Of a stretch of DNA of 64,000 nucleotides, positions 1 to 64,000 are shown in pieces. Numbering within the stretch: position 1 is the first letter of the stretch; every line of letters begins with the position of its first letter. The DNA is taken from positions 26,186 through 90,185 of the forward strand of contig JAKEFB010000091.1 of assembly GCA_022616275.1 (NCBI GenBank). Direction: 5' to 3'. The position numbers and the translations under genes were made by a program. Below the pieces are notes generated by a model. The model worked only from the letters and a program-made list of their open reading frames with translations. It had not been told where the DNA came from and did not search any database. This DNA comes from Chloroflexota bacterium. GTDB lineage: Bacteria > Chloroflexota > Anaerolineae > Promineifilales > Promineifilaceae.

Positions 1-358
1 CTAGCAACTCGTCGTTGTCAAAGGGTTTGGTAATGTATAGTTCAGCGCCAATCAACCGCCCTTCCAGGATGTCCCGTTTGGTTCCCCGAGCTGACAAGAA
101 AATCATGGGAATGTGCAGCCAGGCCGGGTTCTGCCGGACGTGCTGTAGAAGTTGAAAGCCGTCCATGTGCGGCATCATGATGTCGGAAATAATCAAGTCC
201 GGCATACGTTCAGCCATCATCTCCAGGCCAACCTTGCCGTTGCTGGCTGTCAGCACGGTTACGTCATAACCAATGTCAGCCACTTCCAGCAGATCAGAAA
301 TGCCGTCCAGTAGCGATTGGTCATCTTCCACCAAAAGAATAACTGCCGCGTCCTTCAT
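1..358 (-). CDS. Response regulator receiver domain (partial, 3' end off the window)
   Basis: The reverse strand reads 119 codons from ATG at 358 to the left edge with no stop. It shows the CheY-like receiver fold: acidic pair E11-D12-D13 after the first beta strand (ILLVEDD), phospho-acceptor D59 in 'LIISDIMMPHMDG', the conserved Ser/Thr-type switch at S89 ('IFLSAR') and K111 in 'ITKPFD'. These are the hallmark residues of a two-component response regulator. Whether it has an output domain cannot be seen because the gene leaves the window. The start lies directly after the receiver-type beta-1 lead-in (MKDAAVILLVEDD), so the N-terminus looks complete. Its sensor kinase is not in the window. 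Confidence 0.9.
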   Translation of the reverse strand, partial: MKDAAVILLVEDDQSLLDGISDLLEVADIGYDVTVLTASNGKVGLEMMAERMPDLIISDIMMPHMDGFQLLQHVRQNPAWLHIPMIFLSARGTKRDILEGRLIGAELYITKPFDNDELL

Positions 359-424
359 GGATTCAGCCCTCGATTGAACTCCGGCTACATTATAGCATAG
401 GGAAGCGTCTGGGTACGAGTTAGC

Positions 425-456
425 AATAAAAACGGCCGCTGCCAGGAGCGGCCGTC
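425..456 (-). terminator. Rho-independent terminator of the minus-strand surface-protein operon
   Basis: Perfect 9-bp inverted repeat ACGGCCGCT (432-440) / AGCGGCCGT (447-455) with a 6-base loop. Read on the minus strand it is followed by GTTTTTATT, a typical U-tract. It lies about 85 bp past the stop of the LPxTG protein gene, so it probably ends the whole 9574-to-540 transcript. Confidence 0.75.
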
Positions 457-539
457 CTCTCATGTAACATCCCTGAGAATAATAACCCCAGGCGCTGGCA
501 ACTAACCTCGGGAGCCAGGCCCTTAGCCGGCCGGAAAAG

Positions 540-1139
540 TTACGTCCCCGAGCGCAGGCGGCGCGCCACCACCAGCAGCGCCAGCAATCCCAGGGCCGCG
601 GCCACGATACCGGCTACGCCGATACCCGTCTGGGGCAACGCACCGTCGCCCGTGCCCGCGCCTGCGCCGGCCACACCGCCAATGGGCGTCGGCGTGTTAA
701 AAGTTCCGCCACCAGGGCCGAAGATGCTCGTGCCGGCAATATTAGGCGTCACCGTCACCGTAGTCGTCCCGTCGGCGGTGCCGCCTGGCTGCTGTACCAC
801 CGGGGTGCCGGTCGGCGTCCGAGTCGGCGTGGCCGTCGGCGTGTTGGTGGGCGCCGGCGTATTGGTGCTGGTCGGCGTGTCTGTCCAGGCGTCCATCGTC
901 TGCATCATGGCAATGGTCTGCGTCACCTTAATGTTTTCCGCTTCCGTGGTCATATTCTGGGCCACGATAGTCGCTGCGGCGTCCGACTCACCACCGCGGC
1001 CTCGCAGAACAAGGGCCAGGATACACACCAGGATGAGGACGAGCAGGAGAGCCAGCGCACCGACCGCTATGAGAAAGGTACGATTTGACCCTCCCTCCTC
1101 TTCTTCAATGATGAATTCATCTGAAAACTCTTCCGACAT
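540..1139 (-). CDS. LPxTG-type cell-surface protein with N-terminal membrane helix and Thr/Pro linker
   Basis: The 199-residue product begins with an acidic cytoplasmic stretch (EEEE near residue 14), then a hydrophobic helix at about residues 22-46. A low-complexity Thr/Pro segment follows (about residues 85-125, many 'TPT' and 'NTP' steps), then a Gly/Ala stretch. The C-terminus carries LPQTG followed by a hydrophobic helix and a basic tail (RRLRSGT), the arrangement of a sortase sorting signal. No globular domain is visible, so it may be a stalk or spacer. The start is supported by AGGAGG just upstream of the ATG. It sits 47 bp behind the preceding gene and is probably the last gene of that transcript. 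No sortase is seen in the window. Confidence 0.75.
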   Translation of the reverse strand: MSEEFSDEFIIEEEEGGSNRTFLIAVGALALLLVLILVCILALVLRGRGGESDAAATIVAQNMTTEAENIKVTQTIAMMQTMDAWTDTPTSTNTPAPTNTPTATPTRTPTGTPVVQQPGGTADGTTTVTVTPNIAGTSIFGPGGGTFNTPTPIGGVAGAGAGTGDGALPQTGIGVAGIVAAALGLLALLVVARRLRSGT

Positions 1140-1186
1140 AATCGCCTCCTGACTTAGTTTTGTTCAGTGGCCGGCCATCCTCAGCC

Positions 1187-2257
1187 CTACACAAGCAAGT
1201 CCAGGTTAGTATAGGGCACGAAGACGACCTCGCCGTTGGCCAGCTCTACGTCGGCGCCCATCAGGAGGGCGCCTAACGGCGTGTGCCGGGGCTGAGTGTG
1301 AACGGCGACCACCTTGCCAATGTGCGGGCCACTGCCAGCGCGCAAAACGCGCACCTTTTTGCCCACTGCCAGAGGTTCGCCACCACTGGTTGGCTGGTCC
1401 TGGCTGTGAGCGGTTGGCAGGGGAATGATGATCTCCGGCCGGCCGCGCCGCTGGTCGGTGCGGGTCGCAAACAACGAGGCTTCCCGGCCTTCCGACTGTA
1501 GCAAAAGCTGGAAAACGGGTTCGGCCATGGGCTGCGTGCCAATGGCGTCCGTAACTATCACGGGGAAAGAAAAGCGGCCGGTGGCCTGGCACAAATCGGC
1601 CGAAATACTGCCGACTACCACCCCCCGGACCCCGCCTTCTTCCAACTTGTGTAACACTTCTACGTTCTTGACCCGGCCGGCCACAACCACGAGCCCTCGT
1701 ACGTCGGCGCCCAGTTGGGCGTCGTCTAGGGCATCCGCGGACGTCTCCACCGCCACCTTCACTTTACCCACGCCCTCTTTGCCGGAGTCCCACAGGGCCT
1801 GGATCAGCGTCCCGTTCGCTTCCAGGGCCACACCCCGATTAGGGATCAACGCCGCCACCCGGCCGTGCATCATGGCCCGCAGCTCAAACAACTCCGGCGT
1901 TTGCTGCAAAATGAGAAAGCCATTCCGAATCTGGTACAACACGCCATCTACCGGGCAGGCATACCGTTTGCCCCGGCCGAAACGCCTCGGTTTGCGCATC
2001 AAGGGCATACCACGCTGCACGGCCGCCCCCTCTTCCACCAGCAAGTACTTTTCCAACTGGTCCGGCCGGACACCCAAGACCTCGCTGGCCCGTAAAATGT
2101 GAAAACCGGTATTCTGGGTCACGCGAGCCACCACCTGTACCGGGCTGACGTCCTGGCCAACACGGACCACCACCTCTCCCTGTTCCGGCAACACACGTTC
2201 CCGGCGAATCTTCGTCAGCGGCTTAATATTGGTAACTGTCGTCGAATAAAGCTCCAT
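1187..2257 (-). CDS. Conserved hypothetical soluble protein, second-to-last gene of the MutL-like cluster
   Basis: Start chosen at the ATG giving MELYSTTVTNIKPL; AAAGG precedes it closely and it begins 14 bp after the stop of the MutL-like gene. A longer reading would run back into that gene. The 356-residue product has no obvious signal peptide or membrane helix. The middle contains a biotinyl/sandwich-like beta segment ('CPVDGVLYQIRNGFLIL') and alternating Val-rich strands. The C-terminal quarter ('VGKKVRVLRAGSGPHIGKVVAV') resembles a KOW-like SH3 barrel. I do not recognise a specific family. Tight spacing with the ATPase upstream suggests it belongs to the same complex or pathway. Confidence 0.8.
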   Translation of the reverse strand: MELYSTTVTNIKPLTKIRRERVLPEQGEVVVRVGQDVSPVQVVARVTQNTGFHILRASEVLGVRPDQLEKYLLVEEGAAVQRGMPLMRKPRRFGRGKRYACPVDGVLYQIRNGFLILQQTPELFELRAMMHGRVAALIPNRGVALEANGTLIQALWDSGKEGVGKVKVAVETSADALDDAQLGADVRGLVVVAGRVKNVEVLHKLEEGGVRGVVVGSISADLCQATGRFSFPVIVTDAIGTQPMAEPVFQLLLQSEGREASLFATRTDQRRGRPEIIIPLPTAHSQDQPTSGGEPLAVGKKVRVLRAGSGPHIGKVVAVHTQPRHTPLGALLMGADVELANGEVVFVPYTNLDLLV

Positions 2258-2271
2258 CAGACCTTTAATCC

Positions 2272-4044
2272 TTAGCCACCTACATACAATAACCACTGGC
2301 GCAGCAGGTTACGCCGGGTCTCTGCATCCCGGGGTAACTCCAGCGGCCGGCCGCGGGCATCAATCACCAGGCCGACGGCGCCCCCGTGAATTTTAATTTT
2401 GCGGCCCTGGCCGGGGCCGTAGCCCAGGTCAAAGCGGCGCGTCGGCTTCAGCGTTAGCTCGGCCGTCTGGCCCGGCGCCAGGGGCAACACTTCCAGCGTA
2501 CCGTAAGCCACATCTATCTCCAATACGCCCAAACTCGGCGAATCAACACGCACGTTCATCACCGCCTGGCCAGGCTGCGCCCGGCCGACCGGCGCAATGA
2601 CCCAGCCGATGTCGTCCAGCACTCCACCTTCCAACACCTGGACGGTCAGCAACGAATCGTAAGGGGCCAGGTATCCCAAGGAGGGGAGCACGCCGTGGCG
2701 GTCTATGGCCAGGGGAAAAATGCCCGTTGGCTGTAGGGCATCCAGCACCATCAGCACCGCCTGTCCCAGGCGGGCCACGCCGGTCAGGGCGCTGCCTCGC
2801 AGCAAAAGGAGCTTAAACGGGGGCAGTTTACCTTGCGTTGACAGCCCCCAACTTTTGAGGGCGTCGTTGGCCGCGCAACGTATGACCTGGCGGACAACAG
2901 CCTGTTCGACCAGCAGTTCATCTTCCGTCAATGGCACCGTTTGCGGCCGCAGGGCCTTGTTCAGGAGAAAATCACGCAGTTGAGCGGGGGTGAGTTCCGA
3001 GATAGACCAGTCAAGGATGGCTGTAGGCTCAATTTTATTCAGCAGGTTGGCCACCGGGTGGCCCACGCCCAGGTCGCTGCGGACAAAGAGGCGCAACTTT
3101 TCCGGCTCAGCCGAAACAAAGGTAACGCTGTCACTGCCTACGTCCAGCCCCAGGACCCGGCCGCGGTAGAGGGCGGCAAAATACTCAATGATCCCGCCAA
3201 AGGCGTGGGCCGTGGGCATGGGTGGGTAGCTGCTCCAGCTCAGGATCTCATCCAGGCCGGGCACGGTGTTGATCTTCCTGGTCTCATACATTTCGCCAAT
3301 CATGCGAATGGCGTCGCCCAGGCGTTCCACTTCCAGCGCCGGGCGCACATTTTCGGCCACGTGCAGGCTGGTCAGGTTGCCCAGCGCCTCGTTCACTTTC
3401 GGCCGCAGCCGGTTGTTGCCGGCGTAGAGGACCACCGGCCGCTGGTAACCGTCCTGCATTCCCACCGCCAGCGAGACGGTCTCGACCAGCTTCATCAGCC
3501 GGGGGTCGTTGCTACCGTCCGTTCCCCCGGCCACCAGGACTAAGTCCGGTTGCCTGGCCAGCAAAGCATCCACCTGAGCCTGCTGGCTACGGCTGTCGGC
3601 CAGGCTAAAGCTGTCTACCTCCAGGGCATAAATTGTCTCCAGGGCGTGCCGGGCGCTGGCCAGGCTGACGTCTTCCAGCAGCCCAACCAGGAGCGCTTTC
3701 AATGGCTCGGCCGCGCTGACCAGCACACCAAAGTAATCTACGCCGGCGCCATCAGAACGGGTCGGACGGATCAGCGTGCCCTGTTCATTGACCAACGTCC
3801 GGCCGGTAATCTCCATAATCTGGGCAATGGCCTGCTGCACCCCCCGGGCTACGTCAAACCAGGGGTCGCCAATGGTCGTCAGGGCGCTGCCCCGGGCAAT
3901 AAAGCGGTAAGCGCCCTCGACCACGTCAAACAACGTGACCGTAGTCACCGAGTGCCCGCAGTCAGCCACCAGAAACGAATGGCTGGCCTGCAACGCCTCT
4001 GAAGCTCGTTCTTGTTCTCTCAGGTTTCCGTCGGTTGCCGTCAT
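2272..4044 (-). CDS. MutL-like ATPase of the glutamate mutase-associated (actin/Hsp70-fold) family
   Basis: The 590-residue protein has two phosphate-binding Asp-Gly type segments of the actin/Hsp70/BadF superfamily: 'LVADCGHSVTTVTLFD' near the N-terminus and 'VLGLDVGSDSVTFVSAE' in the second half, plus 'VLVAGGTDGSND'. This pattern fits the MutL family named from clostridial glutamate mutase operons, unrelated to mismatch-repair MutL. The start was set at MTATDGN, 5 bp after the upstream stop; a longer reading would overlap the upstream membrane gene by 205 bp. No glutamate mutase gene is present, so the ATPase probably serves the membrane and zinc-ribbon proteins encoded beside it. That role is inference. 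Confidence 0.8.
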   Translation of the reverse strand: MTATDGNLREQERASEALQASHSFLVADCGHSVTTVTLFDVVEGAYRFIARGSALTTIGDPWFDVARGVQQAIAQIMEITGRTLVNEQGTLIRPTRSDGAGVDYFGVLVSAAEPLKALLVGLLEDVSLASARHALETIYALEVDSFSLADSRSQQAQVDALLARQPDLVLVAGGTDGSNDPRLMKLVETVSLAVGMQDGYQRPVVLYAGNNRLRPKVNEALGNLTSLHVAENVRPALEVERLGDAIRMIGEMYETRKINTVPGLDEILSWSSYPPMPTAHAFGGIIEYFAALYRGRVLGLDVGSDSVTFVSAEPEKLRLFVRSDLGVGHPVANLLNKIEPTAILDWSISELTPAQLRDFLLNKALRPQTVPLTEDELLVEQAVVRQVIRCAANDALKSWGLSTQGKLPPFKLLLLRGSALTGVARLGQAVLMVLDALQPTGIFPLAIDRHGVLPSLGYLAPYDSLLTVQVLEGGVLDDIGWVIAPVGRAQPGQAVMNVRVDSPSLGVLEIDVAYGTLEVLPLAPGQTAELTLKPTRRFDLGYGPGQGRKIKIHGGAVGLVIDARGRPLELPRDAETRRNLLRQWLLYVGG

Positions 4045-4049
4045 GCCCG

Positions 4050-4685
4050 TTAGCCTAATAGGGCCGTAATGTAAAAACCAACGCGCTCCGTCAACAGGAC
4101 CAGGCTGGTGCTCAAGGCCCCGGCAAAGAGAGCTGCCAGGGTAATAGTAATCACCACCCGGCCAACAAAGCCAACGTACTGCTGCCAGGGCGGTAAGACC
4201 ACCTGCCCTTCCGGCGTGAGCCGGCCGGTGAAGTGAAAGTAAAACAGGGTGCAAATCGTGAGCAGGCCGGCGACGAAGCCGATCAGGCCGTTGGTATACT
4301 CAGCGATCACCTGCGGGAACAACGTCCCGGCCACGGCCCCAACCAGGCCCACCGCCGCGCCGATGGCCACCAGGACAGCCATGGCGCTGTTGCCGATCAT
4401 GGCCGTCTGGGGGAAAACCTTCAAAAACAACAGCCCGCCCAGGGCCAGGGGAAACAGCCAGAGCCCTTCCGACACCGGGTCGCTGATAATATTTTGGACC
4501 ACCGGATAGAGCACCTCGCCGACCACGACCACGACGGCGTAGCCGGCGCTGACCCCTACCAGCAAATGAACGGCCAGGCGGTACAGGAAATTATCGCGGA
4601 TGACAAAGCTGAAGACCAGAATGGTCAGAATAAATCCGAACAAGAGGCCGCTCAAGTTGCCCAAATTATCCAGTAGTTCTGGCAT
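4050..4685 (-). CDS. Polytopic membrane protein of the MutL-like cluster
   Basis: The 211-residue product shows about five or six hydrophobic helices (around residues 12-30, 35-62, 76-92, 98-120, 128-150 and 175-200) and no soluble domain. The family is not recognised. Its ATG overlaps the stop of the preceding PDWL-repeat gene by one base (TAATG), and its own stop is 5 bp before the MutL-like ATPase start, so the three are very likely translated together. A membrane anchor or channel for the ATPase is a reasonable inference only. Confidence 0.8.
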   Translation of the reverse strand: MPELLDNLGNLSGLLFGFILTILVFSFVIRDNFLYRLAVHLLVGVSAGYAVVVVVGEVLYPVVQNIISDPVSEGLWLFPLALGGLLFLKVFPQTAMIGNSAMAVLVAIGAAVGLVGAVAGTLFPQVIAEYTNGLIGFVAGLLTICTLFYFHFTGRLTPEGQVVLPPWQQYVGFVGRVVITITLAALFAGALSTSLVLLTERVGFYITALLG

Positions 4686-7600
4686 TATTTACCGCTCGCC
4701 TTGCTTTTGGCCGCGCCAGCGTTGCCAAAGCCGGTCAAACCGTAAAATAGAGCGCCTATCAGCAACAGCCCCAAGGCCAGCCACTGGGCCAGGATTTGCC
4801 CTTGCAGTTGCCGGCCGGCCACTTGCTGGCCAGGGCCAAGGCTGCGCACTTCCCGTTCATAAGCCGCCGCGGCCGGCAAGCCGACAATGCTGCCCGCCAC
4901 CTGCTCACTGGTAGCATAAGGCAGAACCAACGGCCCCAACGGCTGGGTGACGCCCACCACCATTGACCACCGGTCGGTTTCCTTGCCAACCTGTTCGATC
5001 CAGTTCACCAGGCTGTCGCCCTCGCCGGTCAGGATAATAATCAGGCCGACGTTGGCCAGGCTGGCCTGCATTTCGGGAGCCAGGGGCACACCAATTAACT
5101 GATCGCAGCCGCTCCTCAGGCAGCTTCCCAACTGGCGCAAGCCGATAGCCTCACCTGGCAAAAAGTTCAGGCTCTGGCTGTTCAGCCCTTCGACGTCGGC
5201 CACCACTTGATCCGCAATAGCCGCTCCGGCGGCAAACTGGCTGACGGTAATTACCGGGTTGCCGTTATCGGCCAGGTGATCCAGGACCGTCCTGGCGATG
5301 GCATTGAGTTCGCCGGCCATGGCCGGGGTGTAGTCAAAAGCCACCAGCACCGGCCGGCCAAACGCTCTGTTAATCTCATCGTAGGCGTTCCGCGCGGCGC
5401 CAGGCGCCGGCAGCAGGACCACGTCTAGAGTGGCCAGATTGAGCCTGGCCAGCAGTACGCCAGCCACCACGGCGGCGAGCAAAAATGCACTGACCAACAC
5501 CCGGCCGGTCATGGACAGCGTACCGCCCCGGCGACGGTCCACCGGAGCCTCAGGCGCCGCCTGCCCGCTCGTGAGCTGGTTCAACAGGGCGACCTGCTGC
5601 TGTTGCTCCTTTGTCACCGTAAACGGGGTAATACGCTGGGCCTGGCGCGGCTCGGCAACTACCGGGGCAATGTCAATCACCCCGCGCAGGCCGGCCAGGG
5701 GGCCGATAGCCTGGACAGGTTGATCTTTCTCCAGCTCTTCTTCGACCACCCCTACCGGGCGCGGCCGCAACGCCTGCAGCCAGGCCGGGATATCGGCGGC
5801 GTTGAGGTCGGCCGGGGCCGCTAACTCGCCAACGCCGGGCAACCCCTGTCCAGGAGGCGGCAGATCATCGAGGATAGAGCGCCACTCTTCGGCGCTGACT
5901 CCACTGGGCAGAGCCGGGCCTTCCGTTAGCTCTCGGGCTACCTCCTGCTCGGCTTCGTCCAGCGATTGCATCCACTCCGGCAATTCGGCAGGGGCCAGCG
6001 CCGGCTTTTTCTCTGGCTCCAGTGGGCTTTCTGGTTCTTCTCCAGCCATCCATTCCGGCAACCAGGGGTGGGCCAGTTGTTCGGGCACGCCCTTCATCTC
6101 CGGGGAAGGGATGATCGGGATCGTTTCTGCGGGTGGTGCGGCCGCTTCTTCTACCTCTTCAATCTGGCTCAGCCAGTCAAATAATTCCTCGGTAGATTCC
6201 GGCGCTTCTTCCAGGGTTGGGCCGGCAGCCACGCCGGCCGGCTCGGCCGTTTCGGCCAGACCCAATTCGGCCAGCCAATCTTCCTCGGCTACTGCGGGCA
6301 TTTCTTCAGGCTCGACAACCAGCCCGGCTGTTTCCTGGACAGGTATGGCCGAGGACGTCTCGGGGGGGGCAAACCCGGCCAGCCAGTCAGGCACTTCCTC
6401 GGCCGGAGCCAGCTCGTCGCCAAAAATGTCGGCCAGAGATTCCTCAGGCGCCGCTTCTTCCTCCATCCCCGGCAGTGGCGACAGGATGCCGGTGCCGCGC
6501 GGAGCGAAATCCTTGAGCCAGTCACCCAGGTCTTCGGGCGGTGCGGCCGCCCCAGTCTTATCGCCTTCGGCCAGCCAATCGGGAAAAGTCTCATCCGTTC
6601 CTACGTCGGCCAGCATGGCCTGGGCCGTTTCGTCGGCTGCCTCCAGATTAGTCAACCAGTCGGCCATCTCCTCCTGGGTCTCCTTTTCGGTCAATGAGAG
6701 GAGGGTTTCAGCCGGCTCCTCCTCCAGCTTGGCAGACAGCCAGTCGGGCACGCTTTCCTCGCCGGCCGGCTCGACGTCGTCGGCGAAAGCGGATATGAAT
6801 TCTTCCTGGCGGCTTTCCGAACGGGCTTCGTCTAACCAATCCGGGATTTCCTCGTCAAAACCAGCTTCAGCGCCGGCCGGTTCCGAGGCGGCCGGTTCCT
6901 CCAGCTCGCCCAACCAGGCCGCCCATTCTTCCTCCGGTTGGGCGGCGGCCGGCGTAATCATCGTCTCTTCCAGCCCGCCCGCTTCCAGGTCGCTTAGCCA
7001 ATCAGGCAACTCTTCTTCAGGCTGGGTGGCGGCCGGCGCAATCATCGTCTCTTCCAGCCCGCCCGCGGGCTGTCCGCCCGCTTCCAGGCTACTCAGCCAA
7101 TCAGGCAACTCTTCTTCAGGCTGGGCGGCGGCCGGCGCAATCATCGTCTCTTCCAGCCCACCAGCTTCCAGGTCGCTTAGCCAATCGGGTAACACCTCTT
7201 CCGGCCGGGCGGCCTGGCCAACTACTGTTTCTTGCTCCCCAAAGCTGTCCTCGAACAGCGAAAAAACGTCTTCTTCAGCCGGGCTTTCCACTTCGGCTAA
7301 CCAGTCTCCCAGGTCGCCGCCGGCCGGCTCGCCGCCTTTTTTTTCGCCGGCCAGGTCCTGTAGCCAATCCGGCAGGTCGTTCGCCCGCTCCGTTGTCTCC
7401 AGGTCTACCGTAGCGCTTTGCAGCCAGTCAGGGATAGACTCTTCTTGCGGCGGCTGGCTGCTCTTGTCTTCTTCCAGCCCAGACAATTCGCTCAACCAGT
7501 CCCCCACAATAGAACTTTCTTCCGCTCCACCCGATTCCCCCTGACCAGACGGGGGTTTGCTTTCCCCTTTCATCAGCCAATCGGGTAAATGGCGCGGGTC

Positions 7601-7870
7601 CAACTGGCTGGTGTGACCAGGGGGCCGGCTGGGCAATTCGAAGGCGCGTGGCCCGGTGGCCGGCGGGATCTCTCGTGTTTCTTCCTGTGGCAGACCACTC
7701 TCTTTCAACAAGCGAGCGCCACATTTGTCACAGTAAACCAGGTGGCGGGGGTTGGGCGACTGGCAATTGGGGCAAATGAGGTGGGTGCTTGGCGGCAATG
7801 GCGCGCCACAATTATTGCAAAATTTGCTCCCCTGTGGATTAGATGTTTTACACTGGCGGCAAATGACCAT
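4685..7870 (-). CDS. Double zinc-ribbon membrane protein with about 20 PDWL-type motif repeats
   Basis: The 1061-residue protein starts with two zinc ribbons (CRQCKTSNPQGSKFCNNCG, then CPNCQSPNPRHLVYCDKCG). From about residue 95 to 700 it is an acidic, probably disordered region carrying roughly 20 copies of a short motif of the form [LIV]PDWL-x-x-L, for example LPDWLSDL, IPDWLDEA, VPDWLAGF, LGDWLKDF, LPEWMQSL and IPAWLQAL. A hydrophobic helix follows near residue 785 (VLVSAFLLAAVVAGVLL). A roughly 200-residue globular segment comes next, then a C-terminal helix (LALGLLLIGALFYGL) and a short basic tail. Regular short motifs in a disordered tether suggest multivalent binding of a partner. It overlaps the next gene by one base and begins 2 bp after the previous stop. 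Confidence 0.85.
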   Translation of the reverse strand: MVICRQCKTSNPQGSKFCNNCGAPLPPSTHLICPNCQSPNPRHLVYCDKCGARLLKESGLPQEETREIPPATGPRAFELPSRPPGHTSQLDPRHLPDWLMKGESKPPSGQGESGGAEESSIVGDWLSELSGLEEDKSSQPPQEESIPDWLQSATVDLETTERANDLPDWLQDLAGEKKGGEPAGGDLGDWLAEVESPAEEDVFSLFEDSFGEQETVVGQAARPEEVLPDWLSDLEAGGLEETMIAPAAAQPEEELPDWLSSLEAGGQPAGGLEETMIAPAATQPEEELPDWLSDLEAGGLEETMITPAAAQPEEEWAAWLGELEEPAASEPAGAEAGFDEEIPDWLDEARSESRQEEFISAFADDVEPAGEESVPDWLSAKLEEEPAETLLSLTEKETQEEMADWLTNLEAADETAQAMLADVGTDETFPDWLAEGDKTGAAAPPEDLGDWLKDFAPRGTGILSPLPGMEEEAAPEESLADIFGDELAPAEEVPDWLAGFAPPETSSAIPVQETAGLVVEPEEMPAVAEEDWLAELGLAETAEPAGVAAGPTLEEAPESTEELFDWLSQIEEVEEAAAPPAETIPIIPSPEMKGVPEQLAHPWLPEWMAGEEPESPLEPEKKPALAPAELPEWMQSLDEAEQEVARELTEGPALPSGVSAEEWRSILDDLPPPGQGLPGVGELAAPADLNAADIPAWLQALRPRPVGVVEEELEKDQPVQAIGPLAGLRGVIDIAPVVAEPRQAQRITPFTVTKEQQQQVALLNQLTSGQAAPEAPVDRRRGGTLSMTGRVLVSAFLLAAVVAGVLLARLNLATLDVVLLPAPGAARNAYDEINRAFGRPVLVAFDYTPAMAGELNAIARTVLDHLADNGNPVITVSQFAAGAAIADQVVADVEGLNSQSLNFLPGEAIGLRQLGSCLRSGCDQLIGVPLAPEMQASLANVGLIIILTGEGDSLVNWIEQVGKETDRWSMVVGVTQPLGPLVLPYATSEQVAGSIVGLPAAAAYEREVRSLGPGQQVAGRQLQGQILAQWLALGLLLIGALFYGLTGFGNAGAAKSKASGK

Positions 7871-7872
7871 TT

Positions 7873-8472
7873 TTATTTATCGTACGGCCGCTCCAGACCG
7901 AGCAGCACACGCAAGCTGACCAGGATAGCGCCCAGGGCCACGCCAATGAGGATGCCGCGCGTCCCGGCGCTGACAAAAATCAGGCTCAGGTAATCGCTCA
8001 AGGCGATAAAAATATTGCTGAGCGCAGCCGGCATTGGCGTCTGCCCCAGCATGACCAGGATCACTGTCACCATGAACAGCAGGGCCCACCAGCTTCGTTG
8101 TCGCTGCAGCAGGCGCATACCGGCGAAAAGCAGGAAAAAGGCCAGCAGCGCCGCCAGGGCAGCTTCCAGAGGGGCCTGGACCAGGATAAAAGCGGCCTGT
8201 ACCCAACCCTCGGTCAGCCCCAGGCTATCGGTCACGCCAAGAGCGACCATCGCCAACAGGCCAAGCACCAGGGTCAGGCTATTGCCGTTGCCTTTGAAGG
8301 CGCGGGGTAGGTGTACCCGCAGCAGGTTAATCACCCCCAGGAGCAGGGCCACGGCCGCCAGCAAGGCCGCCCAGCCGGTCAACAACTCGCCCAGGCCGGG
8401 GATCAACAACAGGCCAACCAGAGAGAGCCCGCCAATAGCTACCGCAACCAGACCCAACGGTGAAAAACGCAT
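7873..8472 (-). CDS. Polytopic membrane protein of the MutL-like cluster
   Basis: The 199-residue protein is mostly hydrophobic, with about six helices (roughly residues 5-28, 32-50, 66-85, 95-118, 127-145 and 165-190) and a short charged C-terminus (LERPYDK). No family is recognised. It begins 5 bp after the DUF6754-like gene and ends 2 bp before the PDWL-repeat gene, so it is certainly in the same operon. Its similar size to the membrane protein at 4050-4685 suggests the complex contains two small integral subunits, which is inference. Confidence 0.8.
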   Translation of the reverse strand: MRFSPLGLVAVAIGGLSLVGLLLIPGLGELLTGWAALLAAVALLLGVINLLRVHLPRAFKGNGNSLTLVLGLLAMVALGVTDSLGLTEGWVQAAFILVQAPLEAALAALLAFFLLFAGMRLLQRQRSWWALLFMVTVILVMLGQTPMPAALSNIFIALSDYLSLIFVSAGTRGILIGVALGAILVSLRVLLGLERPYDK

Positions 8473-8477
8473 CAGAA

Positions 8478-9248
8478 TTACACCAGCTTAAGCAGCCATT
8501 CAAACAAATAAATCACGGAAATCAGCAACACCAGGCCGGACACAATCAGGCGCAGGACGTCCTGCGTCTGCAGGCTGGCAATCTGGTCCGGCCGGCCCTG
8601 CAAGTAAGCGCCGGCGGCAAACAGCTCTTCGCCAATGAGCAATTCCTCGGTCATCGCCGCCGCAACTCCCAGGGCCACCGGGTTGTCGGAGGCAATGACT
8701 TGCTCGACGTTGGTCCTGACCGAGGCCTCGGTAATAAGGGCCAGTTCTGCACCAAAACGGCCGGCCAGCAGGTTGCTGCCCACGTTGGCCTGGCGAGACT
8801 CGCTGGTCACACCAGCGGCGTAGGCAAAGGGAAATTCGTCGGAAGCAATAAATTCGGCCTGGCTGGTAGAAAAATCGCCGGGCCGGCCGGCCGCCTTATA
8901 AGCGCCTCGCAGGCTATCCTGGGCAGCCGGCAGCAGCGTTCCTTCGCCGACGGTGACCAGGGGCGGCACACCGCTGGCCGCGCCATCGGCCGCCAGGTAG
9001 TCGAGGGCCGCCAGGGCAGCCACGCTGGTGGGATTCAAAGTGCTGGCCAGGCTGCCGCGCCCCAGGGTCACGTGAACGGTGCGGCCATTCTCGACGGCCC
9101 GGCCGATCTGGCCTTTTAGCGCCGCAATGCCTCGCAGCGGCCGCAGCCCCACTTCCTGCCCGCTCCGCAAGCGCCGCCAGAACAGGTACCCCAGCGCCAG
9201 GCTGACCGCGCTAACCAACACAACGAGGGCAGCATCCAGCAGGTTCAC
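8478..9248 (-). CDS. DUF6754-like membrane-anchored protein
   Basis: The 256-residue protein has an N-terminal helix (residues 5-24), a soluble Ala/Gly-rich domain (about 35-225, including 'GRTVHVTLGRGSLAS', 'ALAALDYLA', 'VGSNLLAGRFGAELALI' and 'NPVALGVAAAMTEELLIGEELFAAGAY') and a C-terminal helix pair (LRLIVSGLVLLISVIYLFEWLL). The layout resembles the family named DUF6754, from memory; no search was run. Its ATG overlaps the preceding stop as ATGA, showing translational coupling. Function is unknown. Position in the cluster suggests a membrane complex with the ATPase. Confidence 0.75.
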   Translation of the reverse strand: MNLLDAALVVLVSAVSLALGYLFWRRLRSGQEVGLRPLRGIAALKGQIGRAVENGRTVHVTLGRGSLASTLNPTSVAALAALDYLAADGAASGVPPLVTVGEGTLLPAAQDSLRGAYKAAGRPGDFSTSQAEFIASDEFPFAYAAGVTSESRQANVGSNLLAGRFGAELALITEASVRTNVEQVIASDNPVALGVAAAMTEELLIGEELFAAGAYLQGRPDQIASLQTQDVLRLIVSGLVLLISVIYLFEWLLKLV

Positions 9249-9574
9249 GAAGTTGCTCCTGTTTCTAACTGGCCAATGAGAGCCTCGACGGCCGCGGGGT
9301 CTTCCAACAGGCGGGCCAGCCGGTCAATATTCTGGTGGGAGAAAAAGAGACCCAGCGTTGGTTGGGCTAACCATAACAACTGGCTGCCCAGGAAGGCCAA
9401 CGGCCGGGCGGCTTCCAGGCCAATCAACGCCGGGACCTGCCAGCCTCGCCGGCAAATCGCCGACGCAAATTGCTCGACAATTTGCCCAGCCAGTTGGCCG
9501 GTTGCCTGGTAAGCCAATACGTCATCTTCAAGTTCGCGACTGGTCATCCCGTCTTTGTCCTCTTGCCTGCTCAA
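9245..9574 (-). CDS. Small hypothetical protein, first gene of the MutL-like cluster
   Basis: A TTG start at 9574 is supported by AGGAGG six bases upstream. An ATG ten codons in (9547) with a weaker GAGGA is the alternative. The 109-residue product is soluble and helical ('LAYQATGQLAGQIVEQFASAICRRGW', then 'EAARPLAFLGSQLLWL') with no metal-binding or catalytic motif that I recognise. The stop overlaps the next start in ATGA form. As the first gene it probably follows a promoter in 9575-9660, but no convincing box is visible. Confidence 0.7.
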   Translation of the reverse strand: MSRQEDKDGMTSRELEDDVLAYQATGQLAGQIVEQFASAICRRGWQVPALIGLEAARPLAFLGSQLLWLAQPTLGLFFSHQNIDRLARLLEDPAAVEALIGQLETGATS

Positions 9575-10060
9575 GTCAAACCTCCTGACACCCGTGAAGA
9601 CGTATTCAGTGAGTGGGGTTCGCGGCGTTGGTGGACAGTCATGTTGACGTAACGTAATATGGGCCAGAGTATAACACGTTTACAAAAGGGTGTAAAGGTA
9701 GGGGCCAATCGTTCTCCGCCCCTCTATATGGCGCTCTGTTTTGGGGAGGGTCCAGGGGTAGGGAATGGGAGAATGGAGATTAGAGATTGGAGATTTGGTA
9801 ATTGGGTAATTAGTAATTGGCTACCAACCGCCAACCACCAACCATCAACTAACAACCATCAACTGTTAACTGTCAACTATCAACCACTCCCTGTATAATT
9901 AACCGGCATGTCGCGTACCCAAAAATTCAGTCCTCGCGATTGCCAATAATCGTAGTTGGCAAGGTCAACTGCACTCATCATTCATTGCTCGCAGTTGGCT
10001 GGGTTGGGCGACCCAACTCAGCTAACTGGGCTCTTTGCTCATTACTTTCTTGGAGGAAAA
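9575..10060. other. 486-bp intergenic region with three repeat dialects and a structured leader
   Basis: No gene is supported here. From 9774 to about 9886 it contains three tandem short-repeat types in a row: GAGATTA/GAGATTG units, then TAATTGG-type units, then CAACTAT/CAACTGT units. A TATAAT box lies at 9894-9899. The following 155 bases before the lipid kinase ATG hold two hairpins, described separately. Confidence 0.7.
9894..10026 (+). promoter_or_regulatory. Promoter -10 box and structured 5' leader of the lipid kinase gene
   Basis: TATAAT at 9894-9899 implies a transcript start near 9906. The leader then carries TTGCCAA/TTGGCAA (9940-9946 with 9956-9962). A 15-bp hairpin with two G-U pairs follows: GTTGGCTGGGTTGGG (9994-10008), loop CGA, CCCAACTCAGCTAAC (10012-10026). 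A clean SD (GGAGGA) precedes the ATG at 10061. No -35 box is obvious, and the leader does not match a riboswitch family I know. Confidence 0.45.
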
Positions 10061-10969
10061 ATGCGCGCGCAAGTCATTCTCAACCCCTGGGCCGATCGCG
10101 GCCGGGCCGGCCAACTGGCCGACCAGATCCGCGCCTGGGCCAGCGACTATGGCGGCCTCGACCTGGTAACCACCGAAGAGCCAGGCCACGCCAAGAAGCT
10201 GGCCACCGCCGCCGTGGACGCCGGCTACGAGCTGGTCGTCGCTGCTGGCGGCGACGGTACGGTCCACGAGATTGTCAACGGACTGGTACAGGGTGGCAAG
10301 GCTGAGGCCACCCTGGGAGTTATTCCCATTGGCTCCGGCAACGACTTTGCCTACGCGCTGGGACTGCTGACCGACCCGGAAACGGCCGTGCGCCGTCTCT
10401 TTACCGGCCAAAGCCGGCCGATTGACCTGGCCCGCCTGGAGGATGAACACGGTCGGTACGAGCTGGTAGACAACGGTATTGGTATTGGTTTCGACGCCAC
10501 CATTTCCATCGAGAGCCGCAACATCACCCGCGTCCACGGCTTTGCCATGTACACCCTGGCCACCCTGCGGACTATCGCCTTTTACTACCAGACGCCCCAC
10601 CTGGAAATTCGTTTTGACGAGGACGCGGTGGAACAGGACGGGCTCCTGCTGGCCGTTGGGGTCGGCCCCCGCGCCGGAGGCGGTTTTCTAATAACGCCTG
10701 ACGCCCACCACGCCGACAACCTGCTGGATAGTTGCCTGATCAACCCCGTCGGCCGGCTAACGATGCTCCAAATGCTAACCAAAGTCATGAAAGGCACTCA
10801 CGTTACCTCCCGGCACGTGACTATGCGCCGCAACCGCACCATAAACATTAAAGCGAACATGCCCCTACCCATTCACGCCGACGGCGAAATCTTCGCCTAT
10901 CCCCAGGACAACGTTCGCCGGGTGACCATCACCAGCCTGCCGGCCGTCCTGCCGGTGATCACTTCTTGA
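10061..10969 (+). CDS. Diacylglycerol/sphingosine-type lipid kinase (YegS/DagK family)
   Basis: The 302-residue protein has the DAGK catalytic hallmarks: GGDGTVHE at residues 63-70, which binds the ATP phosphates, and IGSGNDFA at 90-97. The C-terminal beta-sandwich of the family follows ('VGVGPRAGGGFLITPDA' and 'PLPIHADGE'). It would phosphorylate a membrane lipid such as diacylglycerol using ATP on the cytoplasmic face. The start at 10061 is favoured over an upstream in-frame start by the TTGGAGGAAAA Shine-Dalgarno. Size is typical. It stands alone, with the next gene about 110 bp downstream across another repeat tract. Confidence 0.92.
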   Translation: MRAQVILNPWADRGRAGQLADQIRAWASDYGGLDLVTTEEPGHAKKLATAAVDAGYELVVAAGGDGTVHEIVNGLVQGGKAEATLGVIPIGSGNDFAYALGLLTDPETAVRRLFTGQSRPIDLARLEDEHGRYELVDNGIGIGFDATISIESRNITRVHGFAMYTLATLRTIAFYYQTPHLEIRFDEDAVEQDGLLLAVGVGPRAGGGFLITPDAHHADNLLDSCLINPVGRLTMLQMLTKVMKGTHVTSRHVTMRRNRTINIKANMPLPIHADGEIFAYPQDNVRRVTITSLPAVLPVITS

Positions 10970-11005
10970 CAGTACGCAGCCAAGATCGGACACTTATGGT
11001 GTAAA

Positions 11006-11068
11006 GTTATTGGTTATTGGTCATGGCAGTAGTTAACCACCTATCACCAATTACCCAATTACCATACC
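11006..11068. repeat. Short tandem repeat tract (TTATTGG / AATTACC units)
   Basis: GTTATTGGTTATTGG is followed shortly by CACCAATTACCCAATTACC. The two arms are approximately complementary (TTGGTTATTGG against CCAATTACC), so the tract can fold. It fills most of the gap between the lipid kinase and the helicase-domain gene. Confidence 0.7.
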
Positions 11069-11078
11069 AGGTGCGACC

Positions 11079-12737
11079 ATGTACCCATTAGAAAAAGCCC
11101 TGCACGACCATGACCTGATCGTGCTCCGGGTCATCGGCGAGTGGTGGGAACTCGACCTGACCGGGGCTGACAAAAACGCCTCGGTGAAAGCGCTGGCCGA
11201 AGCCCTGGGCCGGTTAGACATGGTCCAGGAGGCCAGCTTCCTGGGGCCGGACGAAGCGGCCGCCCTGGAAGCGCTGGTCGCTGCCGGGGGGCGCATCCCC
11301 GTCGCCGTCTTTGAACGCGAACATGGCCTGGTGCGCCTGATGGGGCCAGGCCGGCTGGAACGGGAGGAACCGTGGCTGGAGCCGGTTAGCCCGGCCGAGG
11401 CCCTGTGGTACCGGGGCTTTTTGTTCCGGGCCTTCGACGAGACCGGCGAGGAATCAGGCCAGGAGCTAGAGGAGTTTTACTACCTGCCGGACGAGCTGCT
11501 GGCCCGCTTTCCTCAGGCCGGCCAGCCGGCCACCCCCGGCCGCCAGCCGTTGTCGCCCGTCCCCCCACCGCCGACCTTTACACCGGCCGCCACCAGCGTG
11601 GTAGACGATCTGACCGCCATCCTGGCCGTGGCCCAAATTATGCCGCTCAAGGAAGACAACCTGGCCTGGTTATCGGCCACGCTGCTGGACCCCCACCCGG
11701 AGCGGCGCTCCCTCCTGGTCACCCTGGCCTGGGAAATGGAATTGCTGCGCAAGACGGACGAAGGCGCCCGGCCGGCCCGCGCTGCCCTGGCCTGGCTGAA
11801 AAAGAGCCGGGAGGCCCAATTGCGCGACCTGGCCGAGGCCTGGAGTAGCAGCGCCTGGAACGAGCTGGGCCACACCCCCGGCCTGGCCTGCGAGGGCAGC
11901 GGCTGGCAAAACGACCCCATCTTGGCCCGCACCGCTCTCCTGGACGCCCTGCCCCGCACGGCCGAATGGTACCGCCTGGGCGACCTGGTAGCCCAGATCA
12001 AAGAGAGCGACCCTGACTTCCAGCGGCCCGGCGGCAACTATGACACCTGGTACATCCGAGACCTGGCCGCAGACGCCTATATTACCGGTTTCGCCAACTG
12101 GGACCTGGTCGAGGGCCGGCTGCTGCGCTTCCTGGTCCAGGGGCCGCTGGCCTGGCTGAGTCTGGCGGAACTGGCCCCCGACGGCCAGAGCTATCGCCTG
12201 GCTACGCGAACCGTGGAGTGGCTGAGCGGCCATCCCCCGGCGGCCGAAGAAGTCAATGTGCCGATCGTCGTCCAGGATGACGCCACGATTTTGGTCCCTT
12301 TTAACGCCGACCGCTATCACCGTTTCCAGGCGGCCCGAATCAGCCAGGCCGAGCCTGTCCAGCCGGGCAAACCGTTCCGCTACCGGTTGACGCCTCACTC
12401 CCTGGCCGAGGCCCGGGAACAGGGTATTGAACCGGAGCGGGTGCTCCAATTCCTGGCCGAGGCCAGCGGCCGGCCGTTGCCGCCCAGCACCCGGCGGGCC
12501 ATTGAGCGTTGGGCTGAACAGGGGACCGAAGGCCTGCTGGAGCAGGTAGTGGTCCTGCGCGTGCGCGAGGCCGACATCCTGGCCAGGCTGCGGGCTAACC
12601 CCAAGACCAGCCTGTACCTGGGCGAATTTCTAGGCGACCTGGCCGCCCTGGTGCGCCAGGACGAGTGGCCCCGCCTGCGCCAGGCTGCCGCCCAATTGGG
12701 GCTGTTGCTGGACGTGGATGTTGGGGAGGGAGATTAG
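11079..12737 (+). CDS. XPB/Ssl2-like helicase-associated domain protein
   Basis: The 552-residue protein lacks Walker motifs. Its C-terminal third matches the helicase-associated XPB/Ssl2 N-terminal-like domain found in actinobacterial and Chloroflexota proteins: 'VPIVVQDDATILVPFN', then 'PFRYRLTPHSLAEAREQGIEPERVLQFLAEAS', 'PLPPSTRRAIERWAEQ' and 'VLRVREADILARL'. The N-terminal part includes a winged-helix-like segment (residues about 5-75) and a Pro-rich linker near 155-175. Its cellular role is unknown; a DNA-repair or DNA-binding role is inferred from the family name. The last codons (GEGD, then TAG) lie in a GAGATTA-type repeat tract, so the C-terminus is partly repeat-derived. Confidence 0.75.
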   Translation: MYPLEKALHDHDLIVLRVIGEWWELDLTGADKNASVKALAEALGRLDMVQEASFLGPDEAAALEALVAAGGRIPVAVFEREHGLVRLMGPGRLEREEPWLEPVSPAEALWYRGFLFRAFDETGEESGQELEEFYYLPDELLARFPQAGQPATPGRQPLSPVPPPPTFTPAATSVVDDLTAILAVAQIMPLKEDNLAWLSATLLDPHPERRSLLVTLAWEMELLRKTDEGARPARAALAWLKKSREAQLRDLAEAWSSSAWNELGHTPGLACEGSGWQNDPILARTALLDALPRTAEWYRLGDLVAQIKESDPDFQRPGGNYDTWYIRDLAADAYITGFANWDLVEGRLLRFLVQGPLAWLSLAELAPDGQSYRLATRTVEWLSGHPPAAEEVNVPIVVQDDATILVPFNADRYHRFQAARISQAEPVQPGKPFRYRLTPHSLAEAREQGIEPERVLQFLAEASGRPLPPSTRRAIERWAEQGTEGLLEQVVVLRVREADILARLRANPKTSLYLGEFLGDLAALVRQDEWPRLRQAAAQLGLLLDVDVGEGD

Positions 12738-12775
12738 AGATTGGAGATTGGAGATTCTTCAAGCTCCAATCTCCC
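12727..12775. repeat. GAGATTR heptamer tract forming a hairpin; supplies a stop codon
   Basis: Units GAGATTA-GAGATTG-GAGATTG-GAGATT are followed by the complementary CTCCAATCTCC. Arms GGAGATTGGAG (743-753 of the 12,000s) and CTCCAATCTCC (764-774) pair over 11 bp. The TAG stop of the upstream gene is inside the first unit. Confidence 0.85.
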
Positions 12776-12790
12776 ACCCCTGAATGATCT

Positions 12791-14527
12791 ATGAGGAGAC
12801 CTCCTTCGACCCATTGGACGGCCGGCGTCAGGTTGCTGGCGACTGGCCTTTATCGCCAGAGCCGGTACACCATGGGTTGGCTCTGGCGCTACTCCCAGGT
12901 GGCCGATGGCGTGGCCATCAGTCGCAACCTGCGCCTGCCCATGCCCGATGGCGTCACCCTGGCTACCGACCACTACCGGCCGAAGGCCCAGGGCGCCTTC
13001 CCTACTATCCTGATCCGTACCCCTTACGGGCGCGGCGGCCTGCTTGGCATGAGGCTGGCAACCATGGCCCGCCAATTTGCCGCGCGCGGCTATCACGTCA
13101 TCTGCCAGGACGTCCGGGGCTGTTTCGATTCCGGCGGCCGGTTCGATCCCTTCGTCCAGGAATTGGCCGACGGGCAGGCGACCCTGGAATGGATTGCCCG
13201 CCAGCGCTGGTTTAACGGCGCGGTGGGTCTCTGGGGTAGCAGCTATGTTGGCTATACGCAATGGGCCACAGCCGTCTCCGGTTCTTCGTTCGTCAAAGCC
13301 ATCGTCCCGGCGGTGACGCGCTCGGACGTCAACCTGCTGGCCGAAGAGACCTTTCCCCTGGACCTGACGCTGCGCTGGTCTATGATTATGGACACGCTGT
13401 TGGACGACGGGCAACTGTCCCGGTGGCAGCGGTTAAACCGACTGGCCAACCGGCGAGAGCAGGAGCGGCGCCTGGCCAGCGGTTTTGCCCATCTGCCCCT
13501 GGGCACGGCCGACGCGGCTGCCACCGGCCGGCCGATCCCCTTTTACCGCGCCTGGCATGAACACATTCACACCCGGAGCGCTTACTGGCAAAGTGTTGAC
13601 CTCAGCCGGCGTATCGCTTCGGTGGCCGCGCCGGCCCATTTTGTCTCCGGCTGGTACGACGTCTTTTTGGATGGACTGCTGCGGGATTTTGCCCTACTCC
13701 GGGCCGCCGGCCGGAGCCCTTACCTGACTATTGGCCCCTGGCGCCACGTAGACCCTGATTGCCAGCAAGAAGCTTTCCACCAGGGCCTGCCCTGGTTTGG
13801 CACCCACCTGAAGGGGCAACCAGGCCACCTGCGGCCGTATCCCGTTCGCCTTTTCGTCATGGGGGCCGGGGAGTGGCGCGACCTGGATGCCTGGCCACCG
13901 CCGGCCCAGACCACGCCCTACTACCTGCACGCCGGCGGCCGCCTGGCGTTGGCTACGCTGGCCAGGGACGACCCGGCCGACCACTACCTTTATGACCCGG
14001 CCAATCCCACTCCCAACCTGGGCGGCCCGTTGCTCGCCCTGGACGCCGGCCCGGTAGACAATCGCTTCCTGGAAGCCCGGCCCGACGTATTGACCTACAC
14101 TACCCCGCCACTCACGGCCGACGTGGAAATTATCGGCCCGGTGCAACTCGTTATCTTCGTGTACTCCAGCCTGGAACACACCGATTTCTTCGGCCGCCTG
14201 TGCGACTTGTATCCTGACGGCCGGTCTATCAATCTCTGCGACGGGCTGATCCGGGTCCAGCCCGGCCGGGGCGAACGGCAACCTGATGGCAGCCTGCGCC
14301 TGGTGATAGATATGGTCGCCACCGCCCATCGCTTCCTGAAAGGCCACGCCATTCGCCTGCAGGTTTCCAGCGGCGCCCACCCCCGCTTTGCCCGCAACCT
14401 GGGCACCGGCGAGCCTTACAGCCACAGCACGCGGGCCGTAGCGGCCGAACAGACCATTTATCACGACGCGGCCCACCCCTCGGCCGTCATTCTGCCCGTT
14501 ACCGGTGACTGTCACTTCAGCAAGTGA
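12791..14527 (+). CDS. CocE/NonD family alpha/beta hydrolase (X-Pro dipeptidyl peptidase S15-like)
   Basis: The 578-residue protein has the S15/CocE layout. An alpha/beta hydrolase core carries nucleophile S151 in 'GSSYVGY' and the oxyanion/Tyr region 'RTPYGRGG'. The acid and base lie around 'HFVSGWYDVFLDG' and 'LTIGPWRHVD', and a C-terminal jelly-roll domain begins near residue 410 ('LEARPDVLTYTTPPLTADVEIIGPVQLVIF'). Such enzymes hydrolyse esters or acyl-amides (cocaine esterase, glutaryl-7-ACA acylase, X-Pro peptidase); the substrate here is not predictable. No signal peptide is seen. No clear SD precedes the ATG at 12791; an ATG at 12872 would drop 27 residues and is an alternative. Confidence 0.88.
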   Translation: MRRPPSTHWTAGVRLLATGLYRQSRYTMGWLWRYSQVADGVAISRNLRLPMPDGVTLATDHYRPKAQGAFPTILIRTPYGRGGLLGMRLATMARQFAARGYHVICQDVRGCFDSGGRFDPFVQELADGQATLEWIARQRWFNGAVGLWGSSYVGYTQWATAVSGSSFVKAIVPAVTRSDVNLLAEETFPLDLTLRWSMIMDTLLDDGQLSRWQRLNRLANRREQERRLASGFAHLPLGTADAAATGRPIPFYRAWHEHIHTRSAYWQSVDLSRRIASVAAPAHFVSGWYDVFLDGLLRDFALLRAAGRSPYLTIGPWRHVDPDCQQEAFHQGLPWFGTHLKGQPGHLRPYPVRLFVMGAGEWRDLDAWPPPAQTTPYYLHAGGRLALATLARDDPADHYLYDPANPTPNLGGPLLALDAGPVDNRFLEARPDVLTYTTPPLTADVEIIGPVQLVIFVYSSLEHTDFFGRLCDLYPDGRSINLCDGLIRVQPGRGERQPDGSLRLVIDMVATAHRFLKGHAIRLQVSSGAHPRFARNLGTGEPYSHSTRAVAAEQTIYHDAAHPSAVILPVTGDCHFSK

Positions 14528-14617
14528 CAGTCACCTGTTAATACCTTTGTAAGGATCAGGCGAGCGACTTGTAACGCCTGGCGGCTACGATAGCAACTCA
14601 AGGAGGACGATTGGCTC

Positions 14618-15322
14618 ATGCAACGATCCCAATCACCCATCACCGATTACCTAATTACCAATTACTCAATTACCAACCCTAAACGCCACAGCGCCGTTCC
14701 TTACATCCGTCCGGCCGCCTTCTTTATCCTGGGGCTGGGCCTGGCCGCCTGCTCGGCCGTCTCCCGGCCGGCCGGCCAGCCCCAGTCGGGCAATCAGGGC
14801 GGCGTCGAAGTCATTGCCTCCGGCCAGGTGGATGTGCCGCCCACCCCGACCCTGGCGGTCGAAGAACTGCCCGACCTGGGACCGGCCCCGGAAATTAGCA
14901 ACGATCTGTGGCTCAACACCGACGGGCCTCTCCCCCTGGCAGCCCTGCGGGGCAAGGTCGTGCTGGTCGAGTTCTGGACCTTTGGCTGAATTAACTGCCA
15001 ACGTGTGATTCCCTGGGTCAGGGAATGGTATGACAGGTACGAGGGTGAGGACTTCACCGTTATTGGCGTCCACTATCCCGAATTCAGCTACGAAGAAAAG
15101 GTCGAGAACGTGCTGGCCGCCACCGAGCGCCTGGGGGTCAACTACCCGGTGGCCATTGACAATGACGGCGTCACCTGGCGCGCTTACGAGCAGCGCTTCT
15201 GGCCCACCCGCTACGTCGTGGACAAGCAGGGCCACATCCGCTACAAGCACATTGGCGAGGGCGCTTACGTCGAGACCGAGGCCATTATCCAGGCCCTCAT
15301 GGCCGAGCCGGACCCCCCATAA
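14618..15322 (+). CDS. Probable selenocysteine-containing thioredoxin-fold (TlpA/DipZ-like) lipoprotein
   Basis: Translating through one in-frame TGA (14987-14989) gives a coherent 234-residue lipoprotein. Lipobox LAAC puts the lipidated Cys at 45. A linker of about 60 residues follows, then a redoxin domain: 'VVLVEFWTFG-U-INCQRVIPWVREWYDRY', 'TVIGVHYPEF', 'GVNYPVAIDND', cis-Pro segment 'FWPTRYVVDKQGHIRYKHIGEG'. In DipZ/TlpA-like relatives the active site is WTFGCINC or WTYTCINC, so the TGA replaces exactly the first Cys, giving U124-I-N-C127. A hairpin with a GGT loop starts 18 bases after the TGA. Both halves are intact, which argues against decay. The SD is AAGGAGG. The N-terminal leader is partly built from AATTACC repeats. 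A caller treating TGA as stop would split it at 14989/15005. Confidence 0.8.
14629..14677. repeat. AATTACC heptamer tract inside the start of the selenoprotein gene
   Basis: CCAATCACCCATCACC is followed by GATTACCTAATTACC, AATTACT, CAATTACC in near-perfect 7/8-base steps. It encodes residues of the n-region of the signal peptide, so the repeat is translated here. Confidence 0.75.
15008..15026 (+). promoter_or_regulatory. SECIS-like hairpin downstream of the in-frame UGA
   Basis: Perfect 8-bp stem ATTCCCTG (15008-15015) / CAGGGAAT (15019-15026) with apical loop GGT. There are 26 bases between the UGA (ends 14989) and the loop. Bacterial SECIS elements lie within the coding region just after the UGA, with a G at the start of a small apical loop (E. 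coli fdhF has loop GGUC). Position and loop fit; SelB binding is not shown. Confidence 0.6.
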
Positions 15323-15351
15323 CTGTCACCTTTCAGCCGTCAGCTTTCAGC

Positions 15352-15357
15352 TATAAT
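15352..15357 (+). promoter_or_regulatory. -10 box suggesting a leaderless Rieske transcript
   Basis: TATAAT lies six bases before the GTG start of the Rieske gene, so transcription would begin at or next to the start codon. The box sits at the end of a TTTCAGC/CGTCAGC/TTTCAGC repeat tract (15326-15351). No clear -35 is visible, which lowers confidence. Confidence 0.45.
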
Positions 15358-15363
15358 AGGGGT

Positions 15364-15699
15364 GTGCAAGCGCAAGAATTGCCGGATGCTGACGGTTTCG
15401 TCGCCGCCGCGCCGGCCGACGCAATCCGGACAGACCAGATTACAGCGGTGGAAATTGCCGGCCGGCCGCTCATTTTGACCCGCTGCCAGGGCCGCGTTTA
15501 CGCCTTCTCTGCTCGCTGCCCCCACGCCGCCGGCGACCTCTCCCAGGGGACACTCTACCGGGGCCGGATTGACTGTCCCGGACACGGCTACCGCTTTGAC
15601 GTGGCCACCGGCCGGGTCCTGTGGCCGGCCGACGAGATTTGCCGGCTCAAACAGTACCCCGTCAAGGAAGAGGACGGGGTCATCAAAGTAAAAGTTTAA
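15364..15699 (+). CDS. Rieske [2Fe-2S] ferredoxin-like protein
   Basis: The 111-residue protein has the Rieske cluster ligands C52-x-H54 ('RCPHAAGDL') and C71-x2-H74 ('DCPGHGYRFD') in the usual beta-sandwich frame ('AVEIAGRPLILTRCQGRVYAFSA' before, 'VLWPADEICRLKQYPVKEEDGVIKV' after). Such small stand-alone proteins act as electron carriers, often for oxygenases, or as NirD-like subunits. No signal peptide is present, so it should be cytoplasmic. The start is GTG at 15364; no SD is seen because the -10 box is immediately upstream. It follows the redoxin gene by 41 bp but appears to have its own promoter. Confidence 0.88.
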   Translation: MQAQELPDADGFVAAAPADAIRTDQITAVEIAGRPLILTRCQGRVYAFSARCPHAAGDLSQGTLYRGRIDCPGHGYRFDVATGRVLWPADEICRLKQYPVKEEDGVIKVKV

Positions 15700-15705
15700 C
15701 TCTGG

Positions 15706-15829
15706 GGAAAACCCCGCAGGTTGGGGCACGAAACGTGCCCGCGAAAACTTGCAAGGTTTGCCGGGGGGGTTTTTGCCAGAACAGGCACTCTGCGGGTAAA
15801 ATGCAAGGGCATTTTGTGAAATGCCCTTG
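15706..15829. repeat. Palindromic intergenic elements between the Rieske and PKD protein genes
   Basis: CCCCGCAGGTTGGGGCACGAAACGTGCCC resembles one arm of the element at 17847-17896 and holds GGGCACG/CGTGCCC around AAA. A separate perfect 11-bp hairpin follows: CAAGGGCATTT (15804-15814), loop TGTG, AAATGCCCTTG (15819-15829). There is no U-tract after the second hairpin, so termination is uncertain. Confidence 0.65.
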
Positions 15830-15899
15830 TCCCCAGCCCCAGCCCGACCCCGGCCGGGTTGAAAAGTTTACAGGTTGTCCACCGGAGGAAAAACCAATT

Positions 15900-17816
15900 A
15901 TGAAACGAAACATCTTGCTAAGGATCTTTTTCCTGGCCGTTTTGGCCGCCCTGCCTGCCTCTCTTATCCTTAATCAATTACTTGAGCCGGCCAGCGTGGC
16001 GCGAGGCAAATCGCCGGCCGCGCCCCTGGCCGATGGGTTGACGCCCGAACAACAACAGGCCCAGGACCTGGCCCTGGCCGATTCCCGGGTGCAGGCTTAC
16101 ACCACCGGCCGCCGCTCCGAAGTCTTTAGCGTCCAGCCGGTGGGTCAGCAGTTTACCCAGGCCAGCAGCGCCTGCGCCACGGCCAACTGCTACCAGGTCA
16201 ACATTTACCTCTGGAATGAAAACGCAGCCGTCGTGGCCATTGTAGACGTGACGGCCCAGGTCGTCCGGGACGTCCTCTACCAGCCCGGCATTCACCCCGG
16301 CATTAATGAGCGCCTGGTAGCTGTGGCCCGGGAGATCGTTCGCAACGATCCCCAGGTGGCCGAAATTCTCGGCCACCAGCCGACGGACGAGGAGCTGGAA
16401 ATGCCGCCGATGGAAGGTAACGCTCCCGGCACCTCCTGCAGCGGCGAGCACATCTGCTACGCTTACACCTTTAACATGGGTGACCGTATCCTCTGGGCCT
16501 TTGTAGACTTTCATGAGGAAACCCTGGCCGCCTTGCGCTGGACGCTCATCACCCCCGAAAGCGATCAGGGCATGGCCCACACACCTGACCAGGGCACCTG
16601 CCCCATTAACGGCTCCGTCAACCGCGACGGCTGGTCCATGCAGTACGAAGTGTCCGGCACCGACGGCTACCGCGTCTTTAGCGTGACCTACAACGGCATC
16701 CCGGTCCTGACCAACGTCAAGCTGGCCGAGTGGCACGCCGACTACGGTGGGAGTGGTTACGTGGATTCCACCGGCTGCTCCCCCAGCGGCGGCTTCCCCA
16801 TTTATCCCTACGGCCCCACCCAGGAGCTGGACATCCTCGACGATCAGTCCAACATCATCGGCTTTGAGCTGGTCCAGGACTTCCGCATGGGCAACTGGGG
16901 GAACAGTTGCAACTATCGCTACGAGCAGCACGTCCAGTTCTACGAGGACGGCCGCTGGCGCGTCGTCGCCGGCGCTTACGGCAAGGGCTGCGGCACCAAC
17001 GCCATCTACCGGCCGCTGGTCCGCATTGACGTGGCCGCCAACGGCGACGCCAACGACACCTTTGCCTTGTGGAATGGCAGCCAGTGGGTAGACCAGACCA
17101 ACGAGCTGTACCGGACGCCCTACGCCGGCCCCAACGGCCCCCACAGCTACACTACCGAAGGGTACGCCTGGCGGGTAGTGGACCAGAGCGGTATGGGCTA
17201 TTACCTGGAACCGGGCCAGGGCCAGTTTGGCGACGGCGGCGAAGGCGACGACGCCTTCATTTACGTCGCCCAGCACCACCCCAACGAGGGCGACACCGAC
17301 CTGGGGGCGGTGGGCTCCTGCTGCAACGACGACCATAACCAGGGGCCGCAGCAGTTCCTCAACAACGAGTCTATCAGTGACGAAAACATTGTCATTTGGT
17401 ACGTGCCCCAGATGGTCACCGACGCGTCAGGCCCGGATTACTACTGTTGGACGCTCCAGGGCGAACCCAACCCCATCACCTACCCTTGCTTCGCCGGCCC
17501 CATGTTCGTGCCCATCACCAACGCCGCCTTCAGCCATAACGCCACTGGGCCGGTCCCGGTTGGCAGCACCGTCGTCTTCACCAATACTTCGACCGGCATC
17601 CCGCCGCTTAGCTACGAGTGGGACTTTGGTGACGGCGTGGGCACCTCTACTGAGGCCAACCCTACTTATCAATATACTGCCGCCGGTACGTATAACGTGA
17701 CCCTGACTGTGACCAATGGTGAGGGTACCGAAACAGATACCTTCACCAGCGTGGTAGAAGTTTCAGGAACCAAACAGGTAGTGAATTGGTATTTCCCGAT
17801 CATTATTAAACCGTAA
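15900..17816 (+). CDS. Secreted PKD-domain protein
   Basis: The start at 15900 (MKRNILLRIFF) is supported by ACCGGAGGAAAA and gives a signal peptide (residues 1 to about 28). A longer open frame upstream runs through non-coding palindromes. The 638-residue mature part has a Cys-containing N-terminal domain ('ACATANCYQVNIYLWNENAAVVAIVDV'), a central beta-rich domain with many Tyr/Gly/Asp residues ('GPTQELDILDD', 'GDGGEGDDAFIYVAQHH'), and a C-terminal PKD repeat (about residues 540-630: 'VGSTVVFTNTSTGIPPLSYEWDFGDG' and 'YTAAGTYNVTLTVTN'). The central domain has a faint copper-amine-oxidase feel ('TYNGIPVLTNVKLAEWH' and 'HHPNEGD'), but I cannot confirm the cofactor Tyr. It is extracellular; substrate unknown. 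Confidence 0.8.
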   Translation: MKRNILLRIFFLAVLAALPASLILNQLLEPASVARGKSPAAPLADGLTPEQQQAQDLALADSRVQAYTTGRRSEVFSVQPVGQQFTQASSACATANCYQVNIYLWNENAAVVAIVDVTAQVVRDVLYQPGIHPGINERLVAVAREIVRNDPQVAEILGHQPTDEELEMPPMEGNAPGTSCSGEHICYAYTFNMGDRILWAFVDFHEETLAALRWTLITPESDQGMAHTPDQGTCPINGSVNRDGWSMQYEVSGTDGYRVFSVTYNGIPVLTNVKLAEWHADYGGSGYVDSTGCSPSGGFPIYPYGPTQELDILDDQSNIIGFELVQDFRMGNWGNSCNYRYEQHVQFYEDGRWRVVAGAYGKGCGTNAIYRPLVRIDVAANGDANDTFALWNGSQWVDQTNELYRTPYAGPNGPHSYTTEGYAWRVVDQSGMGYYLEPGQGQFGDGGEGDDAFIYVAQHHPNEGDTDLGAVGSCCNDDHNQGPQQFLNNESISDENIVIWYVPQMVTDASGPDYYCWTLQGEPNPITYPCFAGPMFVPITNAAFSHNATGPVPVGSTVVFTNTSTGIPPLSYEWDFGDGVGTSTEANPTYQYTAAGTYNVTLTVTNGEGTETDTFTSVVEVSGTKQVVNWYFPIIIKP

Positions 17817-17846
17817 AGCGCTTCAGGCGCCGGGCGCCATTCTTTT

Positions 17847-17896
17847 AGACCCCGCAGGTCGGGGCACGTTCCGTGCCCATGAGACCTGCGGGGTCT
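17847..17896. terminator. Bidirectional terminator-like palindrome of the CCCCGCAGGT family
   Basis: Outer 14-bp perfect stem AGACCCCGCAGGTC (17847-17860) / GACCTGCGGGGTCT (17883-17896), inner stem GGGCACG/CGTGCCC with loop TTC. It sits between the convergent PKD gene and the first sugar dehydrogenase gene, 30 bp after one stop and 7 bp after the other. It is the same family as elements near 15706, 35812, 41508 and 61329. Confidence 0.7.
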
Positions 17897-17903
17897 GGCA
17901 TAT

Positions 17904-19193
17904 CTAAGGCTGGTTCAGGATCAGGGGCAGGTAAGCGGCCGGCGGTGGGGCGTAGATCCGGTAAATAGTATTGTTGGACGTGCTGGCCAGGTACAACTCG
18001 CCGTTCAAGTCTTCGCCAAAGCTGGTCAACAAGAGTTCGTTGAAATGGCCCAACTGGGCCACCTGCCAGCCATTGTTCACGTCCAGGCCCCAGATGTGGC
18101 CAAAACAGTAATCAGCAAACAGGTAGTAGCCTTGTAAAGTCGGAAACTGGCTGCCGCGATAGACGAAGCCGCCGGTGATGGCGCAGCCTGGCGTATTGTG
18201 GGGATAGGCGTGGACCGGGAAGTCGTAGTTGCCAGGCGGCAGGCAACCCGTGGTGTTGAAGGGCGCGTCGCCCTCGTAGCAGCGCCAGCCATAATTTTCT
18301 CCGCCGGTGCTGGCGGCCGGCTGGAAGTTAACCTCCTCCCACGTCTCTTCGCCCACGTCGGCAATATAGAGGTCGTCGGTCAACCGGTCAAAGCTAAAGC
18401 GCCAGGGGTTGCGCAGCCCCAAAGCCCAGATTTCACCCCGCGCCAGCGGAACGCCGACAAAGGGGTTGTCCGGGGGGATGATGTAATTGGTCGTGGACGT
18501 TACCCCGCTCACGTCAATCCGCAGCATCTTGCCCAACAAGTCCGTCAGGTCCTGGGCCCGGTCGTCCGGGTCGCCGCCCGAGCCGCCATCCCCCAGCCCG
18601 ATGTAGAGGTAGCCGTCCGGGCCAAAGCTCAGGTCGCCGCCATTGTGGTTGGTAAACGGCTGCTCCACGGTCAGGAGAATGAACTCGCTGTCCGGGTCGG
18701 CCTCGTTGGGATCGGCCGTGACGTTGAAGCGGGAAATGCGGGTAAAAATGTCCCCACTGGTGTCTTCGTGGGTGTAATTTACGTAAAAGTAGCCGTTATT
18801 ATCGTAATCGGGATCAAAGACCAGCCCCAGCAGCCCCATTTCCCCGCCACCAATCACCCGGCCGGTAATGCTCAAAAACGGCGTAGCCCGCACCGTGCCG
18901 TCAGACTCCACAATTTCGATGGCGCCGTTTTGCTCGACAATGAACAGGCGGTCATCCCCGGTGAGACCGCTATTGGCAATGTCTACCGGGCTAAACGCCA
19001 CCGTCGCCAGGGGCAGCAGGCCAACGGCCGGGTTGGTAGCGCCCAGCTTCCGCGCCTGAACTCCTTCGGCAGGCGACATAGTACCTACCTGATTTTGGGC
19101 CTGGGCCACGCCGTTAAATAGCGCCACCAGAGCCAGAGCCACAGCCGCACCCCCCAATGTCGCCAACAGGTACACCACACGACTGATACGCAT
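17904..19193 (-). CDS. Secreted PQQ-type sugar dehydrogenase (glucose/sorbosone dehydrogenase family), copy 1
   Basis: The 429-residue protein has a signal peptide (residues 1-32, ending 'GVAQAQ') and the six-bladed beta-propeller signature of the GSDH family: 'GLLGLVFDPDYDNNGYFYVNYT', 'NHNGGDLSFGPDGYLYIGLGDGGSGGDP', 'LGKMLRIDV', 'WALGLRNPWRFSFDR', 'YIADVGEETWEEVN' and 'NYGWRCYEG'. The family oxidises aldose sugars in the periplasm or outside the cell, passing electrons via PQQ; no electron-transfer partner is encoded nearby. It is third in transcription order of three tandem paralogs. The C-terminus ends 'AAYLPLILNQP', similar to a tail motif (LPLILN or LPLVLG) seen on other secreted proteins of this window. 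Confidence 0.9.
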   Translation of the reverse strand: MRISRVVYLLATLGGAAVALALVALFNGVAQAQNQVGTMSPAEGVQARKLGATNPAVGLLPLATVAFSPVDIANSGLTGDDRLFIVEQNGAIEIVESDGTVRATPFLSITGRVIGGGEMGLLGLVFDPDYDNNGYFYVNYTHEDTSGDIFTRISRFNVTADPNEADPDSEFILLTVEQPFTNHNGGDLSFGPDGYLYIGLGDGGSGGDPDDRAQDLTDLLGKMLRIDVSGVTSTTNYIIPPDNPFVGVPLARGEIWALGLRNPWRFSFDRLTDDLYIADVGEETWEEVNFQPAASTGGENYGWRCYEGDAPFNTTGCLPPGNYDFPVHAYPHNTPGCAITGGFVYRGSQFPTLQGYYLFADYCFGHIWGLDVNNGWQVAQLGHFNELLLTSFGEDLNGELYLASTSNNTIYRIYAPPPAAYLPLILNQP

Positions 19194-19220
19194 CGTCTAT
19201 CCTCCAATACGAAGCTAAAA

Positions 19221-19266
19221 GGAGATTGGAGATTAGAGATTGGTTAAGCTCTAATCTCCAATCTCC
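19221..19266. repeat. GAGATTR heptamer hairpin between sugar dehydrogenase genes
   Basis: Perfect 18-bp stem GGAGATTGGAGATTAGAG (19221-19238) / CTCTAATCTCCAATCTCC (19249-19266), 10-base loop. The minus-strand gene upstream ends inside it: codons GAG ATT GGA GAT TAG give the C-terminal EIGD and stop. Confidence 0.88.
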
Positions 19267-20477
19267 CTTCCCAAGACCAGGGGCAAAAATACCTGGGGCG
19301 TTGCCACCACCCGCTTCGCCTCCAGCCGGTAAATGACGCCGGAAGCGGTCACGTATAGCTCGCCATTTTGGTCCTCTCCAAAGCTGTTCAACCACGGTTC
19401 CGGTGTCCGGCCGGCAGCCACGCTGGCCCAGCGGCCGTCGTCGCCGGGAACAATCCCCCACACCCGGCCGCTACAGTGGTCGGCCAACAGGTAATGGCCA
19501 TTGATTTCCGGCTCCTGGCTGCCCCGGTAGAGATAGCCGCCAATCACGGCGCAGACGTTTGGATGGGGCATGGTGAAGATCGGAAAGGTATAATTGCTGG
19601 ACAGCTCGCAGCCAACCAGGTTGTTAGGCTTATTCCCTTCATAACAGCGCCAGCCATAATTCCGCCCGGCCGGGTCGCCGGCCGGCTGAAAATCAATCTC
19701 TTCCCACAGTCTCTCGCCGACGTCGGCAATGTGTACATCGCCTGTCAACCGGTCAAAGCTAAAGCGCCAGGGATTGCGCAGCCCCAGGGCCCAGATCTCG
19801 TCCAGCACGGCCGGGTCATTGACAAAAGGGTTGTCGGGTGGGATGGCGTAGGGAAAACCGCCGTCTACGTCTAGCCGCAAGATCTTGCCCAAGAGGGTAT
19901 CGCCCCGCTGGGCGTTGTTCGAAGGGTCGTCGTAAGGCCCGCCATCTCCCAGAGCCAGGTAGAGGTAGCCGTCCGGCCCAAAGTTCATATCCGCACCGTT
20001 GTGAATGTAAGTCGGCTGTTCAACCGTTAATAACGTCACCTCACTATTGGGATCGGCCTGGTTGGGGTCCTGGGCGCTGGCGCTGAAGCGGGCCAAGTGA
20101 GTGGTCCCGGCCAGGTCGGTGTAATTGACGTAGAAAAAGCCGTTGGCGGCGTAATCCGGGTGAAAGACCAGGCTGGCCAGGCCCTGCTCCTCTTCGGTGC
20201 TGACCTTTTCGCTAATATCCAGAAAAGGGACCGGCCGGACGGTGCCATCGTCGTTCACTACCCGGACAAGGCCCACCTTCCCCACGGCAAACAGCCGGTC
20301 GTCCCCGGCCGAGACAATGTCGGTGAGCCAGGGCAACCCCAGGGCAAACGGTTGCAAAGAGAGAGCCACTACCGTCCCCAGACCAGTCCCGGCGGACGGG
20401 CCACCACCAACCGGCCGGCTGCCGGCCAGCAGACCGATCAGCCCCAAAATCAACGTTATCGTTTTCCACCAGGTCAT
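19251..20477 (-). CDS. Secreted PQQ-type sugar dehydrogenase, copy 2
   Basis: The 408-residue GSDH paralog has an N-terminal hydrophobic signal (MTWWKTITLILGLIGLLAG) and the family blocks 'GLASLVFHPDYAANGFFYVNYTD', 'IHNGADMNFGPDGYLYLALGDGG', 'LGKILRLDV', 'WALGLRNPWRFSFDRLTGDVHIADVGE' and 'NYGWRCYEGN'. It differs from its neighbours in 'IHNGADM' instead of 'NHNGG', a change in the substrate/PQQ region worth noting. The end is 'QVFLPLVLGREIGD', and the final four residues and stop come from the repeat hairpin. It begins 12 bp after copy 3, so copies 3 and 2 are one transcript. Confidence 0.9.
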   Translation of the reverse strand: MTWWKTITLILGLIGLLAGSRPVGGGPSAGTGLGTVVALSLQPFALGLPWLTDIVSAGDDRLFAVGKVGLVRVVNDDGTVRPVPFLDISEKVSTEEEQGLASLVFHPDYAANGFFYVNYTDLAGTTHLARFSASAQDPNQADPNSEVTLLTVEQPTYIHNGADMNFGPDGYLYLALGDGGPYDDPSNNAQRGDTLLGKILRLDVDGGFPYAIPPDNPFVNDPAVLDEIWALGLRNPWRFSFDRLTGDVHIADVGERLWEEIDFQPAGDPAGRNYGWRCYEGNKPNNLVGCELSSNYTFPIFTMPHPNVCAVIGGYLYRGSQEPEINGHYLLADHCSGRVWGIVPGDDGRWASVAAGRTPEPWLNSFGEDQNGELYVTASGVIYRLEAKRVVATPQVFLPLVLGREIGD

Positions 20478-20489
20478 TCGGACTTTTAC

Positions 20490-21809
<1,320 letters not shown>

Positions 21810-21810
21810 A

Positions 21811-21905
21811 CCACACCTGCCCACTTGCCTACTTGCAACTTGCCACCTGCCATCTATCACCCTAGCTCTCACTCCAATCTCCAATTACCCAATTACTCCA
21901 TTACC
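21811..21905. repeat. Mixed short-repeat tract (CTTGCC/ACTTGC, CTCCAAT, AATTACC units)
   Basis: Successive dialects: CACTTGCCTACTTGCAACTTGCC in 8-base steps, then CTCTCACTCCAATCTCC, then AATTACCCAATTACTCCATTACC. It fills the gap between rfbB and the third sugar dehydrogenase gene and reaches the last codon of rfbB (VME then stop). Confidence 0.75.
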
Positions 21906-22933
21906 TCCCCCGCCGCCTCCCGCAGCCTTTCCCCATACTGCGCCTGGTAATAGACCTGGTAGTCGCCGCTCTTGATTTTGCGCCACCACCACTCGTTGTC
22001 CCGGTACCAGTGGGCGGTCATCGTGATCGCCTCGACCAGCGTATACCGCGGCTCCCAACCCAGGGCCTTGATCTTATCTACGTTTAAACTGTAGCGCCGG
22101 TCATGGCCCGGCCGGTCCTTGACGTGACGCACTAGGCTGGCCGGCCGCTCCAGCGCCTTGAGTAAAATCTCAATCATGGCCAGGTTTTCCATCGCCTGAC
22201 CGGTGCCGACGTTATAGACCTCGCCCATCTTTCCCTGGTGCAGCACCACGTCAATGGCGGCGCAGTGGTCGCCCACCCACTGGTAATCGCGCATCTGCCG
22301 GCCGTCGCCATAGACGGGCAAAGGCTGGTGGTCAATGGCATTGGTGGCAAAAAGAGGCACAGCCTTCTCTGGATACTGGTACGGACCAACGTTGTTGGCC
22401 CCCCGGGTAATCGTCACCGGCAGGCCATAGGTCGTGTAAAAAGCCAGGGCCATCAGATCGCCGCTGGCCTTGCTGGCGGCGTAAGGGCTGCGCGGCGCCA
22501 GTGGGTCCGTCTCCACGCTGGAAGCGCCGTGCGGCACGTGGCCGTAGACTTCATCTGTTGACACCTGGTTCACGCGTTCCAGCCCCAGGCGGCGAGCCGC
22601 CTCCAGCAGCACGTAGGTCCCATAGACGTTGGTCTGGATAAAGGCGTCCGGGTTCGTAATCGAGCGGTCCACGTGCGTCTCGGCGGCAAAGTTGACGATG
22701 GTGTCTACGTTATAGTCGCGGACGGCCGCTTCCACGGCCGCGGCGTCGCCAATATCCCCCTTGACAAAATGGTAACGCGGCTCGTCCGACACCTCCAGCA
22801 AATTGTCCAGGTTGCCGGCGTAAGTCAGCTTGTCATAGACCACGAGGTGGTAGTTGGGGTATTTATTGAGCATGTACACGACAAAGTTGGAACCAATGAA
22901 ACCGGCCCCCCCGGCGACCAGGATGTTTTTCAT
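21893..22933 (-). CDS. rfbB: dTDP-glucose 4,6-dehydratase
   Basis: This is a 346-residue extended short-chain dehydrogenase. Rossmann motif GGAGFIGS is at residues 8-15, the active-site loop is T126-D127-E128 ('STDEVYGHV') and the catalytic Y151-x3-K155 is in 'SPYAASKASGDL'. 'RGANNVGPYQYPEK' and 'VYGDGRQMRDYQWVGDHCAAI' are the sugar-nucleotide-binding segments typical of RmlB. It converts dTDP-glucose to dTDP-4-keto-6-deoxyglucose, the entry step to dTDP-rhamnose and related surface sugars. No other rml genes are adjacent. Length is normal for the family. Confidence 0.93.
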   Translation of the reverse strand: MKNILVAGGAGFIGSNFVVYMLNKYPNYHLVVYDKLTYAGNLDNLLEVSDEPRYHFVKGDIGDAAAVEAAVRDYNVDTIVNFAAETHVDRSITNPDAFIQTNVYGTYVLLEAARRLGLERVNQVSTDEVYGHVPHGASSVETDPLAPRSPYAASKASGDLMALAFYTTYGLPVTITRGANNVGPYQYPEKAVPLFATNAIDHQPLPVYGDGRQMRDYQWVGDHCAAIDVVLHQGKMGEVYNVGTGQAMENLAMIEILLKALERPASLVRHVKDRPGHDRRYSLNVDKIKALGWEPRYTLVEAITMTAHWYRDNEWWWRKIKSGDYQVYYQAQYGERLREAAGEVME

Positions 22934-23050
22934 GCGTCCATCTCTCTCTAACTTGATTGGTTGCTGACACGAAAATTTCGTTACTGGGAAATTGTAACCT
23001 AAAAAATCCGATTACTAAAACGGTAAATTGGCTCCAAGAAAGGGCAGATA

Positions 23051-23085
23051 AAAAAAGCCACGTGGCCGGGCCACGTGGCTTTTTT
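23051..23085 (-). terminator. Strong intrinsic terminator after the GGDT-repeat lipoprotein
   Basis: Perfect 15-bp stem AAAAAAGCCACGTGG / CCACGTGGCTTTTTT with a 5-base loop. The minus-strand transcript ends in U6. It lies 28 bp after the stop of the lipoprotein gene; the symmetry also allows it to act from the other side. Confidence 0.9.
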
Positions 23086-23112
23086 CACCGTTGGGGGGTG
23101 TTATTCAGTTGT

Positions 23113-23607
23113 TTACGGCAGGGTGGAAACAGTAACGCTGGTGCTACCGGCGCTCAGAGGGCTCGGAGCAATCGTTACCGTTGTATTATGGTCGCCGCTG
23201 AAGGTCAGGACCACACCCTGGGAGGAACTCACGTCCTGGTCCAGCGTGTAACCCAGAGCCGCCATTTCGTCCTTATAAAACTGCGATGCCTCGTCAAGGC
23301 TGGCGTCTACGGTGTAGGTTACGGTGGTGATACCGGCCACTTCAGCGTCAACGATCTGGGTAGCGCCATCCATCACCGGGAAGCCACGCACCTGCTGGGC
23401 GCCGCCACCGGTGTCGCCACCCGTATCGCCGCCCGTGTCGCCACCGGTGTCGCCGCCCGTATCGCCACCGGTGTCGCCGCCGGTGTCGCCACCCGTGTCA
23501 CCACCGGTGTCGCCGCCAGTGTCGCCGTCGCCGGACACCAGGCCGCAGGCCAGAGAAGAACCCAACACCAGAGCTACCAACAGGAACAAATAAAGAAACT
23601 TTTTCAT
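23113..23607 (-). CDS. Small lipoprotein with a (GGDT)n repeat tether
   Basis: The 164-residue product has a signal peptide with Cys21 ('LGSSLACG'; lipobox not canonical at -3). About ten tandem GGDT units follow (residues about 27-68), encoded by a 12-base DNA repeat. The C-terminal domain of about 90 residues reads 'FPVMDGATQIVDAEVAGITTVTYTVDASLDEASQFYKDEMAALGYTLDQD'. This resembles small secreted domains of Chloroflexota that score 'yp... Y.. p.. ea..FY...l...GW', but no function is known. The repeat is probably a flexible spacer from the membrane. It is monocistronic with its own terminator; a possible TACTAT -10 lies near 23655 on the minus strand. Confidence 0.8.
   Translation of the reverse strand: MKKFLYLFLLVALVLGSSLACGLVSGDGDTGGDTGGDTGGDTGGDTGGDTGGDTGGDTGGDTGGDTGGGAQQVRGFPVMDGATQIVDAEVAGITTVTYTVDASLDEASQFYKDEMAALGYTLDQDVSSSQGVVLTFSGDHNTTVTIAPSPLSAGSTSVTVSTLP
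23404..23525. repeat. 12-bp minisatellite encoding GGDT units
   Basis: About ten tandem copies of a 12-base unit (plus strand GTGTCGCCACCG with third-position variants) lie inside the lipoprotein gene. Synonymous variation among units shows the repeat is old enough to have diverged while the peptide was kept. Confidence 0.85.
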
Positions 23608-23717
23608 TTTCTACTCCTTTATTCTGCAAACCACTACGTTAAATTTGTTTATAGTACTTGCGGGTCATTCTAAAGAACCAGGCGTCCGAAAAGCGTCCGA
23701 AAACCATCCCATTGTGT

Positions 23718-23780
23718 AGAGAACACAGAGAACACGGAGAAGGGCAATCAAGGATTGCATAGAGATCCACAGAGAGGGGC
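23718..23780 (+). repeat. Dispersed element with GGCAATCAAGGATTGC core, copy A
   Basis: Reads GAACACAGAGAACACGG, then GGCAATCAAGGATTGCATAG and AGATCCACAGAGAGG. It is closely similar to copy B (24842-24918) and copy C (62665-62740, reverse). The core GCAATC-AAG-GATTGC is a small palindrome. It lies upstream of the alcohol dehydrogenase gene. Confidence 0.75.
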
Positions 23781-23838
23781 AACCCCGGTTGTCCGAGGTT
23801 TTTACTTCAGGTTATTTTCGTTTACTATTGGTTTAAAT

Positions 23839-24837
23839 ATGAAAGCGATGCTCCTACATGAAGCAAAACCGATAGCCGAACGGCCGCTGCACCTGGCCGA
23901 GGTGGCTACGCCGGAACCGGCCGCCGGGCAGGTCCGGCTGAAAGTCCGCGCCTGCGGCGTCTGCCACACCGATCTGCACATCGTGGAGGGCGAACTGGCC
24001 TTGCCCCGCCTGCCGCTTGTCCCTGGCCACCAGATCGTGGCCACGGTGGACAAGAGCGGCCCTGGCGCTCACCGTTTCCAGGTGGGCGACCAGGTCGGCG
24101 TGACCTGGCTGAATTGGGCCTGCGGCGTGTGTACCTTTTGCGCCGCCGGCCAGGAAAACCTGTGCCCCAAGGCCCGCTTTACCGGCCTGCAGGCCGACGG
24201 TGGCTACGCCCAATACCTGGTCGTGGACGAAAATTTCGCCCTTCCCCTGCCCGGCGCCTTCTCCGACGTAGCCGCTGCGCCTCTGCTCTGCGCCGGCATT
24301 GTCGGCTACCGCGCCCTGCGCCTGAGCCAGGTCCGGCCCGGCCAGAAGCTGGGGCTGTACGGCTTCGGGGCCAGCGCCCACCTGGTCATCCAGGTCGCCC
24401 GCCATTGGGATTGCTCCGTCTACGTCTTCACCCGGGGCGAAGAGCATCGCCGGTTGGCCCGCGAGCTGGGCGCGGCCTGGGCCGGCGGCGCGGAAGACGA
24501 CTGCCCGGCCGCCCTGGACGGCAGCATCCTCTTCGCCCCGGCCGGCTGGATCGTCCCCCTGGCCCTGGGCCATCTCCGGCCGGGCGGCACGCTGGCCATC
24601 AACGCCATCCACATGAGCCCCATTCCCGAAATGCCCTACCACCTCCTGTATGAGGAGCGCGTCTTACGCAGCGTGGCCAACGTCACCCGCCAGGACGCCC
24701 AGGAATTCCTGCAACTGGCGGCCGAGATTCCCATCCAGGCCGAGGTCGAGCTGTTCCCCCTGGCCCGGGCCAACGAAGCGCTGCAAAAGATGAAAGATAG
24801 CCAGATTCGCGCCTCGGCCGTGCTCCAGGTAGAATAA
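23839..24837 (+). CDS. Zinc-dependent alcohol dehydrogenase (CAD2-type MDR family)
   Basis: This 332-residue medium-chain dehydrogenase shows the catalytic zinc segment 'ACGVCHTD' (C42) and 'PGHQ' (H64) and the structural-zinc lobe Cys 95, 98, 101 and 109 ('ACGVCTFCAAGQENLC'). The nucleotide-binding segment is 'LGLYGFGASAHLVIQVAR' and later blocks are 'IHMSPIPEMPYHLLYEERVLRSVANVTRQDAQEF'. The whole pattern matches the CAD2-like zinc alcohol dehydrogenases. It oxidises alcohols or reduces aldehydes with NAD(P). The start at 23839 fits the usual MKAM.LHE beginning; upstream frame is repeat-derived sequence. Monocistronic. Confidence 0.9.
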   Translation: MKAMLLHEAKPIAERPLHLAEVATPEPAAGQVRLKVRACGVCHTDLHIVEGELALPRLPLVPGHQIVATVDKSGPGAHRFQVGDQVGVTWLNWACGVCTFCAAGQENLCPKARFTGLQADGGYAQYLVVDENFALPLPGAFSDVAAAPLLCAGIVGYRALRLSQVRPGQKLGLYGFGASAHLVIQVARHWDCSVYVFTRGEEHRRLARELGAAWAGGAEDDCPAALDGSILFAPAGWIVPLALGHLRPGGTLAINAIHMSPIPEMPYHLLYEERVLRSVANVTRQDAQEFLQLAAEIPIQAEVELFPLARANEALQKMKDSQIRASAVLQVE

Positions 24838-24841
24838 TTTA

Positions 24842-24918
24842 GGAACACAGAGAACACAGAGGAGACACAGAGACTGGCAATCAAGGATTGCTTAGAGAGG
24901 GCACAAAGTTTTTATTTG
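24842..24918 (+). repeat. Dispersed element with GGCAATCAAGGATTGC core, copy B
   Basis: Reads GGAACACAGAGAACACAGAG, then GAGACACAGAGACTGGCAAT, CAAGGATTGCTTAGAGAGGG and CACAAAGTTTTTATTTG. It aligns over about 75 bases with the reverse complement of copy C upstream of the tRNA. It fills most of the gap before the next gene. Confidence 0.8.
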
Positions 24919-24955
24919 TTTGCCTCTTGGCGTGCTTGCGTCAAATTTTCTGCCC

Positions 24956-26491
24956 ATGAAAGAGTTCTCCTGGCGACGGCGTTGGCCCCTGGACCGGGCC
25001 GAAACGGTGCTATTCCTGGTCGTTTTTGCGTGCTCGGCCTTCTTCAGCGAGATTGCCTACCAGACCAGCAATTACACCGCCCGCCTCTTTCTGACCCGGG
25101 CTGTCGTGGACTACGGCACCTTCCGCCTGGACGCCTACAGCGAAGCGGAGTTGGGCCTGGACGTAGCCGTCTACAACGGCCACGTCTACAGCAACAAGCC
25201 GCCCGGCTCCTCGCTGCTAATGTTGCCCCAGTACCTGCTCATTGGCAAGCCGGTCCAGCTCTTGCTGCGGGCCCTGGACCTGCCCATCCAGGCGCAAAAC
25301 CAGAAGTTCGACCTCGTCAACGTCTTCACTGGCTGGCTGGTGCAAATCTTTTCCCTGGCCTTCTATTCGGCCGTGGCCTTCGTCGCCCTGTACCGCATCC
25401 TGGGGCTCCTGGGCCTCACCCGGCGGCGCTTTGCCCTGACCCTGTTGAGCTACTTCGGTACATTGATGTTCCCCTACGCCACCATCGGCACAGGCGAGAT
25501 GTATACCGTACCACCCCTACTCCTGGGCCTCTACTTTCTCCTCAAAACCACCAGGATGAAAACCTCCGAGGTTTCAGAAACCTCGGAGGTTCAAGCGATG
25601 AAATCGCCGACCTCCGGGGTCTTTTATGCCGGCCTCTTTTATGCCCTGGCCATCTTTACCACCAACCAGGTTGCCCTGATGGCCGCTATCGCCCTGGCTT
25701 ATCTCTGCTGGCAGCGCCGCGCCTGGCGGCCGCTGCTGCCGGCCCTGGCCGCCTTTAGCCTGCCGCTGTTTCTAGCCGGCCTGCTGACCCTGTTGTACAA
25801 TTGGGCCATCTTTGACCATCCCCTGCGTTTTCCTATCCAGTATTGGGAACAAGGCCAGGCAGAGGTCATCCTCTTTGAATGGCCCACGGCCGCCAAGGTG
25901 GTGGAAATGCTTTTTTTGCCCTGGAAAGGCCTTTTCTTTTATTCACCTTATCTGTTGTTGAGCGTCCCCGGCTTTGCCCGCCTGAACCGGCAGCGGCCGG
26001 GTGGACCGGCCGTGGTCTTCCTCCTGGCCGGTTCTTTCCTGGCCTTCTTCCTTTTCCTGCTATTCAACGTTGGCTGGTTTGGCGGGGCCGATTTTGGTTT
26101 CCGCTACGTCGTTCCCGCCCTACCCTTCCTGTGCCTGGGGGCGGCCGCCTGGCTGGACCGGCCACGACTCTATCTTCTGGATCTGGTCCTGACAGCGGCC
26201 AGCGTGGCTATCTGCACCTTCGGCGCCTTGACCGATCCTGAGGTGCCCACCGGCATCCGCAACCCGCTGCTGACCTACAACCTGCCCATCTTCCTGGAGC
26301 AGGCCACCAACAACGTGCCCAACCTGGTCGCCGAACAACTCTTAGGGCTCAACAACTGGCTGATGCGCCTGGCCACCTCCGCCTTCTTCCTTGCCGCCCT
26401 GGGCTGGCTGGTGTGGCGCTTTCAGGCCAATGTGTCACGTGTCAAGTATCAAGTGTCAGGTGACGTAAACCCCGTGACACCTGACACGTGA
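24956..26491 (+). CDS. Polytopic membrane protein, probable GT-C type glycosyltransferase
   Basis: The 511-residue protein has about ten membrane helices. Its first extracytoplasmic loop has the Asp-containing and 'YSNKPPGSSLLMLP' segments typical of GT-C enzymes that use polyprenyl-phosphate sugars (ArnT/PMT style). The specific donor and acceptor are unknown. The start at 24956 (MKEFSWRRRW) gives a positive N-terminus before the first helix. An in-frame palindrome encodes 'KTSEVSETSEVQ' around residues 202-213 in a loop. The last about 20 codons (VSRVKYQVSGDVNPVTPDT) and the TGA stop come from a GTGTCAM repeat tract. Both ends of the repeats look like later additions. Confidence 0.7.
   Translation: MKEFSWRRRWPLDRAETVLFLVVFACSAFFSEIAYQTSNYTARLFLTRAVVDYGTFRLDAYSEAELGLDVAVYNGHVYSNKPPGSSLLMLPQYLLIGKPVQLLLRALDLPIQAQNQKFDLVNVFTGWLVQIFSLAFYSAVAFVALYRILGLLGLTRRRFALTLLSYFGTLMFPYATIGTGEMYTVPPLLLGLYFLLKTTRMKTSEVSETSEVQAMKSPTSGVFYAGLFYALAIFTTNQVALMAAIALAYLCWQRRAWRPLLPALAAFSLPLFLAGLLTLLYNWAIFDHPLRFPIQYWEQGQAEVILFEWPTAAKVVEMLFLPWKGLFFYSPYLLLSVPGFARLNRQRPGGPAVVFLLAGSFLAFFLFLLFNVGWFGGADFGFRYVVPALPFLCLGAAAWLDRPRLYLLDLVLTAASVAICTFGALTDPEVPTGIRNPLLTYNLPIFLEQATNNVPNLVAEQLLGLNNWLMRLATSAFFLAALGWLVWRFQANVSRVKYQVSGDVNPVTPDT
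25562..25592. repeat. In-frame palindromic element inside the membrane protein gene
   Basis: AACCTCCGAGGTTTC, AG, then AAACCTCGGAGGTT forms a near-perfect 13-bp stem with a short loop. It resembles the GGTTT-n-AAACC core of terminator palindromes near 35812 and 61329, yet it lies in a coding region and keeps the frame open. Confidence 0.75.
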
Positions 26492-26530
26492 CACCTGCGG
26501 CTACCAACTATCAACCATCAACTATCAACT
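26432..26530. repeat. GTGTCAM and CAACTAT heptamer tracts; supplies gene C-terminus and stop
   Basis: GTGTCAC-GTGTCAA-GTATCAA-GTGTCAG-GTGAC is followed by a complementary arm. GTGTCACGTGTCA (26432-26444) pairs with TGACACGTGACAC (26482-26494) over 13 bp. The stop TGA of the membrane protein gene is in the second arm. CAACTATCAACCATCAACTATCAACT follows, up to the SD of the next gene. Confidence 0.85.
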
Positions 26531-26540
26531 GAGGTAGTCC

Positions 26541-27257
26541 ATGACGTCTCGCTTCTACTGGCTGGGTAACCGGCGCGACTTCACGCCCACGGTGGTGGAA
26601 CGGGCGCAGCCGGCCCGGCGCATGAGCCGCGCCGCCTTCAGCGGCTGGCTGTTGTTGGGCGCGCTGACGCTCTTTTTTAGCGCCTGGTTCGCTTACCGCT
26701 GGTTTACCCGGCCGCCCTGGCTGGCTCTCCTGCCTCCGATCCTGGTAGAGCTGTTTGACCTGGGCGAAGCGGCCGGGGCCTTTACTCTGGCTTTCGTCTG
26801 GGTGGGTCTGTGGTGGCGCGGCCAGCGCCGCAACACCCCGCCCGGACCGGTGCAGGCTCTGGACGTGGACCGTCTCTACAGCCTCAACCCCAAGGCTTTT
26901 GAAAAATACGTGGCCACCCTCTTCCAGGCCAAAGGCTACCGGGTTATCTGGCGCGGCCGCAGCGGTGATCACGGCGTGGACCTGGAGCTGTTTGGTTCTG
27001 GCGGCCGGCGGGGCATCGTCCAGTGCAAGCGTTACCAGCACACCGTAGGCGAGGACATTGTCCGGGAACTGTTCGGCACGCTCATTCACGAGCGGGCCAG
27101 CCACGCCTTCCTGGTGACCACAGCCGAGGTCTCAGACGCCGCCCGCGAGTGGGCGGCCGGCAAGCCTATGACCCTTATTGACGGCGGGACGTTGGTCCAG
27201 ATCGCCACCGCCCTCCACGGCCGCATCCCGCCGGGCGGGCAACCGCGCGCAGGATGA
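26541..27257 (+). CDS. Membrane-anchored Mrr-like (PD-(D/E)xK) nuclease-domain protein
   Basis: The 238-residue protein has two N-terminal membrane helices (about residues 33-53 and 60-93). A Mrr-type restriction-endonuclease fold follows: E121 in 'PKAFEKYVATLFQAKGYRV', D147 in 'GDHGVDLEL', and Q161-x-K163 in 'GIVQCKRY'. These are the expected catalytic residues. The C-terminal helix is 'VGEDIVRELFGTLIHERASHAFLVTTAEVSDAA'. Such membrane-anchored Mrr proteins may cut foreign or modified DNA, or act on other nucleic acids near the membrane; here the target is unknown. Its stop overlaps the methyltransferase start (ATGA). Confidence 0.85.
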   Translation: MTSRFYWLGNRRDFTPTVVERAQPARRMSRAAFSGWLLLGALTLFFSAWFAYRWFTRPPWLALLPPILVELFDLGEAAGAFTLAFVWVGLWWRGQRRNTPPGPVQALDVDRLYSLNPKAFEKYVATLFQAKGYRVIWRGRSGDHGVDLELFGSGGRRGIVQCKRYQHTVGEDIVRELFGTLIHERASHAFLVTTAEVSDAAREWAAGKPMTLIDGGTLVQIATALHGRIPPGGQPRAG

Positions 27258-27892
27258 CCCACCAGGAGGTGGCCCGCACCATCCAGAGCTACAACCGGAT
27301 TGCGCCCGACTACCTGGCGCATTGGCGAGACCGGGTGGTGATGGCGCGCCACGTGGCCCGTTTTACCGGCCTGCTGGACGCTGCCTGGGGTGAGGACCGG
27401 GCCGGCATCCGGCTGGCCGACGTAGGCTGTGGCCCCGGCTTCGACGCCGCCCTGCTGCGCCGGCAAGGTTTCCAGGTCGCCGGCCTGGAGTTGTCCTGGG
27501 GCATGATTCAGGCTGGCCGGATAGATTACCCGGGCGACCTCGTCCAGGCCGACATGCGCCGGCTACCGCTGGCGGCCCGGCTTCACGGGTTGTGGGTCAA
27601 CGCCTCGTTCCTCCACCTGCCCCGGGCCGAAGCGCCGGGCGCGCTGGCCGGCTTTGCCCGCGTTCTCCGGCCGGGCGGCGTCCTTTATCTGGCCGTCAAA
27701 GCCGGCCAGGGTGAGGAGTGGAAGGCCGAGTCCTACGGCCGGCCGGAACCGCGCTTCTTCACTTATTGGAAACCGGAAGAGATGGATAACCTGTTGGCTG
27801 CCACCGGCTTTCACGTGATAGACGGCTGGCAGGAACAGTCGTCTTCCACGACCACCTGGCTGATCCGCTTTGGACAAAAATTGACCGCATGA
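27254..27892 (+). CDS. Class I SAM-dependent methyltransferase
   Basis: This 212-residue Rossmann methyltransferase has motif I 'LADVGCGPGFDAALL' (about residues 54-68), 'VAGLELSWGMI' for the acidic SAM-ribose contact region, and 'LVQADMRRLPLA' for motif III. It looks like the Methyltransf_11/25 small-molecule type rather than a DNA methylase, as no catalytic (N/D)PPY or PCQ motif is present. It begins within the stop of the Mrr-like gene and its own stop overlaps the next start (ATGA), so the three genes are translationally coupled. The substrate is unknown. Confidence 0.88.
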   Translation: MTHQEVARTIQSYNRIAPDYLAHWRDRVVMARHVARFTGLLDAAWGEDRAGIRLADVGCGPGFDAALLRRQGFQVAGLELSWGMIQAGRIDYPGDLVQADMRRLPLAARLHGLWVNASFLHLPRAEAPGALAGFARVLRPGGVLYLAVKAGQGEEWKAESYGRPEPRFFTYWKPEEMDNLLAATGFHVIDGWQEQSSSTTTWLIRFGQKLTA

Positions 27893-28515
27893 CAACCACC
27901 CTCCTCCTGATCCGCCACGGCCAGACGGACTGGAACGCCGCCGGCCGGTGGCAGGGCCAGATAGACATCCCTTTGAACGACACCGGCCGGGGCCAGGTCC
28001 AGGCCCTGGCCCGGCGGCTGGCCGGTTGGCCCGTCCGGGTAATTTACAGCAGTGATTTGCTGCGAGCGGCAGAAACGGCGGCCATTCTCGGCCGGTCTTT
28101 CGGCCTGAAGCCGGTCTACAAGCCAGCCTTGCGCGAGCGCAACAGCGGTATTTTCCAGGGTATGCTCTTTGAAGAGGTCCAGGCCCATTACCCGGAGCAA
28201 TACCAGCAACTCCTCGAAAACGGCGACGCGCCGCCGGGCGGCGAAAGCGCGCAGGAGGTGAGCTGGCGTGTTGCCCCGGTGTATGAACAGGTTGCCAGCC
28301 GGCACCGGGGTCAGGCCGTCATCATGGTCGGCCACGGCGGCGCGCTACGCATTCTGCTGGCCCACATTTTCGGCCGGCGGCCGGCCGAAGCCAGGCAGTT
28401 CATCCTGCGCTACAACGGCGGCCTGACCATCGTCGAGTTAAACGAGACAGGACCGCACCTGGCTTTGCTGGACGACGTCAGCCATCTGGAAGTGGAAGTG
28501 ACGAGTAATGAGTAA
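27889..28515 (+). CDS. Histidine phosphatase (phosphoglycerate mutase-like)
   Basis: The 208-residue protein begins with the RHG catalytic motif 'LLIRHGQTDWNAAGRWQGQIDIPLNDTG' (phospho-His about residue 10), then 'YSSDLLRAAETA', 'LRERNSGIFQG' and the second catalytic His in 'VIMVGHGGALRILL'. It belongs to the histidine phosphatase superfamily clade 1; relatives include GpmB, CobC and many broad phosphatases. It is third in a tightly overlapping trio. The last 78 bases overlap the 3' end of the convergent beta-helix gene, which is unusual for bacteria. Confidence 0.9.
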   Translation: MTTTLLLIRHGQTDWNAAGRWQGQIDIPLNDTGRGQVQALARRLAGWPVRVIYSSDLLRAAETAAILGRSFGLKPVYKPALRERNSGIFQGMLFEEVQAHYPEQYQQLLENGDAPPGGESAQEVSWRVAPVYEQVASRHRGQAVIMVGHGGALRILLAHIFGRRPAEARQFILRYNGGLTIVELNETGPHLALLDDVSHLEVEVTSNE

Positions 28516-30150
28516 CGAGGTAGGTGTGTGGTGTTGCGTTAGCTTCATGCTCAATTTCGCCAGACGGCCGGCAGGTAACATCAGGCCAACCGGCGGAGAA
28601 GCTTCATACGCGCCAATGTCGCACACGGCCGTGCCGTCGTTGTCCCCATCCACCGGCCGGGGCGCGCCGCGCTGGTCGGTGGCTGGGCAGTCCAGCGGGT
28701 CACCGCCGTCCACGGCCGGGCTGGGGAACAGCATTGCCTGCGTCCACGTCGGCCCACCGTTGTCCCCCAACGGCCACAACATCGGGTTCTGGCCGAGCAC
28801 GTTTCCGGTGGTATCCCCGCTGAGGGTGCAGCCGGCCGGGGATTGCAGCAGGTTGTACCCCTGGGAAAGGAGCGCGCCATAGCAATCCAGTCCCGTATCG
28901 GCCGCATTCCCGGCCACAATCGTCCCTTTCAACGTCATAGTGTCTGTCAGCAGTTGATAGATACCACCCCCTGTACCAACCCCCGGAATACCATCCCCAT
29001 AAGTTAATCCACCAACGGCCGAATTCTCACTGATGGTGCTGTAGCGGATCGCGACCAGGCCACCTTCGCTAAAGATGGCCGCACCATAAGCATTGCCACC
29101 AGGGCCAAAAAGAATTGTGGGATCGTGGGGAACTGGTTGAGCGAAGCCACCCATCCCTCCTTCAACCTGGTTATTAACCAGGTGGCTGTTAAAAACTGTC
29201 ACCAGGCCACAGGTTAAGCCGCCACAGGCATTATAGATGGCGCCACCGTAACCATAGCTACCAAAAATGGGCCCCCAGCCAATACCGACGGTTCCACCGT
29301 CGGCGCCGCGAACATAATTGTCGTAAAAGAGGCTGGACCTGATAGTAACTGAGCCACACCCCTCGGACCGGCAGCCATTATACAACCCGCCACCATAGCT
29401 ATGGTTCGCCATCCAGATGTAGTCTGGCCAGTAGACATAAGTGCTGTTGTTATAAACAGTACTGGTCATCATTTCCAGCCAGCCGAGATTATAAATACCG
29501 CCGCCATAAACTGATGAGCTTTCAGCGCGAACCTCGTTTCCCTGGACGATTGATGCTATTAGCGTTACCTTTTCTCTGTTATAGATGCCACCCCCGTATG
29601 CCCCTCCCTCCCCGACATAAGCCTCGTTAGCTTGGATCCTGGACTCTATGAGAGTCAGTTCTCCCTGGTTGTAAATACCGCCACCATAAGCGTACACATT
29701 GGAATAGCCAATATAATTGTTGGAAACCTCAGCTCTGTTCAGGGTCAAAGCGCCCTCGTTATAAACCCCGCCAGCATAAACCGCATTACCAACCAAAGTC
29801 CCTGTTCCCCCACGGAGGGTTAGATCGGCGACCGTGACCGTCACGCCGCCCATGACGCTTAGAACGGTTCCAAGGCCATTGGCGTTGATGATTGTTCGTG
29901 CGATGCCATCCCCAACCACGTCCAGTTCTTTGTAAATGGTTACTCGCTCGTTGTACGTGCCACTTAGAACGTGGATGGTGGTTCCGGCCGGCACAGCATC
30001 AACGGCCGCCTGGATACTGGTATAGTCACACCCACTGGGACAGACCGTCACCTCCCCGCCCTGGGCCCCGGCCGGCAGCCCGGCCCAAACAGCCCCTAGT
30101 AGCCCCAATCCCAGGCCAATACCAATCAGGAGAAAACGCCCGCGCTTCAT
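28438..30150 (-). CDS. Secreted right-handed beta-helix (choice-of-anchor Q-type) protein
   Basis: The 570-residue protein has a signal peptide (residues 1-29), an N-terminal beta-helix cap ('DYTSIQAAVDAVPAGTTIHVLSGTYNERVTI') and many parallel beta-helix rungs of the form 'YGGGIYN-x-G-x-L-T-L/I'. A C-terminal segment carries the common end block 'NPMLWPLGDNGGPTWTQAM', 'PSPAVDGGDP' and 'DQRGAPRPVDGDNDGTAVCDIGAYE'. Proteins of this kind in Chloroflexota are surface or secreted with pectin-lyase-like folds; no catalytic residues are evident. After 'GAYE' about 50 extra residues overlap the convergent phosphatase gene, so the natural stop may have been lost. Confidence 0.82.
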   Translation of the reverse strand: MKRGRFLLIGIGLGLGLLGAVWAGLPAGAQGGEVTVCPSGCDYTSIQAAVDAVPAGTTIHVLSGTYNERVTIYKELDVVGDGIARTIINANGLGTVLSVMGGVTVTVADLTLRGGTGTLVGNAVYAGGVYNEGALTLNRAEVSNNYIGYSNVYAYGGGIYNQGELTLIESRIQANEAYVGEGGAYGGGIYNREKVTLIASIVQGNEVRAESSSVYGGGIYNLGWLEMMTSTVYNNSTYVYWPDYIWMANHSYGGGLYNGCRSEGCGSVTIRSSLFYDNYVRGADGGTVGIGWGPIFGSYGYGGAIYNACGGLTCGLVTVFNSHLVNNQVEGGMGGFAQPVPHDPTILFGPGGNAYGAAIFSEGGLVAIRYSTISENSAVGGLTYGDGIPGVGTGGGIYQLLTDTMTLKGTIVAGNAADTGLDCYGALLSQGYNLLQSPAGCTLSGDTTGNVLGQNPMLWPLGDNGGPTWTQAMLFPSPAVDGGDPLDCPATDQRGAPRPVDGDNDGTAVCDIGAYEASPPVGLMLPAGRLAKLSMKLTQHHTPTSLLITRHFHFQMADVVQQSQVRSCLV

Positions 30151-30306
30151 CTCATACCCCCTTGCGACTCACCTTTTTATTATACTTGATTTCTTGGCGT
30201 CTTTGCGCCTTTGCGTCAAAATCCTACCCATTCGCGCCATTCGTTCATTCGCGCCATTCGCGATAAAATAACGCCCCAATACCACTAAACGAAAGGTACA
30301 CATCCC

Positions 30307-31674
30307 ATGACCCATCAAGACACCCTGGACCGGATAGACCATTACCTTGACGACCACCTGGAAGAGTTCATCGCCGGGCTGGCCCGGCTGTGCGCCCAGC
30401 CCAGCGTCTCGACCCAGAACGTGGGCATCACCGAGTGCGCCCAACTGGTGGCCGAGATGCTGCGCGAGCACGGCTACCAGGCCGAACTGCTCCCCTCGGC
30501 CGGCTTCCCCATCGTCTACGGCGAAGGGGCCGGCCGCGGCGACAAGACCCTGCTCTTTTACCTGCACTACGACGTCCAGCCGGCCGAGCCGCTGGAACTG
30601 TGGGAATCGCCGCCCTTCACCCTCACCCGCCGGGGCGACAACCTCTACGCCCGTGGCGTGGCCGACGACAAGGGTCACATCATCACCCGCCTGGCCGGGC
30701 TGGCCGCCGTGCGCCACGCCCTGGGCGAGCTGCCCTGCCGGGTCAAATTTATCATCGAGGGCGAAGAGGAAATGGGCAGCCCCAGCATGGCCAGCTTCAT
30801 TGAAGGGCACCAGGAGATGCTGGCGGCCGACGGCTGCGTCTGGGAATTTGGCGGCGTCAACTACGACGGCGCGCCCATCCAGGTCCTGGGCATGCGCGGC
30901 ATTTGCTACGTCGAGCTGGTCGCCAAAACCGCCAACCAGGACGCCCATTCCGGCCTGGGTGGCTCCATCTTCCCCAACGCCGCCTGGCGGCTGGTCTGGG
31001 CCTTGAATACGCTCAAAGACCAGGACGAACGCATTCTCATCCCCGGCTTCTACGACGCCGTCCAGCCGCCCACGCCCTATGACCTGGAGCTGTTGGCCCG
31101 GCTCCCGGACGACGCCGAAAAAACGAAAGAGATGTACGGCTTGAAGGGCTTCTTGAAAGGCATGGCCGGGGTCGAGTTGCGGCGGGCGGCCGTCTTTGAG
31201 CCGACCTGCACCATTTGCGGCCTGGATTCCGGCTACCAGGGTCCTGGCTCCAAGACTGTGCTGCCGGCCGAAGCGCGGGCCAAGGTGGACTTTCGCCTGA
31301 TACCCAACCAATCGCCCGACGACATCCTGGCCAAGCTGCGCGCCCACCTGGACGCCCAGGGCTTTGGCGACATCGAGATCGTTTACCACGGCGGCACCCG
31401 GCCGGCCCGCACCGACCCCAACCACCCCTTCGTCCAGTTAACCAACGAAACGGCGGCCGAGGTCTACGGCCAGGAGATGGTCGTTTCACCCCTGTCCGGC
31501 GGCAGTGGCCCCAACTATCCTTTCGTCCACACCCTGAGGCTGCCGGTCGTGGCCACCGGCGTCGGCTATCCCGGCGGCCGGGTCCACGCCCCTAACGAGC
31601 ATATTCGCCTGCACGACTTTATCCAGGGCATCCGCCACACTGCCCGGATCGTGGAAGCGTTCGGGCGAATGTAG
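30307..31674 (+). CDS. M20 family metallopeptidase (dipeptidase-like)
   Basis: This 455-residue M20 enzyme has metal ligands H87 and D89 ('YLHYDVQP'), D120 ('RGVADDKGH'), the catalytic-base Glu pair in 'IIEGEEEMGSPS', and later 'GGSGPNYPFVHTL' and 'GRVHAPNEHI' carrying the last ligand His. The dimerisation lid lies in the middle ('HSGLGGSIFPNAAWRLVWAL'). Family members cleave dipeptides or N-acylated amino acids with two Zn ions in the cytoplasm. The upstream gap holds TTTGCG/CATTCGCGC short repeats (30190-30262). Length is normal. Confidence 0.92.
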   Translation: MTHQDTLDRIDHYLDDHLEEFIAGLARLCAQPSVSTQNVGITECAQLVAEMLREHGYQAELLPSAGFPIVYGEGAGRGDKTLLFYLHYDVQPAEPLELWESPPFTLTRRGDNLYARGVADDKGHIITRLAGLAAVRHALGELPCRVKFIIEGEEEMGSPSMASFIEGHQEMLAADGCVWEFGGVNYDGAPIQVLGMRGICYVELVAKTANQDAHSGLGGSIFPNAAWRLVWALNTLKDQDERILIPGFYDAVQPPTPYDLELLARLPDDAEKTKEMYGLKGFLKGMAGVELRRAAVFEPTCTICGLDSGYQGPGSKTVLPAEARAKVDFRLIPNQSPDDILAKLRAHLDAQGFGDIEIVYHGGTRPARTDPNHPFVQLTNETAAEVYGQEMVVSPLSGGSGPNYPFVHTLRLPVVATGVGYPGGRVHAPNEHIRLHDFIQGIRHTARIVEAFGRM

Positions 31675-31769
31675 CTTCTGGCTTTACCCCTGAGGGCGAA
31701 GCAGAAGTTTCGCAGACAACCACAAAACATGGTGTGATAATTCATCATACTATTCTTGTGAGGTGTTGA

Positions 31770-32012
31770 ATGGCAACGACTAAAGTAGCTGTAACAATTG
31801 ACACAAATTTGCTAGCAGAACTAGATCAACTCGTCGCCCAGCAGGTTTTCCCAACTCGTAGTAAGGCATTTCAAGAGGCCCTTGAAGATAAGCTGGCACG
31901 GATACGTCGTACCCGATTGGCGGCCGAATGCGCTAAACTTGAGCCCCAGGTTGAACAGACATTGGCTGAAGAGGGTATGGAGTACGAGTTAAAAATATGG
32001 CCCGAATACTAA
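31770..32012 (+). CDS. Ribbon-helix-helix antitoxin (CopG/MazE-like)
   Basis: The 80-residue protein starts '[22 protein letters not shown]', a ribbon-helix-helix DNA-binding fold, followed by a basic/acidic helical tail ('[23 protein letters not shown]') typical of antitoxins paired with MazF-type toxins. It overlaps the start of a broken mazF gene. The DNA here is lower in GC than flanking genes, consistent with horizontal arrival. It would now be an orphan antitoxin and may still autorepress its promoter (region 31735-31765). Confidence 0.82.
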
Positions 32013-32145
32013 GAGGGGACATTGGGTAAAAATTAGCCAGATTCGCACTTTAGCCGTCGAACGACTCAGTAGCAGGATTGATACTGTCTCATCTGAAGAA
32101 CTCGATGAGATTATTGATGGTCTAAACGAAATTGTTGTCAAGTAA
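31997..32145 (+). pseudogene. mazF-family toxin with its core deleted
   Basis: ATG at 31997 gives the standard MazF/PemK start 'MARILRGDI'. It then jumps, at about 32022, straight to the standard C-terminus in another frame, 'WVKISQIRTLAVERLSSRIDTVSSEELDEIIDGLNEIVVK' in two steps: WVKISQIRTL at 32023-32052, the rest to the TAA at 32143-32145. About 70 internal residues, including the catalytic and RNA-binding core, are absent and the frame is broken (TAA at 32027). The start overlaps the antitoxin stop region as in intact antitoxin-mazF pairs. Clearly a remnant. Confidence 0.8.
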
Positions 32146-32159
32146 TAGAGCGAAAAGAT

Positions 32160-33323
32160 GTGACTGAGAAATTTGCATCGCTTTTGTCTGATGAACATGG
32201 CTCGCAATTATACGATGCTTTGGTAGCCGGTGTGGCGATGGGTTTTCCGGGTATTTCAGTTGCTCTTGGGAAGAAAGCTGATCTCCTCTGGGCAGGGGCT
32301 GCCGGTTACGACGACATTGCCAATAAAGCACCAGTCACTCTCAATACTCGCTTCGGTATCGGCAGCATTACCAAGACATTCGTGGCGGTTGTTGTGTTCC
32401 AACTGATGCACGAGGGGAAGTTAAGGTTAGATTACCCCGTCACACATTATGTCAAGGAGCCAGTTGTTCAACACATTCCCAATGCTGATAAGGCAACACT
32501 GCGCCAACTTCTAAATCATACGAGCGGGATTCCTACCTGGGAGTTTCAGCCAGAATGGATTCAACGCGGCCGTGGCAACCAGCTAGCGCCTGACCATATC
32601 TGGGGCAAAACAGAAACACTTGACTACATTGCCAACGGTCAGGCGAAAGCTGAATTTGCGCCGGGGATGAGCTATGCCTACTCAAATACGAACTATACAC
32701 TTCTTGGACTGGCTGTGGAAGCGGTGACGGGCAATGAGCTTACGCTCGAGATCCGGCGCCGGATTCTTGAACCGTTGGGAATGAAAGATACATTCATGGA
32801 GTCATTTGAGTCAATTCCAGGTGGAATTGCTCATCGTTATCATTATGCCACGCCAACCTTTGTTCGGGATGCCGGCCTGCATGAGTGCTTTTCAGAAGTC
32901 AGGCCGTATATTATCGAGACTACCTTTGCCAACCTATCGCCAGAATGGGCAGCCGGCGGCATGGTTTCTACCCCGAGCGATCTTGTTTGCTTTGCCCAGG
33001 CTTTACGAGATGGAGCGCTTCTTTCATCGGTGATGCAAAAAGAAATGTTCACCTATGTACCATCAGCCAATAGCGAGGGGTTGGAGTACATGCAAGGCAT
33101 TGCGCGACTCCTTAATATGCACGATTCGATGTCTCTCGTTGGGCACACTGGCGGGACACTCGGATTTTCATCTGTCCTGTACTGGTTTGAGGAGATCGAT
33201 CTAATCGCTTCGGTGATGATCAATATCGGCAGCATGCACAGCGGTTTGAACCCTACACCAATTTCTCTTTATCTTAAGAACATATTGCTTCCTGTTGCAG
33301 TGGAGTATCAAAAGACTCAATAG
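32160..33323 (+). CDS. Serine hydrolase of the beta-lactamase/class C family
   Basis: The 387-residue protein has SxxK at S69-I-T-K72 ('GIGSITKTF'), the Tyr motif 'YAYSNTNYTLLG' and the third-box equivalent 'VGHTGGTLGF'. These are the catalytic motifs of penicillin-binding-protein-like esterases and peptidases. No signal peptide is evident, so it may be a cytoplasmic esterase. The start is GTG at 32160 (an ATG two bases earlier is out of frame). Codon use is more AT-rich than the surrounding genes, and it lies directly behind the broken toxin-antitoxin locus, suggesting that both came in together. Confidence 0.85.
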   Translation: MTEKFASLLSDEHGSQLYDALVAGVAMGFPGISVALGKKADLLWAGAAGYDDIANKAPVTLNTRFGIGSITKTFVAVVVFQLMHEGKLRLDYPVTHYVKEPVVQHIPNADKATLRQLLNHTSGIPTWEFQPEWIQRGRGNQLAPDHIWGKTETLDYIANGQAKAEFAPGMSYAYSNTNYTLLGLAVEAVTGNELTLEIRRRILEPLGMKDTFMESFESIPGGIAHRYHYATPTFVRDAGLHECFSEVRPYIIETTFANLSPEWAAGGMVSTPSDLVCFAQALRDGALLSSVMQKEMFTYVPSANSEGLEYMQGIARLLNMHDSMSLVGHTGGTLGFSSVLYWFEEIDLIASVMINIGSMHSGLNPTPISLYLKNILLPVAVEYQKTQ

Positions 33324-33344
33324 ATCCAAAATCTGCTCATCGGA

Positions 33345-33387
33345 GATTGACAAATCCCTGGCTTTAGCCCGGATTTGTCAATCCGGG
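33345..33387. repeat. Two mutually exclusive hairpins after the serine hydrolase gene
   Basis: GATTGACAAATCC (33345-33357) pairs perfectly with GGATTTGTCAATC (33371-33383). Alternatively CCCGGATT (33368-33375) pairs with AATCCGGG (33380-33387). Both use the same bases, so only one can form. It may be a terminator without U-tract or a mobile palindrome. Confidence 0.65.
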
Positions 33388-33446
33388 CCGAGCAAAATTG
33401 GATGTGCTGAGACTGCACACTGATGCAAATAAGATAGTCAAGAGCG

Positions 33447-33878
33447 ATGCCAACCAAACAGATGCACCCGGAATTAACGTCGGAACAATTTCTGGCCGGC
33501 TTTCCTCCACCTATCCAGGAATTAGCCCAGGAACTGCGGCTGCTGGTCAGGCAAGCAGTGCCCAATGTCATCGAAGCCGTTTACCCCGGCTGGCGGCTAA
33601 TTGGTTACCGCGTCCCGGACAAAGAGCGCAGCGCCTACTTTGGCTTCATTGCCCCTGCGCCGGAGCGTGTTTTCCTTGGCTTTGAATATGGAGTGCTGCT
33701 GCCCGATCCCCATCACCTGCTCCAGGGCGACGGCCGGCAGGTACGCCAGGTAGTCGTCGAGCAGTTGAACGACATCCGGCCGCAGGAGTTTACAGCCCTG
33801 ATTAGCCGGGCGGCCGAGATTGCCCTGGCGCCCAAAGAAAAGAAACAGCAGATGTTCCTGGAGCGTGAAGAACCGTGA
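33447..33878 (+). CDS. DUF1801 domain protein
   Basis: The 143-residue protein matches the DUF1801/YdhG pattern: 'ELRLLVRQAVPNVIEAVYPGWRLIGYR', 'YFGFIAPAPERVFLGFEYGVLLPDPHHLLQGDGRQVRQVVV' and a C-terminal basic helix ('APKEKKQQMFLE'). The fold is alpha/beta and its biochemical role is not established. Its TGA overlaps the GTG of the prenyltransferase gene (GTGA), so they are coupled. GC returns to the genome norm from this gene on. Confidence 0.82.
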   Translation: MPTKQMHPELTSEQFLAGFPPPIQELAQELRLLVRQAVPNVIEAVYPGWRLIGYRVPDKERSAYFGFIAPAPERVFLGFEYGVLLPDPHHLLQGDGRQVRQVVVEQLNDIRPQEFTALISRAAEIALAPKEKKQQMFLEREEP

Positions 33879-34879
33879 ACGTCACCATGTGGGGCAAGGC
33901 GCTGCGGGTGATTCCCCGGCTGGATAAGGCCGAATGGCAGCGGCTAGACGTCATCTCCCGCTGGCTGGTGGCCAGCCGCTCGGCCGTCCTGGTCATCACC
34001 TTCATCTCCTCGGCCGTGGCCGGCATCCTGGCCTACCGCGACGGGCAGTTTAACTGGCTGCTGTGGCTCCTGCTGACCATTGGCCTGGTCATGGCCCACG
34101 CCACCAACAACATGCTCAACGACCTGACCGACTCCTGGAAAGGGGTGGACAAAGGCGACGATGCCTTCCGCGCTCAATACGGCCCCCAGCCGGTGGAGCA
34201 CGGCCTGATGACGCCGCGCCAGTTGTTCGCCTACGCCGCCGCCACCGGCCTGGTGGCCCTGGCGGCCGGCGCTTACCTGGTGGCGGTGCGCGGCAGCCTG
34301 GCCTTGTTGCTGCTGGGCCTGGGCGCTTTCTTCGTCCTCTTCTACACCTGGCCGCTCAAACACATTGGCCTGGGCGAGCTGGCCGTCCTCCTCGTCTGGG
34401 GGCCGCTGATGATTGGCGGCGGCTACTACGTCATTACCGGCGTGTGGCGCTGGAACGTCGTCCTGGCCAGCCTGCCCTATGCTCTGGGAGCGACGACCGT
34501 CATCTTCGGCAAGCACATTGACAAAATCCGGGGCGACACGGCTAAGGGCATCCGCACCCTGCCCGTCCTCATCGGCGAGCAGGCCGCTCGCCTGGCGGCC
34601 ATTGCCATGATGGTCCTCCAATACTTGCTGGTCCTTTATCTGGTGATCACCCGCTTCTTTACCCCAGCCATGCTAGTCGTCCTGCTGGCCCTCAAGATGT
34701 TCCTCCTGGCTGCCCGCGTCTACAGCCGGCCCCGGCCGGATGGGCCGCCGGCCGAATACCCGCCGGAAGCCTGGCCGCTCTGGTTCGTGGCCTTTGCCTT
34801 CGTCCACAACCGCCGCTTTGGGCTGCTTTACGTCCTGGGACTGGTCCTGGATGCCGTCCTGGTTAGAACCATCTTGTAA
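33875..34879 (+). CDS. UbiA-family prenyltransferase (MenA-like)
   Basis: The 334-residue protein has about nine membrane helices and the two Asp-rich motifs of the family: 'NNMLNDLTD' (residues 78-86) and 'GKHIDKIRGDTAKGIRTLPVLIGE' in the second half. These bind Mg-pyrophosphate of the isoprenoid donor. The second motif and 'LGLGAFFVLFYTWPLKHIGLGE' fit menaquinone-type DHNA polyprenyltransferases, but other aromatic acceptors are possible. The GTG start is coupled to the DUF1801 stop. No other men genes are in the window. Confidence 0.85.
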   Translation: MNVTMWGKALRVIPRLDKAEWQRLDVISRWLVASRSAVLVITFISSAVAGILAYRDGQFNWLLWLLLTIGLVMAHATNNMLNDLTDSWKGVDKGDDAFRAQYGPQPVEHGLMTPRQLFAYAAATGLVALAAGAYLVAVRGSLALLLLGLGAFFVLFYTWPLKHIGLGELAVLLVWGPLMIGGGYYVITGVWRWNVVLASLPYALGATTVIFGKHIDKIRGDTAKGIRTLPVLIGEQAARLAAIAMMVLQYLLVLYLVITRFFTPAMLVVLLALKMFLLAARVYSRPRPDGPPAEYPPEAWPLWFVAFAFVHNRRFGLLYVLGLVLDAVLVRTIL

Positions 34880-34885
34880 CCTGCC

Positions 34886-35800
34886 TTGCCCAGACACGAC
34901 CACCCTTTCGAACGCGGCGACGCCGGCCACACCCCCCTCCTGGCCATGTGGTTCCAGGCCCGCACGGCCATAGCCGACTTGCTGACCCCCGTGCTGGCTG
35001 CGCTCAAGACCTTGTGGCTGCTGTTCTTTACCCCGCGGAACTTCTTCCACGCCTTTTGCTTCCACACTCGCGCCCTGGACCGGCTGCTTAGCCCGGTAGA
35101 CCCCCTTTGGCGGGCCTTGTCCCGGGAGGCGCGGCGGCCGTTGGACCCGGCCCACTTCTTGCTCTTCGGCATCCTGGCCGCGGCCCTGGCCGGTTTTGAC
35201 TTCGACAACAGCAACCAGTTGCTGGGCCTGCTGCAGCGCACCGGGGCTGTAGACAGCGCCCTGGACACCCTGGCCCGCCAGAGCCTGACCCTGGAAGAGG
35301 TCATCACCGCCGGCCGGACCTTTTTTGCCCACCCGGCCGTGGCGGCCGTCCGTTCTTTCTTTAACCTGGCCGTCGTCGCCGCCGTCGTCGAACTGCTGAT
35401 CAACCTCTTCGTGTTGATGCTCTTCGCTTACCTCTTTTACCTGCTGGCCGGCCGGCGGCTGTCGGCCACCCACAGCTACGGCTTTTGGTTGTACATGGCC
35501 GGGCTGCAATTTTTTACCACGGCCGTCTCCTTTCTCTTCTTCTCCTTCTTTTCCCTGTCGCAGCTTGGCCTGCCGGAAATCGCCCCCAATATTTTCTTCT
35601 GGCTGCTGGAAACGGGACTGCGCCTTTACTGGCGTTACCTGCTCCCGGCCTTCCTGCTACCCCGCCTCTTTGCCAATCTTACCACCGGCCGGGTGCTCCT
35701 GGCCGCCCTGGTTGCCCGCACCATCCTGGCCGGGCTGGGCTGGTTCTTGACCATCGGCCTCGTGGCCCTGGCCACCCTCGTCGGCGCTCTGGCCATGTAG
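34886..35800 (+). CDS. Polytopic membrane protein of unknown function
   Basis: The product is 304 residues from a TTG at 34886, or 284 from ATG at 34946; the TTG follows the prenyltransferase stop by 6 bp but no good SD is seen for either, so the start is uncertain. It has about five or six helices (around 38-50, 90-110, 160-195, 200-230, 240-260 and 270-300), with the aromatic-rich stretch 'FFTTAVSFLFFSFFSLSQLGL'. A Yip1-like fold is possible, but I do not recognise a family. It ends just before a strong terminator, so it closes the DUF1801-prenyltransferase transcript. Confidence 0.7.
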   Translation: MPRHDHPFERGDAGHTPLLAMWFQARTAIADLLTPVLAALKTLWLLFFTPRNFFHAFCFHTRALDRLLSPVDPLWRALSREARRPLDPAHFLLFGILAAALAGFDFDNSNQLLGLLQRTGAVDSALDTLARQSLTLEEVITAGRTFFAHPAVAAVRSFFNLAVVAAVVELLINLFVLMLFAYLFYLLAGRRLSATHSYGFWLYMAGLQFFTTAVSFLFFSFFSLSQLGLPEIAPNIFFWLLETGLRLYWRYLLPAFLLPRLFANLTTGRVLLAALVARTILAGLGWFLTIGLVALATLVGALAM

Positions 35801-35811
35801 ACGCACACCCC

Positions 35812-35846
35812 AAAACCCCGCAGGTCTGGGAGACCTGTGGGGTTTT
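35812..35846. terminator. Intrinsic terminator, CCCCGCAGGT palindrome family
   Basis: 16-bp stem AAAACCCCGCAGGTCT / AGACCTGTGGGGTTTT with one G-U pair and loop GGG. A/T runs at both ends make it work in either direction. It lies 12 bp after the membrane protein stop. Confidence 0.88.
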
Positions 35847-35876
35847 AGCACCGTCTATAAGACTTTCTTTTTATAC

Positions 35877-35938
35877 TTGACAAAGTAAGTGGCTCTGCAT
35901 ACAATGGAAAGTATACTTTCTTTGGAAACTGTACAAAG
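35877..35938 (+). promoter_or_regulatory. Sigma-70-type promoter with palindromic operator upstream of the ROK gene
   Basis: TTGACA (35877-35882), 17-base spacer, TACAAT (35900-35905): a near-consensus housekeeping promoter. Immediately downstream, over the expected start of transcription, is the perfect 14-base palindrome GAAAGTATACTTTC (35907-35920). Behind it is a second dyad CTTTG-n9-CAAAG (35920-35938). The placement suits repression by the ROK protein encoded next. Confidence 0.75.
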
Positions 35939-35995
35939 AAAGCACATTTTGGGCCGGTCTCCCAACCGCGCCCCACGGGAAGAGGAAAAGGTATA

Positions 35996-36050
35996 GAGAG
36001 ATTGGAGATTGTAAGCAACCTGGCAACCTCCAATCTCTAATCTCCAAGCT
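35996..36050. repeat. GAGATTG heptamer hairpin in the ROK leader
   Basis: AGAGATTGGAG (35997-36007) pairs with CTCCAATCTCT (36028-36038) over 11 bp; a further CTAATCTCCAAGCTCC follows. It is transcribed as part of the ROK 5' leader. Confidence 0.8.
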
Positions 36051-36066
36051 CCACAGGACAATCGCC

Positions 36067-37299
36067 GTGGCCACCCACACCATCGTTGACCTGACCTCAG
36101 TCCGCGCCAACAATCTCAGCCGGGTGCTGAACCTGATCCGCGAAGCAGGCTCCATTTCCCGGGCGGCTCTGGTGCGCCAGACAGGGCTTAGCGCCACCAC
36201 CGTCTCGGCCCTGGCCAACGACCTGCTGGCCAGCGGCTTTGTTCACGAATCAGGCACCGGCCGTTCCGGCGGCGGCCGCCCCCCTATTCTGCTGCAATTC
36301 GACTACAAGTTCCGGCACGTGGTCGGGGTAGATATGGGCGCCACTCACCTCACGGCCGTGGCGATGGACCTGCAAGGCTGTGTCGTCGCCCGCCACTTTT
36401 GCCACTACGACGTCATCGGCAACCCCCAGGGCACGATGGCAACCATCTGCCAACTGGCCGAACGGGTGATTGCCGAGGCTGGCCTGGAACCATCCCGTAT
36501 CCTGGGCCTGGGCATTACCATTCCCGCCCCCCTCGAAGGCCAGAACCTGGACCGGTTAACGACCATTTACATGCCTGCCTGGGAGGGACTCGATTTGTTA
36601 GGGACGGTGCAGCAGGCTTTTGCCTTTCCCGTTTACCTGGACAACGACGCCAACGCCGGGGCCATCGCCGAGAAGTGGTGGGGCGTCGGCCGGTCCTTCA
36701 GCAACCTGGCTTATATCAAGCTGGGCACCGGCGTTGGCAGCGGTCTCATCCTCAAAAACGAAATTTACCGGGGTAACGGCGGCACGGCCGGCGAGATTGG
36801 CCACACGACCATTGACCCGGACGGCCCGCGCTGCCGCTGCGGCAACCGGGGCTGCATGGAAAGCTTCGTCGGCGCGCCGGCCGTCCTGGCCGAAGTCGCT
36901 CGCCGTTTCGACGGCCGACGGCCGGCCTGGGCGCCGGAAGACGGCCTGACCCTTAACGCTATCACCACAGCCGCCCTGGCCGGTGACCCCGTTTGCCGGA
37001 GTGTGGTCGAAGAGGCCGGCGCCTACCTGGGTATTGCCGTCGCCAACCTGGTCAACCTGATTAACCCTGGCCTGGTGGTCCTGGGCGGCGACCTGGGGGA
37101 AGCCGGCGACTTGCTAATCAACACGGTCCAGGCGGCGGTTCTACAACGGGCCATGCCCAAAGCGGCCCGCGAAGCCCGGATCGTCCTCAGCGAACTGGGC
37201 GACGACGCCGTGGCTATTGGCGCAGCCACGCTGGCCATCCAGCACGCTTTCGAGCCGTCTAACCTGGCCAACACCCTTAAAACGACCGAAAGGAGGTGA
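36067..37299 (+). CDS. ROK-family transcriptional regulator
   Basis: The 410-residue protein has an N-terminal winged helix (about residues 15-60, 'LIREAGSISRAALVRQTGLSATTVSALANDLL') followed by the ROK sugar-kinase fold. The ATP-binding segment is 'GVDMGATHLTAVAMDL' (87-102), the catalytic-type Asp lies in 'LDNDANAGA' (D194), and the zinc site is H246 with C256, C258 and C263 ('GPRCRCGNRGCMESF'). ROK repressors of this layout sense a sugar and control uptake genes. It lies directly upstream of a sugar ABC transporter in the same direction, so it probably regulates that operon and itself. The GTG start follows a transcribed repeat hairpin. Confidence 0.9.
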   Translation: MATHTIVDLTSVRANNLSRVLNLIREAGSISRAALVRQTGLSATTVSALANDLLASGFVHESGTGRSGGGRPPILLQFDYKFRHVVGVDMGATHLTAVAMDLQGCVVARHFCHYDVIGNPQGTMATICQLAERVIAEAGLEPSRILGLGITIPAPLEGQNLDRLTTIYMPAWEGLDLLGTVQQAFAFPVYLDNDANAGAIAEKWWGVGRSFSNLAYIKLGTGVGSGLILKNEIYRGNGGTAGEIGHTTIDPDGPRCRCGNRGCMESFVGAPAVLAEVARRFDGRRPAWAPEDGLTLNAITTAALAGDPVCRSVVEEAGAYLGIAVANLVNLINPGLVVLGGDLGEAGDLLINTVQAAVLQRAMPKAAREARIVLSELGDDAVAIGAATLAIQHAFEPSNLANTLKTTERR

Positions 37300-37350
37300 T
37301 CGCCTATAAAACGTGACTGTTTAGTGTTGTTGACGAGAAAGCCACTAACG

Positions 37351-37400
37351 GGTAATTAAGTAATTACCAATTACTTAATTACCAATTACCTAATTACCAT
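37351..37400. repeat. AATTACC heptamer tract with perfect hairpin
   Basis: GGTAATTAAGTAATT (37351-37365), loop ACC, AATTACTTAATTACC (37369-37383): perfect 15-bp stem, followed by one more AATTACC/TAATTACC pair. It separates the ROK gene from the transporter genes. Confidence 0.88.
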
Positions 37401-37422
37401 TCATTACGAGAAGGAGAAGAAC

Positions 37423-38775
37423 ATGCGTAACAAAACGACATTGATCCTGCTGCTCATCCTGGGGCTATTGCTGGTGGCCTGTGGCGGTGGGGCTGAACCG
37501 GCGGCCAATGACAACGCCAACGAGAACGAGGCCCCCCAGGCCACCGAGTCGGCCGAAGAACCCACGGCCGAGCCGGAGGAAGGCGGCGAAGGAGCGGCGA
37601 ACGAGGTTGAGGTTTTTAGTTGGTGGACCGGCGGCGGCGAAGCGGCCGGGCTGGAGGCCATGATCGCGGTCTTCAAAGAACAGAACCCCGACATCGAGTT
37701 CATTAACGCGGCCGTTGCCGGTGGCGCCGGCACCAACGCCCGCGCCGTGCTGGCCACTCGCCTCCAGGCCGGCGATCCGCCGGATAGCTGGCAGGGACAT
37801 GCCGGCCAGGAGCTGATTGGCACCTACGTGGCCGGCGACCAGCTCGAACCCCTGAACTTCCTCTACGAAGAAGAAGGCTGGCTGGAGGTCATGCCGGAGA
37901 CCCTCATTCCTCTGATTTCCCAGGAGGGTAACATCTACTCCGTGCCGGTTAACATCCACCGGGCCAACGTCCTCTGGTACAACCCGACCATCCTGGAGGA
38001 AAACGGCGTCGAAGTGCCCGGCAGCCTGGAAGAGTGGTTTGCGGCTATGGACACGCTGCAGGCGGCCGGCGTGGAAGCGCCGCTGGCTTTGGGCGAGCAG
38101 TGGACGGTCATGCACCTCATGGAGACCATCTTGCTGGCTTCCCTGGGACCTGAAGCTTATAATGGTCTGTGGGATGGCAGCACCGACTGGGGCAGCGCCG
38201 AGGTGACGGCCGCCCTGGAGAACTTTGACAGGGTCCTCGGCTACACCAACAGCGACGCCTCAGCCCTCACCTGGCAGGACGCCTCCCGCCTGGTGGTGGA
38301 CGGCAACGCCGCCTTTAACGTCATGGGCGACTGGGCGGAGGGCTTCTTCCGCGAAATCGGCATGGCTCCCAACGAAGATTACGGCTGGGCCCCGGTTCCC
38401 GGAACAGGAGGCAACTTCCAGTTCCTATCCGACAGCTTCGTGCTCCCGGTGGGCGCGCCCAATCGTGAGGCCGCCATTGCCTGGCTGAGGGTCGCCGGTT
38501 CCAAGGAAGGCCAGGACGCGTTCAACCCGGTCAAGGGCTCCATTCCGGCCCGGAACGACGCCGACCGCAGCCTCTACGGTGAGTACCTGCTCTCGGCCAT
38601 GGACGACTGGGCTTCCAATACCGTCGTCGGCAGCCTGGCGCACGGCGTCGTCGCCAACGACTCCTGGAAGTCGGAGATTGACACGGCCCTGGGTCTCTTC
38701 CTGGCCGACCGCAACGTGGAAACCTTCCAGGCCGCCCTGGTAGCCGCCTGCGCCTCCAGCGGTCCCTGCCAGTAA
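37423..38775 (+). CDS. Sugar ABC transporter solute-binding lipoprotein
   Basis: The 450-residue protein has lipobox LVAC (C20) and an acidic, Glu/Ala/Asn-rich tether (about residues 24-65). The family-1 extracellular binding fold follows: 'VEVFSWWTGGGEAAGLEAMIAVFKEQNPDIEF', 'DSWQGHAGQELIGTYV', 'NVLWYNPTILEENGVEVPGSLEEW' and 'AAFNVMGDWAEGFF'. It captures a mono- or oligosaccharide outside the membrane and delivers it to the permeases downstream. The start has a good SD (GAAGGAGAA). A transcript hairpin after its stop probably lowers permease expression relative to the binding protein. Confidence 0.93.
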   Translation: MRNKTTLILLLILGLLLVACGGGAEPAANDNANENEAPQATESAEEPTAEPEEGGEGAANEVEVFSWWTGGGEAAGLEAMIAVFKEQNPDIEFINAAVAGGAGTNARAVLATRLQAGDPPDSWQGHAGQELIGTYVAGDQLEPLNFLYEEEGWLEVMPETLIPLISQEGNIYSVPVNIHRANVLWYNPTILEENGVEVPGSLEEWFAAMDTLQAAGVEAPLALGEQWTVMHLMETILLASLGPEAYNGLWDGSTDWGSAEVTAALENFDRVLGYTNSDASALTWQDASRLVVDGNAAFNVMGDWAEGFFREIGMAPNEDYGWAPVPGTGGNFQFLSDSFVLPVGAPNREAAIAWLRVAGSKEGQDAFNPVKGSIPARNDADRSLYGEYLLSAMDDWASNTVVGSLAHGVVANDSWKSEIDTALGLFLADRNVETFQAALVAACASSGPCQ

Positions 38776-38796
38776 CCGTTAACAAGCTCTGAGATG

Positions 38797-38836
38797 AAAG
38801 GGTATGTCCTGCCGGGCAGGGCATACCTTTTCTTTT
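38797..38836 (+). terminator. Attenuator-like hairpin between binding protein and permease genes
   Basis: Stem of about 12 bp, GGTATGTCCTGC / GCAGGGCATACC, loop CGG, with outer A-U pairs and the U-rich tail TTTTCTTTT. It sits inside the operon, 22 bp after the binding-protein stop, so partial read-through is expected, a common way to make more binding protein than permease. Confidence 0.75.
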
Positions 38837-38849
38837 AGGAAGGTCTGTT

Positions 38850-39740
38850 ATGCTGCGCCTCAACAAAGACAGAGTGGTGGCGTTTCTCCTCGTCCTGCCT
38901 TCCATTGTGGCCATTCTCATTTTCGTCTATGGCTTCATTGGCTGGTCGGTGCGCGTCTCCCTCAGCAAGTGGGTCGGTTTTTCGCCTAACTACGCCTGGG
39001 CGGGCTTGCAAAATTATGTTAGCTTGCTGAACGATCCCCGTTTTCGGATTGACGTACGTAACACGCTTATTTTCACCACCCTTTTTGTTGGCGGCTGCCT
39101 GCTCCTGGGGCTGGTCATGGCCATTCTGCTTGACCAACAGTTGCGTGGGGAAGGCTTTTTCCGCAGCCTTTTCCTCTTTCCGATGGCCATTTCCTTCATC
39201 GTCACCGGCGTGGTCTGGCGCTGGTTGATGAACCCGGCCCAAGGAGATCGGATCAGTGGCCTGAACCTTTTATTTGATCGGCTGGGGCTGGATTTCCTGG
39301 TTAACTCCTGGCACGCCACGCCTCAGTGGGGCATTGCTGCCATTGCCATTCCGGCCATCTGGCAAATGTCCGGTTTTACGATGGCCCTTTACCTGGGCGG
39401 GCTGCGGGCCATCCCCGACTCGTTGCGCGAGGCCGCTCGGGTGGACGGGGCCGGCGAAGTGCAGCTTTACCGCCGTATCATTCTCCCTTTGCTCAGCCCG
39501 ATTACATTGAGCGCCATGATCATTCTGGGCCACATCTCCTTAAAAGTCTTTGACCTGATTGTGGCCGTGGCTGGCAAGCAGCTCCCCCTGGACGTGCCGG
39601 CCATTTACATGTGGCAAACGACCTTTGACGGCAATTTCTACAGTCGCGGCGCGACCATCAGTATTCTGCTCCTGCTAAGCGTGGCGGTGTTGGTTATTCC
39701 CTACCTGTGGTATACCCTGCGTACTGAGGCTGAAGTATGA
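38850..39740 (+). CDS. Sugar ABC transporter permease (MalF/UgpA-like)
   Basis: This 296-residue inner-membrane permease has six predicted helices and the cytoplasmic EAA loop 'DSLREAARVDGAGEVQLYRRIILPLLSP', which contacts the ATPase subunit. The N-terminus is 'MLRLNKDRVVAFLLVLPSIVAILIFVYGF'. It pairs with the next gene, whose ATG overlaps its stop. The ATPase gene is not in the operon, so a shared MsmK-type ATPase encoded elsewhere is likely (inference). SD AGGAAGG is present. Confidence 0.92.
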   Translation: MLRLNKDRVVAFLLVLPSIVAILIFVYGFIGWSVRVSLSKWVGFSPNYAWAGLQNYVSLLNDPRFRIDVRNTLIFTTLFVGGCLLLGLVMAILLDQQLRGEGFFRSLFLFPMAISFIVTGVVWRWLMNPAQGDRISGLNLLFDRLGLDFLVNSWHATPQWGIAAIAIPAIWQMSGFTMALYLGGLRAIPDSLREAARVDGAGEVQLYRRIILPLLSPITLSAMIILGHISLKVFDLIVAVAGKQLPLDVPAIYMWQTTFDGNFYSRGATISILLLLSVAVLVIPYLWYTLRTEAEV

Positions 39741-40561
39741 ACCAGACCAGGTCTCTCACCCGTTACTGGCTGTATCTCCCCCTACTCTTGATGAGCCTGT
39801 TTTACCTGCTGCCCTTATTCATCATGCTTAACACCGGTTTTAAGAGCTTTGCCGAAGTGAGCCTGCAAACGATGTGGCGGCTGCCGTCGGGCCTCCATTT
39901 CGACAACTTTGTCGCCGCCTACGAGAAGCTGGCTCCCAATTTTACCAATACGGTGGCCATGGTCCTGCCGGCGGCCGTCGTCTCTTCTATCCTGGGTTCA
40001 GTCAACGGCTTCGTCCTGGCCCGCTGGAAATTCCGTGGCGCCGACGTCATCTTCCCCCTGCTCTTGTTCGGTATGTTCATTCCCTACCAGAGCATTCTCA
40101 TTCCCCTGGTCCAGTTCATGCGCACCATTAACCTCTACGGGGGATTGCCCGGCCTCATCCTGGCCCACGTCATTTACGGCATTCCCATCACCACACTCAC
40201 CTTCCGCAACTACTACGCCACCGTCCCCAAGGAGTTGGTCGAGGCGTCCCGCATTGACGGGGCCGGCCTGTTCGGCACCTACTGGCACATCTTGCTACCG
40301 CTTTCGATTCCCAGCTTCGTCGTGGTGCTGATCTGGCAGTTTACCTCGGCCTGGAATGACTTCCTCTTTGCCGTCGTCCTGACCAATCCGGCCAGTTGGC
40401 CGGTTACCGTGGCTCTGAACAACATGGCCGGCAGCCAGATCATCGAATGGAACGTTCAGATGGCCGGCGCCTTCCTGGCCGCCCTACCCACCCTGCTGGT
40501 CTACGTCTTGCTCGGCCGCTACTTCCTGCGTGGCTTGATGGCGGGGGCTCTGAAAGGCTAA
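39737..40561 (+). CDS. Sugar ABC transporter permease (MalG/UgpE-like)
   Basis: This 274-residue second permease subunit has six helices and the EAA motif 'ELVEASRIDGAGLFGTYWHILLPLSIPSF'. The periplasmic loop contains 'FKSFAEVSLQTMWRLPSGLHFDNFVAAYEKL', as usual in the CUT1 carbohydrate uptake subfamily. It overlaps the upstream permease by four bases (ATGA). Its stop overlaps the end of the convergent PPK2 gene by four bases, leaving no room for a terminator between them. Confidence 0.92.
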   Translation: MNQTRSLTRYWLYLPLLLMSLFYLLPLFIMLNTGFKSFAEVSLQTMWRLPSGLHFDNFVAAYEKLAPNFTNTVAMVLPAAVVSSILGSVNGFVLARWKFRGADVIFPLLLFGMFIPYQSILIPLVQFMRTINLYGGLPGLILAHVIYGIPITTLTFRNYYATVPKELVEASRIDGAGLFGTYWHILLPLSIPSFVVVLIWQFTSAWNDFLFAVVLTNPASWPVTVALNNMAGSQIIEWNVQMAGAFLAALPTLLVYVLLGRYFLRGLMAGALKG

Positions 40562-41469
40562 TACACCTCCGGCACAAACGTCTGCTCGTCAAGCGGCGGC
40601 CGGATGTAGCCAGTCCCCGGCTGGCGTGGCGTCAATTCAATGGGATCAGGGAGAATGTCCTCGTAAGGAATCATACTCAAAATGTGGCTGATGCAGTTCA
40701 GCCTGGCCCGCCTCTTGTCGTCTGAATTAACCACGTACCAGGGCGCCTGCTTGATGTCGGTATAGTCAAACATGCGGTCCTTGGCTTTGGAATACTCTTC
40801 CCACTTTTCCCGCGATTTCAGGTCCATGGGGCTGAGCTTCCAGCGCCGTTTGGGGTCCTGGGCCCGCTGCTGAAAGCGACGTTCCTGTTCCTCGTCACTC
40901 ACCGAAAACCAGTACTTCAGCAGGATAATGCCTGACCGGGCCAGCATCCGCTCAAACTGAGGGCAGGAGCGCATAAACTCCTGGTACTCTTGCTCGGCGC
41001 AAAAGCCCATGACGTACTCGGTGATGGCCCGCGTGTACCAGCTCCGGTCGAAGAGGATCACTTCCCCGGCCGCCGGCAGGTGAGACACCCAACGCTGGAA
41101 ATACCACTGCGATTTTTCGCGCTCAGTGGGAATACCCAGGGCGACCACGCGAATAATACGCGGGTTGGTGCGGTCAATAACCCGCTTGATGACGCCCCCT
41201 TTGCCGGCCGCGTCCCGTCCCTCAAAGAGAATGACCACCCGCAATCCCTTCTCCTTGACCCAATACTGAAGCTTGACCAACTCTTCCTGGAGTCTATTTA
41301 ATTCCCATTCGTAATATTCGTTAGTTATCCGGCCGCTCTTTTTATACTTTTTTTGCCACTGGCCCGCATCGTCCAGAAACCGATCGGCCGGTTCTTCAGA
41401 TTCGTCCACGGCCGCCTTTACTTCCGCCTCGGCATCATCCCTGTCCTGCCTGGCCTTTTTCTTTGCCAT
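40558..41469 (-). CDS. ppk2: Polyphosphate kinase 2 (PPK2 family)
   Basis: The 303-residue protein has a charged N-terminal extension (to about residue 35), then the PPK2 kinase core: Walker A 'FEGRDAAGKGGVIKR' (residues 82-96), Walker B 'VILFDRSWYTR', and lid-type Arg segments 'RRFQQRAQDPKRRWKLSPMD'. PPK2 enzymes transfer phosphate between polyphosphate and nucleotides, usually in the direction of nucleotide phosphorylation. The start at 41469 (MAKKKARQ) is favoured over a TTG seven codons upstream because GGGAAGG lies just before it. It sits behind the terminator of the FHA gene and is probably separately transcribed. Confidence 0.93.
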   Translation of the reverse strand: MAKKKARQDRDDAEAEVKAAVDESEEPADRFLDDAGQWQKKYKKSGRITNEYYEWELNRLQEELVKLQYWVKEKGLRVVILFEGRDAAGKGGVIKRVIDRTNPRIIRVVALGIPTEREKSQWYFQRWVSHLPAAGEVILFDRSWYTRAITEYVMGFCAEQEYQEFMRSCPQFERMLARSGIILLKYWFSVSDEEQERRFQQRAQDPKRRWKLSPMDLKSREKWEEYSKAKDRMFDYTDIKQAPWYVVNSDDKRRARLNCISHILSMIPYEDILPDPIELTPRQPGTGYIRPPLDEQTFVPEVY

Positions 41470-41507
41470 TCCAACCTTCCCTTTATTCAACTCGATCCGT
41501 CCCCTTG

Positions 41508-41540
41508 AAACCCCGCAGCTCTTTGAGGGCTACGGGGTTT
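41508..41540 (-). terminator. Terminator palindrome after the FHA-domain gene
   Basis: AAACCCCGCAGCTC / GGGCTACGGGGTTT, about 13 pairs with one mismatch and one G-U, U-tract on the minus strand. It starts 5 bp after the FHA gene stop. Same family as elements near 35812 and 61329. Confidence 0.75.
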
Positions 41541-41545
41541 AGAGG

Positions 41546-44023
41546 CTATTCAGCCTGGTCTGTGACGACCAACTCCGTATCACCAATCCGGACCTTGTCC
41601 CCCGGCCGGAGAAGAGTCGGCCCGCTAATCCGATGCTCATTGACAAACGTGCCGTTGCTGCTATTTAGATCGGTAATCTGGAGAGCGGCCCCCAGGCGCT
41701 CTAGCAGCGCATGCCTTCGCGACACCTTGGGATCATCTAACCAGATGTCGGCCTGCTGCCGGTCCCGCCCCAGGCGCATTTCCGCCTGCGCCTGATAGCG
41801 CCGCCCCGTTTCTGGGCCACGAACCATCACCAGCCACCAAAGGCCGGCGCCCACCTGGGTCGCCAGCGCCTCTTCCTGCCCGGCGTCGAGCGGCGGCACG
41901 GGGATGGGCGGTAGCGGCACAGAAACAGGTTCGGCCGGCGCGCTCCGGCCGTGGCGCGGGCCGCTACCAGGTTCCAGGATCGTCTCGGCCGGGTGGGCGC
42001 GCGTTGCCTCCGGGCCGCCACCTGCCTCCAGGCGCTCAAACCGGGCCGCCGCTTTCGGATCGCCCATCTCGGCCCGGCTAGACCTCATACCGGCGGCCGC
42101 CTCGCCTTCCGCGCCGCTGACCCCCTCCCCGGCCACTCCCGGTTCGGCCGGGGTTGTCGCCTCGGCCGCGCGGGTAGCCTGGGGGCCTGGCCGGGCTTCG
42201 GGCTTGGCCTGCAATCCGGCGACGCGGTCGCTCTCCGCGCCGGCGACCCCTTCTCCGCCCACCTCCGGTTCGGCAGCCGTGGTCGCCCCTGAAGCTCGCG
42301 TTGCCTGGGGGCCGCCGGGCTCAGGTTCGGGCATGTCGGTTAGCCGCCCCGCCACGTCCGCGGCGCCTGGTTCTGCCCCGGCTGGCGCGCCAGGTTCCGC
42401 CCCAGCCCCCGGCTCGTAGCCGCGTATATCCTTCATCCCGGTCGGCGGCTGGCCGGCCGCTTCTGGTGCCCGGCCGGTCAACGGCGCCGTCTCGGCCCGG
42501 TCGGTGGCCGGCGCTCCCTCCCGGTAAGCTTCCAGCGCCTCCTCAACTTCGGTCCGCCGGGCGGTTGGCCCGGCCTCGAAATCGGTCTGTGGCGCTTCGG
42601 CCCGCACCGCCTGTGGCCCCTCCTGGGCAGTAACGGCCGGGCGGGCGGCCGGCCCGGGCCGGGGTTCGGCCGGTGGGGCGGCTTCGGCGCCGCGCGGTGA
42701 CGGTGTCGCCTCCACGCCTCGGGATGGTGTCGCTTCGGCACCCCGGAGCGGAGCCGTTTCGGCCGCTCGTGGCGGCGTGGCCTCCACGCCTCTTGGCGGC
42801 GGCGCCTCGACGTCGTGGACGGGCGGTTCTTCGAGGCCATGCCCCGGCCCGGCGCGGGCCATGTCGTATTCCGCCTGGCCTGCTTCGGCCGGTTGGCGGC
42901 CAATTGGCGCCTTCGCAGCCGGCGCGTGAGGGTGAGGGGGCGGGCTGCCGGCTGGTATGCCGGCCCCGCCTGGCAGGCCGGCCCCGGCGGCACTCACTCC
43001 TGCGCCGGCCATCACCCCGGCCGCCCCGCCCAGGAGGCTGCCGGCCAGCACGCCCAGCCCGGCGCCCATGGCCGGCAAGAACCCCATCGCCACAGCCGTG
43101 CCCGCCCCTTCACTCCGAATCCAGCCACCCAAAGTGCTGCCGGACTCAGCCCAGCCACCATCGTCGGCGTAAACCGGCGCAACCAACAAGGCCAGCGCCA
43201 GGGGAATAAGCACGGCCAAAGCCAGCGTTGCTTTGTCGCCTCCACCCTTCGGCCGCCTCGTCAGGGCCAGCGCCAGAAAGCCAAGGAAAAAGACGCTGGT
43301 ACAACCACAGACCAGCGGGTAAACAACCCAACTGAAAGAGCTTATTATGGTAAAAGCCAGACGCGCTTCTACCCACTCCTGGACGGCCGCGCCAATTAAG
43401 CCCCACAGGGCGCCCAGGACCACCAGGCCCGCCCAATAATAGTTAAACTCCCGGCTCTTCTCCAGTTTCATGAGCCGCTGGGCATCTGACCAGCCCAGGC
43501 GCAAGATGTTGAAGAGCACGCTGGTCTGCCGGGCAATCAAGATACCGACGCCCAGCAAAGCGAATTGCAGGCTAATCAAGCGATTGTTGATAATGGCTCC
43601 AGCAATCAGGCCGGCCAGGTAGCCGGCAAAAAATAGGGGGGCAGCCCAGACAGTCAGTTGGGTCAGCGCCGCCCACAGCCAGCCGGGCGTTTCGATTACG
43701 CTGCGCACCGTGTTGCCCAGGCCATAGCTAACCACCCGAAAAAAGGCCGTCACCACCAGGGCAGCCAGCAGTGTCCAGAAAATGGTGCCGGAAAACACCC
43801 GGTCGCTCAGGGCCAGGATCAGGTCCAGCGTCGCATTGGTCCCCGCGGCAAAGCCTTCATTGGCGACCACCAAGAGGTAGGTGTGCAGCACCCAAGTAAC
43901 CAGGGCAACTCCCCCGGCCAGCAAGAGCTTGATCGGCCAGCGCCGGATCATGTTGCGGATCAATAAGACGACAAATTGGCCCAGGGTCTCTGGGGCCCTG
44001 GCGCTTACACTTTGAGCAGTCAT
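41546..44023 (-). CDS. Multi-helix membrane protein with C-terminal FHA domain
   Basis: The 825-residue protein begins with about eight membrane helices (residues about 30 to 355, including 'LLLAGGVALVTWVLHTYLLVV' and 'FWTLLAALVVTAFF'). A long Ala/Pro/Glu low-complexity cytoplasmic linker follows (about 370-715). The C-terminal FHA domain contains 'EMRLGRDRQQADIWLDDPKVSRRHALLER' and 'ITDLNSSNGTFVNEHRISGPTLLRPGDKVRIGDTELVV', with the phospho-Thr binding R, S-x-x-H and N-G residues present. FHA domains bind phosphothreonine, so it likely docks onto a Ser/Thr-kinase-signalled partner. None is in the window. Coupled by ATGA overlap to the upstream membrane gene. Confidence 0.85.
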   Translation of the reverse strand: MTAQSVSARAPETLGQFVVLLIRNMIRRWPIKLLLAGGVALVTWVLHTYLLVVANEGFAAGTNATLDLILALSDRVFSGTIFWTLLAALVVTAFFRVVSYGLGNTVRSVIETPGWLWAALTQLTVWAAPLFFAGYLAGLIAGAIINNRLISLQFALLGVGILIARQTSVLFNILRLGWSDAQRLMKLEKSREFNYYWAGLVVLGALWGLIGAAVQEWVEARLAFTIISSFSWVVYPLVCGCTSVFFLGFLALALTRRPKGGGDKATLALAVLIPLALALLVAPVYADDGGWAESGSTLGGWIRSEGAGTAVAMGFLPAMGAGLGVLAGSLLGGAAGVMAGAGVSAAGAGLPGGAGIPAGSPPPHPHAPAAKAPIGRQPAEAGQAEYDMARAGPGHGLEEPPVHDVEAPPPRGVEATPPRAAETAPLRGAEATPSRGVEATPSPRGAEAAPPAEPRPGPAARPAVTAQEGPQAVRAEAPQTDFEAGPTARRTEVEEALEAYREGAPATDRAETAPLTGRAPEAAGQPPTGMKDIRGYEPGAGAEPGAPAGAEPGAADVAGRLTDMPEPEPGGPQATRASGATTAAEPEVGGEGVAGAESDRVAGLQAKPEARPGPQATRAAEATTPAEPGVAGEGVSGAEGEAAAGMRSSRAEMGDPKAAARFERLEAGGGPEATRAHPAETILEPGSGPRHGRSAPAEPVSVPLPPIPVPPLDAGQEEALATQVGAGLWWLVMVRGPETGRRYQAQAEMRLGRDRQQADIWLDDPKVSRRHALLERLGAALQITDLNSSNGTFVNEHRISGPTLLRPGDKVRIGDTELVVTDQAE

Positions 44024-45015
44024 CGTTCCAGTTCCTCCACCGGCTCCACGATGGCAAAACTGCTGTGGGTCCGGCCTTCTGTTTCTACGTATATCTGGTA
44101 AATACCCGTCTTTTCAAAAGAGAGTGGCTCCTGTCCCCCGGCCGCCAGCGGAACGACTGTGTCGCTGGTCTTGACAATGACCACGGCCGGCTGCGATTCC
44201 GGGTTCCACAGGCGGACGCTGTCGCCACGCTCCAGGCGCACCCAGCCCGGGTTCAGGCGGTCGCCCTCCAGCCGTAGCGTGCCCGGCGCGGTCCGGCCGT
44301 CTCGGGCGACCCAGGCCGGCCAGACCAGGGGAACGGCCACCAACAGCGCCGCCAGCCCCAGGCCGGCCCAGGACAGCCAGGGAGGGGCCTGGTCCAGCCA
44401 GTGGCGGACGTTGTCCCAGCGGTAAACGAGCCAGCCCAGTGGTAGCCCATAGGCTACGTGTCCCAGGTAGGCAATCCCCAGGGCGTAAGTGTTGCCGGAT
44501 AGATTAAAGATGGGGGCAAATGGGGACAACACGGCAATCGTCTCCAGGACCAGGCCCCAGAGAATGGCCCACAACCAGTGCTGCCGGCGCATAAACAGAG
44601 CGTACATCAGGCCAAAAGTGATGCCGTTGGAAAAGTGGTAGGCCCAGCCCAGGACGTCGCTAAAGCGGGAGGAAGTGGCCGCTTCGGCCAGCCAGACGCC
44701 GTAAACGTTGATGGGGGCAAAGACCCGCTGCCCCAGCAGCAGAAATGGCAGGCGGGCCACGTCGTAGGCCAGCGTGCCCAACAGGCCGCCCCAAAAGCCG
44801 ATGACGACAGCGTTGGCCGGGTATTCCCGGCCGTGACGGCGCGCCCAACGCCAGAGAACGATCAACACCACCACTCCAGGGAGAAAGATAGCCAGGGTGA
44901 CAAATTGCAGGGAAGCCAGCCCGTAGACCTTGGCCAGCAGCGCCCCACCGGAGGGGATGCAGAGTAATAAACAAACAACCCGCAGCCAGAAGCTGTCTGC
45001 CCGGAGAAAAGTCAT
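44020..45015 (-). CDS. Polytopic membrane protein with cupredoxin-like C-terminal domain
   Basis: The start at 45015 (MTFLRADSFW, AAGGA upstream) is preferred; the longer frame extends through the promoter of the divergent paa operon. The 331-residue product has about seven helices, then a soluble C-terminal domain of about 85 residues ('TLRLEGDRLNPGWVRLERGDSVRLWNPESQPAVVIVK' and 'GIYQIYVE') whose strand order looks cupredoxin-like but lacks clear copper ligands. Its TGA overlaps the FHA gene start, implying joint function. The family is not recognised. Confidence 0.72.
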   Translation of the reverse strand: MTFLRADSFWLRVVCLLLCIPSGGALLAKVYGLASLQFVTLAIFLPGVVVLIVLWRWARRHGREYPANAVVIGFWGGLLGTLAYDVARLPFLLLGQRVFAPINVYGVWLAEAATSSRFSDVLGWAYHFSNGITFGLMYALFMRRQHWLWAILWGLVLETIAVLSPFAPIFNLSGNTYALGIAYLGHVAYGLPLGWLVYRWDNVRHWLDQAPPWLSWAGLGLAALLVAVPLVWPAWVARDGRTAPGTLRLEGDRLNPGWVRLERGDSVRLWNPESQPAVVIVKTSDTVVPLAAGGQEPLSFEKTGIYQIYVETEGRTHSSFAIVEPVEELER

Positions 45016-45047
45016 AGGCCATCCTTGCGCTGCGGCGACATAAAAAA

Positions 45048-45099
45048 AGTATAACATATCTCCAGGAGGGCCAACAACCACGGAAAAACCTGATATAAT
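45048..45099. promoter_or_regulatory. Divergent promoter region between membrane/FHA genes and the paa operon
   Basis: On the plus strand TATAAT lies at 45094-45099, giving a paa transcript start about 45 bases before the paaA ATG. On the minus strand TATACT (45053-45048) precedes the membrane protein gene. Neither has a convincing -35. A PaaR-type operator is not recognisable by eye. Confidence 0.55.
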
Positions 45100-45150
45100 C
45101 AGAGAAGCAACCTCCCGGAGACTGGGCGTCAACACCGAGAAGGAGTAAAC

Positions 45151-46107
45151 ATGGACGACAAAGAGTCACTCTACGAAGAAAAACTGAGAGAATTTGAAGA
45201 ACGCATCGCCCGTGGCGAGAAAATTGAGCCGGGCGATTGGATGCCTGAAGAGTACCGCCAGCAGCTCATTCGCATGATTTCCCAGCACGCCCACAGCGAA
45301 ATCGTCGGCATGTTGCCCGAAGGAGCCTGGATTACCCGCGCCCCCAACCTGCGCCGCAAGATGATTCTGCTGGCCAAGGTCCAGGACGAAGCCGGCCACG
45401 GCCAGTACCTCTACCACGCGGCCGAAACGCTGGGCGCTACCCGTGAAGAAATGATTGACGCTTTGCTCACCGGCCAGGCCAAGTACTCCAACGTCTTCAA
45501 CTATCCCACCCTGACCTGGGCCGACAACGCCGTCATCGGCTGGCTGGTAGACGGGGCGGCCATTAAAAACCAGACCATGTTGGCCCAGGCTTCCTACGGC
45601 CCCTATTCGCGGGCTATGGTCCGCATCTGCGCCGAAGAAGGCTTCCACATGAAGCAGGGCAAGGAAATGGTCATCAAATATTCCCAGGGCACGCCGGCCC
45701 AAAAGGCGATGGTCCAGGACGCCATCAACCGCTGGTGGTGGCCAACGTTGATGATGTTTGGCCTGCCCGACAAGACCTCCACCAACAGCCCGACCCTGCT
45801 CAAGTGGGGGGTCAAGACCAGGAGCAACGACGAACTGCGCCAGGAATTTGTCAACGAATTGGTCCCGGAGCTGCACGCCCTGGGACTGAGCCTGCCCGAC
45901 CCTGACCTTCATTACGACGAGGCCAGCGGCAACTGGGTCTACGGCCAGATTAACTGGGACGAATTCTGGCAGGTCGTCCGGGGCAACGGCCCTTGCAACA
46001 CGGAGCGGCTGGCAGCGCGGCGCCAGGCTCACGAGGACGGCCGGTGGGTCCGCGAGGCTGTGTCCGCTTATGCCGAGAAACAGAAAGCCGGCAACGGCCA
46101 GGGGTAA
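45151..46107 (+). CDS. paaA: 1,2-phenylacetyl-CoA epoxidase, catalytic subunit PaaA
   Basis: The 318-residue protein matches PaaA throughout: '[66 protein letters not shown]', with di-iron ligands in the E-x-x-H helices ('QDEAGHG', '[11 protein letters not shown]'), and the tail '[22 protein letters not shown]'. It inserts one oxygen atom into the aromatic ring of phenylacetyl-CoA to give the ring 1,2-epoxide, in a complex with PaaB and PaaC. First gene of the operon, with an SD of GAAGGAG. Confidence 0.96.
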
Positions 46108-46115
46108 ACAGCATT

Positions 46116-46655
46116 ATGGACACCCAGTGGCCTCGTTTTGAGGTCTTCCAACAGGAGCGAGAAGGCCGGCCGCACCAGAATATCGGCTCGGTCCATGCCC
46201 CGGATGCAGAAATCGCCCTGCAGAATGCCCGCGACGTCTTCGCTCGCCGGCCGAGCACGGTGAACCTGTGGGTGGTGCCGGCCGAGCTGATCCTGGCTAA
46301 AACTGCCCAGGAGTTAGCCGAAAACCCCAACTGGCGCGAGGAAGCGGCCACGCCGGCCGGCCCGGCCGCGCGATATTACGTTTTTCAGAAGCAAAGCCAG
46401 CGCCGGGCCATGACCTACGTCAGCCACGTGGGCGAAGTAGAGGCCACCAGCCCGGCCGGGGCCCTGGCCAGAGCCCTGGAGCAATATGGCAGCAGTTCGG
46501 TATACGTCTGGTGGGTCTTTCCGGCCGGCGCCATCGTTCGCACCGGGCCGGACGAGATAGGCAGCCTCTTTGCCCCGGCCTACGACAAAAGCTATCGCTC
46601 GCCGCGCGAGTACCACACCTTAACGCTGATGCAGGAAGCCAGGCAAGACAGTTGA
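46116..46655 (+). CDS. paaB: 1,2-phenylacetyl-CoA epoxidase subunit PaaB (two-repeat form)
   Basis: From ATG at 46116 the product is 179 residues and contains the PaaB fold twice: 'PRFEVFQQEREGRPHQNIGSVHAPDAEIALQNARDVFARR' followed by 'YVFQKQSQRRAMTYVSHVGEVEATSPAGALARALEQY'. Enterobacterial PaaB is about 95 residues with one copy, so this is a double-length variant. PaaB is a structural subunit bridging PaaAC heterodimers. It lies 8 bp after paaA and 2 bp before paaC. Confidence 0.88.
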   Translation: MDTQWPRFEVFQQEREGRPHQNIGSVHAPDAEIALQNARDVFARRPSTVNLWVVPAELILAKTAQELAENPNWREEAATPAGPAARYYVFQKQSQRRAMTYVSHVGEVEATSPAGALARALEQYGSSSVYVWWVFPAGAIVRTGPDEIGSLFAPAYDKSYRSPREYHTLTLMQEARQDS

Positions 46656-46657
46656 TC

Positions 46658-47413
46658 ATGGATGCCCAACAGCAACAAGCCCTTGGCGACCAGCTACTGG
46701 CCCTGGCCGACGACGAATTGGTGCTGGCCCACCGCAACTCAGAGTGGACCGGCCACGGCCCCATCCTGGAGGAAGATATTGCCTTCTCCAACATAGCCCA
46801 GGACGAGCTGGGCCACGCCATTCTCTGGTATCGCCTGTTAAATGACCTGACCGGCGACGACCCTGATCAACTGGTCTTTTTCCGGGACGCGGCCGATTAC
46901 CGTAATGTCCAGATGGTTGAATTAACCAAAGGGGACTGGGCCTTCAGCATGGTCCGCCAGTATTTGTTCGACGCCCTGGAGATGGTCCGCCTGCCCCGGC
47001 TGGCCGAAAGCCACTACCGGCCGCTGGCCGAAGCGGCAGCCAAAATCCGGCCGGAAGAGCTGTACCATTACCGCCACACTCATGCCTGGGTCAAACGCCT
47101 GGGGCTGGGCACAGCCGAGAGCCAGCAACGCACCCAAAAGGCCCTGGATGAGTTGTGGCCTTATGCCTACCAGTTGTTCGCGCCCCTGCCGGACGAGGCT
47201 TTGTTAGTTAAGGCCGGCCTCCTCCCGGCGCAGGAGGAGCTGCGCCAGGCCTGGGAAGGGCACGTTGTTCCCTTCCTGGCCTCCTGCGACCTGCGGCCGC
47301 CGGTCAGGAACACACCTCCAGCTCAGAATCGGGATGAACATACCCCTCACTTGGAAGCCCTCCTGGCCGACATGCAAGTAGTAGCCCGCGCTCATCCTGG
47401 GGCAGAGTGGTAA
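46658..47413 (+). CDS. paaC: 1,2-phenylacetyl-CoA epoxidase structural subunit PaaC
   Basis: This 251-residue ferritin-like protein reads 'LALADDELVLAHRNSEWTGHGPILEEDIAFSNIAQDELGHAILWYRLL', then 'FARQYLFDALEMVRL'-type second helix pair ('DWAFSMVRQYLFDALEMVRLP') and 'ELYHYRHTHAWVKRLGLGTAES'. This is PaaC, the partner of PaaA needed for activity. Length is normal. The start at 46658 follows the paaB stop by 2 bp. In typical operons paaD would follow at once; here an inserted gene pair intervenes. Confidence 0.93.
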   Translation: MDAQQQQALGDQLLALADDELVLAHRNSEWTGHGPILEEDIAFSNIAQDELGHAILWYRLLNDLTGDDPDQLVFFRDAADYRNVQMVELTKGDWAFSMVRQYLFDALEMVRLPRLAESHYRPLAEAAAKIRPEELYHYRHTHAWVKRLGLGTAESQQRTQKALDELWPYAYQLFAPLPDEALLVKAGLLPAQEELRQAWEGHVVPFLASCDLRPPVRNTPPAQNRDEHTPHLEALLADMQVVARAHPGAEW

Positions 47414-47431
47414 TCAAAAAATGAGGTAACT

Positions 47432-47857
47432 ATGGCTGGTCATGCAATTACTGTTAGCTTACCGGAAAGCGTTTATGAACAAATCCAAGAGGCAGCCAGA
47501 AGAGCAAAACGGCCGGTACACGATGTTTTGACAGAGGCTGTTGCTGCAGTAGCCCCTGTTATTGATACGGCGCCACAAGAGCTACGCTCAGCACTGGCCC
47601 AAATGGCCTATCTTAATGATGCTGCCTTGTGGCAGGCAGCTCGGGCCACAATGACAAAAGTGCAGCGCGAACGTTTGGAAGAATTACATCACAAACAACA
47701 GCGCACTTCTTCATTGACCTCTGAGGAAGTTTCGGAAGAGCAAGCCCTCCTTCAGCTTTATAAAGAGACAATCTTGATTCGAGCCCAGGCAGCATTACTT
47801 TTAAAACAGCGTGGGTATGATATTTCGGATCTAGAACAGTTCACGCCACTAGAATGA
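47432..47857 (+). CDS. Ribbon-helix-helix antitoxin-like protein paired with an HNH gene
   Basis: The 141-residue protein has an N-terminal RHH segment 'ITVSLPESVYEQIQEAARRAKRPVHDVLTEAV' and a helical C-terminal part ('LDDAALW'-like 'YLNDAALWQAARATMTKVQRERLEELHHKQQ' and 'EEQALLQLYKETILIRAQAALLLKQRGYD'). In Chloroflexota and cyanobacteria this layout is commonly followed by an HNH endonuclease gene, as here. Its stop overlaps the start of the broken HNH gene (ATGA). GC is lower than in the paa genes on either side, so the pair looks inserted. Confidence 0.78.
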   Translation: MAGHAITVSLPESVYEQIQEAARRAKRPVHDVLTEAVAAVAPVIDTAPQELRSALAQMAYLNDAALWQAARATMTKVQRERLEELHHKQQRTSSLTSEEVSEEQALLQLYKETILIRAQAALLLKQRGYDISDLEQFTPLE

Positions 47858-48028
47858 CTTCGCCTATTTCAGCAGAAGTACGCCAGCGGGTGGCAGAGGC
47901 CTCACGTTATCGTTGTGGCTATTGTTTGACATCACAGCGTATCATTGGCCCTCCAGGTGAATGATCCTGACGTAGTAGCAGCCCGTCACCTCTGGGTGCT
48001 GGCTGGCTGGCATCCACCGGTTGATTGA
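47854..48028 (+). pseudogene. HNH endonuclease gene with its core deleted
   Basis: ATG at 47854 gives the family start 'MTSPISAEVRQRVAEASRYRCGYCLTSQRIIG', with the first CxxC zinc pair. At about 47951 the reading shifts frame to the family C-terminus 'ALQVNDPDVVAARHLWVLAGWHPPVD' and a TGA at 48026-48028. The intervening H-x-x-P and N...H catalytic HNH region (about 90-100 residues in relatives) is missing and the first frame stops at 47972-47974. It is a remnant created by an internal deletion. It lies between paaC and paaD. Confidence 0.78.
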
Positions 48029-48029
48029 G

Positions 48030-48509
48030 ATGATTACACCTAAAGAAATCTGGCAGGCGTTAGAAGAAGTTAAAGACCCGGAAATTCCGGTCGTTTCCGT
48101 CGTCGAGATGGGCATCGTCCGCGACGTGGTCGTATCTGAGGACGAGGTAGTCGTCAAAATGACGCCCACCTTTGCCGGTTGCCCGGCGCTGCACGTGATG
48201 GAGCGGGACATCGAGGAGCGGGTCCGCCAACTGGGCGCGCCGGCCGTCACCGTGGAGACTGTCCTTTACCCCCCCTGGACCAGCGATTGGATCACTGACG
48301 AAGCCCGGCAAAAGCTCAAGGCCTTCGGCCTGGCCCCGCCAGCCAAACACGGCGGCCGGCTGGAAATCACCTTCTACGACCTGGCTGCCTGCCCTTACTG
48401 CAACTCGACCAACACAACCGTCAAAAACACCTTTGGCCCCACCCTGTGCCGGGCCATTTATTACTGCAACAATTGCCAGCAACCTTTCGAGCAGTTTAAG
48501 CCGCTATAA
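48030..48509 (+). CDS. paaD: Phenylacetate-CoA oxygenase assembly subunit PaaD (MIP18/DUF59 family)
   Basis: The 159-residue protein has a DUF59 core 'IWQALEEVKDPEIPVVSVVEMGIVRDVVV', 'VKMTPTFAGCPALHVMERDIEERV', 'VLYPPWTSDWITDEARQKLKAFGLAPP', and a C-terminal zinc-ribbon-like part with C-x2-C ('CPYCNSTNTTVKNTFGPTLC' and 'YYCNNCQQPFEQFKPL'). PaaD is required to assemble the di-iron or Fe-S parts of the epoxidase system. The start is ATG at 48030, just after the HNH remnant; a TTG three codons before is less likely. It was probably once directly behind paaC. Confidence 0.92.
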   Translation: MITPKEIWQALEEVKDPEIPVVSVVEMGIVRDVVVSEDEVVVKMTPTFAGCPALHVMERDIEERVRQLGAPAVTVETVLYPPWTSDWITDEARQKLKAFGLAPPAKHGGRLEITFYDLAACPYCNSTNTTVKNTFGPTLCRAIYYCNNCQQPFEQFKPL

Positions 48510-48715
48510 ACCTATAGAGGAAAGCGGCCGGTCCGAACAGTGGATCAGCCAGGCAGCGGGCCAGGCGGGTCGCCGTTGGCGTCTTCGTCGGCCTTTCCGG
48601 CGTGTTTGCGGCCGTCGTCGCCGTTGCCATCTGGAGCACGCCGTCAGGCGAAACCGTTTGCGGTTACTGGTGGTACTTCTTGATTTTTTACCTCCTGTTG
48701 GTAAAAAAGTAAATC

Positions 48716-49681
48716 GTGAAAGCACTTCTTGTTTTACTTTCCGCCCTACTCATATTGACAAGTGGCTGCTCTCGACAAGATGCTGCTGACGAACTCATCC
48801 GTTCCTCACTACCCCAGCCTACAAGGTCCAGCATTTCAGAACCTGCGCTGGCAAACGCTCCTCAGTTCATTAACATCCAAATTTCGGATCTAAACGAACA
48901 CGGGTCACTACCAGATTTTGATCAATTAGCAGAAGAAAACGGATTGCGGTTGATGCTCAAGGGCATCTATGCGATCAATAAGGATGTTGTATTCGTTCGG
49001 GGCGAGTTTGCGACTGCTCGCTCTGTTTTATTGCGTTCGGAAGACGGAGGTCAGCATTGGCAAGAAGTGATGATGCCTTTATATGGCAGTTCGGTTCTGG
49101 GAGTTACGTTTAAGGACAATGAAGGTTGGGCTTTGGTAGCCTGGACTCAAGAGGCTATTTCCGATCTTCACGTTTATTATAGCCCCGATTATGGAAGAAC
49201 GTGGGAAAAAGTTTCCAAAATCCTAAATGACCGTGGTCGCCCATACGGAATGAAGTTCTTCGACGGGCAAAATGGCCAGATTAAGATCATCTATGCTATT
49301 GCCAACCCATACAGAGATCGTTTGGCTATCTTAGCCACCAACGATGGTGGGGTCACCTGGCAAGAAACGAACAGTACCCCTATATACAAGGAATGGGATG
49401 GAGAGAGTAATCCAAGGATTGCTATAGATCTAACTGATCGGACAGTGATACAGGCACAATTTGCTAGATTAGCCGGTTGGGAAGCTGAGAGGGGTGACTC
49501 ATGTTTTTCGATATGTGAGACGGTAGGACAAGATGGTAGCAGGTGGCAACTTCTTCACGGAAACGGTTATGACAACGAAATCGTTATTAGGCGGAGTATA
49601 CAAGGAGAGAGCGTCTGGACTACCGTAAGTACAATTCCAAGTCGCTATTACTATTTGAACGGCAAAATAACAAGGGAGTAG
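48716..49681 (+). CDS. Lipoprotein with Asp-box (sialidase/BNR-type) repeats
   Basis: The 321-residue protein begins with a signal peptide and lipid-type Cys18 ('LLILTSGCS'). The mature part carries Asp-box motifs SEDGGQHW, SPDYGRTW and TNDGGVTW spaced as in beta-propellers such as photosystem-II assembly factor Ycf48-like and sialidase-like proteins. No sialidase catalytic residues (Arg triad, FRIP) are clear. The DNA is markedly AT-richer than neighbours. The GTG start at 48716 gives the best signal peptide. Confidence 0.75.
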   Translation: MKALLVLLSALLILTSGCSRQDAADELIRSSLPQPTRSSISEPALANAPQFINIQISDLNEHGSLPDFDQLAEENGLRLMLKGIYAINKDVVFVRGEFATARSVLLRSEDGGQHWQEVMMPLYGSSVLGVTFKDNEGWALVAWTQEAISDLHVYYSPDYGRTWEKVSKILNDRGRPYGMKFFDGQNGQIKIIYAIANPYRDRLAILATNDGGVTWQETNSTPIYKEWDGESNPRIAIDLTDRTVIQAQFARLAGWEAERGDSCFSICETVGQDGSRWQLLHGNGYDNEIVIRRSIQGESVWTTVSTIPSRYYYLNGKITRE

Positions 49682-49689
49682 ACGAGAAG

Positions 49690-49710
49690 GACAATGGTTT
49701 GTTCATTGTC
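49690..49710. terminator. Weak hairpin after the Asp-box lipoprotein gene
   Basis: GACAATG (49690-49696) / CATTGTC (49704-49710), 7-bp stem and 7-base loop, 8 bp after the stop. No U-tract follows, so termination is doubtful. Confidence 0.35.
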
Positions 49711-49755
49711 ACTCCATAGTTAATACCAGTCGTCTAAAAATATTCCTCACGCTCA

Positions 49756-50091
49756 TCAGCTTATAGCAAAATCCATATACGGCCGAATTTCGTGGGGTTT
49801 ATACGCCAGCACGATGCGCTCCCGGGGAATGCCCGCTTCCACTAGCTTCTCGGCCACGCCTTCCTCGGTTCCGTCGTGCTGAATCCAGACCTTGCCTTCG
49901 CGAATGTCAATGTGCAACACGCTTCCGTGGATGCGATACGGGCCATTCCAGCCTGAACACATCAGCTCATAGTGGTCGTTTGATTCGTCAAAAATCGTTT
50001 CAACTTCAATCTCACCCTGCGCCGGTTGATACACGGCATATTCAGTGATCAGCATCTTGACAATCTCACGATAACGGTCTAAGTCATCCAT
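49756..50091 (-). CDS. xisI: XisI-family protein
   Basis: The 111-residue protein matches the XisI (fdxN element excision controlling factor) family end to end: 'YREIVKMLITEYAVYQPAQGEIEVETIFDESNDHYELMCSGWNGPYRIHGSVLHIDIREGKVWIQHDGTEEGVAEKLVEAGIPRERIVLAYKPHEIRPYMDFAIS', shown here only to indicate that all family blocks are present (Y...GW...R..g...HidIr.gKvWIQ.D.tE.giA..L...GIpk..IVLgF...R...tdFA). It overlaps the end of an xisH remnant. The biochemical role is not established; the pair is common as a mobile, possibly toxin-antitoxin-like unit. Confidence 0.9.
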   Translation of the reverse strand: MDDLDRYREIVKMLITEYAVYQPAQGEIEVETIFDESNDHYELMCSGWNGPYRIHGSVLHIDIREGKVWIQHDGTEEGVAEKLVEAGIPRERIVLAYKPHEIRPYMDFAIS

Positions 50092-50284
50092 CTGACGATC
50101 TCCTCTCGTTCTGGATCGAACGCCAGCAGCGAAACATCTAAATCTTCGACGACAGGTCGGGCAATTGGCTCCTCGAACGTGTTGATGAAAACTTTGTAAG
50201 TAACCGCCAGGAAAAGTTTCCGCTTCGGTTCAATTCGTCCCAGTAAAGAGCGATAAAAGACATACTGGCCACAGAACCATGTCC
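50079..50284 (-). pseudogene. xisH remnant (N-terminal half missing)
   Basis: Reading back from the TAG at 50081-50079 gives 'GQYVFYRSLLGRIEPKRKLFLAVTYKVF', then 'EEPIARPVVEDLDVSLLAFDPEREEIVRWMT', the C-terminal half of XisH. Upstream of about 50284 the frame runs into the 3' end of the phosphohexomutase gene with no start codon, so the N-terminal nuclease-like half is absent. The 13-base overlap with xisI is the normal arrangement for the pair. Confidence 0.8.
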
Positions 50285-50290
50285 GCTCGG

Positions 50291-51718
50291 CTACGTCTTA
50301 TTGGCCATTTCCTCGCCAAAGCCCAGCAGCGCCCGCACCCGATTGTCGTCAGGAGCCTCAGCATACACGCGAAGGACCGGTTCCGTGCCCGACGGCCGGA
50401 TGAGCAGCCAACTGCCATCTTCCAGGTAGTATTTCACCCCGTCGGTCGTCTGGACATCCTCCACGGCCACGCCGTCAATGGCCGCCGGGGCGGCATTGAC
50501 CAGCATGTTGACCATGTCTTTCTTGTCCACCGGCCGGGTCAGTTTCATGTCCGTCCGGGCGTACTGGGCCGGGCCGACGTCGGCCAGCAAATCCTCTACC
50601 AGCGCGTGCAGTGGCGCCCGGGCCTCGGCCATCACCTCCAGCAAGAGCAGCCCCAGCAGGACGCCGTCACCCTCCGGGATGTGCCCCTTGATGGTCATGC
50701 CGCCCGATTCCTCGCCACCCATCAGCACGTTATCGCCCAGGATCTGGTCGGCAATGTGGTTAAAGCCGACCGGCGTCTCGACCAGGGGCAGGTTGTGCCG
50801 CGCGGCCAGCCGGTCAATCATCCGCGTGGTCGAGACCGTGCGCACCACCCGGCCGCGCCAGCCGCGCTTTTCCAGCAGGTAGCGCAGCACCAGGGCAAAA
50901 ATGCGGTGCGGATCCACAAAATTGCCCCGCGCATCCACCGCCCCAATCCGGTCGGCGTCGCCGTCGGTGGCCAGCCCTACATCCCAGTGGCCGGCCTGGA
51001 TGGTGGACATGAGCATCCCCAGGTGCCTGGTAATTGGCTCCGGGTGAATGCCGCCAAAACCAGGGTTCATCTCGTGGCGAATATTCTGCACTCGTGTCCG
51101 GCCGCGGGCCAGCATCTCGCCAATGGCGCCCCGGCCGGCCCCATGCATCCCGTCGGCAACCACCCGCAGCTCACCTGAGGAAATGATATCCAGATCTACC
51201 AGCGTGCTCAGGTGCTCATAGTAGGCCCAGGAAGGATCAAAACGCCGTATTCGCTCCTGGCGAATCGCCTGGTCCAGCTCCATCAGGTTAGGGCCCCGGC
51301 CGGAGGCCAGGTTGCCCTCCAGATAATACTCCACCCGCCGGTTCTGGGCCGGACTGGCGCTGCCGCCGTAGTTGGCCTTCAGCTTGACGCCGTTATAACG
51401 TGGGGCGTTGTGGCTGGCAGTGATCATCACCCCGGCCGTAGCCTGTTTGTTCACCACGGCATAGCTAACGGCCGGCGTAGGTGTGTCGGCCCGAGCCAGC
51501 CAGGTCTGGATGCCGTTGGCCGCCATCACCCGGGCCACCTCGGCCGCATACCGGTCCGATAGGAAACGAGTATCAAAACCAATAATGACGGTGGGATCTG
51601 TCCCATTTTCCTCCAGGACAAAATCGGCAATCGCCTGGGCTACCAGGCGCAAATTACCAAAAGTAAACGTCTCGCTGATGACGGCCCGCCAGCCGTCGGT
51701 GCCAAATTTAATGGTCAT
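50291..51718 (-). CDS. Phosphoglucomutase/phosphomannomutase family protein
   Basis: This 475-residue alpha-D-phosphohexomutase has the catalytic phosphoserine loop TASHN at 100-104 (S102), metal loop DGDADR at 252-257, sugar-specificity loop 'GGEESGG' and phosphate-binding loop 'RPSGTEPVLRVYAEA' near the C-terminus. It interconverts hexose 1- and 6-phosphates, feeding surface polysaccharide or glycogen metabolism. The exact sugar (glucose or mannose) cannot be decided by eye. The 3' end abuts an xisH remnant, so the insertion of that unit stopped just short of this gene. Confidence 0.93.
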   Translation of the reverse strand: MTIKFGTDGWRAVISETFTFGNLRLVAQAIADFVLEENGTDPTVIIGFDTRFLSDRYAAEVARVMAANGIQTWLARADTPTPAVSYAVVNKQATAGVMITASHNAPRYNGVKLKANYGGSASPAQNRRVEYYLEGNLASGRGPNLMELDQAIRQERIRRFDPSWAYYEHLSTLVDLDIISSGELRVVADGMHGAGRGAIGEMLARGRTRVQNIRHEMNPGFGGIHPEPITRHLGMLMSTIQAGHWDVGLATDGDADRIGAVDARGNFVDPHRIFALVLRYLLEKRGWRGRVVRTVSTTRMIDRLAARHNLPLVETPVGFNHIADQILGDNVLMGGEESGGMTIKGHIPEGDGVLLGLLLLEVMAEARAPLHALVEDLLADVGPAQYARTDMKLTRPVDKKDMVNMLVNAAPAAIDGVAVEDVQTTDGVKYYLEDGSWLLIRPSGTEPVLRVYAEAPDDNRVRALLGFGEEMANKT

Positions 51719-51736
51719 ATCACTCTAACTCTCACT

Positions 51737-53050
51737 CTAACTGTATCGCAAGATAAAAACTAAATCATTCACATTCGTGCCGGTGGGACCGGTCTGGATC
51801 AGGCCCCCTACCTGGCTAAAAAAAGTATAGCTATCATTGCCGGCCAGGTACGCTTGTGGGTCTAATCCCTGCGCCCGGGCCAGCCCGGTCGTCTCCCCGC
51901 TGACCACGGCCCCGGCCGCGCCGGTGGGGCCGTCTTCACCATCGGTAGCCAGAGTGGCCATGACAACCTCCGCCTCGCCGTCCAGGGCAATCGCCGCCGC
52001 CAGGGCCAATTCCTGGTTCCGGCCGCCCCGCCCCTGGCCGTGCATCGTCACCGTCGTCTCGCCACCCAGCACCAGGCAACTACCCGGCGGGGCATCTTTG
52101 GCCAGCGCCGCCGCCACCCGGCCCACCTCGCGCGCCTCGCCTTCCAGGCGGGCCGTCAGCAGCCGGGCGTCAAAGCCCAGGCGGCCGGCCGCAGCCACGG
52201 CCGCCAGCGCTGCCTGGCGTACGTCGCCTACCACCACGTTGTCAACAACGTAATCTACCCCTGTCTTTGCGCTGGACTCAACCTCGTCCAGCACCTGTTC
52301 AATAGCCGTCCAGCTCTCCGGTGGCAGCCGGTCCGCTACCCGGTAGCGGGCCAGCACAGCCCGGGCCGCAGCGGGGTCGGCCGGCTCCGGCACGGTCGGG
52401 CCGCTGCCAATAGCCGGCAGGGGATTCCCGACCACGTCGCTCAAAATCAACCCAACGCAGGCCGCCGGAGCAGCCAGGCGGGCCAGCCCGCCACCCTTCA
52501 CCCGGTCCAACTGCCGGCGCACTGTGTTCATTTCGTTAATCGTGCAGCCACTGCCCAGCAACACGTCCACCAGTTGCTGCCACTGCGCCAGGGCAATGCG
52601 CGGCTGGGTCAGCAGCGCCGAGGCTCCGCCGGAAATCAGGCACAAGGCTAGGTCTCCGGCCGTCGCCTGCTGGAGCAGGCTGACGACCTCGGCCGTCGCC
52701 GCTACCCCGGCCTCGTCTGACACCGGGTGGCCCGCCCGGAAGAGACGGTAAGAGCCGGCCGCGGACAACTCCTCGCCCGCCGGCCGGCCGCCCTTCTTGG
52801 CCACAAAAACTGCCCCGGCCAGCAGCCCCTTCAATAACTCGGCGGCTGCCAGTCCCATGCTGGCAGCCGCCTTCCCGGCCGCCACCAGGAAAACGCGACC
52901 CTGGCCAAGCTCATAGACCCGGTCACCGATTTGCAAGGAGCGGCCATCTCGTTTCAGGTGACGGCGCACCGCCACCGCCGGGTCGGCCGCTGCCAGCGCC
53001 GCCCAGATCAGGTGGTCAACATGCTCTGTGTAATCGTTATACGCCGGCAT
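51737..53050 (-). CDS. Glycerate 2-kinase (MOFRL/GckA family)
   Basis: The 437-residue protein from ATG 53050 (MPAYNDYTEHV) has the two-domain GckA layout: 'GRVFLVAAGKAAASMGLAAAELL' , 'AGHPVSDEAGVAATAEVVSLLQQATAGDLALCLISGGASALLTQP', 'VGLILSDVVGNPLPAIGSGPTVPEPADPAAA', then the MOFRL domain 'CLVLGGETTVTMHGQGRGGRNQELALAAAIAL' and 'ATDGEDGPTGAAGAVV'. It phosphorylates D-glycerate to 2-phosphoglycerate using ATP. A longer start would translate the TTTGCGAG repeat tract upstream. It is 18 bp behind the mutase start and 85 bp after the lipoprotein stop. Confidence 0.92.
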   Translation of the reverse strand: MPAYNDYTEHVDHLIWAALAAADPAVAVRRHLKRDGRSLQIGDRVYELGQGRVFLVAAGKAAASMGLAAAELLKGLLAGAVFVAKKGGRPAGEELSAAGSYRLFRAGHPVSDEAGVAATAEVVSLLQQATAGDLALCLISGGASALLTQPRIALAQWQQLVDVLLGSGCTINEMNTVRRQLDRVKGGGLARLAAPAACVGLILSDVVGNPLPAIGSGPTVPEPADPAAARAVLARYRVADRLPPESWTAIEQVLDEVESSAKTGVDYVVDNVVVGDVRQAALAAVAAAGRLGFDARLLTARLEGEAREVGRVAAALAKDAPPGSCLVLGGETTVTMHGQGRGGRNQELALAAAIALDGEAEVVMATLATDGEDGPTGAAGAVVSGETTGLARAQGLDPQAYLAGNDSYTFFSQVGGLIQTGPTGTNVNDLVFILRYS

Positions 53051-53054
53051 AAAA

Positions 53055-53136
53055 AGTTTGCAAGTCTGCGAGTTTGCGAGTCTGCGCGTTTGCGAGTACC
53101 TATTGACTCGCCTACTCGCCCACTCGCCCACTCTTC
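53055..53136. repeat. Octamer repeat tract (AGTTTGCG/AGTCTGCG and CTCGCCCA units)
   Basis: AGTTTGCA-AGTCTGCG-AGTTTGCG-AGTCTGCG-CGTTTGCG in exact 8-base steps, then GACTCGCCTACTCGCCCACT in 8-base steps. The two halves are partially complementary (GCGAGT against ACTCGC), so the RNA can fold. It lies between the lipoprotein and glycerate kinase genes. Confidence 0.85.
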
Positions 53137-54454
53137 ATGGTTGCAGCGCCGCCGCCGCCTCTTCGGCCGCCACCTGGGGGGGCTTGGCCAGGGAGATCAC
53201 GTCAAATACGGCCGTGCCCAGGGCGCTGAGCACCAGGCTGGTGGCCGTGGCCGGATATGGCTGGGCCTGCTCCAACTGGGCCTGCAAAAAGGCCACGTAA
53301 GCATCGTCGGTCGGCCAACGCTCAAAAGCCGAGCGGCGGGCCGGCGCGTTCAGGCTTTGCAACGACCAGTCCCCCAGATTAGGGCCGGACGCCAGCCAGG
53401 CGATCAGCTCGCCGGCCAGCGCCTGGCGGACCGGGTCCGGGGTGCTGATCGTCCAGGCCCAGCCCATGACCAGCGGCGGCATGGGACCGTTGAGGCCGGG
53501 AATGGGCGCAAAGGCGCCATTGGCGCTGGAGGCCCGCTCGTTCAGATACTGGTTGGCCCTGGTGCCCACCACGGAGGCAACACCGGTTGCAAACAGTTGC
53601 CAGGAATCCGCTAGAGTGGTCAAGTTGCTGCTCTGGAGCAAGATGAAGCCTTCGTTCCGGCCCCGGCTAAACTGGTTCAGGGCATTGGCCAGCGGCTCCA
53701 CCTGGAGAACCGGCTGGTTGGCTTCATTGGCCAGCGTGCCGCCGGCCGCCAGGTAAAATTGCAAGGCCAGCTCCGCTCCCTCGGGGCTGCCGGCCGGAAA
53801 GACAAACGAGGCCCCGTCAACGGTTACCATCGCCTCCCAGGTCGTGGGTAAGGTACCGGTAATGACCGTGGTATTATAGGCCAGGTGGGCCACGTTGGTC
53901 AGGGCAAAGGGGTAACCCACTAACGGCCCACTGGGACGGGCCAAAGTGCTGGCCACCGGAAATAAATCCTCCAGCATTTCCTGGCCGACGTAGCTATCCA
54001 GCGGATAGATTAACTGTTCAGCCGCCGCTGTAGCCAGCCGGTCCAGTGGCAAAACGACCACGTCCGGCAGGATGGAGGGGGCCACGCCCCGGCCGGTCCG
54101 CAGATAGCTCAGCGTCCCCCCCTGGCCGGCCGGCGTTTTAATTTCCAGGTTCAGCCTGACGTCCGGGTGGCTTTCTTCAAAGGCTGCCAACTGTTGGGCC
54201 AACGCTGCGCTGCCGGGGGTCTCGGCCTGCGTAGACACGTCAGGCACCAACCAGATGGTGAGGGTTAAGGGGAGCTGCGGCCCGGCAGCCGGCTCCGTCG
54301 CCTGCGGTGTACTGGGGGTCGTCGGGGTAATGGCCGGCGTGGGGATGACCGCCGCCGTCCCGGCCGCGGCCGGGTCACTCTCATCGCCCGTTAGCAGAGT
54401 GCAGGCCGGCAGGAGCAACAGGCAAAGAAGGCAAATCCATACACTTCGAATCAT
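53135..54454 (-). CDS. Extracellular solute-binding lipoprotein
   Basis: The 439-residue protein has lipobox LPAC (C18), a Thr/Pro/Ala tether (about residues 25-60) and a periplasmic-binding fold: 'LTLTIWLVPDVSTQAETPGSAALAQQLAAFEESHPDVRLNLEIKT', 'SILPDVVVLPLDRLA', 'GYPFALTNVAHLAYNTTVITGTLPTTWEAMVT' and 'VMGWAWTISTPDP'. This is the family-1 sugar-type binder, but no permease genes adjoin it, so it may be an orphan binder or sensor. Its ATG overlaps the stop of the uracil-DNA glycosylase gene (ATGA), an odd functional pairing. Confidence 0.85.
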   Translation of the reverse strand: MIRSVWICLLCLLLLPACTLLTGDESDPAAAGTAAVIPTPAITPTTPSTPQATEPAAGPQLPLTLTIWLVPDVSTQAETPGSAALAQQLAAFEESHPDVRLNLEIKTPAGQGGTLSYLRTGRGVAPSILPDVVVLPLDRLATAAAEQLIYPLDSYVGQEMLEDLFPVASTLARPSGPLVGYPFALTNVAHLAYNTTVITGTLPTTWEAMVTVDGASFVFPAGSPEGAELALQFYLAAGGTLANEANQPVLQVEPLANALNQFSRGRNEGFILLQSSNLTTLADSWQLFATGVASVVGTRANQYLNERASSANGAFAPIPGLNGPMPPLVMGWAWTISTPDPVRQALAGELIAWLASGPNLGDWSLQSLNAPARRSAFERWPTDDAYVAFLQAQLEQAQPYPATATSLVLSALGTAVFDVISLAKPPQVAAEEAAAALQP

Positions 54455-55167
54455 CGGTTGAAGTATACCAGACCGGTGGCAAAGCGTGTTTTGCCGCCGT
54501 GGGAAGGGTGGCGCACCAGAGCAGCCGGAATGCCGGCGCGACGTAAAGCTTCCCCGGCCGTCCGGCCCACGGCAACGACTGTTTCAATGGCAAAGAGAGT
54601 TATTAGCTCGCGAAGAAATGGTTCCCCCAACGTTAATTCCCGGCCGTCCGGCCGCCGGTTTGAGTGCGGGTTGCCGTTCTGGTAGGGGTGAAAAGGAAAG
54701 GCGTTCCACAACAAGGGCGGTGGTTGGAAGCCGGCCACTACCTCCCACAAGACAGTGGCGCTGGCCTCCCTGGACACCCGGCCGGCTTCACCCGTCGTCC
54801 GGTAGCCTCTCTCCCGGCCAAACAGGCCGGCCGCCTCCACCCCGTTCAGCAAAACAAACTCGCTGGTAAAAGGCACTCCCGTCAGGCGGCAGCCTCGATA
54901 TCCCGGCGCTTCGCCCACCAGCAGGAGCCGGGGCCGGCGCTCGGCCATCTGGCCCCAGTACAACAGGAGGTTAGCCCGGCGCACAGCGTTGGCCTCGTCC
55001 AGGCCCGGTTCAGGGGAGCGGCCGTAGGGGTTAAATGTCAGCGCTGGGGCCGGTGTACAGGCCAGCCGCTCCAGCAGAGCATCTAAAGCGGAGAATTGGA
55101 GATTAGAGAATAGAGATTGGCAACTGGAAGTTGTTCCTGATCTCCAATCTCCAATCTCTAATCTCAT
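54451..55167 (-). CDS. Uracil-DNA glycosylase superfamily protein with a repeat-encoded N-terminus
   Basis: The 238-residue protein from ATG 55167 has the UDG motifs 'LLLVGEAPGYRGCRLTGVPFTSE' (motif 1, residues 81-103), 'LWNAFPFHP' and 'LVRHPSHGG' (motif 2-like). It removes uracil or related bases from DNA. The first about 26 residues (MRLEIGDWRSG onward) are translated from a GAGATTG heptamer tract; a TTG start at 55191 would add eight more. There is no better start between the tract and the domain, so the leader is probably genuinely translated or initiation uses an unusual codon. Confidence 0.82.
   Translation of the reverse strand: MRLEIGDWRSGTTSSCQSLFSNLQFSALDALLERLACTPAPALTFNPYGRSPEPGLDEANAVRRANLLLYWGQMAERRPRLLLVGEAPGYRGCRLTGVPFTSEFVLLNGVEAAGLFGRERGYRTTGEAGRVSREASATVLWEVVAGFQPPPLLWNAFPFHPYQNGNPHSNRRPDGRELTLGEPFLRELITLFAIETVVAVGRTAGEALRRAGIPAALVRHPSHGGKTRFATGLVYFNR
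55091..55165. repeat. GAGATTR heptamer tract with inner CAACT/AGTTG hairpin
   Basis: GGAGATTAGAGA and AGAGATTGG on the left match CCAATCTCTAATCTC on the right; inner CAACT-GGA-AGTTG. The tract overlaps the N-terminal codons of the glycosylase gene on the minus strand. Confidence 0.8.
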
Positions 55168-55187
55168 CCAAGGGTACAGGTGGTCAC

Positions 55188-56309
55188 TCAATATCTCAAG
55201 AGGGCGCCAATCCGGCCTACCCGTTCCAGCTCGGGGTTGTCGCTCACGATTTCCACGTGGCCGCCCTGCTCGATGGTCCGGGCCACGGCCGCCTCGACCA
55301 CATCGTCCAGTTGCTGCAATTTACCATCGTTGTAAAGGCCACCCACTTCGCCGGCCATGAGCATGGCCGTTTCCTGGTGCAGGTAGCCGGGCGCGTGGAA
55401 ACCATCGCTAATGATCAAATTCTGCACCCGGCCCTCAGCGACGGCCCGCAGCGTATCCTCCAGGCCGGTGACAGCATTACCACCCTTGGCCGCCGTGGTG
55501 ATCATCTGTTCCACCAGCCGCTTCTCCCGCTCATTATTAGCCTCCTGCAGCAATTCCAGCGACCGCTGGCGCACTTCGTGCTCGCCGGCCGTCATTTCCA
55601 TGGGAAAAGTACCGGCCAGGCAGCTCTGCAACTGTTTGGGCAACAAATCGCGCAGTTGGGCCGCCGTCTCGACCGTGCCGCCCAGGAACAGGCGGCGGAT
55701 AGGCTTGCCGCTAAAAAAGCTCTGGGCCGCGGCCGCTACCTCGCGCAGGTTACGGTGGACCACCTCTTCCTCGTGCCGGCCGCCCTGCCCACCCCGCTTG
55801 CCGGTGGCCGAAGACGTGCCGCCGCCGCGAGAAGAACCGCCGCCACGTTTGAGTTTGCGCACGTCTTCGCCCATCGTTCCGGCCGACTCTTGCAGCTCAC
55901 CCAGGTGATATTCAAAGAAGCGAGCGCCAACCCGGTCTACCACAATCACGCCGAAATGGGCATAATGATCCATCAGGTGGGTTAACGGCTTGACGTATGG
56001 TTTGTTGCCGATCCGGATCCGGTTGCGAAAAGCGACGGCCGCTGAATAGACGCGGAAGAACTTTTGCCCGGTGCAGCAGAAGATGGCCAGACCCGGCCTG
56101 GACCAGTCGTGGGCATAGTCCAGGTAATCCTCGATGGCCTTGACGTCATCTGGATACTCTTCCGCTTCTCGCAAAAGCGCCCGCGCCTGTTGTTTAATCA
56201 GCTCGTTCGTCTGCGTTCCGGTGTCGGCATCCAGATAAAGGCTAATGATTTTGGCCCCCTGGCCGTTAAACGCCACCAGTTCTTGTAAGTCCTCTTGCCT
56301 TAGCATCAC
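55188..56309 (-). CDS. Release-factor-like protein (bacterial aeRF1/Vms1-type) with a GGQ motif
   Basis: The 373-residue protein has the layout of bacterial archaeo-eukaryotic release factor homologs (baeRF). The N-terminal domain contains 'ISLYLDADTGTQTNELIKQQARALLREAE'. The central domain carries 'VVDRVGARFFEYHLGELQE'. A Gly/Ser-rich basic loop ends in GGQ at residues 173-175 ('KRGGQGGRHEEEVVHRNLREVA'), and the C-terminal eL30-like domain reads 'VTGLEDTLRAVAEGRVQNLIISDGFHAPGYLH'. In eRF1 and Vms1 the GGQ loop reaches the peptidyl-transferase centre and cleaves peptidyl-tRNA, so a ribosome-rescue role is a fair inference. Start MMLRQEDLQ; SD AGGAGG. It overlaps the glycosylase alternative start by 4 bases. 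Confidence 0.8.
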   Translation of the reverse strand: MMLRQEDLQELVAFNGQGAKIISLYLDADTGTQTNELIKQQARALLREAEEYPDDVKAIEDYLDYAHDWSRPGLAIFCCTGQKFFRVYSAAVAFRNRIRIGNKPYVKPLTHLMDHYAHFGVIVVDRVGARFFEYHLGELQESAGTMGEDVRKLKRGGGSSRGGGTSSATGKRGGQGGRHEEEVVHRNLREVAAAAQSFFSGKPIRRLFLGGTVETAAQLRDLLPKQLQSCLAGTFPMEMTAGEHEVRQRSLELLQEANNEREKRLVEQMITTAAKGGNAVTGLEDTLRAVAEGRVQNLIISDGFHAPGYLHQETAMLMAGEVGGLYNDGKLQQLDDVVEAAVARTIEQGGHVEIVSDNPELERVGRIGALLRY

Positions 56310-56325
56310 ATCCTCCTCTTTAGTT

Positions 56326-56386
56326 TTGAGTTGGGGTTAGAGTCATTGTGACTCTAACTCAAGCTCAAGCTTAAGCTCCAACCCTA
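56326..56386. repeat. CTCTAAC/CTCAAGC repeat tract with hairpin
   Basis: GTTAGAGTCA (56336-56345), loop TTG, TGACTCTAAC (56349-56358): perfect 10-bp stem. TCAAGCTCAAGCTTAAGCTCCAACCC follows in two pieces of 7-base spacing. It lies between the HtrA stop and the release-factor-like gene. Confidence 0.8.
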
Positions 56387-57538
56387 CGGCCGGGCCCCCA
56401 GCGTTACCGGCACATTTATTGTCTCGCCATTGCGAACAACCGTTACGTCTACGGTCTGGCCCACGACCGTGTTAAAGACCAGGTAGCTGATCAGATCTTC
56501 GGTGTTATTGATTGGCTGGCCATCAATGGCCACAATCAGGTCGCCGCCCAGGCCGTCTGCCCCGGCCGGAATCAGCCCAGCCTCCTCGGCCGGCCCGCCG
56601 GCCGTCACCTCAATGAGATAAGCGCCATTCAACTGGGGTAGCTCTAATTCTTCCTGGGTGTTCAGGTTCGGCGTCTGGATACGCACACCCATGTAGGAAT
56701 AAACGTAAGAGCCATTTTCAATCAACGAGGGCACGATCCGGCGCACGGCGTTGACCGGAATGGCAAACCCCACCCCTGAGTTAAAGCCGGTGTCGCTGCG
56801 GATGGCGCTGTTCACGCCCACGACCTCGCCTTGCAGGTTAATGAGCGGGCCACCGGAATTGCCGGGGTTAATGGGGGTGTCCGTCTGAACGACGTCCGGC
56901 AGCGAGTACCGCAGGCTCGGGTCGGCGACGCCCCGTTGTGACTCCAGGCTGCGCCCCAGGCCACTGATAATGCCCATAGACATGGAACCCTGTTCGCCAA
57001 AGGGGTTGCCAATGGCCACGACCACCTGGCCGACCTGCAAACTGTCCGAATTGCCCAGGGGCAGCGGGTTGACGCCGGCCGGCAATGAATCTACGGCAAT
57101 CACGGCCAAGTCGCTGTCCACATCCGTGCCGATCACCTGCGCCCGGCGGCGATTGCCGTCGGCAAAGACCACCTCAAAAACCTCGCCGTCGGTGACGACG
57201 TGATTGTTGGTGACAATGCGGCCGGCCGTGTCGTAGACAAAACCGCTGCCGCTGCCAAGGGCGATCGGTTGTTCCGCACTCAGGTAAACCAGGATGTGGA
57301 CTACCGAAGGATTCGTCTGTTGGTAAAGGTTGATCAGGGCCGTCTCCAGGGCCAGGGCATTCTGGTTATTGCTGACCGGCTGATTCACCGGTACGGCCGG
57401 CTGGCCGGCTCCCGTGGTAGCTGTCGGTACAATTTGCTGGGTTTCCGCCTGGTTTGTAGTGGTCAGGCCACAAGCTATGGTGGCCAGCAATAGAGCGATC
57501 AGAAAAAAATAGAGATTCTGTTGTTTCTTCAACATCAT
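56384..57538 (-). CDS. HtrA/DegP-like trypsin-fold protease with PDZ domain, probable lipoprotein
   Basis: The 384-residue protein has an N-terminal hydrophobic signal with Cys23 ('LLLATIACG', lipobox imperfect) and a short Thr/Pro/Asn linker. The protease domain has catalytic triad H113 ('VTNNHVV'), D143 ('DSDLAV') and S228 ('PINPGNSGGPL'). A C-terminal PDZ domain follows ('GAYLIEVTAGGPAEEAGL' and 'GDLIVAIDGQPINNTEDLISYLV'). HtrA proteases degrade misfolded proteins outside the membrane. The start is MMLKKQQN. It is transcribed alone, with 218 bp of non-coding DNA upstream. Confidence 0.93.
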   Translation of the reverse strand: MMLKKQQNLYFFLIALLLATIACGLTTTNQAETQQIVPTATTGAGQPAVPVNQPVSNNQNALALETALINLYQQTNPSVVHILVYLSAEQPIALGSGSGFVYDTAGRIVTNNHVVTDGEVFEVVFADGNRRRAQVIGTDVDSDLAVIAVDSLPAGVNPLPLGNSDSLQVGQVVVAIGNPFGEQGSMSMGIISGLGRSLESQRGVADPSLRYSLPDVVQTDTPINPGNSGGPLINLQGEVVGVNSAIRSDTGFNSGVGFAIPVNAVRRIVPSLIENGSYVYSYMGVRIQTPNLNTQEELELPQLNGAYLIEVTAGGPAEEAGLIPAGADGLGGDLIVAIDGQPINNTEDLISYLVFNTVVGQTVDVTVVRNGETINVPVTLGARP

Positions 57539-57722
57539 GGAGAATGTCCTTCAAGGGGAGATGGGGCAGCGAGCACCGGCAGGCATTGTCAGGCTCACCA
57601 GTTTCTTTCACTACCGGCCATCGCTAATAATCTTTGTGTTCCATAGGCGCGTTGATTGTATTGTATGTGCCCCCAGCAAACGATGTCAAGATCGTCTCAT
57701 CGTTTTATAAGTGCCAGGAGGA

Positions 57723-57748
57723 GAGACACCGACGTATTTCGGTGTCTC
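57723..57748 (-). terminator. Hairpin downstream of the PPi-type phosphofructokinase gene
   Basis: GAGACACCG (57723-57731) / CGGTGTCTC (57740-57748), 8-base loop, 10 bp after the kinase stop on the minus strand. There is no U-tract, so confidence is modest. Confidence 0.45.
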
Positions 57749-57757
57749 ATCTCTCCC

Positions 57758-58924
57758 CTAATAGAGGAACATCGGCTTTCCCAGGACGTTGCGAATCTTC
57801 GGCCGGTATTCCTTGACGTCGTACAATTCGTCTACGTCTACCCGCTTGACGCCGCTGGTAACCGTACTCATCGGCACGTGAGTGTAGGTTCCATCGCGCA
57901 GGGCGACCATCCGGCCGCTGGCGCCGCTGGTGATCAGGCCCAAAGCCATACTGGCGTAGTTGAAGGCCACCATCAGGTCCAGCGCGTCCGGCGTGCCGGA
58001 GCGCATCAGGTAAGACAACGGCTGGTAAATGATATTCTCACCGGTCAGTTTCTTAAGGGCCTCACCGGTAATCTCGCCAATGCCACCCAATTTGCGATGG
58101 CCATAAGCGTCTGTCTCGCCGTACTCGACGACCTTCTCACCGATAATATGCGCCCCTTCACTCACCGTCACCATGGCGTAGTTGCTGGGGTTAGTCCGCT
58201 TGTCTCTCATCACCAACTCGGCCAGCCGCTCCGGGTCAAAAGGGACCTCAGAGATAAGCGCCCGGTCCACACCGGCCAGGTAGGAGCTGATCAGGCTGGT
58301 CTCGCCGCTGTTGCGGCCGAACAGCTCAACCACCGCAATCCGCTCGTGAGAACCGGTGCTGGTGCGGAGCTGGTGGATAAATTGCACGCTGCGGGTGACG
58401 GCTGTGCTGAAGCCAATACAGTAATCGGTGCCGTACACATCGTTATCCATCGTTTTGGGGATAGCAATCACTGGGAATCCCTCACTGTGCAACCGCTGGC
58501 CATAGCTTAAAGTATCGTCGCCGCCAATAGGGATCAGCCGGTCAATCCCCAGAAACTCCAGGTTACTCAACACGTGGGGCGTAAAGTCGCGCGGCCGGGG
58601 ATCCTGGGCCTCGGCCTCCAGGTGTTCGGGATCCTTGAGAAAATCGGGGACAGCTTTCGGCTTGACGTTACTGGGATTTGTCCGGCTGGTATGCAGGAAA
58701 GTGCCTCCGGTCCGGTCAATCGTCCGCGTGTTTTGCTTATCCAGGCGGATAATATTCTTCTCCACGCTTTCCGGGGCGTCCCGATTCAACGACAAAAGGC
58801 CATCCCACCCCCGGCGAATACCGAAGACTTCGTGCCCTCCGTCTATGGCGTTATGGACAACAGCCTTAATGCATGGGTTCAAACCCGGCACGTCACCCCC
58901 GCCTGTCAAAATGCCAATCTTCAT
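57758..58924 (-). CDS. Phosphofructokinase, PPi-dependent type
   Basis: This 388-residue PFK-fold protein starts '[20 protein letters not shown]'. The nucleotide/PPi loop is GGDD at residues 134-137 ('[12 protein letters not shown]') and the catalytic loop is '[25 protein letters not shown]' (156-180). In this superfamily GGDD and PKT-x-DND mark PPi-dependent enzymes, where ATP enzymes have GGDGS and PGT-x-DND. It interconverts fructose 6-phosphate and fructose 1,6-bisphosphate with pyrophosphate, reversibly. A second, very different PFK gene follows upstream on the same strand. Confidence 0.92.
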
Positions 58925-58943
58925 GCCTTGGTCTCCTGTAAAT

Positions 58944-58976
58944 AGCTGTCAGCTATAAGCTGTAAGCTGTAAGCTT
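58944..58976. repeat. AGCTGTM heptamer tract
   Basis: AGCTGTC-AGCTATA-AGCTGTA-AGCTGTA-AGCTTTT in exact 7-base steps, between the two phosphofructokinase genes. Each unit contains the palindrome AGCT, and CAGCTATAAGCTG is self-complementary in part. Confidence 0.85.
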
Positions 58977-59017
58977 TTTCTTCATTCGTGGCGGGCCGTA
59001 GCCCATCTCGCACACAC

Positions 59018-61243
59018 CTACACAGCCACATCTTCTGGTCCTGGCTGGGCCAGCACCCTGGCAATCGGCCGGAGGCTCAACCACCATTGCTCTTTCGGCC
59101 GGCGGAAGCGCCGGTCCAGCATCCGGGGCACGTCCTCCAGGTCGGTAAAGCCCAGCCGGCCGTTTTGCAGCCCAATACAGGCGCTCTTCGGCTCTTCCTG
59201 GCCAATCTGGCTTTCCAGGTAAGCCACACAGTTAGCCGCCAACCGGGTGGCCATAATCCGGTCAAACGGCGTTGGACTGCCACCCTGCTGAATGTGCCCC
59301 AGGATAGCCGTCCGCACGTCGAAGAGCTTATCCCCTTCTTCTTCAAACAGAGCGCACATGAAATCGGTGGTATACGTCTGGCTGGCTTTTTCGTTGCGAA
59401 TCATCATGCCCAACCGCTTGCCCTGCTTGAAACCTTTAATCAACTGCTCGACATCGGCCTGCAAATCCCGCAGCGTCACCCCTTCTTCAGGCAGGTACAC
59501 CCGCTCGGCGCCCGTGGCCAGGGCGCTCATCAGTGCCAGGTAGCCGCAATACTGGCCCATCACCTCGACGACAAAGGCCCGGCGCGCCGCCACGGCCGAC
59601 TGTTTGATCTTGTCTACGGCCGAAACGATATTATTGAGGGCTGTGTCGGCCCCCACGCTGAGTTCCGAACCGGGCAAGTCGTTGTCAATCGTCGCCGGCA
59701 GGCAGGCCATGGGAATGCTAAAGGCCGGGAAGGTATTACGCCGGCCGTGCAGCTCTAAGATAGCCTCGTAACCGGACCAGCCGCCAATCATCAACAACCC
59801 CTCAATCCGGTGTTCTTCCAGGTTGCGGGCAATGGCGTAAAAGTCGCTGCCGCTGGGAATCCTGCGGTTAGTGCCCAATTCAGAGCCACCTCGCAGCGCC
59901 CAGCCATTGACACTCATCCAGTCCAGCTCCCGAATCTGGTTGTCAATCAGGCCCTGGAAACCGTGGTAAACGCCCAGCATCACGTGGCCCCTATCCAACC
60001 CTAGCCGGACGGCAGCCCGCGCGGCCGTGTTCATCCCCGGGGCCGGCGCGCCGGCGTTCATCACCGCCAGCCGCAAACGCCGCTGCCCTGGGTCCGGCCC
60101 ATGAGGTAAGGCCCGCACCAGGGTCCGTAGCGTCTGGAACGCTTCCCGGAAACTGGCACTACGCAGACTCATGGCCAGCTCATAGTTATGCCCGGCAATC
60201 GCCTGCTCCACAGCCCGGGTCTTATCCAGGCATTCGGACAGCGGTGTGCGGGTGATCTTGTTGCCCCGCATGCCGATCACGGGAATATCGTCGCCGGGCG
60301 CTGTCTCCAGGATGGCCCCCACGGCCGCCGCGCCCAGCAGTGTGCTCAAGTTGCGGTCAAAGGCGCTGGGCGAGCCGCCGCGCTGGACGTGGCCCAGGAT
60401 TGTCACCCGTGTATCCTCCCCCAGCCGCTCTTCCAGCACCCGCTTGACGTATTCGCTGCTAATAGCGTTGCCGTGCCGGTCGCGCGCCCCTTCGGCCACG
60501 ATGACAATGCTGTCCCGCCGGCCCATCGTGCGGCCCTGGGCCAACACCTGGCACATTTTGGCCTCCCACTCGTCCAGGTTGGGCGGGCTTTCCGGGATCA
60601 ACACCCAGTCCGCGCCGCTGGCCAGGGCGCCCATCAGGGCCAGGTAGCCGCAACGCCGTCCCATGACTTCGACGACGAAGGTCCGCTGGTGGCTGGCGGC
60701 TGTGCTGGAGATAGCGTCCACGGCGTCGGTAATCCGTTGTAAAGCCGTGTCTGCCCCGATCGTCATGTCGGTGCCGTACATGTCGTTGTCAATGGAGGCG
60801 ACCATCCCCACGGCGGCCAGTTGGGGGTAGCGACCGGCCGCTTCCGGGCTAATCTGGCCCTCGGCCACCAGTTCATTGATCAATTCCGGCCACTCCTGGC
60901 GCAAGACAGAAGCCCCCGTCAGGCTGCCATCCCCCCCAATGACCACCAGCCCGTCAATACCATGTTCAACCAGGTTACGCACCGCCTTTTTCCGGCCGTC
61001 TCTTTCGCGAAAAGCAGCACACCGGGCCGAGCCAATCACCGTGCCACCCTGGTGCAAAATCCCGCCCACGTCACTCCAGCCAATGGGTCGAATCCGGTCC
61101 CCACCGTCCACCATCCCCTGGTAGCCCTCGTAAATGGCATAGACCTCCACCCCCTGGTTAAGGGCAAAGCGGACCACGGCCCGCACGGCCGCATTCATCC
61201 CCTGCGCGTCGCCTCCGCTGGTAAATACACCAATCCGCTTCAT
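59018..61243 (-). CDS. Double-length eukaryote-type 6-phosphofructokinase
   Basis: The 741-residue protein from ATG 61243 (MKRIGVFTSGGDAQGMNAAV) is two PFK domains fused. The N half is catalytic-like: GGDGS at 103-107, 'VASIDNDMYGTDMTIGADTALQRI', 'VVEVMGRRCGYLALM' and 'LGHVQRGGSPSAFDR'. The C half (from about residue 390) has 'VMNAGAPAPGMNTAARAAVRLGLDRGHVMLGVYHGFQGL', 'IGGWSGYEAILEL' in place of GGDGS, 'PATIDNDLPGSELSVGADTALNNI' and 'LGHIQQGGSPTPFDR'. In animals and fungi such fusions have a catalytic N half and a regulatory C half; the same division is likely here. ATP should be the donor. Length (about 740-780) fits. Confidence 0.92.
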   Translation of the reverse strand: MKRIGVFTSGGDAQGMNAAVRAVVRFALNQGVEVYAIYEGYQGMVDGGDRIRPIGWSDVGGILHQGGTVIGSARCAAFRERDGRKKAVRNLVEHGIDGLVVIGGDGSLTGASVLRQEWPELINELVAEGQISPEAAGRYPQLAAVGMVASIDNDMYGTDMTIGADTALQRITDAVDAISSTAASHQRTFVVEVMGRRCGYLALMGALASGADWVLIPESPPNLDEWEAKMCQVLAQGRTMGRRDSIVIVAEGARDRHGNAISSEYVKRVLEERLGEDTRVTILGHVQRGGSPSAFDRNLSTLLGAAAVGAILETAPGDDIPVIGMRGNKITRTPLSECLDKTRAVEQAIAGHNYELAMSLRSASFREAFQTLRTLVRALPHGPDPGQRRLRLAVMNAGAPAPGMNTAARAAVRLGLDRGHVMLGVYHGFQGLIDNQIRELDWMSVNGWALRGGSELGTNRRIPSGSDFYAIARNLEEHRIEGLLMIGGWSGYEAILELHGRRNTFPAFSIPMACLPATIDNDLPGSELSVGADTALNNIVSAVDKIKQSAVAARRAFVVEVMGQYCGYLALMSALATGAERVYLPEEGVTLRDLQADVEQLIKGFKQGKRLGMMIRNEKASQTYTTDFMCALFEEEGDKLFDVRTAILGHIQQGGSPTPFDRIMATRLAANCVAYLESQIGQEEPKSACIGLQNGRLGFTDLEDVPRMLDRRFRRPKEQWWLSLRPIARVLAQPGPEDVAV

Positions 61244-61264
61244 CGCTGCCACAGTTCCTACGAA

Positions 61265-61291
61265 GTAGAACGATTTTGCAAATCGTTCCAC
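61265..61291. repeat. Small palindrome upstream of the double-length PFK gene
   Basis: GAACGATTT (61268-61276), loop TGC, AAATCGTTC (61280-61288). It shares the TTT-n-GC-n-AAA core with the terminator at 61329-61363 only 50 bp away. Confidence 0.6.
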
Positions 61292-61328
61292 TAAGTCTAC
61301 ACCGTTCAGAGGCGCAGGCAACTGGGGG

Positions 61329-61363
61329 AAAACCCCGTAGGTTTGCGAAACCTACGGGGTTTT
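61329..61363 (-). terminator. Intrinsic terminator after the flavin monooxygenase gene
   Basis: Perfect 16-bp stem AAAACCCCGTAGGTTT / AAACCTACGGGGTTTT, loop GCG, U-tract on the minus strand, 6 bp after the gene stop. Member of the CCCCGCAGGT-like palindrome family. Confidence 0.9.
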
Positions 61364-61369
61364 AGCGGT

Positions 61370-62503
61370 TCAGGCTGGTTGGAGATAGGCGGCAATCGTC
61401 CTGGCCAGCCGCCTCGAATCACAGTTGGCTTCGTAGAGGTGGCCGCGCACGCTTTCCGTATAGCCCATAAAGTAAAAGCCGGGATAACTGGTCGGCCGGC
61501 CGGACGGGAAGCGCGGGTAGCCCCGTTCGTCCACCAGCCCGGGCGCTTCCAGCAAGGTAGCCAGCCCCGTCTGGAAGCCGGTAGCGGCCACAATTACGTC
61601 AAAGGCCTCCTCCCGGCCGTCCTCGTAGACCACACCGCCCGGCGTCAGGCGGCCGATAGTCGGCCGGAGCTGAATCTGGCCGCGCTTCAGCGCTTTGGCG
61701 TAGCCCACGTCAATGATGGGCACACGGTGGGCGGTGAAAGGCAGCCAGGCCGGCCGGCCCAGCCCGTAGCGGCCCAGGTTGCCCATCGCCGTTCGGGCAA
61801 TGGCGTAGCCAATCCTGTCGGCCAGGCCTGGCGGCAGCGGCGTAAGCAACATGCCAAAAGCCTGCACCGGGAAGCCCAGCACGTCGCGGGGCACAACCGG
61901 TGGCGGCGTGCGGACGCTGTTGGCGACGAAGGCCGCTCCCTGCTCGACCAGGTCCACGCAAATTTCGCTGCCGCTGTTTCCCGTGCCGACCACCAGCACC
62001 CGCCGGCCGGCGAACTCCTGACCGGTGCGGTACTCGACCGAATGTAGCAGGCGGCCCTGGTACGTCTCCTGGCCTGGCCAGGCTGGTTGGGTTGGCCGGC
62101 CGTAATGCCCCAGAGCGACAACCACCACCCGGCTGCGCCACGCCCCCTTGTCTCCCTCTACCACCCAGGTGGGCGCGGCCGGCTCTCCTTCCGGCCGGAT
62201 TTTGGCCACTGGCCACTCCAGCCGCACGTCCAGGTCAAAGTGGCGGGCGTACTCCTGCAAGTAGCCGGCAAACTGGTTCTTGGGTATATACCAGGGATAG
62301 CGGCGGGGAATGGGATAATGGGCCAGCCCCGAAAACGGCCGGACGGTGTGCAGCCGCAGCCGCTCGTATCGCCGCGCCCAGACGCCGCCCACCTGGTCGT
62401 CTTTATCCAGGACGACTGCTTCCAGTCCCACGTGTTTCAACGCCCCGGCCGTCGTCAACCCGGCCGCGCCACCACCCACCACTACAACATCCGCTTCCAT
62501 CAT
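61370..62503 (-). CDS. Flavin-dependent monooxygenase / FAD-NAD(P)-binding oxidoreductase
   Basis: The 377-residue protein from ATG 62503 (MMEADVVVVGGGAAGL) has the FAD Rossmann motif GGGAAGL, the segment 'YERLRLHTVRPFSGLAHYPIP', a second dinucleotide motif 'RVLVVGTGNSGSEICVDLVEQGA' for NAD(P)H, and the family motif 'DVIVAATGFQTGL' of class B flavoprotein monooxygenases. It could oxygenate a small nucleophile or ketone, or act as an indole-pyruvate-type (YUCCA-like) enzyme; the substrate is not predictable. The longer frame upstream has no SD. It is monocistronic with a strong terminator. Confidence 0.9.
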   Translation of the reverse strand: MMEADVVVVGGGAAGLTTAGALKHVGLEAVVLDKDDQVGGVWARRYERLRLHTVRPFSGLAHYPIPRRYPWYIPKNQFAGYLQEYARHFDLDVRLEWPVAKIRPEGEPAAPTWVVEGDKGAWRSRVVVVALGHYGRPTQPAWPGQETYQGRLLHSVEYRTGQEFAGRRVLVVGTGNSGSEICVDLVEQGAAFVANSVRTPPPVVPRDVLGFPVQAFGMLLTPLPPGLADRIGYAIARTAMGNLGRYGLGRPAWLPFTAHRVPIIDVGYAKALKRGQIQLRPTIGRLTPGGVVYEDGREEAFDVIVAATGFQTGLATLLEAPGLVDERGYPRFPSGRPTSYPGFYFMGYTESVRGHLYEANCDSRRLARTIAAYLQPA

Positions 62504-62549
62504 TGTGCTCTCTCTAAAAGTAACCCAGACTGTCCACTCTATGCCCGCC

Positions 62550-62590
62550 CTGCAAACTCGCAGACCCGCCAACTCGCAAACTCACCCCCG
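62550..62590. repeat. CAAACTCG/CCAACTCG octamer tract
   Basis: GCAAACTCGCAGACCCGCC followed by AACTCGCAAACTCACCC in about 8-base steps, the same dialect (complement) as the tract at 53055-53136. It lies upstream of the flavin monooxygenase gene. Confidence 0.65.
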
Positions 62591-62664
62591 CTTTGGTACA
62601 ATTCTATCAGAAAAGTAACCGCTCAGGGCATAGAGCCCCACGGAAAAGACACAACACTTAGAGA

Positions 62665-62740
62665 AATAAAACTTTGTGTTCTCTCTAAGCAATCCTTGAT
62701 TGCCGATCTCTGTGTCTCCTCCGTGATCTCTGTGTTCCCT
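62665..62740 (-). repeat. Dispersed element with GGCAATCAAGGATTGC core, copy C
   Basis: On the minus strand it reads AAGGGAACACAGAGATCACG, GAGGAGACACAGAGATC, GGCAATCAAGGATTGCTTAG and AGAGAACACAAAGTTTTATT, nearly identical to copy B at 24842-24918. It ends 10 bp before the tRNA gene. Confidence 0.8.
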
Positions 62741-62749
62741 TGAAGAGAA

Positions 62750-62822
62750 GCCCTCGTAGCTCAAAGGATAGAGCGAAGCACTCCTAATGCTTAGGTTGGC
62801 CGTTCGAGTCGGCCCGAGGGTA
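62750..62822 (+). tRNA. tRNA-Arg (anticodon CCU)
   Basis: 73 bases fold fully. Acceptor GCCCTCG/CGAGGGT (G1-U72 wobble) has discriminator A, D-arm GCTC/GAGC, anticodon stem AAGCA/TGCTT with loop CTCCTAA (anticodon CCT), 5-base variable loop and T-arm GGCCG/CGGCC with TTCGAGT. The CCA is not encoded. It reads AGG codons. Confidence 0.95.
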
Positions 62823-62830
62823 TAGAAGAA

Positions 62831-62868
62831 GTGATGAGGATTGAGTTTATCCCTCATCACTTGTTTTT
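62831..62868 (+). terminator. Intrinsic terminator of the tRNA gene
   Basis: GTGATGAGG (62831-62839) / CCTCATCAC (62852-62860), 12-base loop, followed by TTGTTTTT. It begins 9 bp after the tRNA. Confidence 0.88.
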
Positions 62869-62924
62869 CGCCAGGAGCAGGGTGGTGTGCTGGTAATCCA
62901 AAGAGTAATCTTAGTAAAGGCAAT

Positions 62925-63278
62925 ATGAATCGAAAAATCTTATTCGTCCTGTTTTTAAGCATTGCCGTCTACATTTCTGCCTGTAACGGCCGCAGTGAGA
63001 GCACACCACCGACCGATGCAACGAGCACAGTGAGCCAGGAATCGGCCGCAACCTCGACGATGGAGAGCGAAGCCACCACAACCCCGCTACCTGCGGCAAC
63101 GGAAACATCCGCTCCAATCTCCGATGTGCCGGAGGGCTTTGTTGTTCCGCCCTACTTACAGGCCAGGTATGGCGTTACCCTGGCCTACCCGGCCGACTGG
63201 CGCTTACAAGACACATCTTTTGCCTGGCAAGACGCTGCCTTACAAACAGGTAAAGAGACCCCCTCTGTGTCAATATAG
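62925..63278 (+). pseudogene. Lipoprotein gene truncated by the IS insertion
   Basis: From ATG 62925 the product has a signal peptide with lipobox ISAC (C20) and a Ser/Thr/Ala tether (residues about 22-70). It then starts a globular domain 'FVVPPYLQARYGVTLAYPADWRLQDTSFAWQDAAL' (cut after about 45 residues, ending PSVSI). The 'YPADW' segment is a common opening of PsbP-like or other secreted domains that normally continue for more than 100 residues. The stop lies at the left end of an IS3-type element, so the gene is probably interrupted. The lost 3' part would be beyond the window. Confidence 0.6.
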
Positions 63279-63336
63279 TATGAGACACTCCAGACTCAGA
63301 AATTACTGTAGAATCTGAGGGCGGAGGAGAAAGAAA

Positions 63337-63771
63337 ATGTCTCAAAAACAATCAACTATCGTCCAAGGCAACGGTGTCACGCCAGGCGGCCGACCAGCAG
63401 ACCCAGAGGTCGTACCCTGTGGCCAACGGCGGCGCTTCACGGCCGCCTACAAGCAGAGGATTGTGGAGGAGGCCGAGCGGTGCGACCAGCCGGGTCAGGT
63501 GGGGGCGTTGTTGCGGCGGGAAGGGTTGTACTCGTCCCACTTGAACACCTGGCGACGCCAACGAGCTGCCGGCCAACTGCAAGGGCTGGCGGTGCAGCAG
63601 CGCGGCCGGAAAAGCCAGCAGGATGGTCAGGCGGTCGAACTGGCCAGGCTGCGCCGGGAGAACGAACGGCTGCGGCGGCAATTGGAACAGGCCGAGCTGA
63701 TCATCGCCGCCCAAAAAAAGCTAGCGCAAGCCTTAGAGCAAACGTTGAGCGACAGCAAGGAGGCGAACTGA
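63337..63771 (+). CDS. IS3-type transposase OrfA (helix-turn-helix protein)
   Basis: The 144-residue protein has an HTH of transposase IS3/IS911 OrfA: 'RRFTAAYKQRIVEEAERCDQPGQVGALLRREGLYSSHLNTWRRQRAAG'. A leucine-zipper-like coiled coil follows ('VELARLRRENERLRRQLEQAELIIAAQKKLAQALEQTL') for multimerisation. It binds the element ends. Its TGA overlaps the OrfB ATG by one base (TGATG), so OrfB is made by reinitiation or a frameshift. SD GGAGGAGA precedes the ATG. Confidence 0.9.
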   Translation: MSQKQSTIVQGNGVTPGGRPADPEVVPCGQRRRFTAAYKQRIVEEAERCDQPGQVGALLRREGLYSSHLNTWRRQRAAGQLQGLAVQQRGRKSQQDGQAVELARLRRENERLRRQLEQAELIIAAQKKLAQALEQTLSDSKEAN

Positions 63772-64000
63772 TGCGCCAGGCGGTCGAAGAACTGGCCCAA
63801 GTTGTGCCCCTGAGCCAGGCCTGCGAGGCGTTGGGGTTGCCGCGCAGCAGCTTGTACCGCTCGCGTCAACCCCAGCCAGCAAGAGAGCCGCAGCCCCGGC
63901 CGGCTTCGCCCAGGGCCTTGAGCCCAGCCGAAAAGGAAACGGTCCATCAAGTGCTCAACAGCCAACGCTTTGCCGACAGCGCGCCGCATCAGGTGTACGC
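63771..64000 (+). CDS. IS3-type transposase OrfB (partial)
   Basis: The first 76 codons are visible: 'LAQVVPLSQACEALGLPRSSLYRSRQP' (HTH_21-like N-terminal part) and 'LSPAEKETVHQVLNSQRFADSAPHQVYA', the usual lead-in to the DDE integrase core, which would lie to the right of the window. It carries the catalytic activity of the element. Confidence 0.85.
   Translation, partial: MRQAVEELAQVVPLSQACEALGLPRSSLYRSRQPQPAREPQPRPASPRALSPAEKETVHQVLNSQRFADSAPHQVY

Follow-up and report, generated by a model that had tools for sequence, protein, structure and literature searches.

A gene at 14618..15322 (plus strand) of the stretch of DNA analysed here, 64,000 nucleotides of contig JAKEFB010000091.1 from a Chloroflexota bacterium (hereafter the window), almost certainly encodes a selenoenzyme, predicted to be an exported lipoprotein. 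Judged from its sequence, the product would be a membrane-anchored thiol-disulfide oxidoreductase of the TlpA/ResA/DipZ type with a Sec124-Cys127 active site. What points to this in the DNA is a UGA at the nucleophilic position, a covarying hairpin, a complete set of Sec insertion genes in the same assembly and the interchange of Sec and Cys at one position. An initial annotation of the window had proposed a selenoprotein, and this reading is supported by the insertion machinery, by Cys in the orthologues that lack the TGA and by the SECIS-type hairpin.

An in-frame TGA at the active site of a putative redoxin lipoprotein

The frame from the ATG at 14618 to the TAA at 15322 is interrupted by one in-frame TGA (14987..14989, plus strand, residue 124) and is otherwise open. 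The frame itself, the Pfam matches and the alignment all support a gene for a TlpA/ResA/DipZ-like redoxin of 234 residues with Sec at residue 124. A Shine-Dalgarno-like AAGGAGG (14600..14606, plus strand) can be read 11 nt 5' of the ATG. In the context EFWTFG-U-INCQRVIP the TGA occupies the first Cys position of the redoxin CxxC, exactly where the initial annotation had placed it (WTFG-TGA-INC), and both the frame and the comparison of orthologues indicate that it is read as Sec124, the first residue of a UxxC active site. The ORF list breaks the frame into 14618-14989 and 15005-15322, a split of the kind that the initial annotation had expected of standard gene calling.

The read-through product would carry, in this order, a hydrophobic N-terminal stretch, a LAAC lipobox (residues 42-45; 14741..14752, plus strand), a linker and the redoxin domain. 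The lipobox was recognised as a sequence pattern, and Cys45 is probably lipidated. Its column is Cys in 21 of the 22 family rows of our alignment (A1), the sole exception being a row (L044) whose start was set further downstream by script. Invariant in the same alignment are the resolving Cys127 (TGC, 14996..14998, plus strand) and Pro196 of WPT (15203..15205, plus strand), which we take to be the cis-Pro position of the thioredoxin fold. Translation confirmed that the lipobox, Cys127 and the segment WPTRYVVDKQG share one frame, as had been claimed.

With the TGA read as Cys, the protein matched the Pfam families AhpC-TSA (50.8 bits, cut-off 26) and Redoxin (41.1 bits, cut-off 26.6) above their curated cut-offs, and Thioredoxin_8 at 35.2 bits. 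Seven families of NCBIfam release 20.0 were matched at E≤0.001, none of them named as a selenoprotein. The closest solved structure by sequence is the thioredoxin-like domain of DipZ (PDB 5cyy, 2hyx; E 4.2e-42 over residues 82-233), which shows a CINCQR active site in the alignment. DipZ differs in having Cys and not Sec, and its solved chains have 352-360 residues, whereas the window protein has 234 and a lipobox. Solved ResA-type structures are further from the window protein than DipZ. ResA, StoA, TlpA and DsbE are membrane-tethered extracytoplasmic redoxins with CxxC. The window protein resembles them in NCBIfam (ResA 57.2 bits, StoA 35.1, dsbE 26.6, TlpA 25.7) but would differ by Sec at the nucleophile, and all four models stayed below the NCBIfam cut-off (170 for ResA, 210 for StoA and 123.15 for dsbE).

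A degenerate tandem repeat with a 7-base unit (CCAATTA), resembling an array at window 37353-37399, encodes residues 5-20 (window 14629-14676). The sequence ATTACCAATTAC, with up to one mismatch, occurs five times in the window, against 0.10 expected. It looks as if the repeat expanded into the gene at its signal-peptide end.

The same codon is TGA in 48 genomes

The codon for residue 124 is TGA in 48 orthologues from 48 genomes (13 + 5 + 30), and we therefore reject a chance origin. Close orthologues without the TGA had Cys at residue 124 in all 21 cases checked, as the initial annotation had anticipated, so that the in-frame UGA stands where homologues have the catalytic Cys (48 TGA versus 21 Cys genes). 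Within the family, 26 of 53 scanned genomes gave a match at E≤1e-20 and 22 hold a close orthologue (54-100% identity), 13 with one TGA and 9 without. The TGA is the same codon in 13 of 13, and the other nine have TGC or TGT there. A phylum sample of 400 genomes, 80 of which matched at E≤1e-30, adds five close orthologues of the class with TGA (L102, L103, L105, L107 and L109) and four with Cys (L101, L104, L106 and L108). When 397 genomes of the class were sampled, 58 matched at E≤1e-50: 41 have an in-frame TGA, 16 have no stop and one has TAG only. All 41 TGAs fall at residue 124, and four of the carriers (G388, G643, G695 and G753) are single-contig genomes. A scan of public contigs used peptide patterns with Cys at the site and thus favours Cys genes; among its 20 loci a TGA was found in L052 only, a copy of L027. 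One of the 41 class genes with TGA, L157 (G651), has a TAG as well in the matched frame; the Sec gene may be broken there, the frame misjudged or the assembly faulty.

A covarying SECIS-type hairpin behind the UGA

Folding, comparison of orthologues and published model limits together identify a covarying SECIS-type hairpin right behind the UGA, with an 8 bp stem (15008..15026, plus strand). Its sequence is AUUCCCUG-GGU-CAGGGAAU, in which the loop GGU (15016-15018) is closed by the pair G15015-C15019 and lies 26 nt from the UGA; the MFE of the 27-nt stretch is -10.6 kcal/mol. The bacterial SECIS model, as set out in PMC13188914 (section 5), has a loop of 3-9 nt with G in the first two places, a stem of 4-16 bp, a spacing of 16-37 nt from the UGA and an MFE of -7.5 kcal/mol or lower. 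The window hairpin (3 nt loop, 8 bp, 26 nt, -10.6) lies within all these limits. When the window was searched with Rfam at gathering scores, the sole match was a tRNA. Taken by itself, the sequence folds with a z-score of -0.9 to -1.7, and 12 to 33 of 200 shuffles fold as well. This is barely better than the shuffles, and the weight of the argument therefore rests on the comparison across orthologues.

In that comparison at least seven of the eight pairs are kept in 34 of 37 distinct Sec sequences, where 1.9 would be expected under synonymous codon resampling; in 300 resampling runs, at most 6 sequences had this many pairs. Only 3 of 21 Cys orthologues have at least seven pairs (L041, L101 and, with 7, L185; 0.7 expected). 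The alignment of all 48 Sec genes (37 distinct rows) has 94.6% of its cells paired, with double-sided changes in four of the eight pairs (19 cells). The paired percentage, the 19 cells and the covariation score were each reached by none of 500 shuffles, whereas four double-changed pairs were reached in 5 of 500 and the observed number of pair types in 20 of 500. Slid registers on the same alignment gave 62.8% paired at most. The codons coupled in the stem are for the most part Pro CCC and Arg AGG, or Pro CCT and Lys AAG. Another set is Trp-Val TGG GTC, or else Ser TCG combined with GTG or TTG; the Ser version turns the loop-closing G-C into C-G. The first 13 Cys genes to be aligned have 67.3% of cells paired in the same register, a value reached by 19 of 500 shuffles, and 46.2% at most in slid versions. 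Since this register beats the slid ones, the protein sequence or relics must account for some of the pairing.

Three TGA genes depart from the common hairpin. L036 has 4 of its 8 pairs and instead forms another stem, whose loop, GUUC, follows the UGA at 18 nt; L153 and L156 also have 4 of 8 pairs in the common register. Unanchored scans gave less even results. With the published SECIS limits, hits were obtained in 17 of 18 Sec genes of the window gene's own clade, 3 of 18 other Sec genes and 3 of 55 Cys genes. A second rule gave 15 of 18 own-clade Sec, 4 of 13 own-clade Cys, 7 of 18 other Sec and 6 of 42 other Cys genes. The first scan misses L026 despite a hairpin identical to that of L025, and the second scores L029 and L037 on a different hairpin. 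The unanchored scans are thus rule-dependent and noisy, and we relied on the fixed-register tests.

Sec insertion machinery in the source assembly and in relatives

The source assembly is a draft of 8.53 Mb in 309 contigs (98.25% complete, 5.5% estimated contamination). A search for selA, selB, selD and a tRNA-Sec, which the initial annotation had suggested as a check, recovered all four: selA at 569 bits, selB at 334.4 bits (over the cut-off), selD at 365.8 bits on the same contig as selB, and a tRNA-Sec at 70.2 bits, identified by ARAGORN as tRNA-SeC with anticodon tca. They sit on contigs other than that of the window. The tRNA-Sec adjoins a Cys-Gly-Phe tRNA cluster, and among nine relative loci this arrangement is whole in four and partial in two; of the three loci that lack it, two end near the gene. 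The shared arrangement speaks against a stray contig. A second tRNA-Sec match in the same genome (49.4 bits) is a tRNA-Ser, and a score near the Rfam cut-off is therefore not proof. The selD gene of this genome (L146, G000:C60:33807-34742) is likewise interrupted by a TGA (SCAG-U-ASK), and a hairpin follows that codon.

Of the 13 family genomes with the Sec version, 11 have selA over the cut-off together with a tRNA-Sec match of at least 59 bits, and ARAGORN called tRNA-SeC in 10 of the 10 best matches submitted from these genomes. Neither selA nor tRNA-Sec was found in the other two, G010 (85% complete) and G018 (78%). Of the nine family genomes with the Cys version, seven have a tRNA-Sec match of at least 59 bits. 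Because selA is present in all nine, the machinery does not separate Sec from Cys genomes.

Alternative explanations for the interrupted frame

The TGA could be a sequencing or assembly error, or a nonsense mutation in a decaying Cys gene. Broken copies may exist, as L157 with its additional TAG and a Cys-type match with a TAG (G703) suggest, and the comparison was made on assemblies throughout. However, 48 separate genomes, including four single-contig ones, share a TGA at this codon, conservation of the domain extends to either side, and the synonymous sites behind the TGA are held to the covarying hairpin, which is mostly not so in the Cys versions. The initial annotation had argued that decay would rarely strike just this codon; given the recurrence, the conserved domain and the hairpin, we reject error and decay as highly improbable. 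Genome-wide reassignment of UGA to an ordinary amino acid, for example Trp or Gly, would also keep the frame open. Against this, the upstream gene terminates with TGA at 14525-14527, tRNA-SeC (anticodon tca), selA, selB and selD are present, and relatives have Cys at the site, so that reassignment can safely be dismissed. The locus might instead make a truncated lipoprotein and, from an internal start, a separate C-terminal half, for which the ORF at 15005-15322 has its own GTG start, or the UGA might be read through without Sec. Yet the whole thioredoxin domain is in neither piece, conservation continues across the TGA, and in the TGA versions the synonymous codons behind it are held to the SECIS-type stem. 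We therefore give this explanation very little credence and reject it too.

A selenoprotein might also serve mainly to reduce peroxides or other sulfur or selenium species and not to exchange disulfides. The best Pfam match, AhpC-TSA, is to a family that also holds peroxiredoxins, whereas in sequence the protein comes closest to DipZ and ResA-type proteins, and A1 shows no variation at the second Cys of the CxxC. We consider such a main reaction doubtful, though it deserves to be kept in mind.

Predicted mechanism and gene neighbourhood

In the mechanism that we favour, SelB bound to the hairpin would deliver Sec-tRNA to the UGA, and the product would be exported and anchored on the external side of the membrane by a lipid on Cys45. 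The selenolate of Sec124 would then attack a substrate disulfide or another oxidised sulfur species, Cys127 would resolve the mixed selenosulfide, and a thiol donor in the membrane, of CcdA/DsbD type, may re-reduce the Sec124-Cys127 bond. Candidates of this type in the genome come down to one DsbD_TM match (62.9 bits), located 470 bases from a distant Cys-type redoxin paralogue (L022). Its protein is a candidate donor, not linked to the window gene.

The gene lies between an S15 peptidase gene (12791-14527) upstream and a gene for a Rieske protein (15364-15699) downstream. From this locus and 10 hand-picked neighbour proteins at 7 relative loci no operon partner could be named; neighbours at the relative loci include a histidine kinase, an Oxidored_molyb protein, guanylate-cyclase-domain proteins, a DUF427 protein, an AAA/UvrD helicase and others. 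In three genomes a gene for a Helicase_C_3 protein (552-559 residues) precedes the redoxin gene, directly upstream in L058 (2232-3905) and L059 (2112-3791) and two genes upstream in the window (11079-12737). Matches to Cu_amine_oxid below the cut-off lie downstream in the window (15621-17816) and in L053. Both neighbours are weak signs of shared surroundings.

Exchange of Sec and Cys among orthologues

A tree of 91 rows (36 Sec and 55 Cys) was built from 101 matches after removal of one with E above 1e-20 and of nine from duplicate loci (L052-L059, L144). Parsimony places 12 Sec/Cys changes on it, at least 9 of them forced by well-supported branches, and the clade of the window gene joins 18 Sec and 13 Cys rows (support 98/90). 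Reconstructed in this way, Sec and Cys have been swapped repeatedly on the tree. A second, quick tree of 81 rows, with 12 hand-picked outgroup rows and the trait residue masked, gave 14 changes by parsimony, of which 3 are forced by a strict criterion, and its root is weak. For this reason we infer, and do not observe, that Sec is old.

Two Cys genes retain the whole 8-bp stem: L041, with loop GGU and a closing pair that is now G-U, and L101, in which the loop G has changed to C. We read both as probable former Sec genes with relic stems. The family genomes with Cys retain selA and mostly tRNA-Sec, so the swap does not generally follow loss of the machinery.

Further redoxin genes with in-frame TGA

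In genus g351, 14 of 15 Sec genes (L163, L164, L166, L169, L170, L172-L179 and L181) have YNC and not INC behind the UGA (WTYG-U-YNC); the residue after Sec varies there and the stem does not. Family f34 of the phylum holds 16 further TGA redoxin genes in 6 genomes, six with WTYG-U-INC (one per genome) and ten with WTYT-U-PVC. The latter are paired on opposite strands, facing each other, in five of the six genomes (L136-L140), so that each of these five has three Sec redoxins, the WTYT-U-PVC pair and the WTYG-U-INC gene. Two genomes of family f50 (L142 and L143) have WTFC-U-INC, with Cys directly before Sec, in frames of 575 and 503 residues, and an AGUU hairpin; their nearest Cys rows in the tree are L018, from the genome of the window, and L048. 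The hairpin loops of the f34 and f50 genes are GGUCU, AGUUU or AGUUG, and AGUU. Of the 16 f34 genes, 15 failed the scan with the published SECIS limits and 11 failed the second rule.

Relation to described selenoproteins and significance

Selenoprotein families of the UxxC redoxin, Prx-like and thiol-disulfide isomerase-like kinds have been listed before, as excerpts of PMC13188914 (Table 1) and PMC9312934 show. The listed 'Redoxin family protein' (PF08534, UxxC; PMC13188914, in part) shares both domain and motif with the window gene, which has a PF08534 domain with UxxC; the comparison with its representatives, HEU0032618.1 and MBA3499694.1 (the latter in PMC9312934), covers domain and motif. 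The 'Thiol-disulfide isomerase-like protein' (cd02966, UxxC) and the 'Prx-like thiol:disulfide oxidoreductase' (PF00578, UxxC) have fold class and UxxC in common with the window protein, as described in the same table of PMC13188914. The initial annotation had called the protein undescribed. This does not hold for the kind, since UxxC redoxin selenoproteins are listed; it stands for the Chloroflexota lineage, of which we found no description in the literature searched, as far as the excerpts go. A Chloroflexota lipoprotein of this kind is not named in the portions searched of PMC13188914, PMC9312934, PMC1088965, PMC2398784, PMC1794560, PMC5029168 or PMC5736913 (formate dehydrogenases). The words 'chloroflex' and 'lipoprotein' each have 0 occurrences in the review PMC13188914, and all searched terms have 0 occurrences in PMC12013277. 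In the part of the 2006 survey available, 3 selenoproteins of 3 families are counted in Chloroflexi (PMC1794560). A survey of groundwater covering more than 44,000 MAGs, in which selenoproteins were numerous, is mentioned in the excerpts of PMC13188914 and might already hold this lineage.

The kind of protein is therefore known, and the Chloroflexota lineage adds an unusually rich record of Sec and Cys. According to the same excerpts of the 2006 survey, Sec gave way to Cys 15 times across four families, chiefly in formate dehydrogenase and selenophosphate synthetase (PMC1794560), and the 2026 review, in the portion at hand, still calls such events rare (PMC13188914). With TGA in 41 of 58 strong matches from the 397-genome class sample, this appears to be a common active-site selenoenzyme. 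A gene caller that treats TGA only as a stop cuts the gene in two, and the selenoenzyme may therefore be missing from annotation. On balance we lean towards the view that Anaerolineae and other Chloroflexota hold a large number of exported TlpA-type selenoenzymes that annotation has missed, among which Sec would be old and often swapped for Cys with the machinery kept, leaving relic SECIS stems in Cys genes. Because close relatives carrying Sec or Cys mostly retain the Sec machinery, their two versions can be compared in matched pairs to learn what makes a lineage keep or lose Sec, and the relic hairpins point to the direction of the change.
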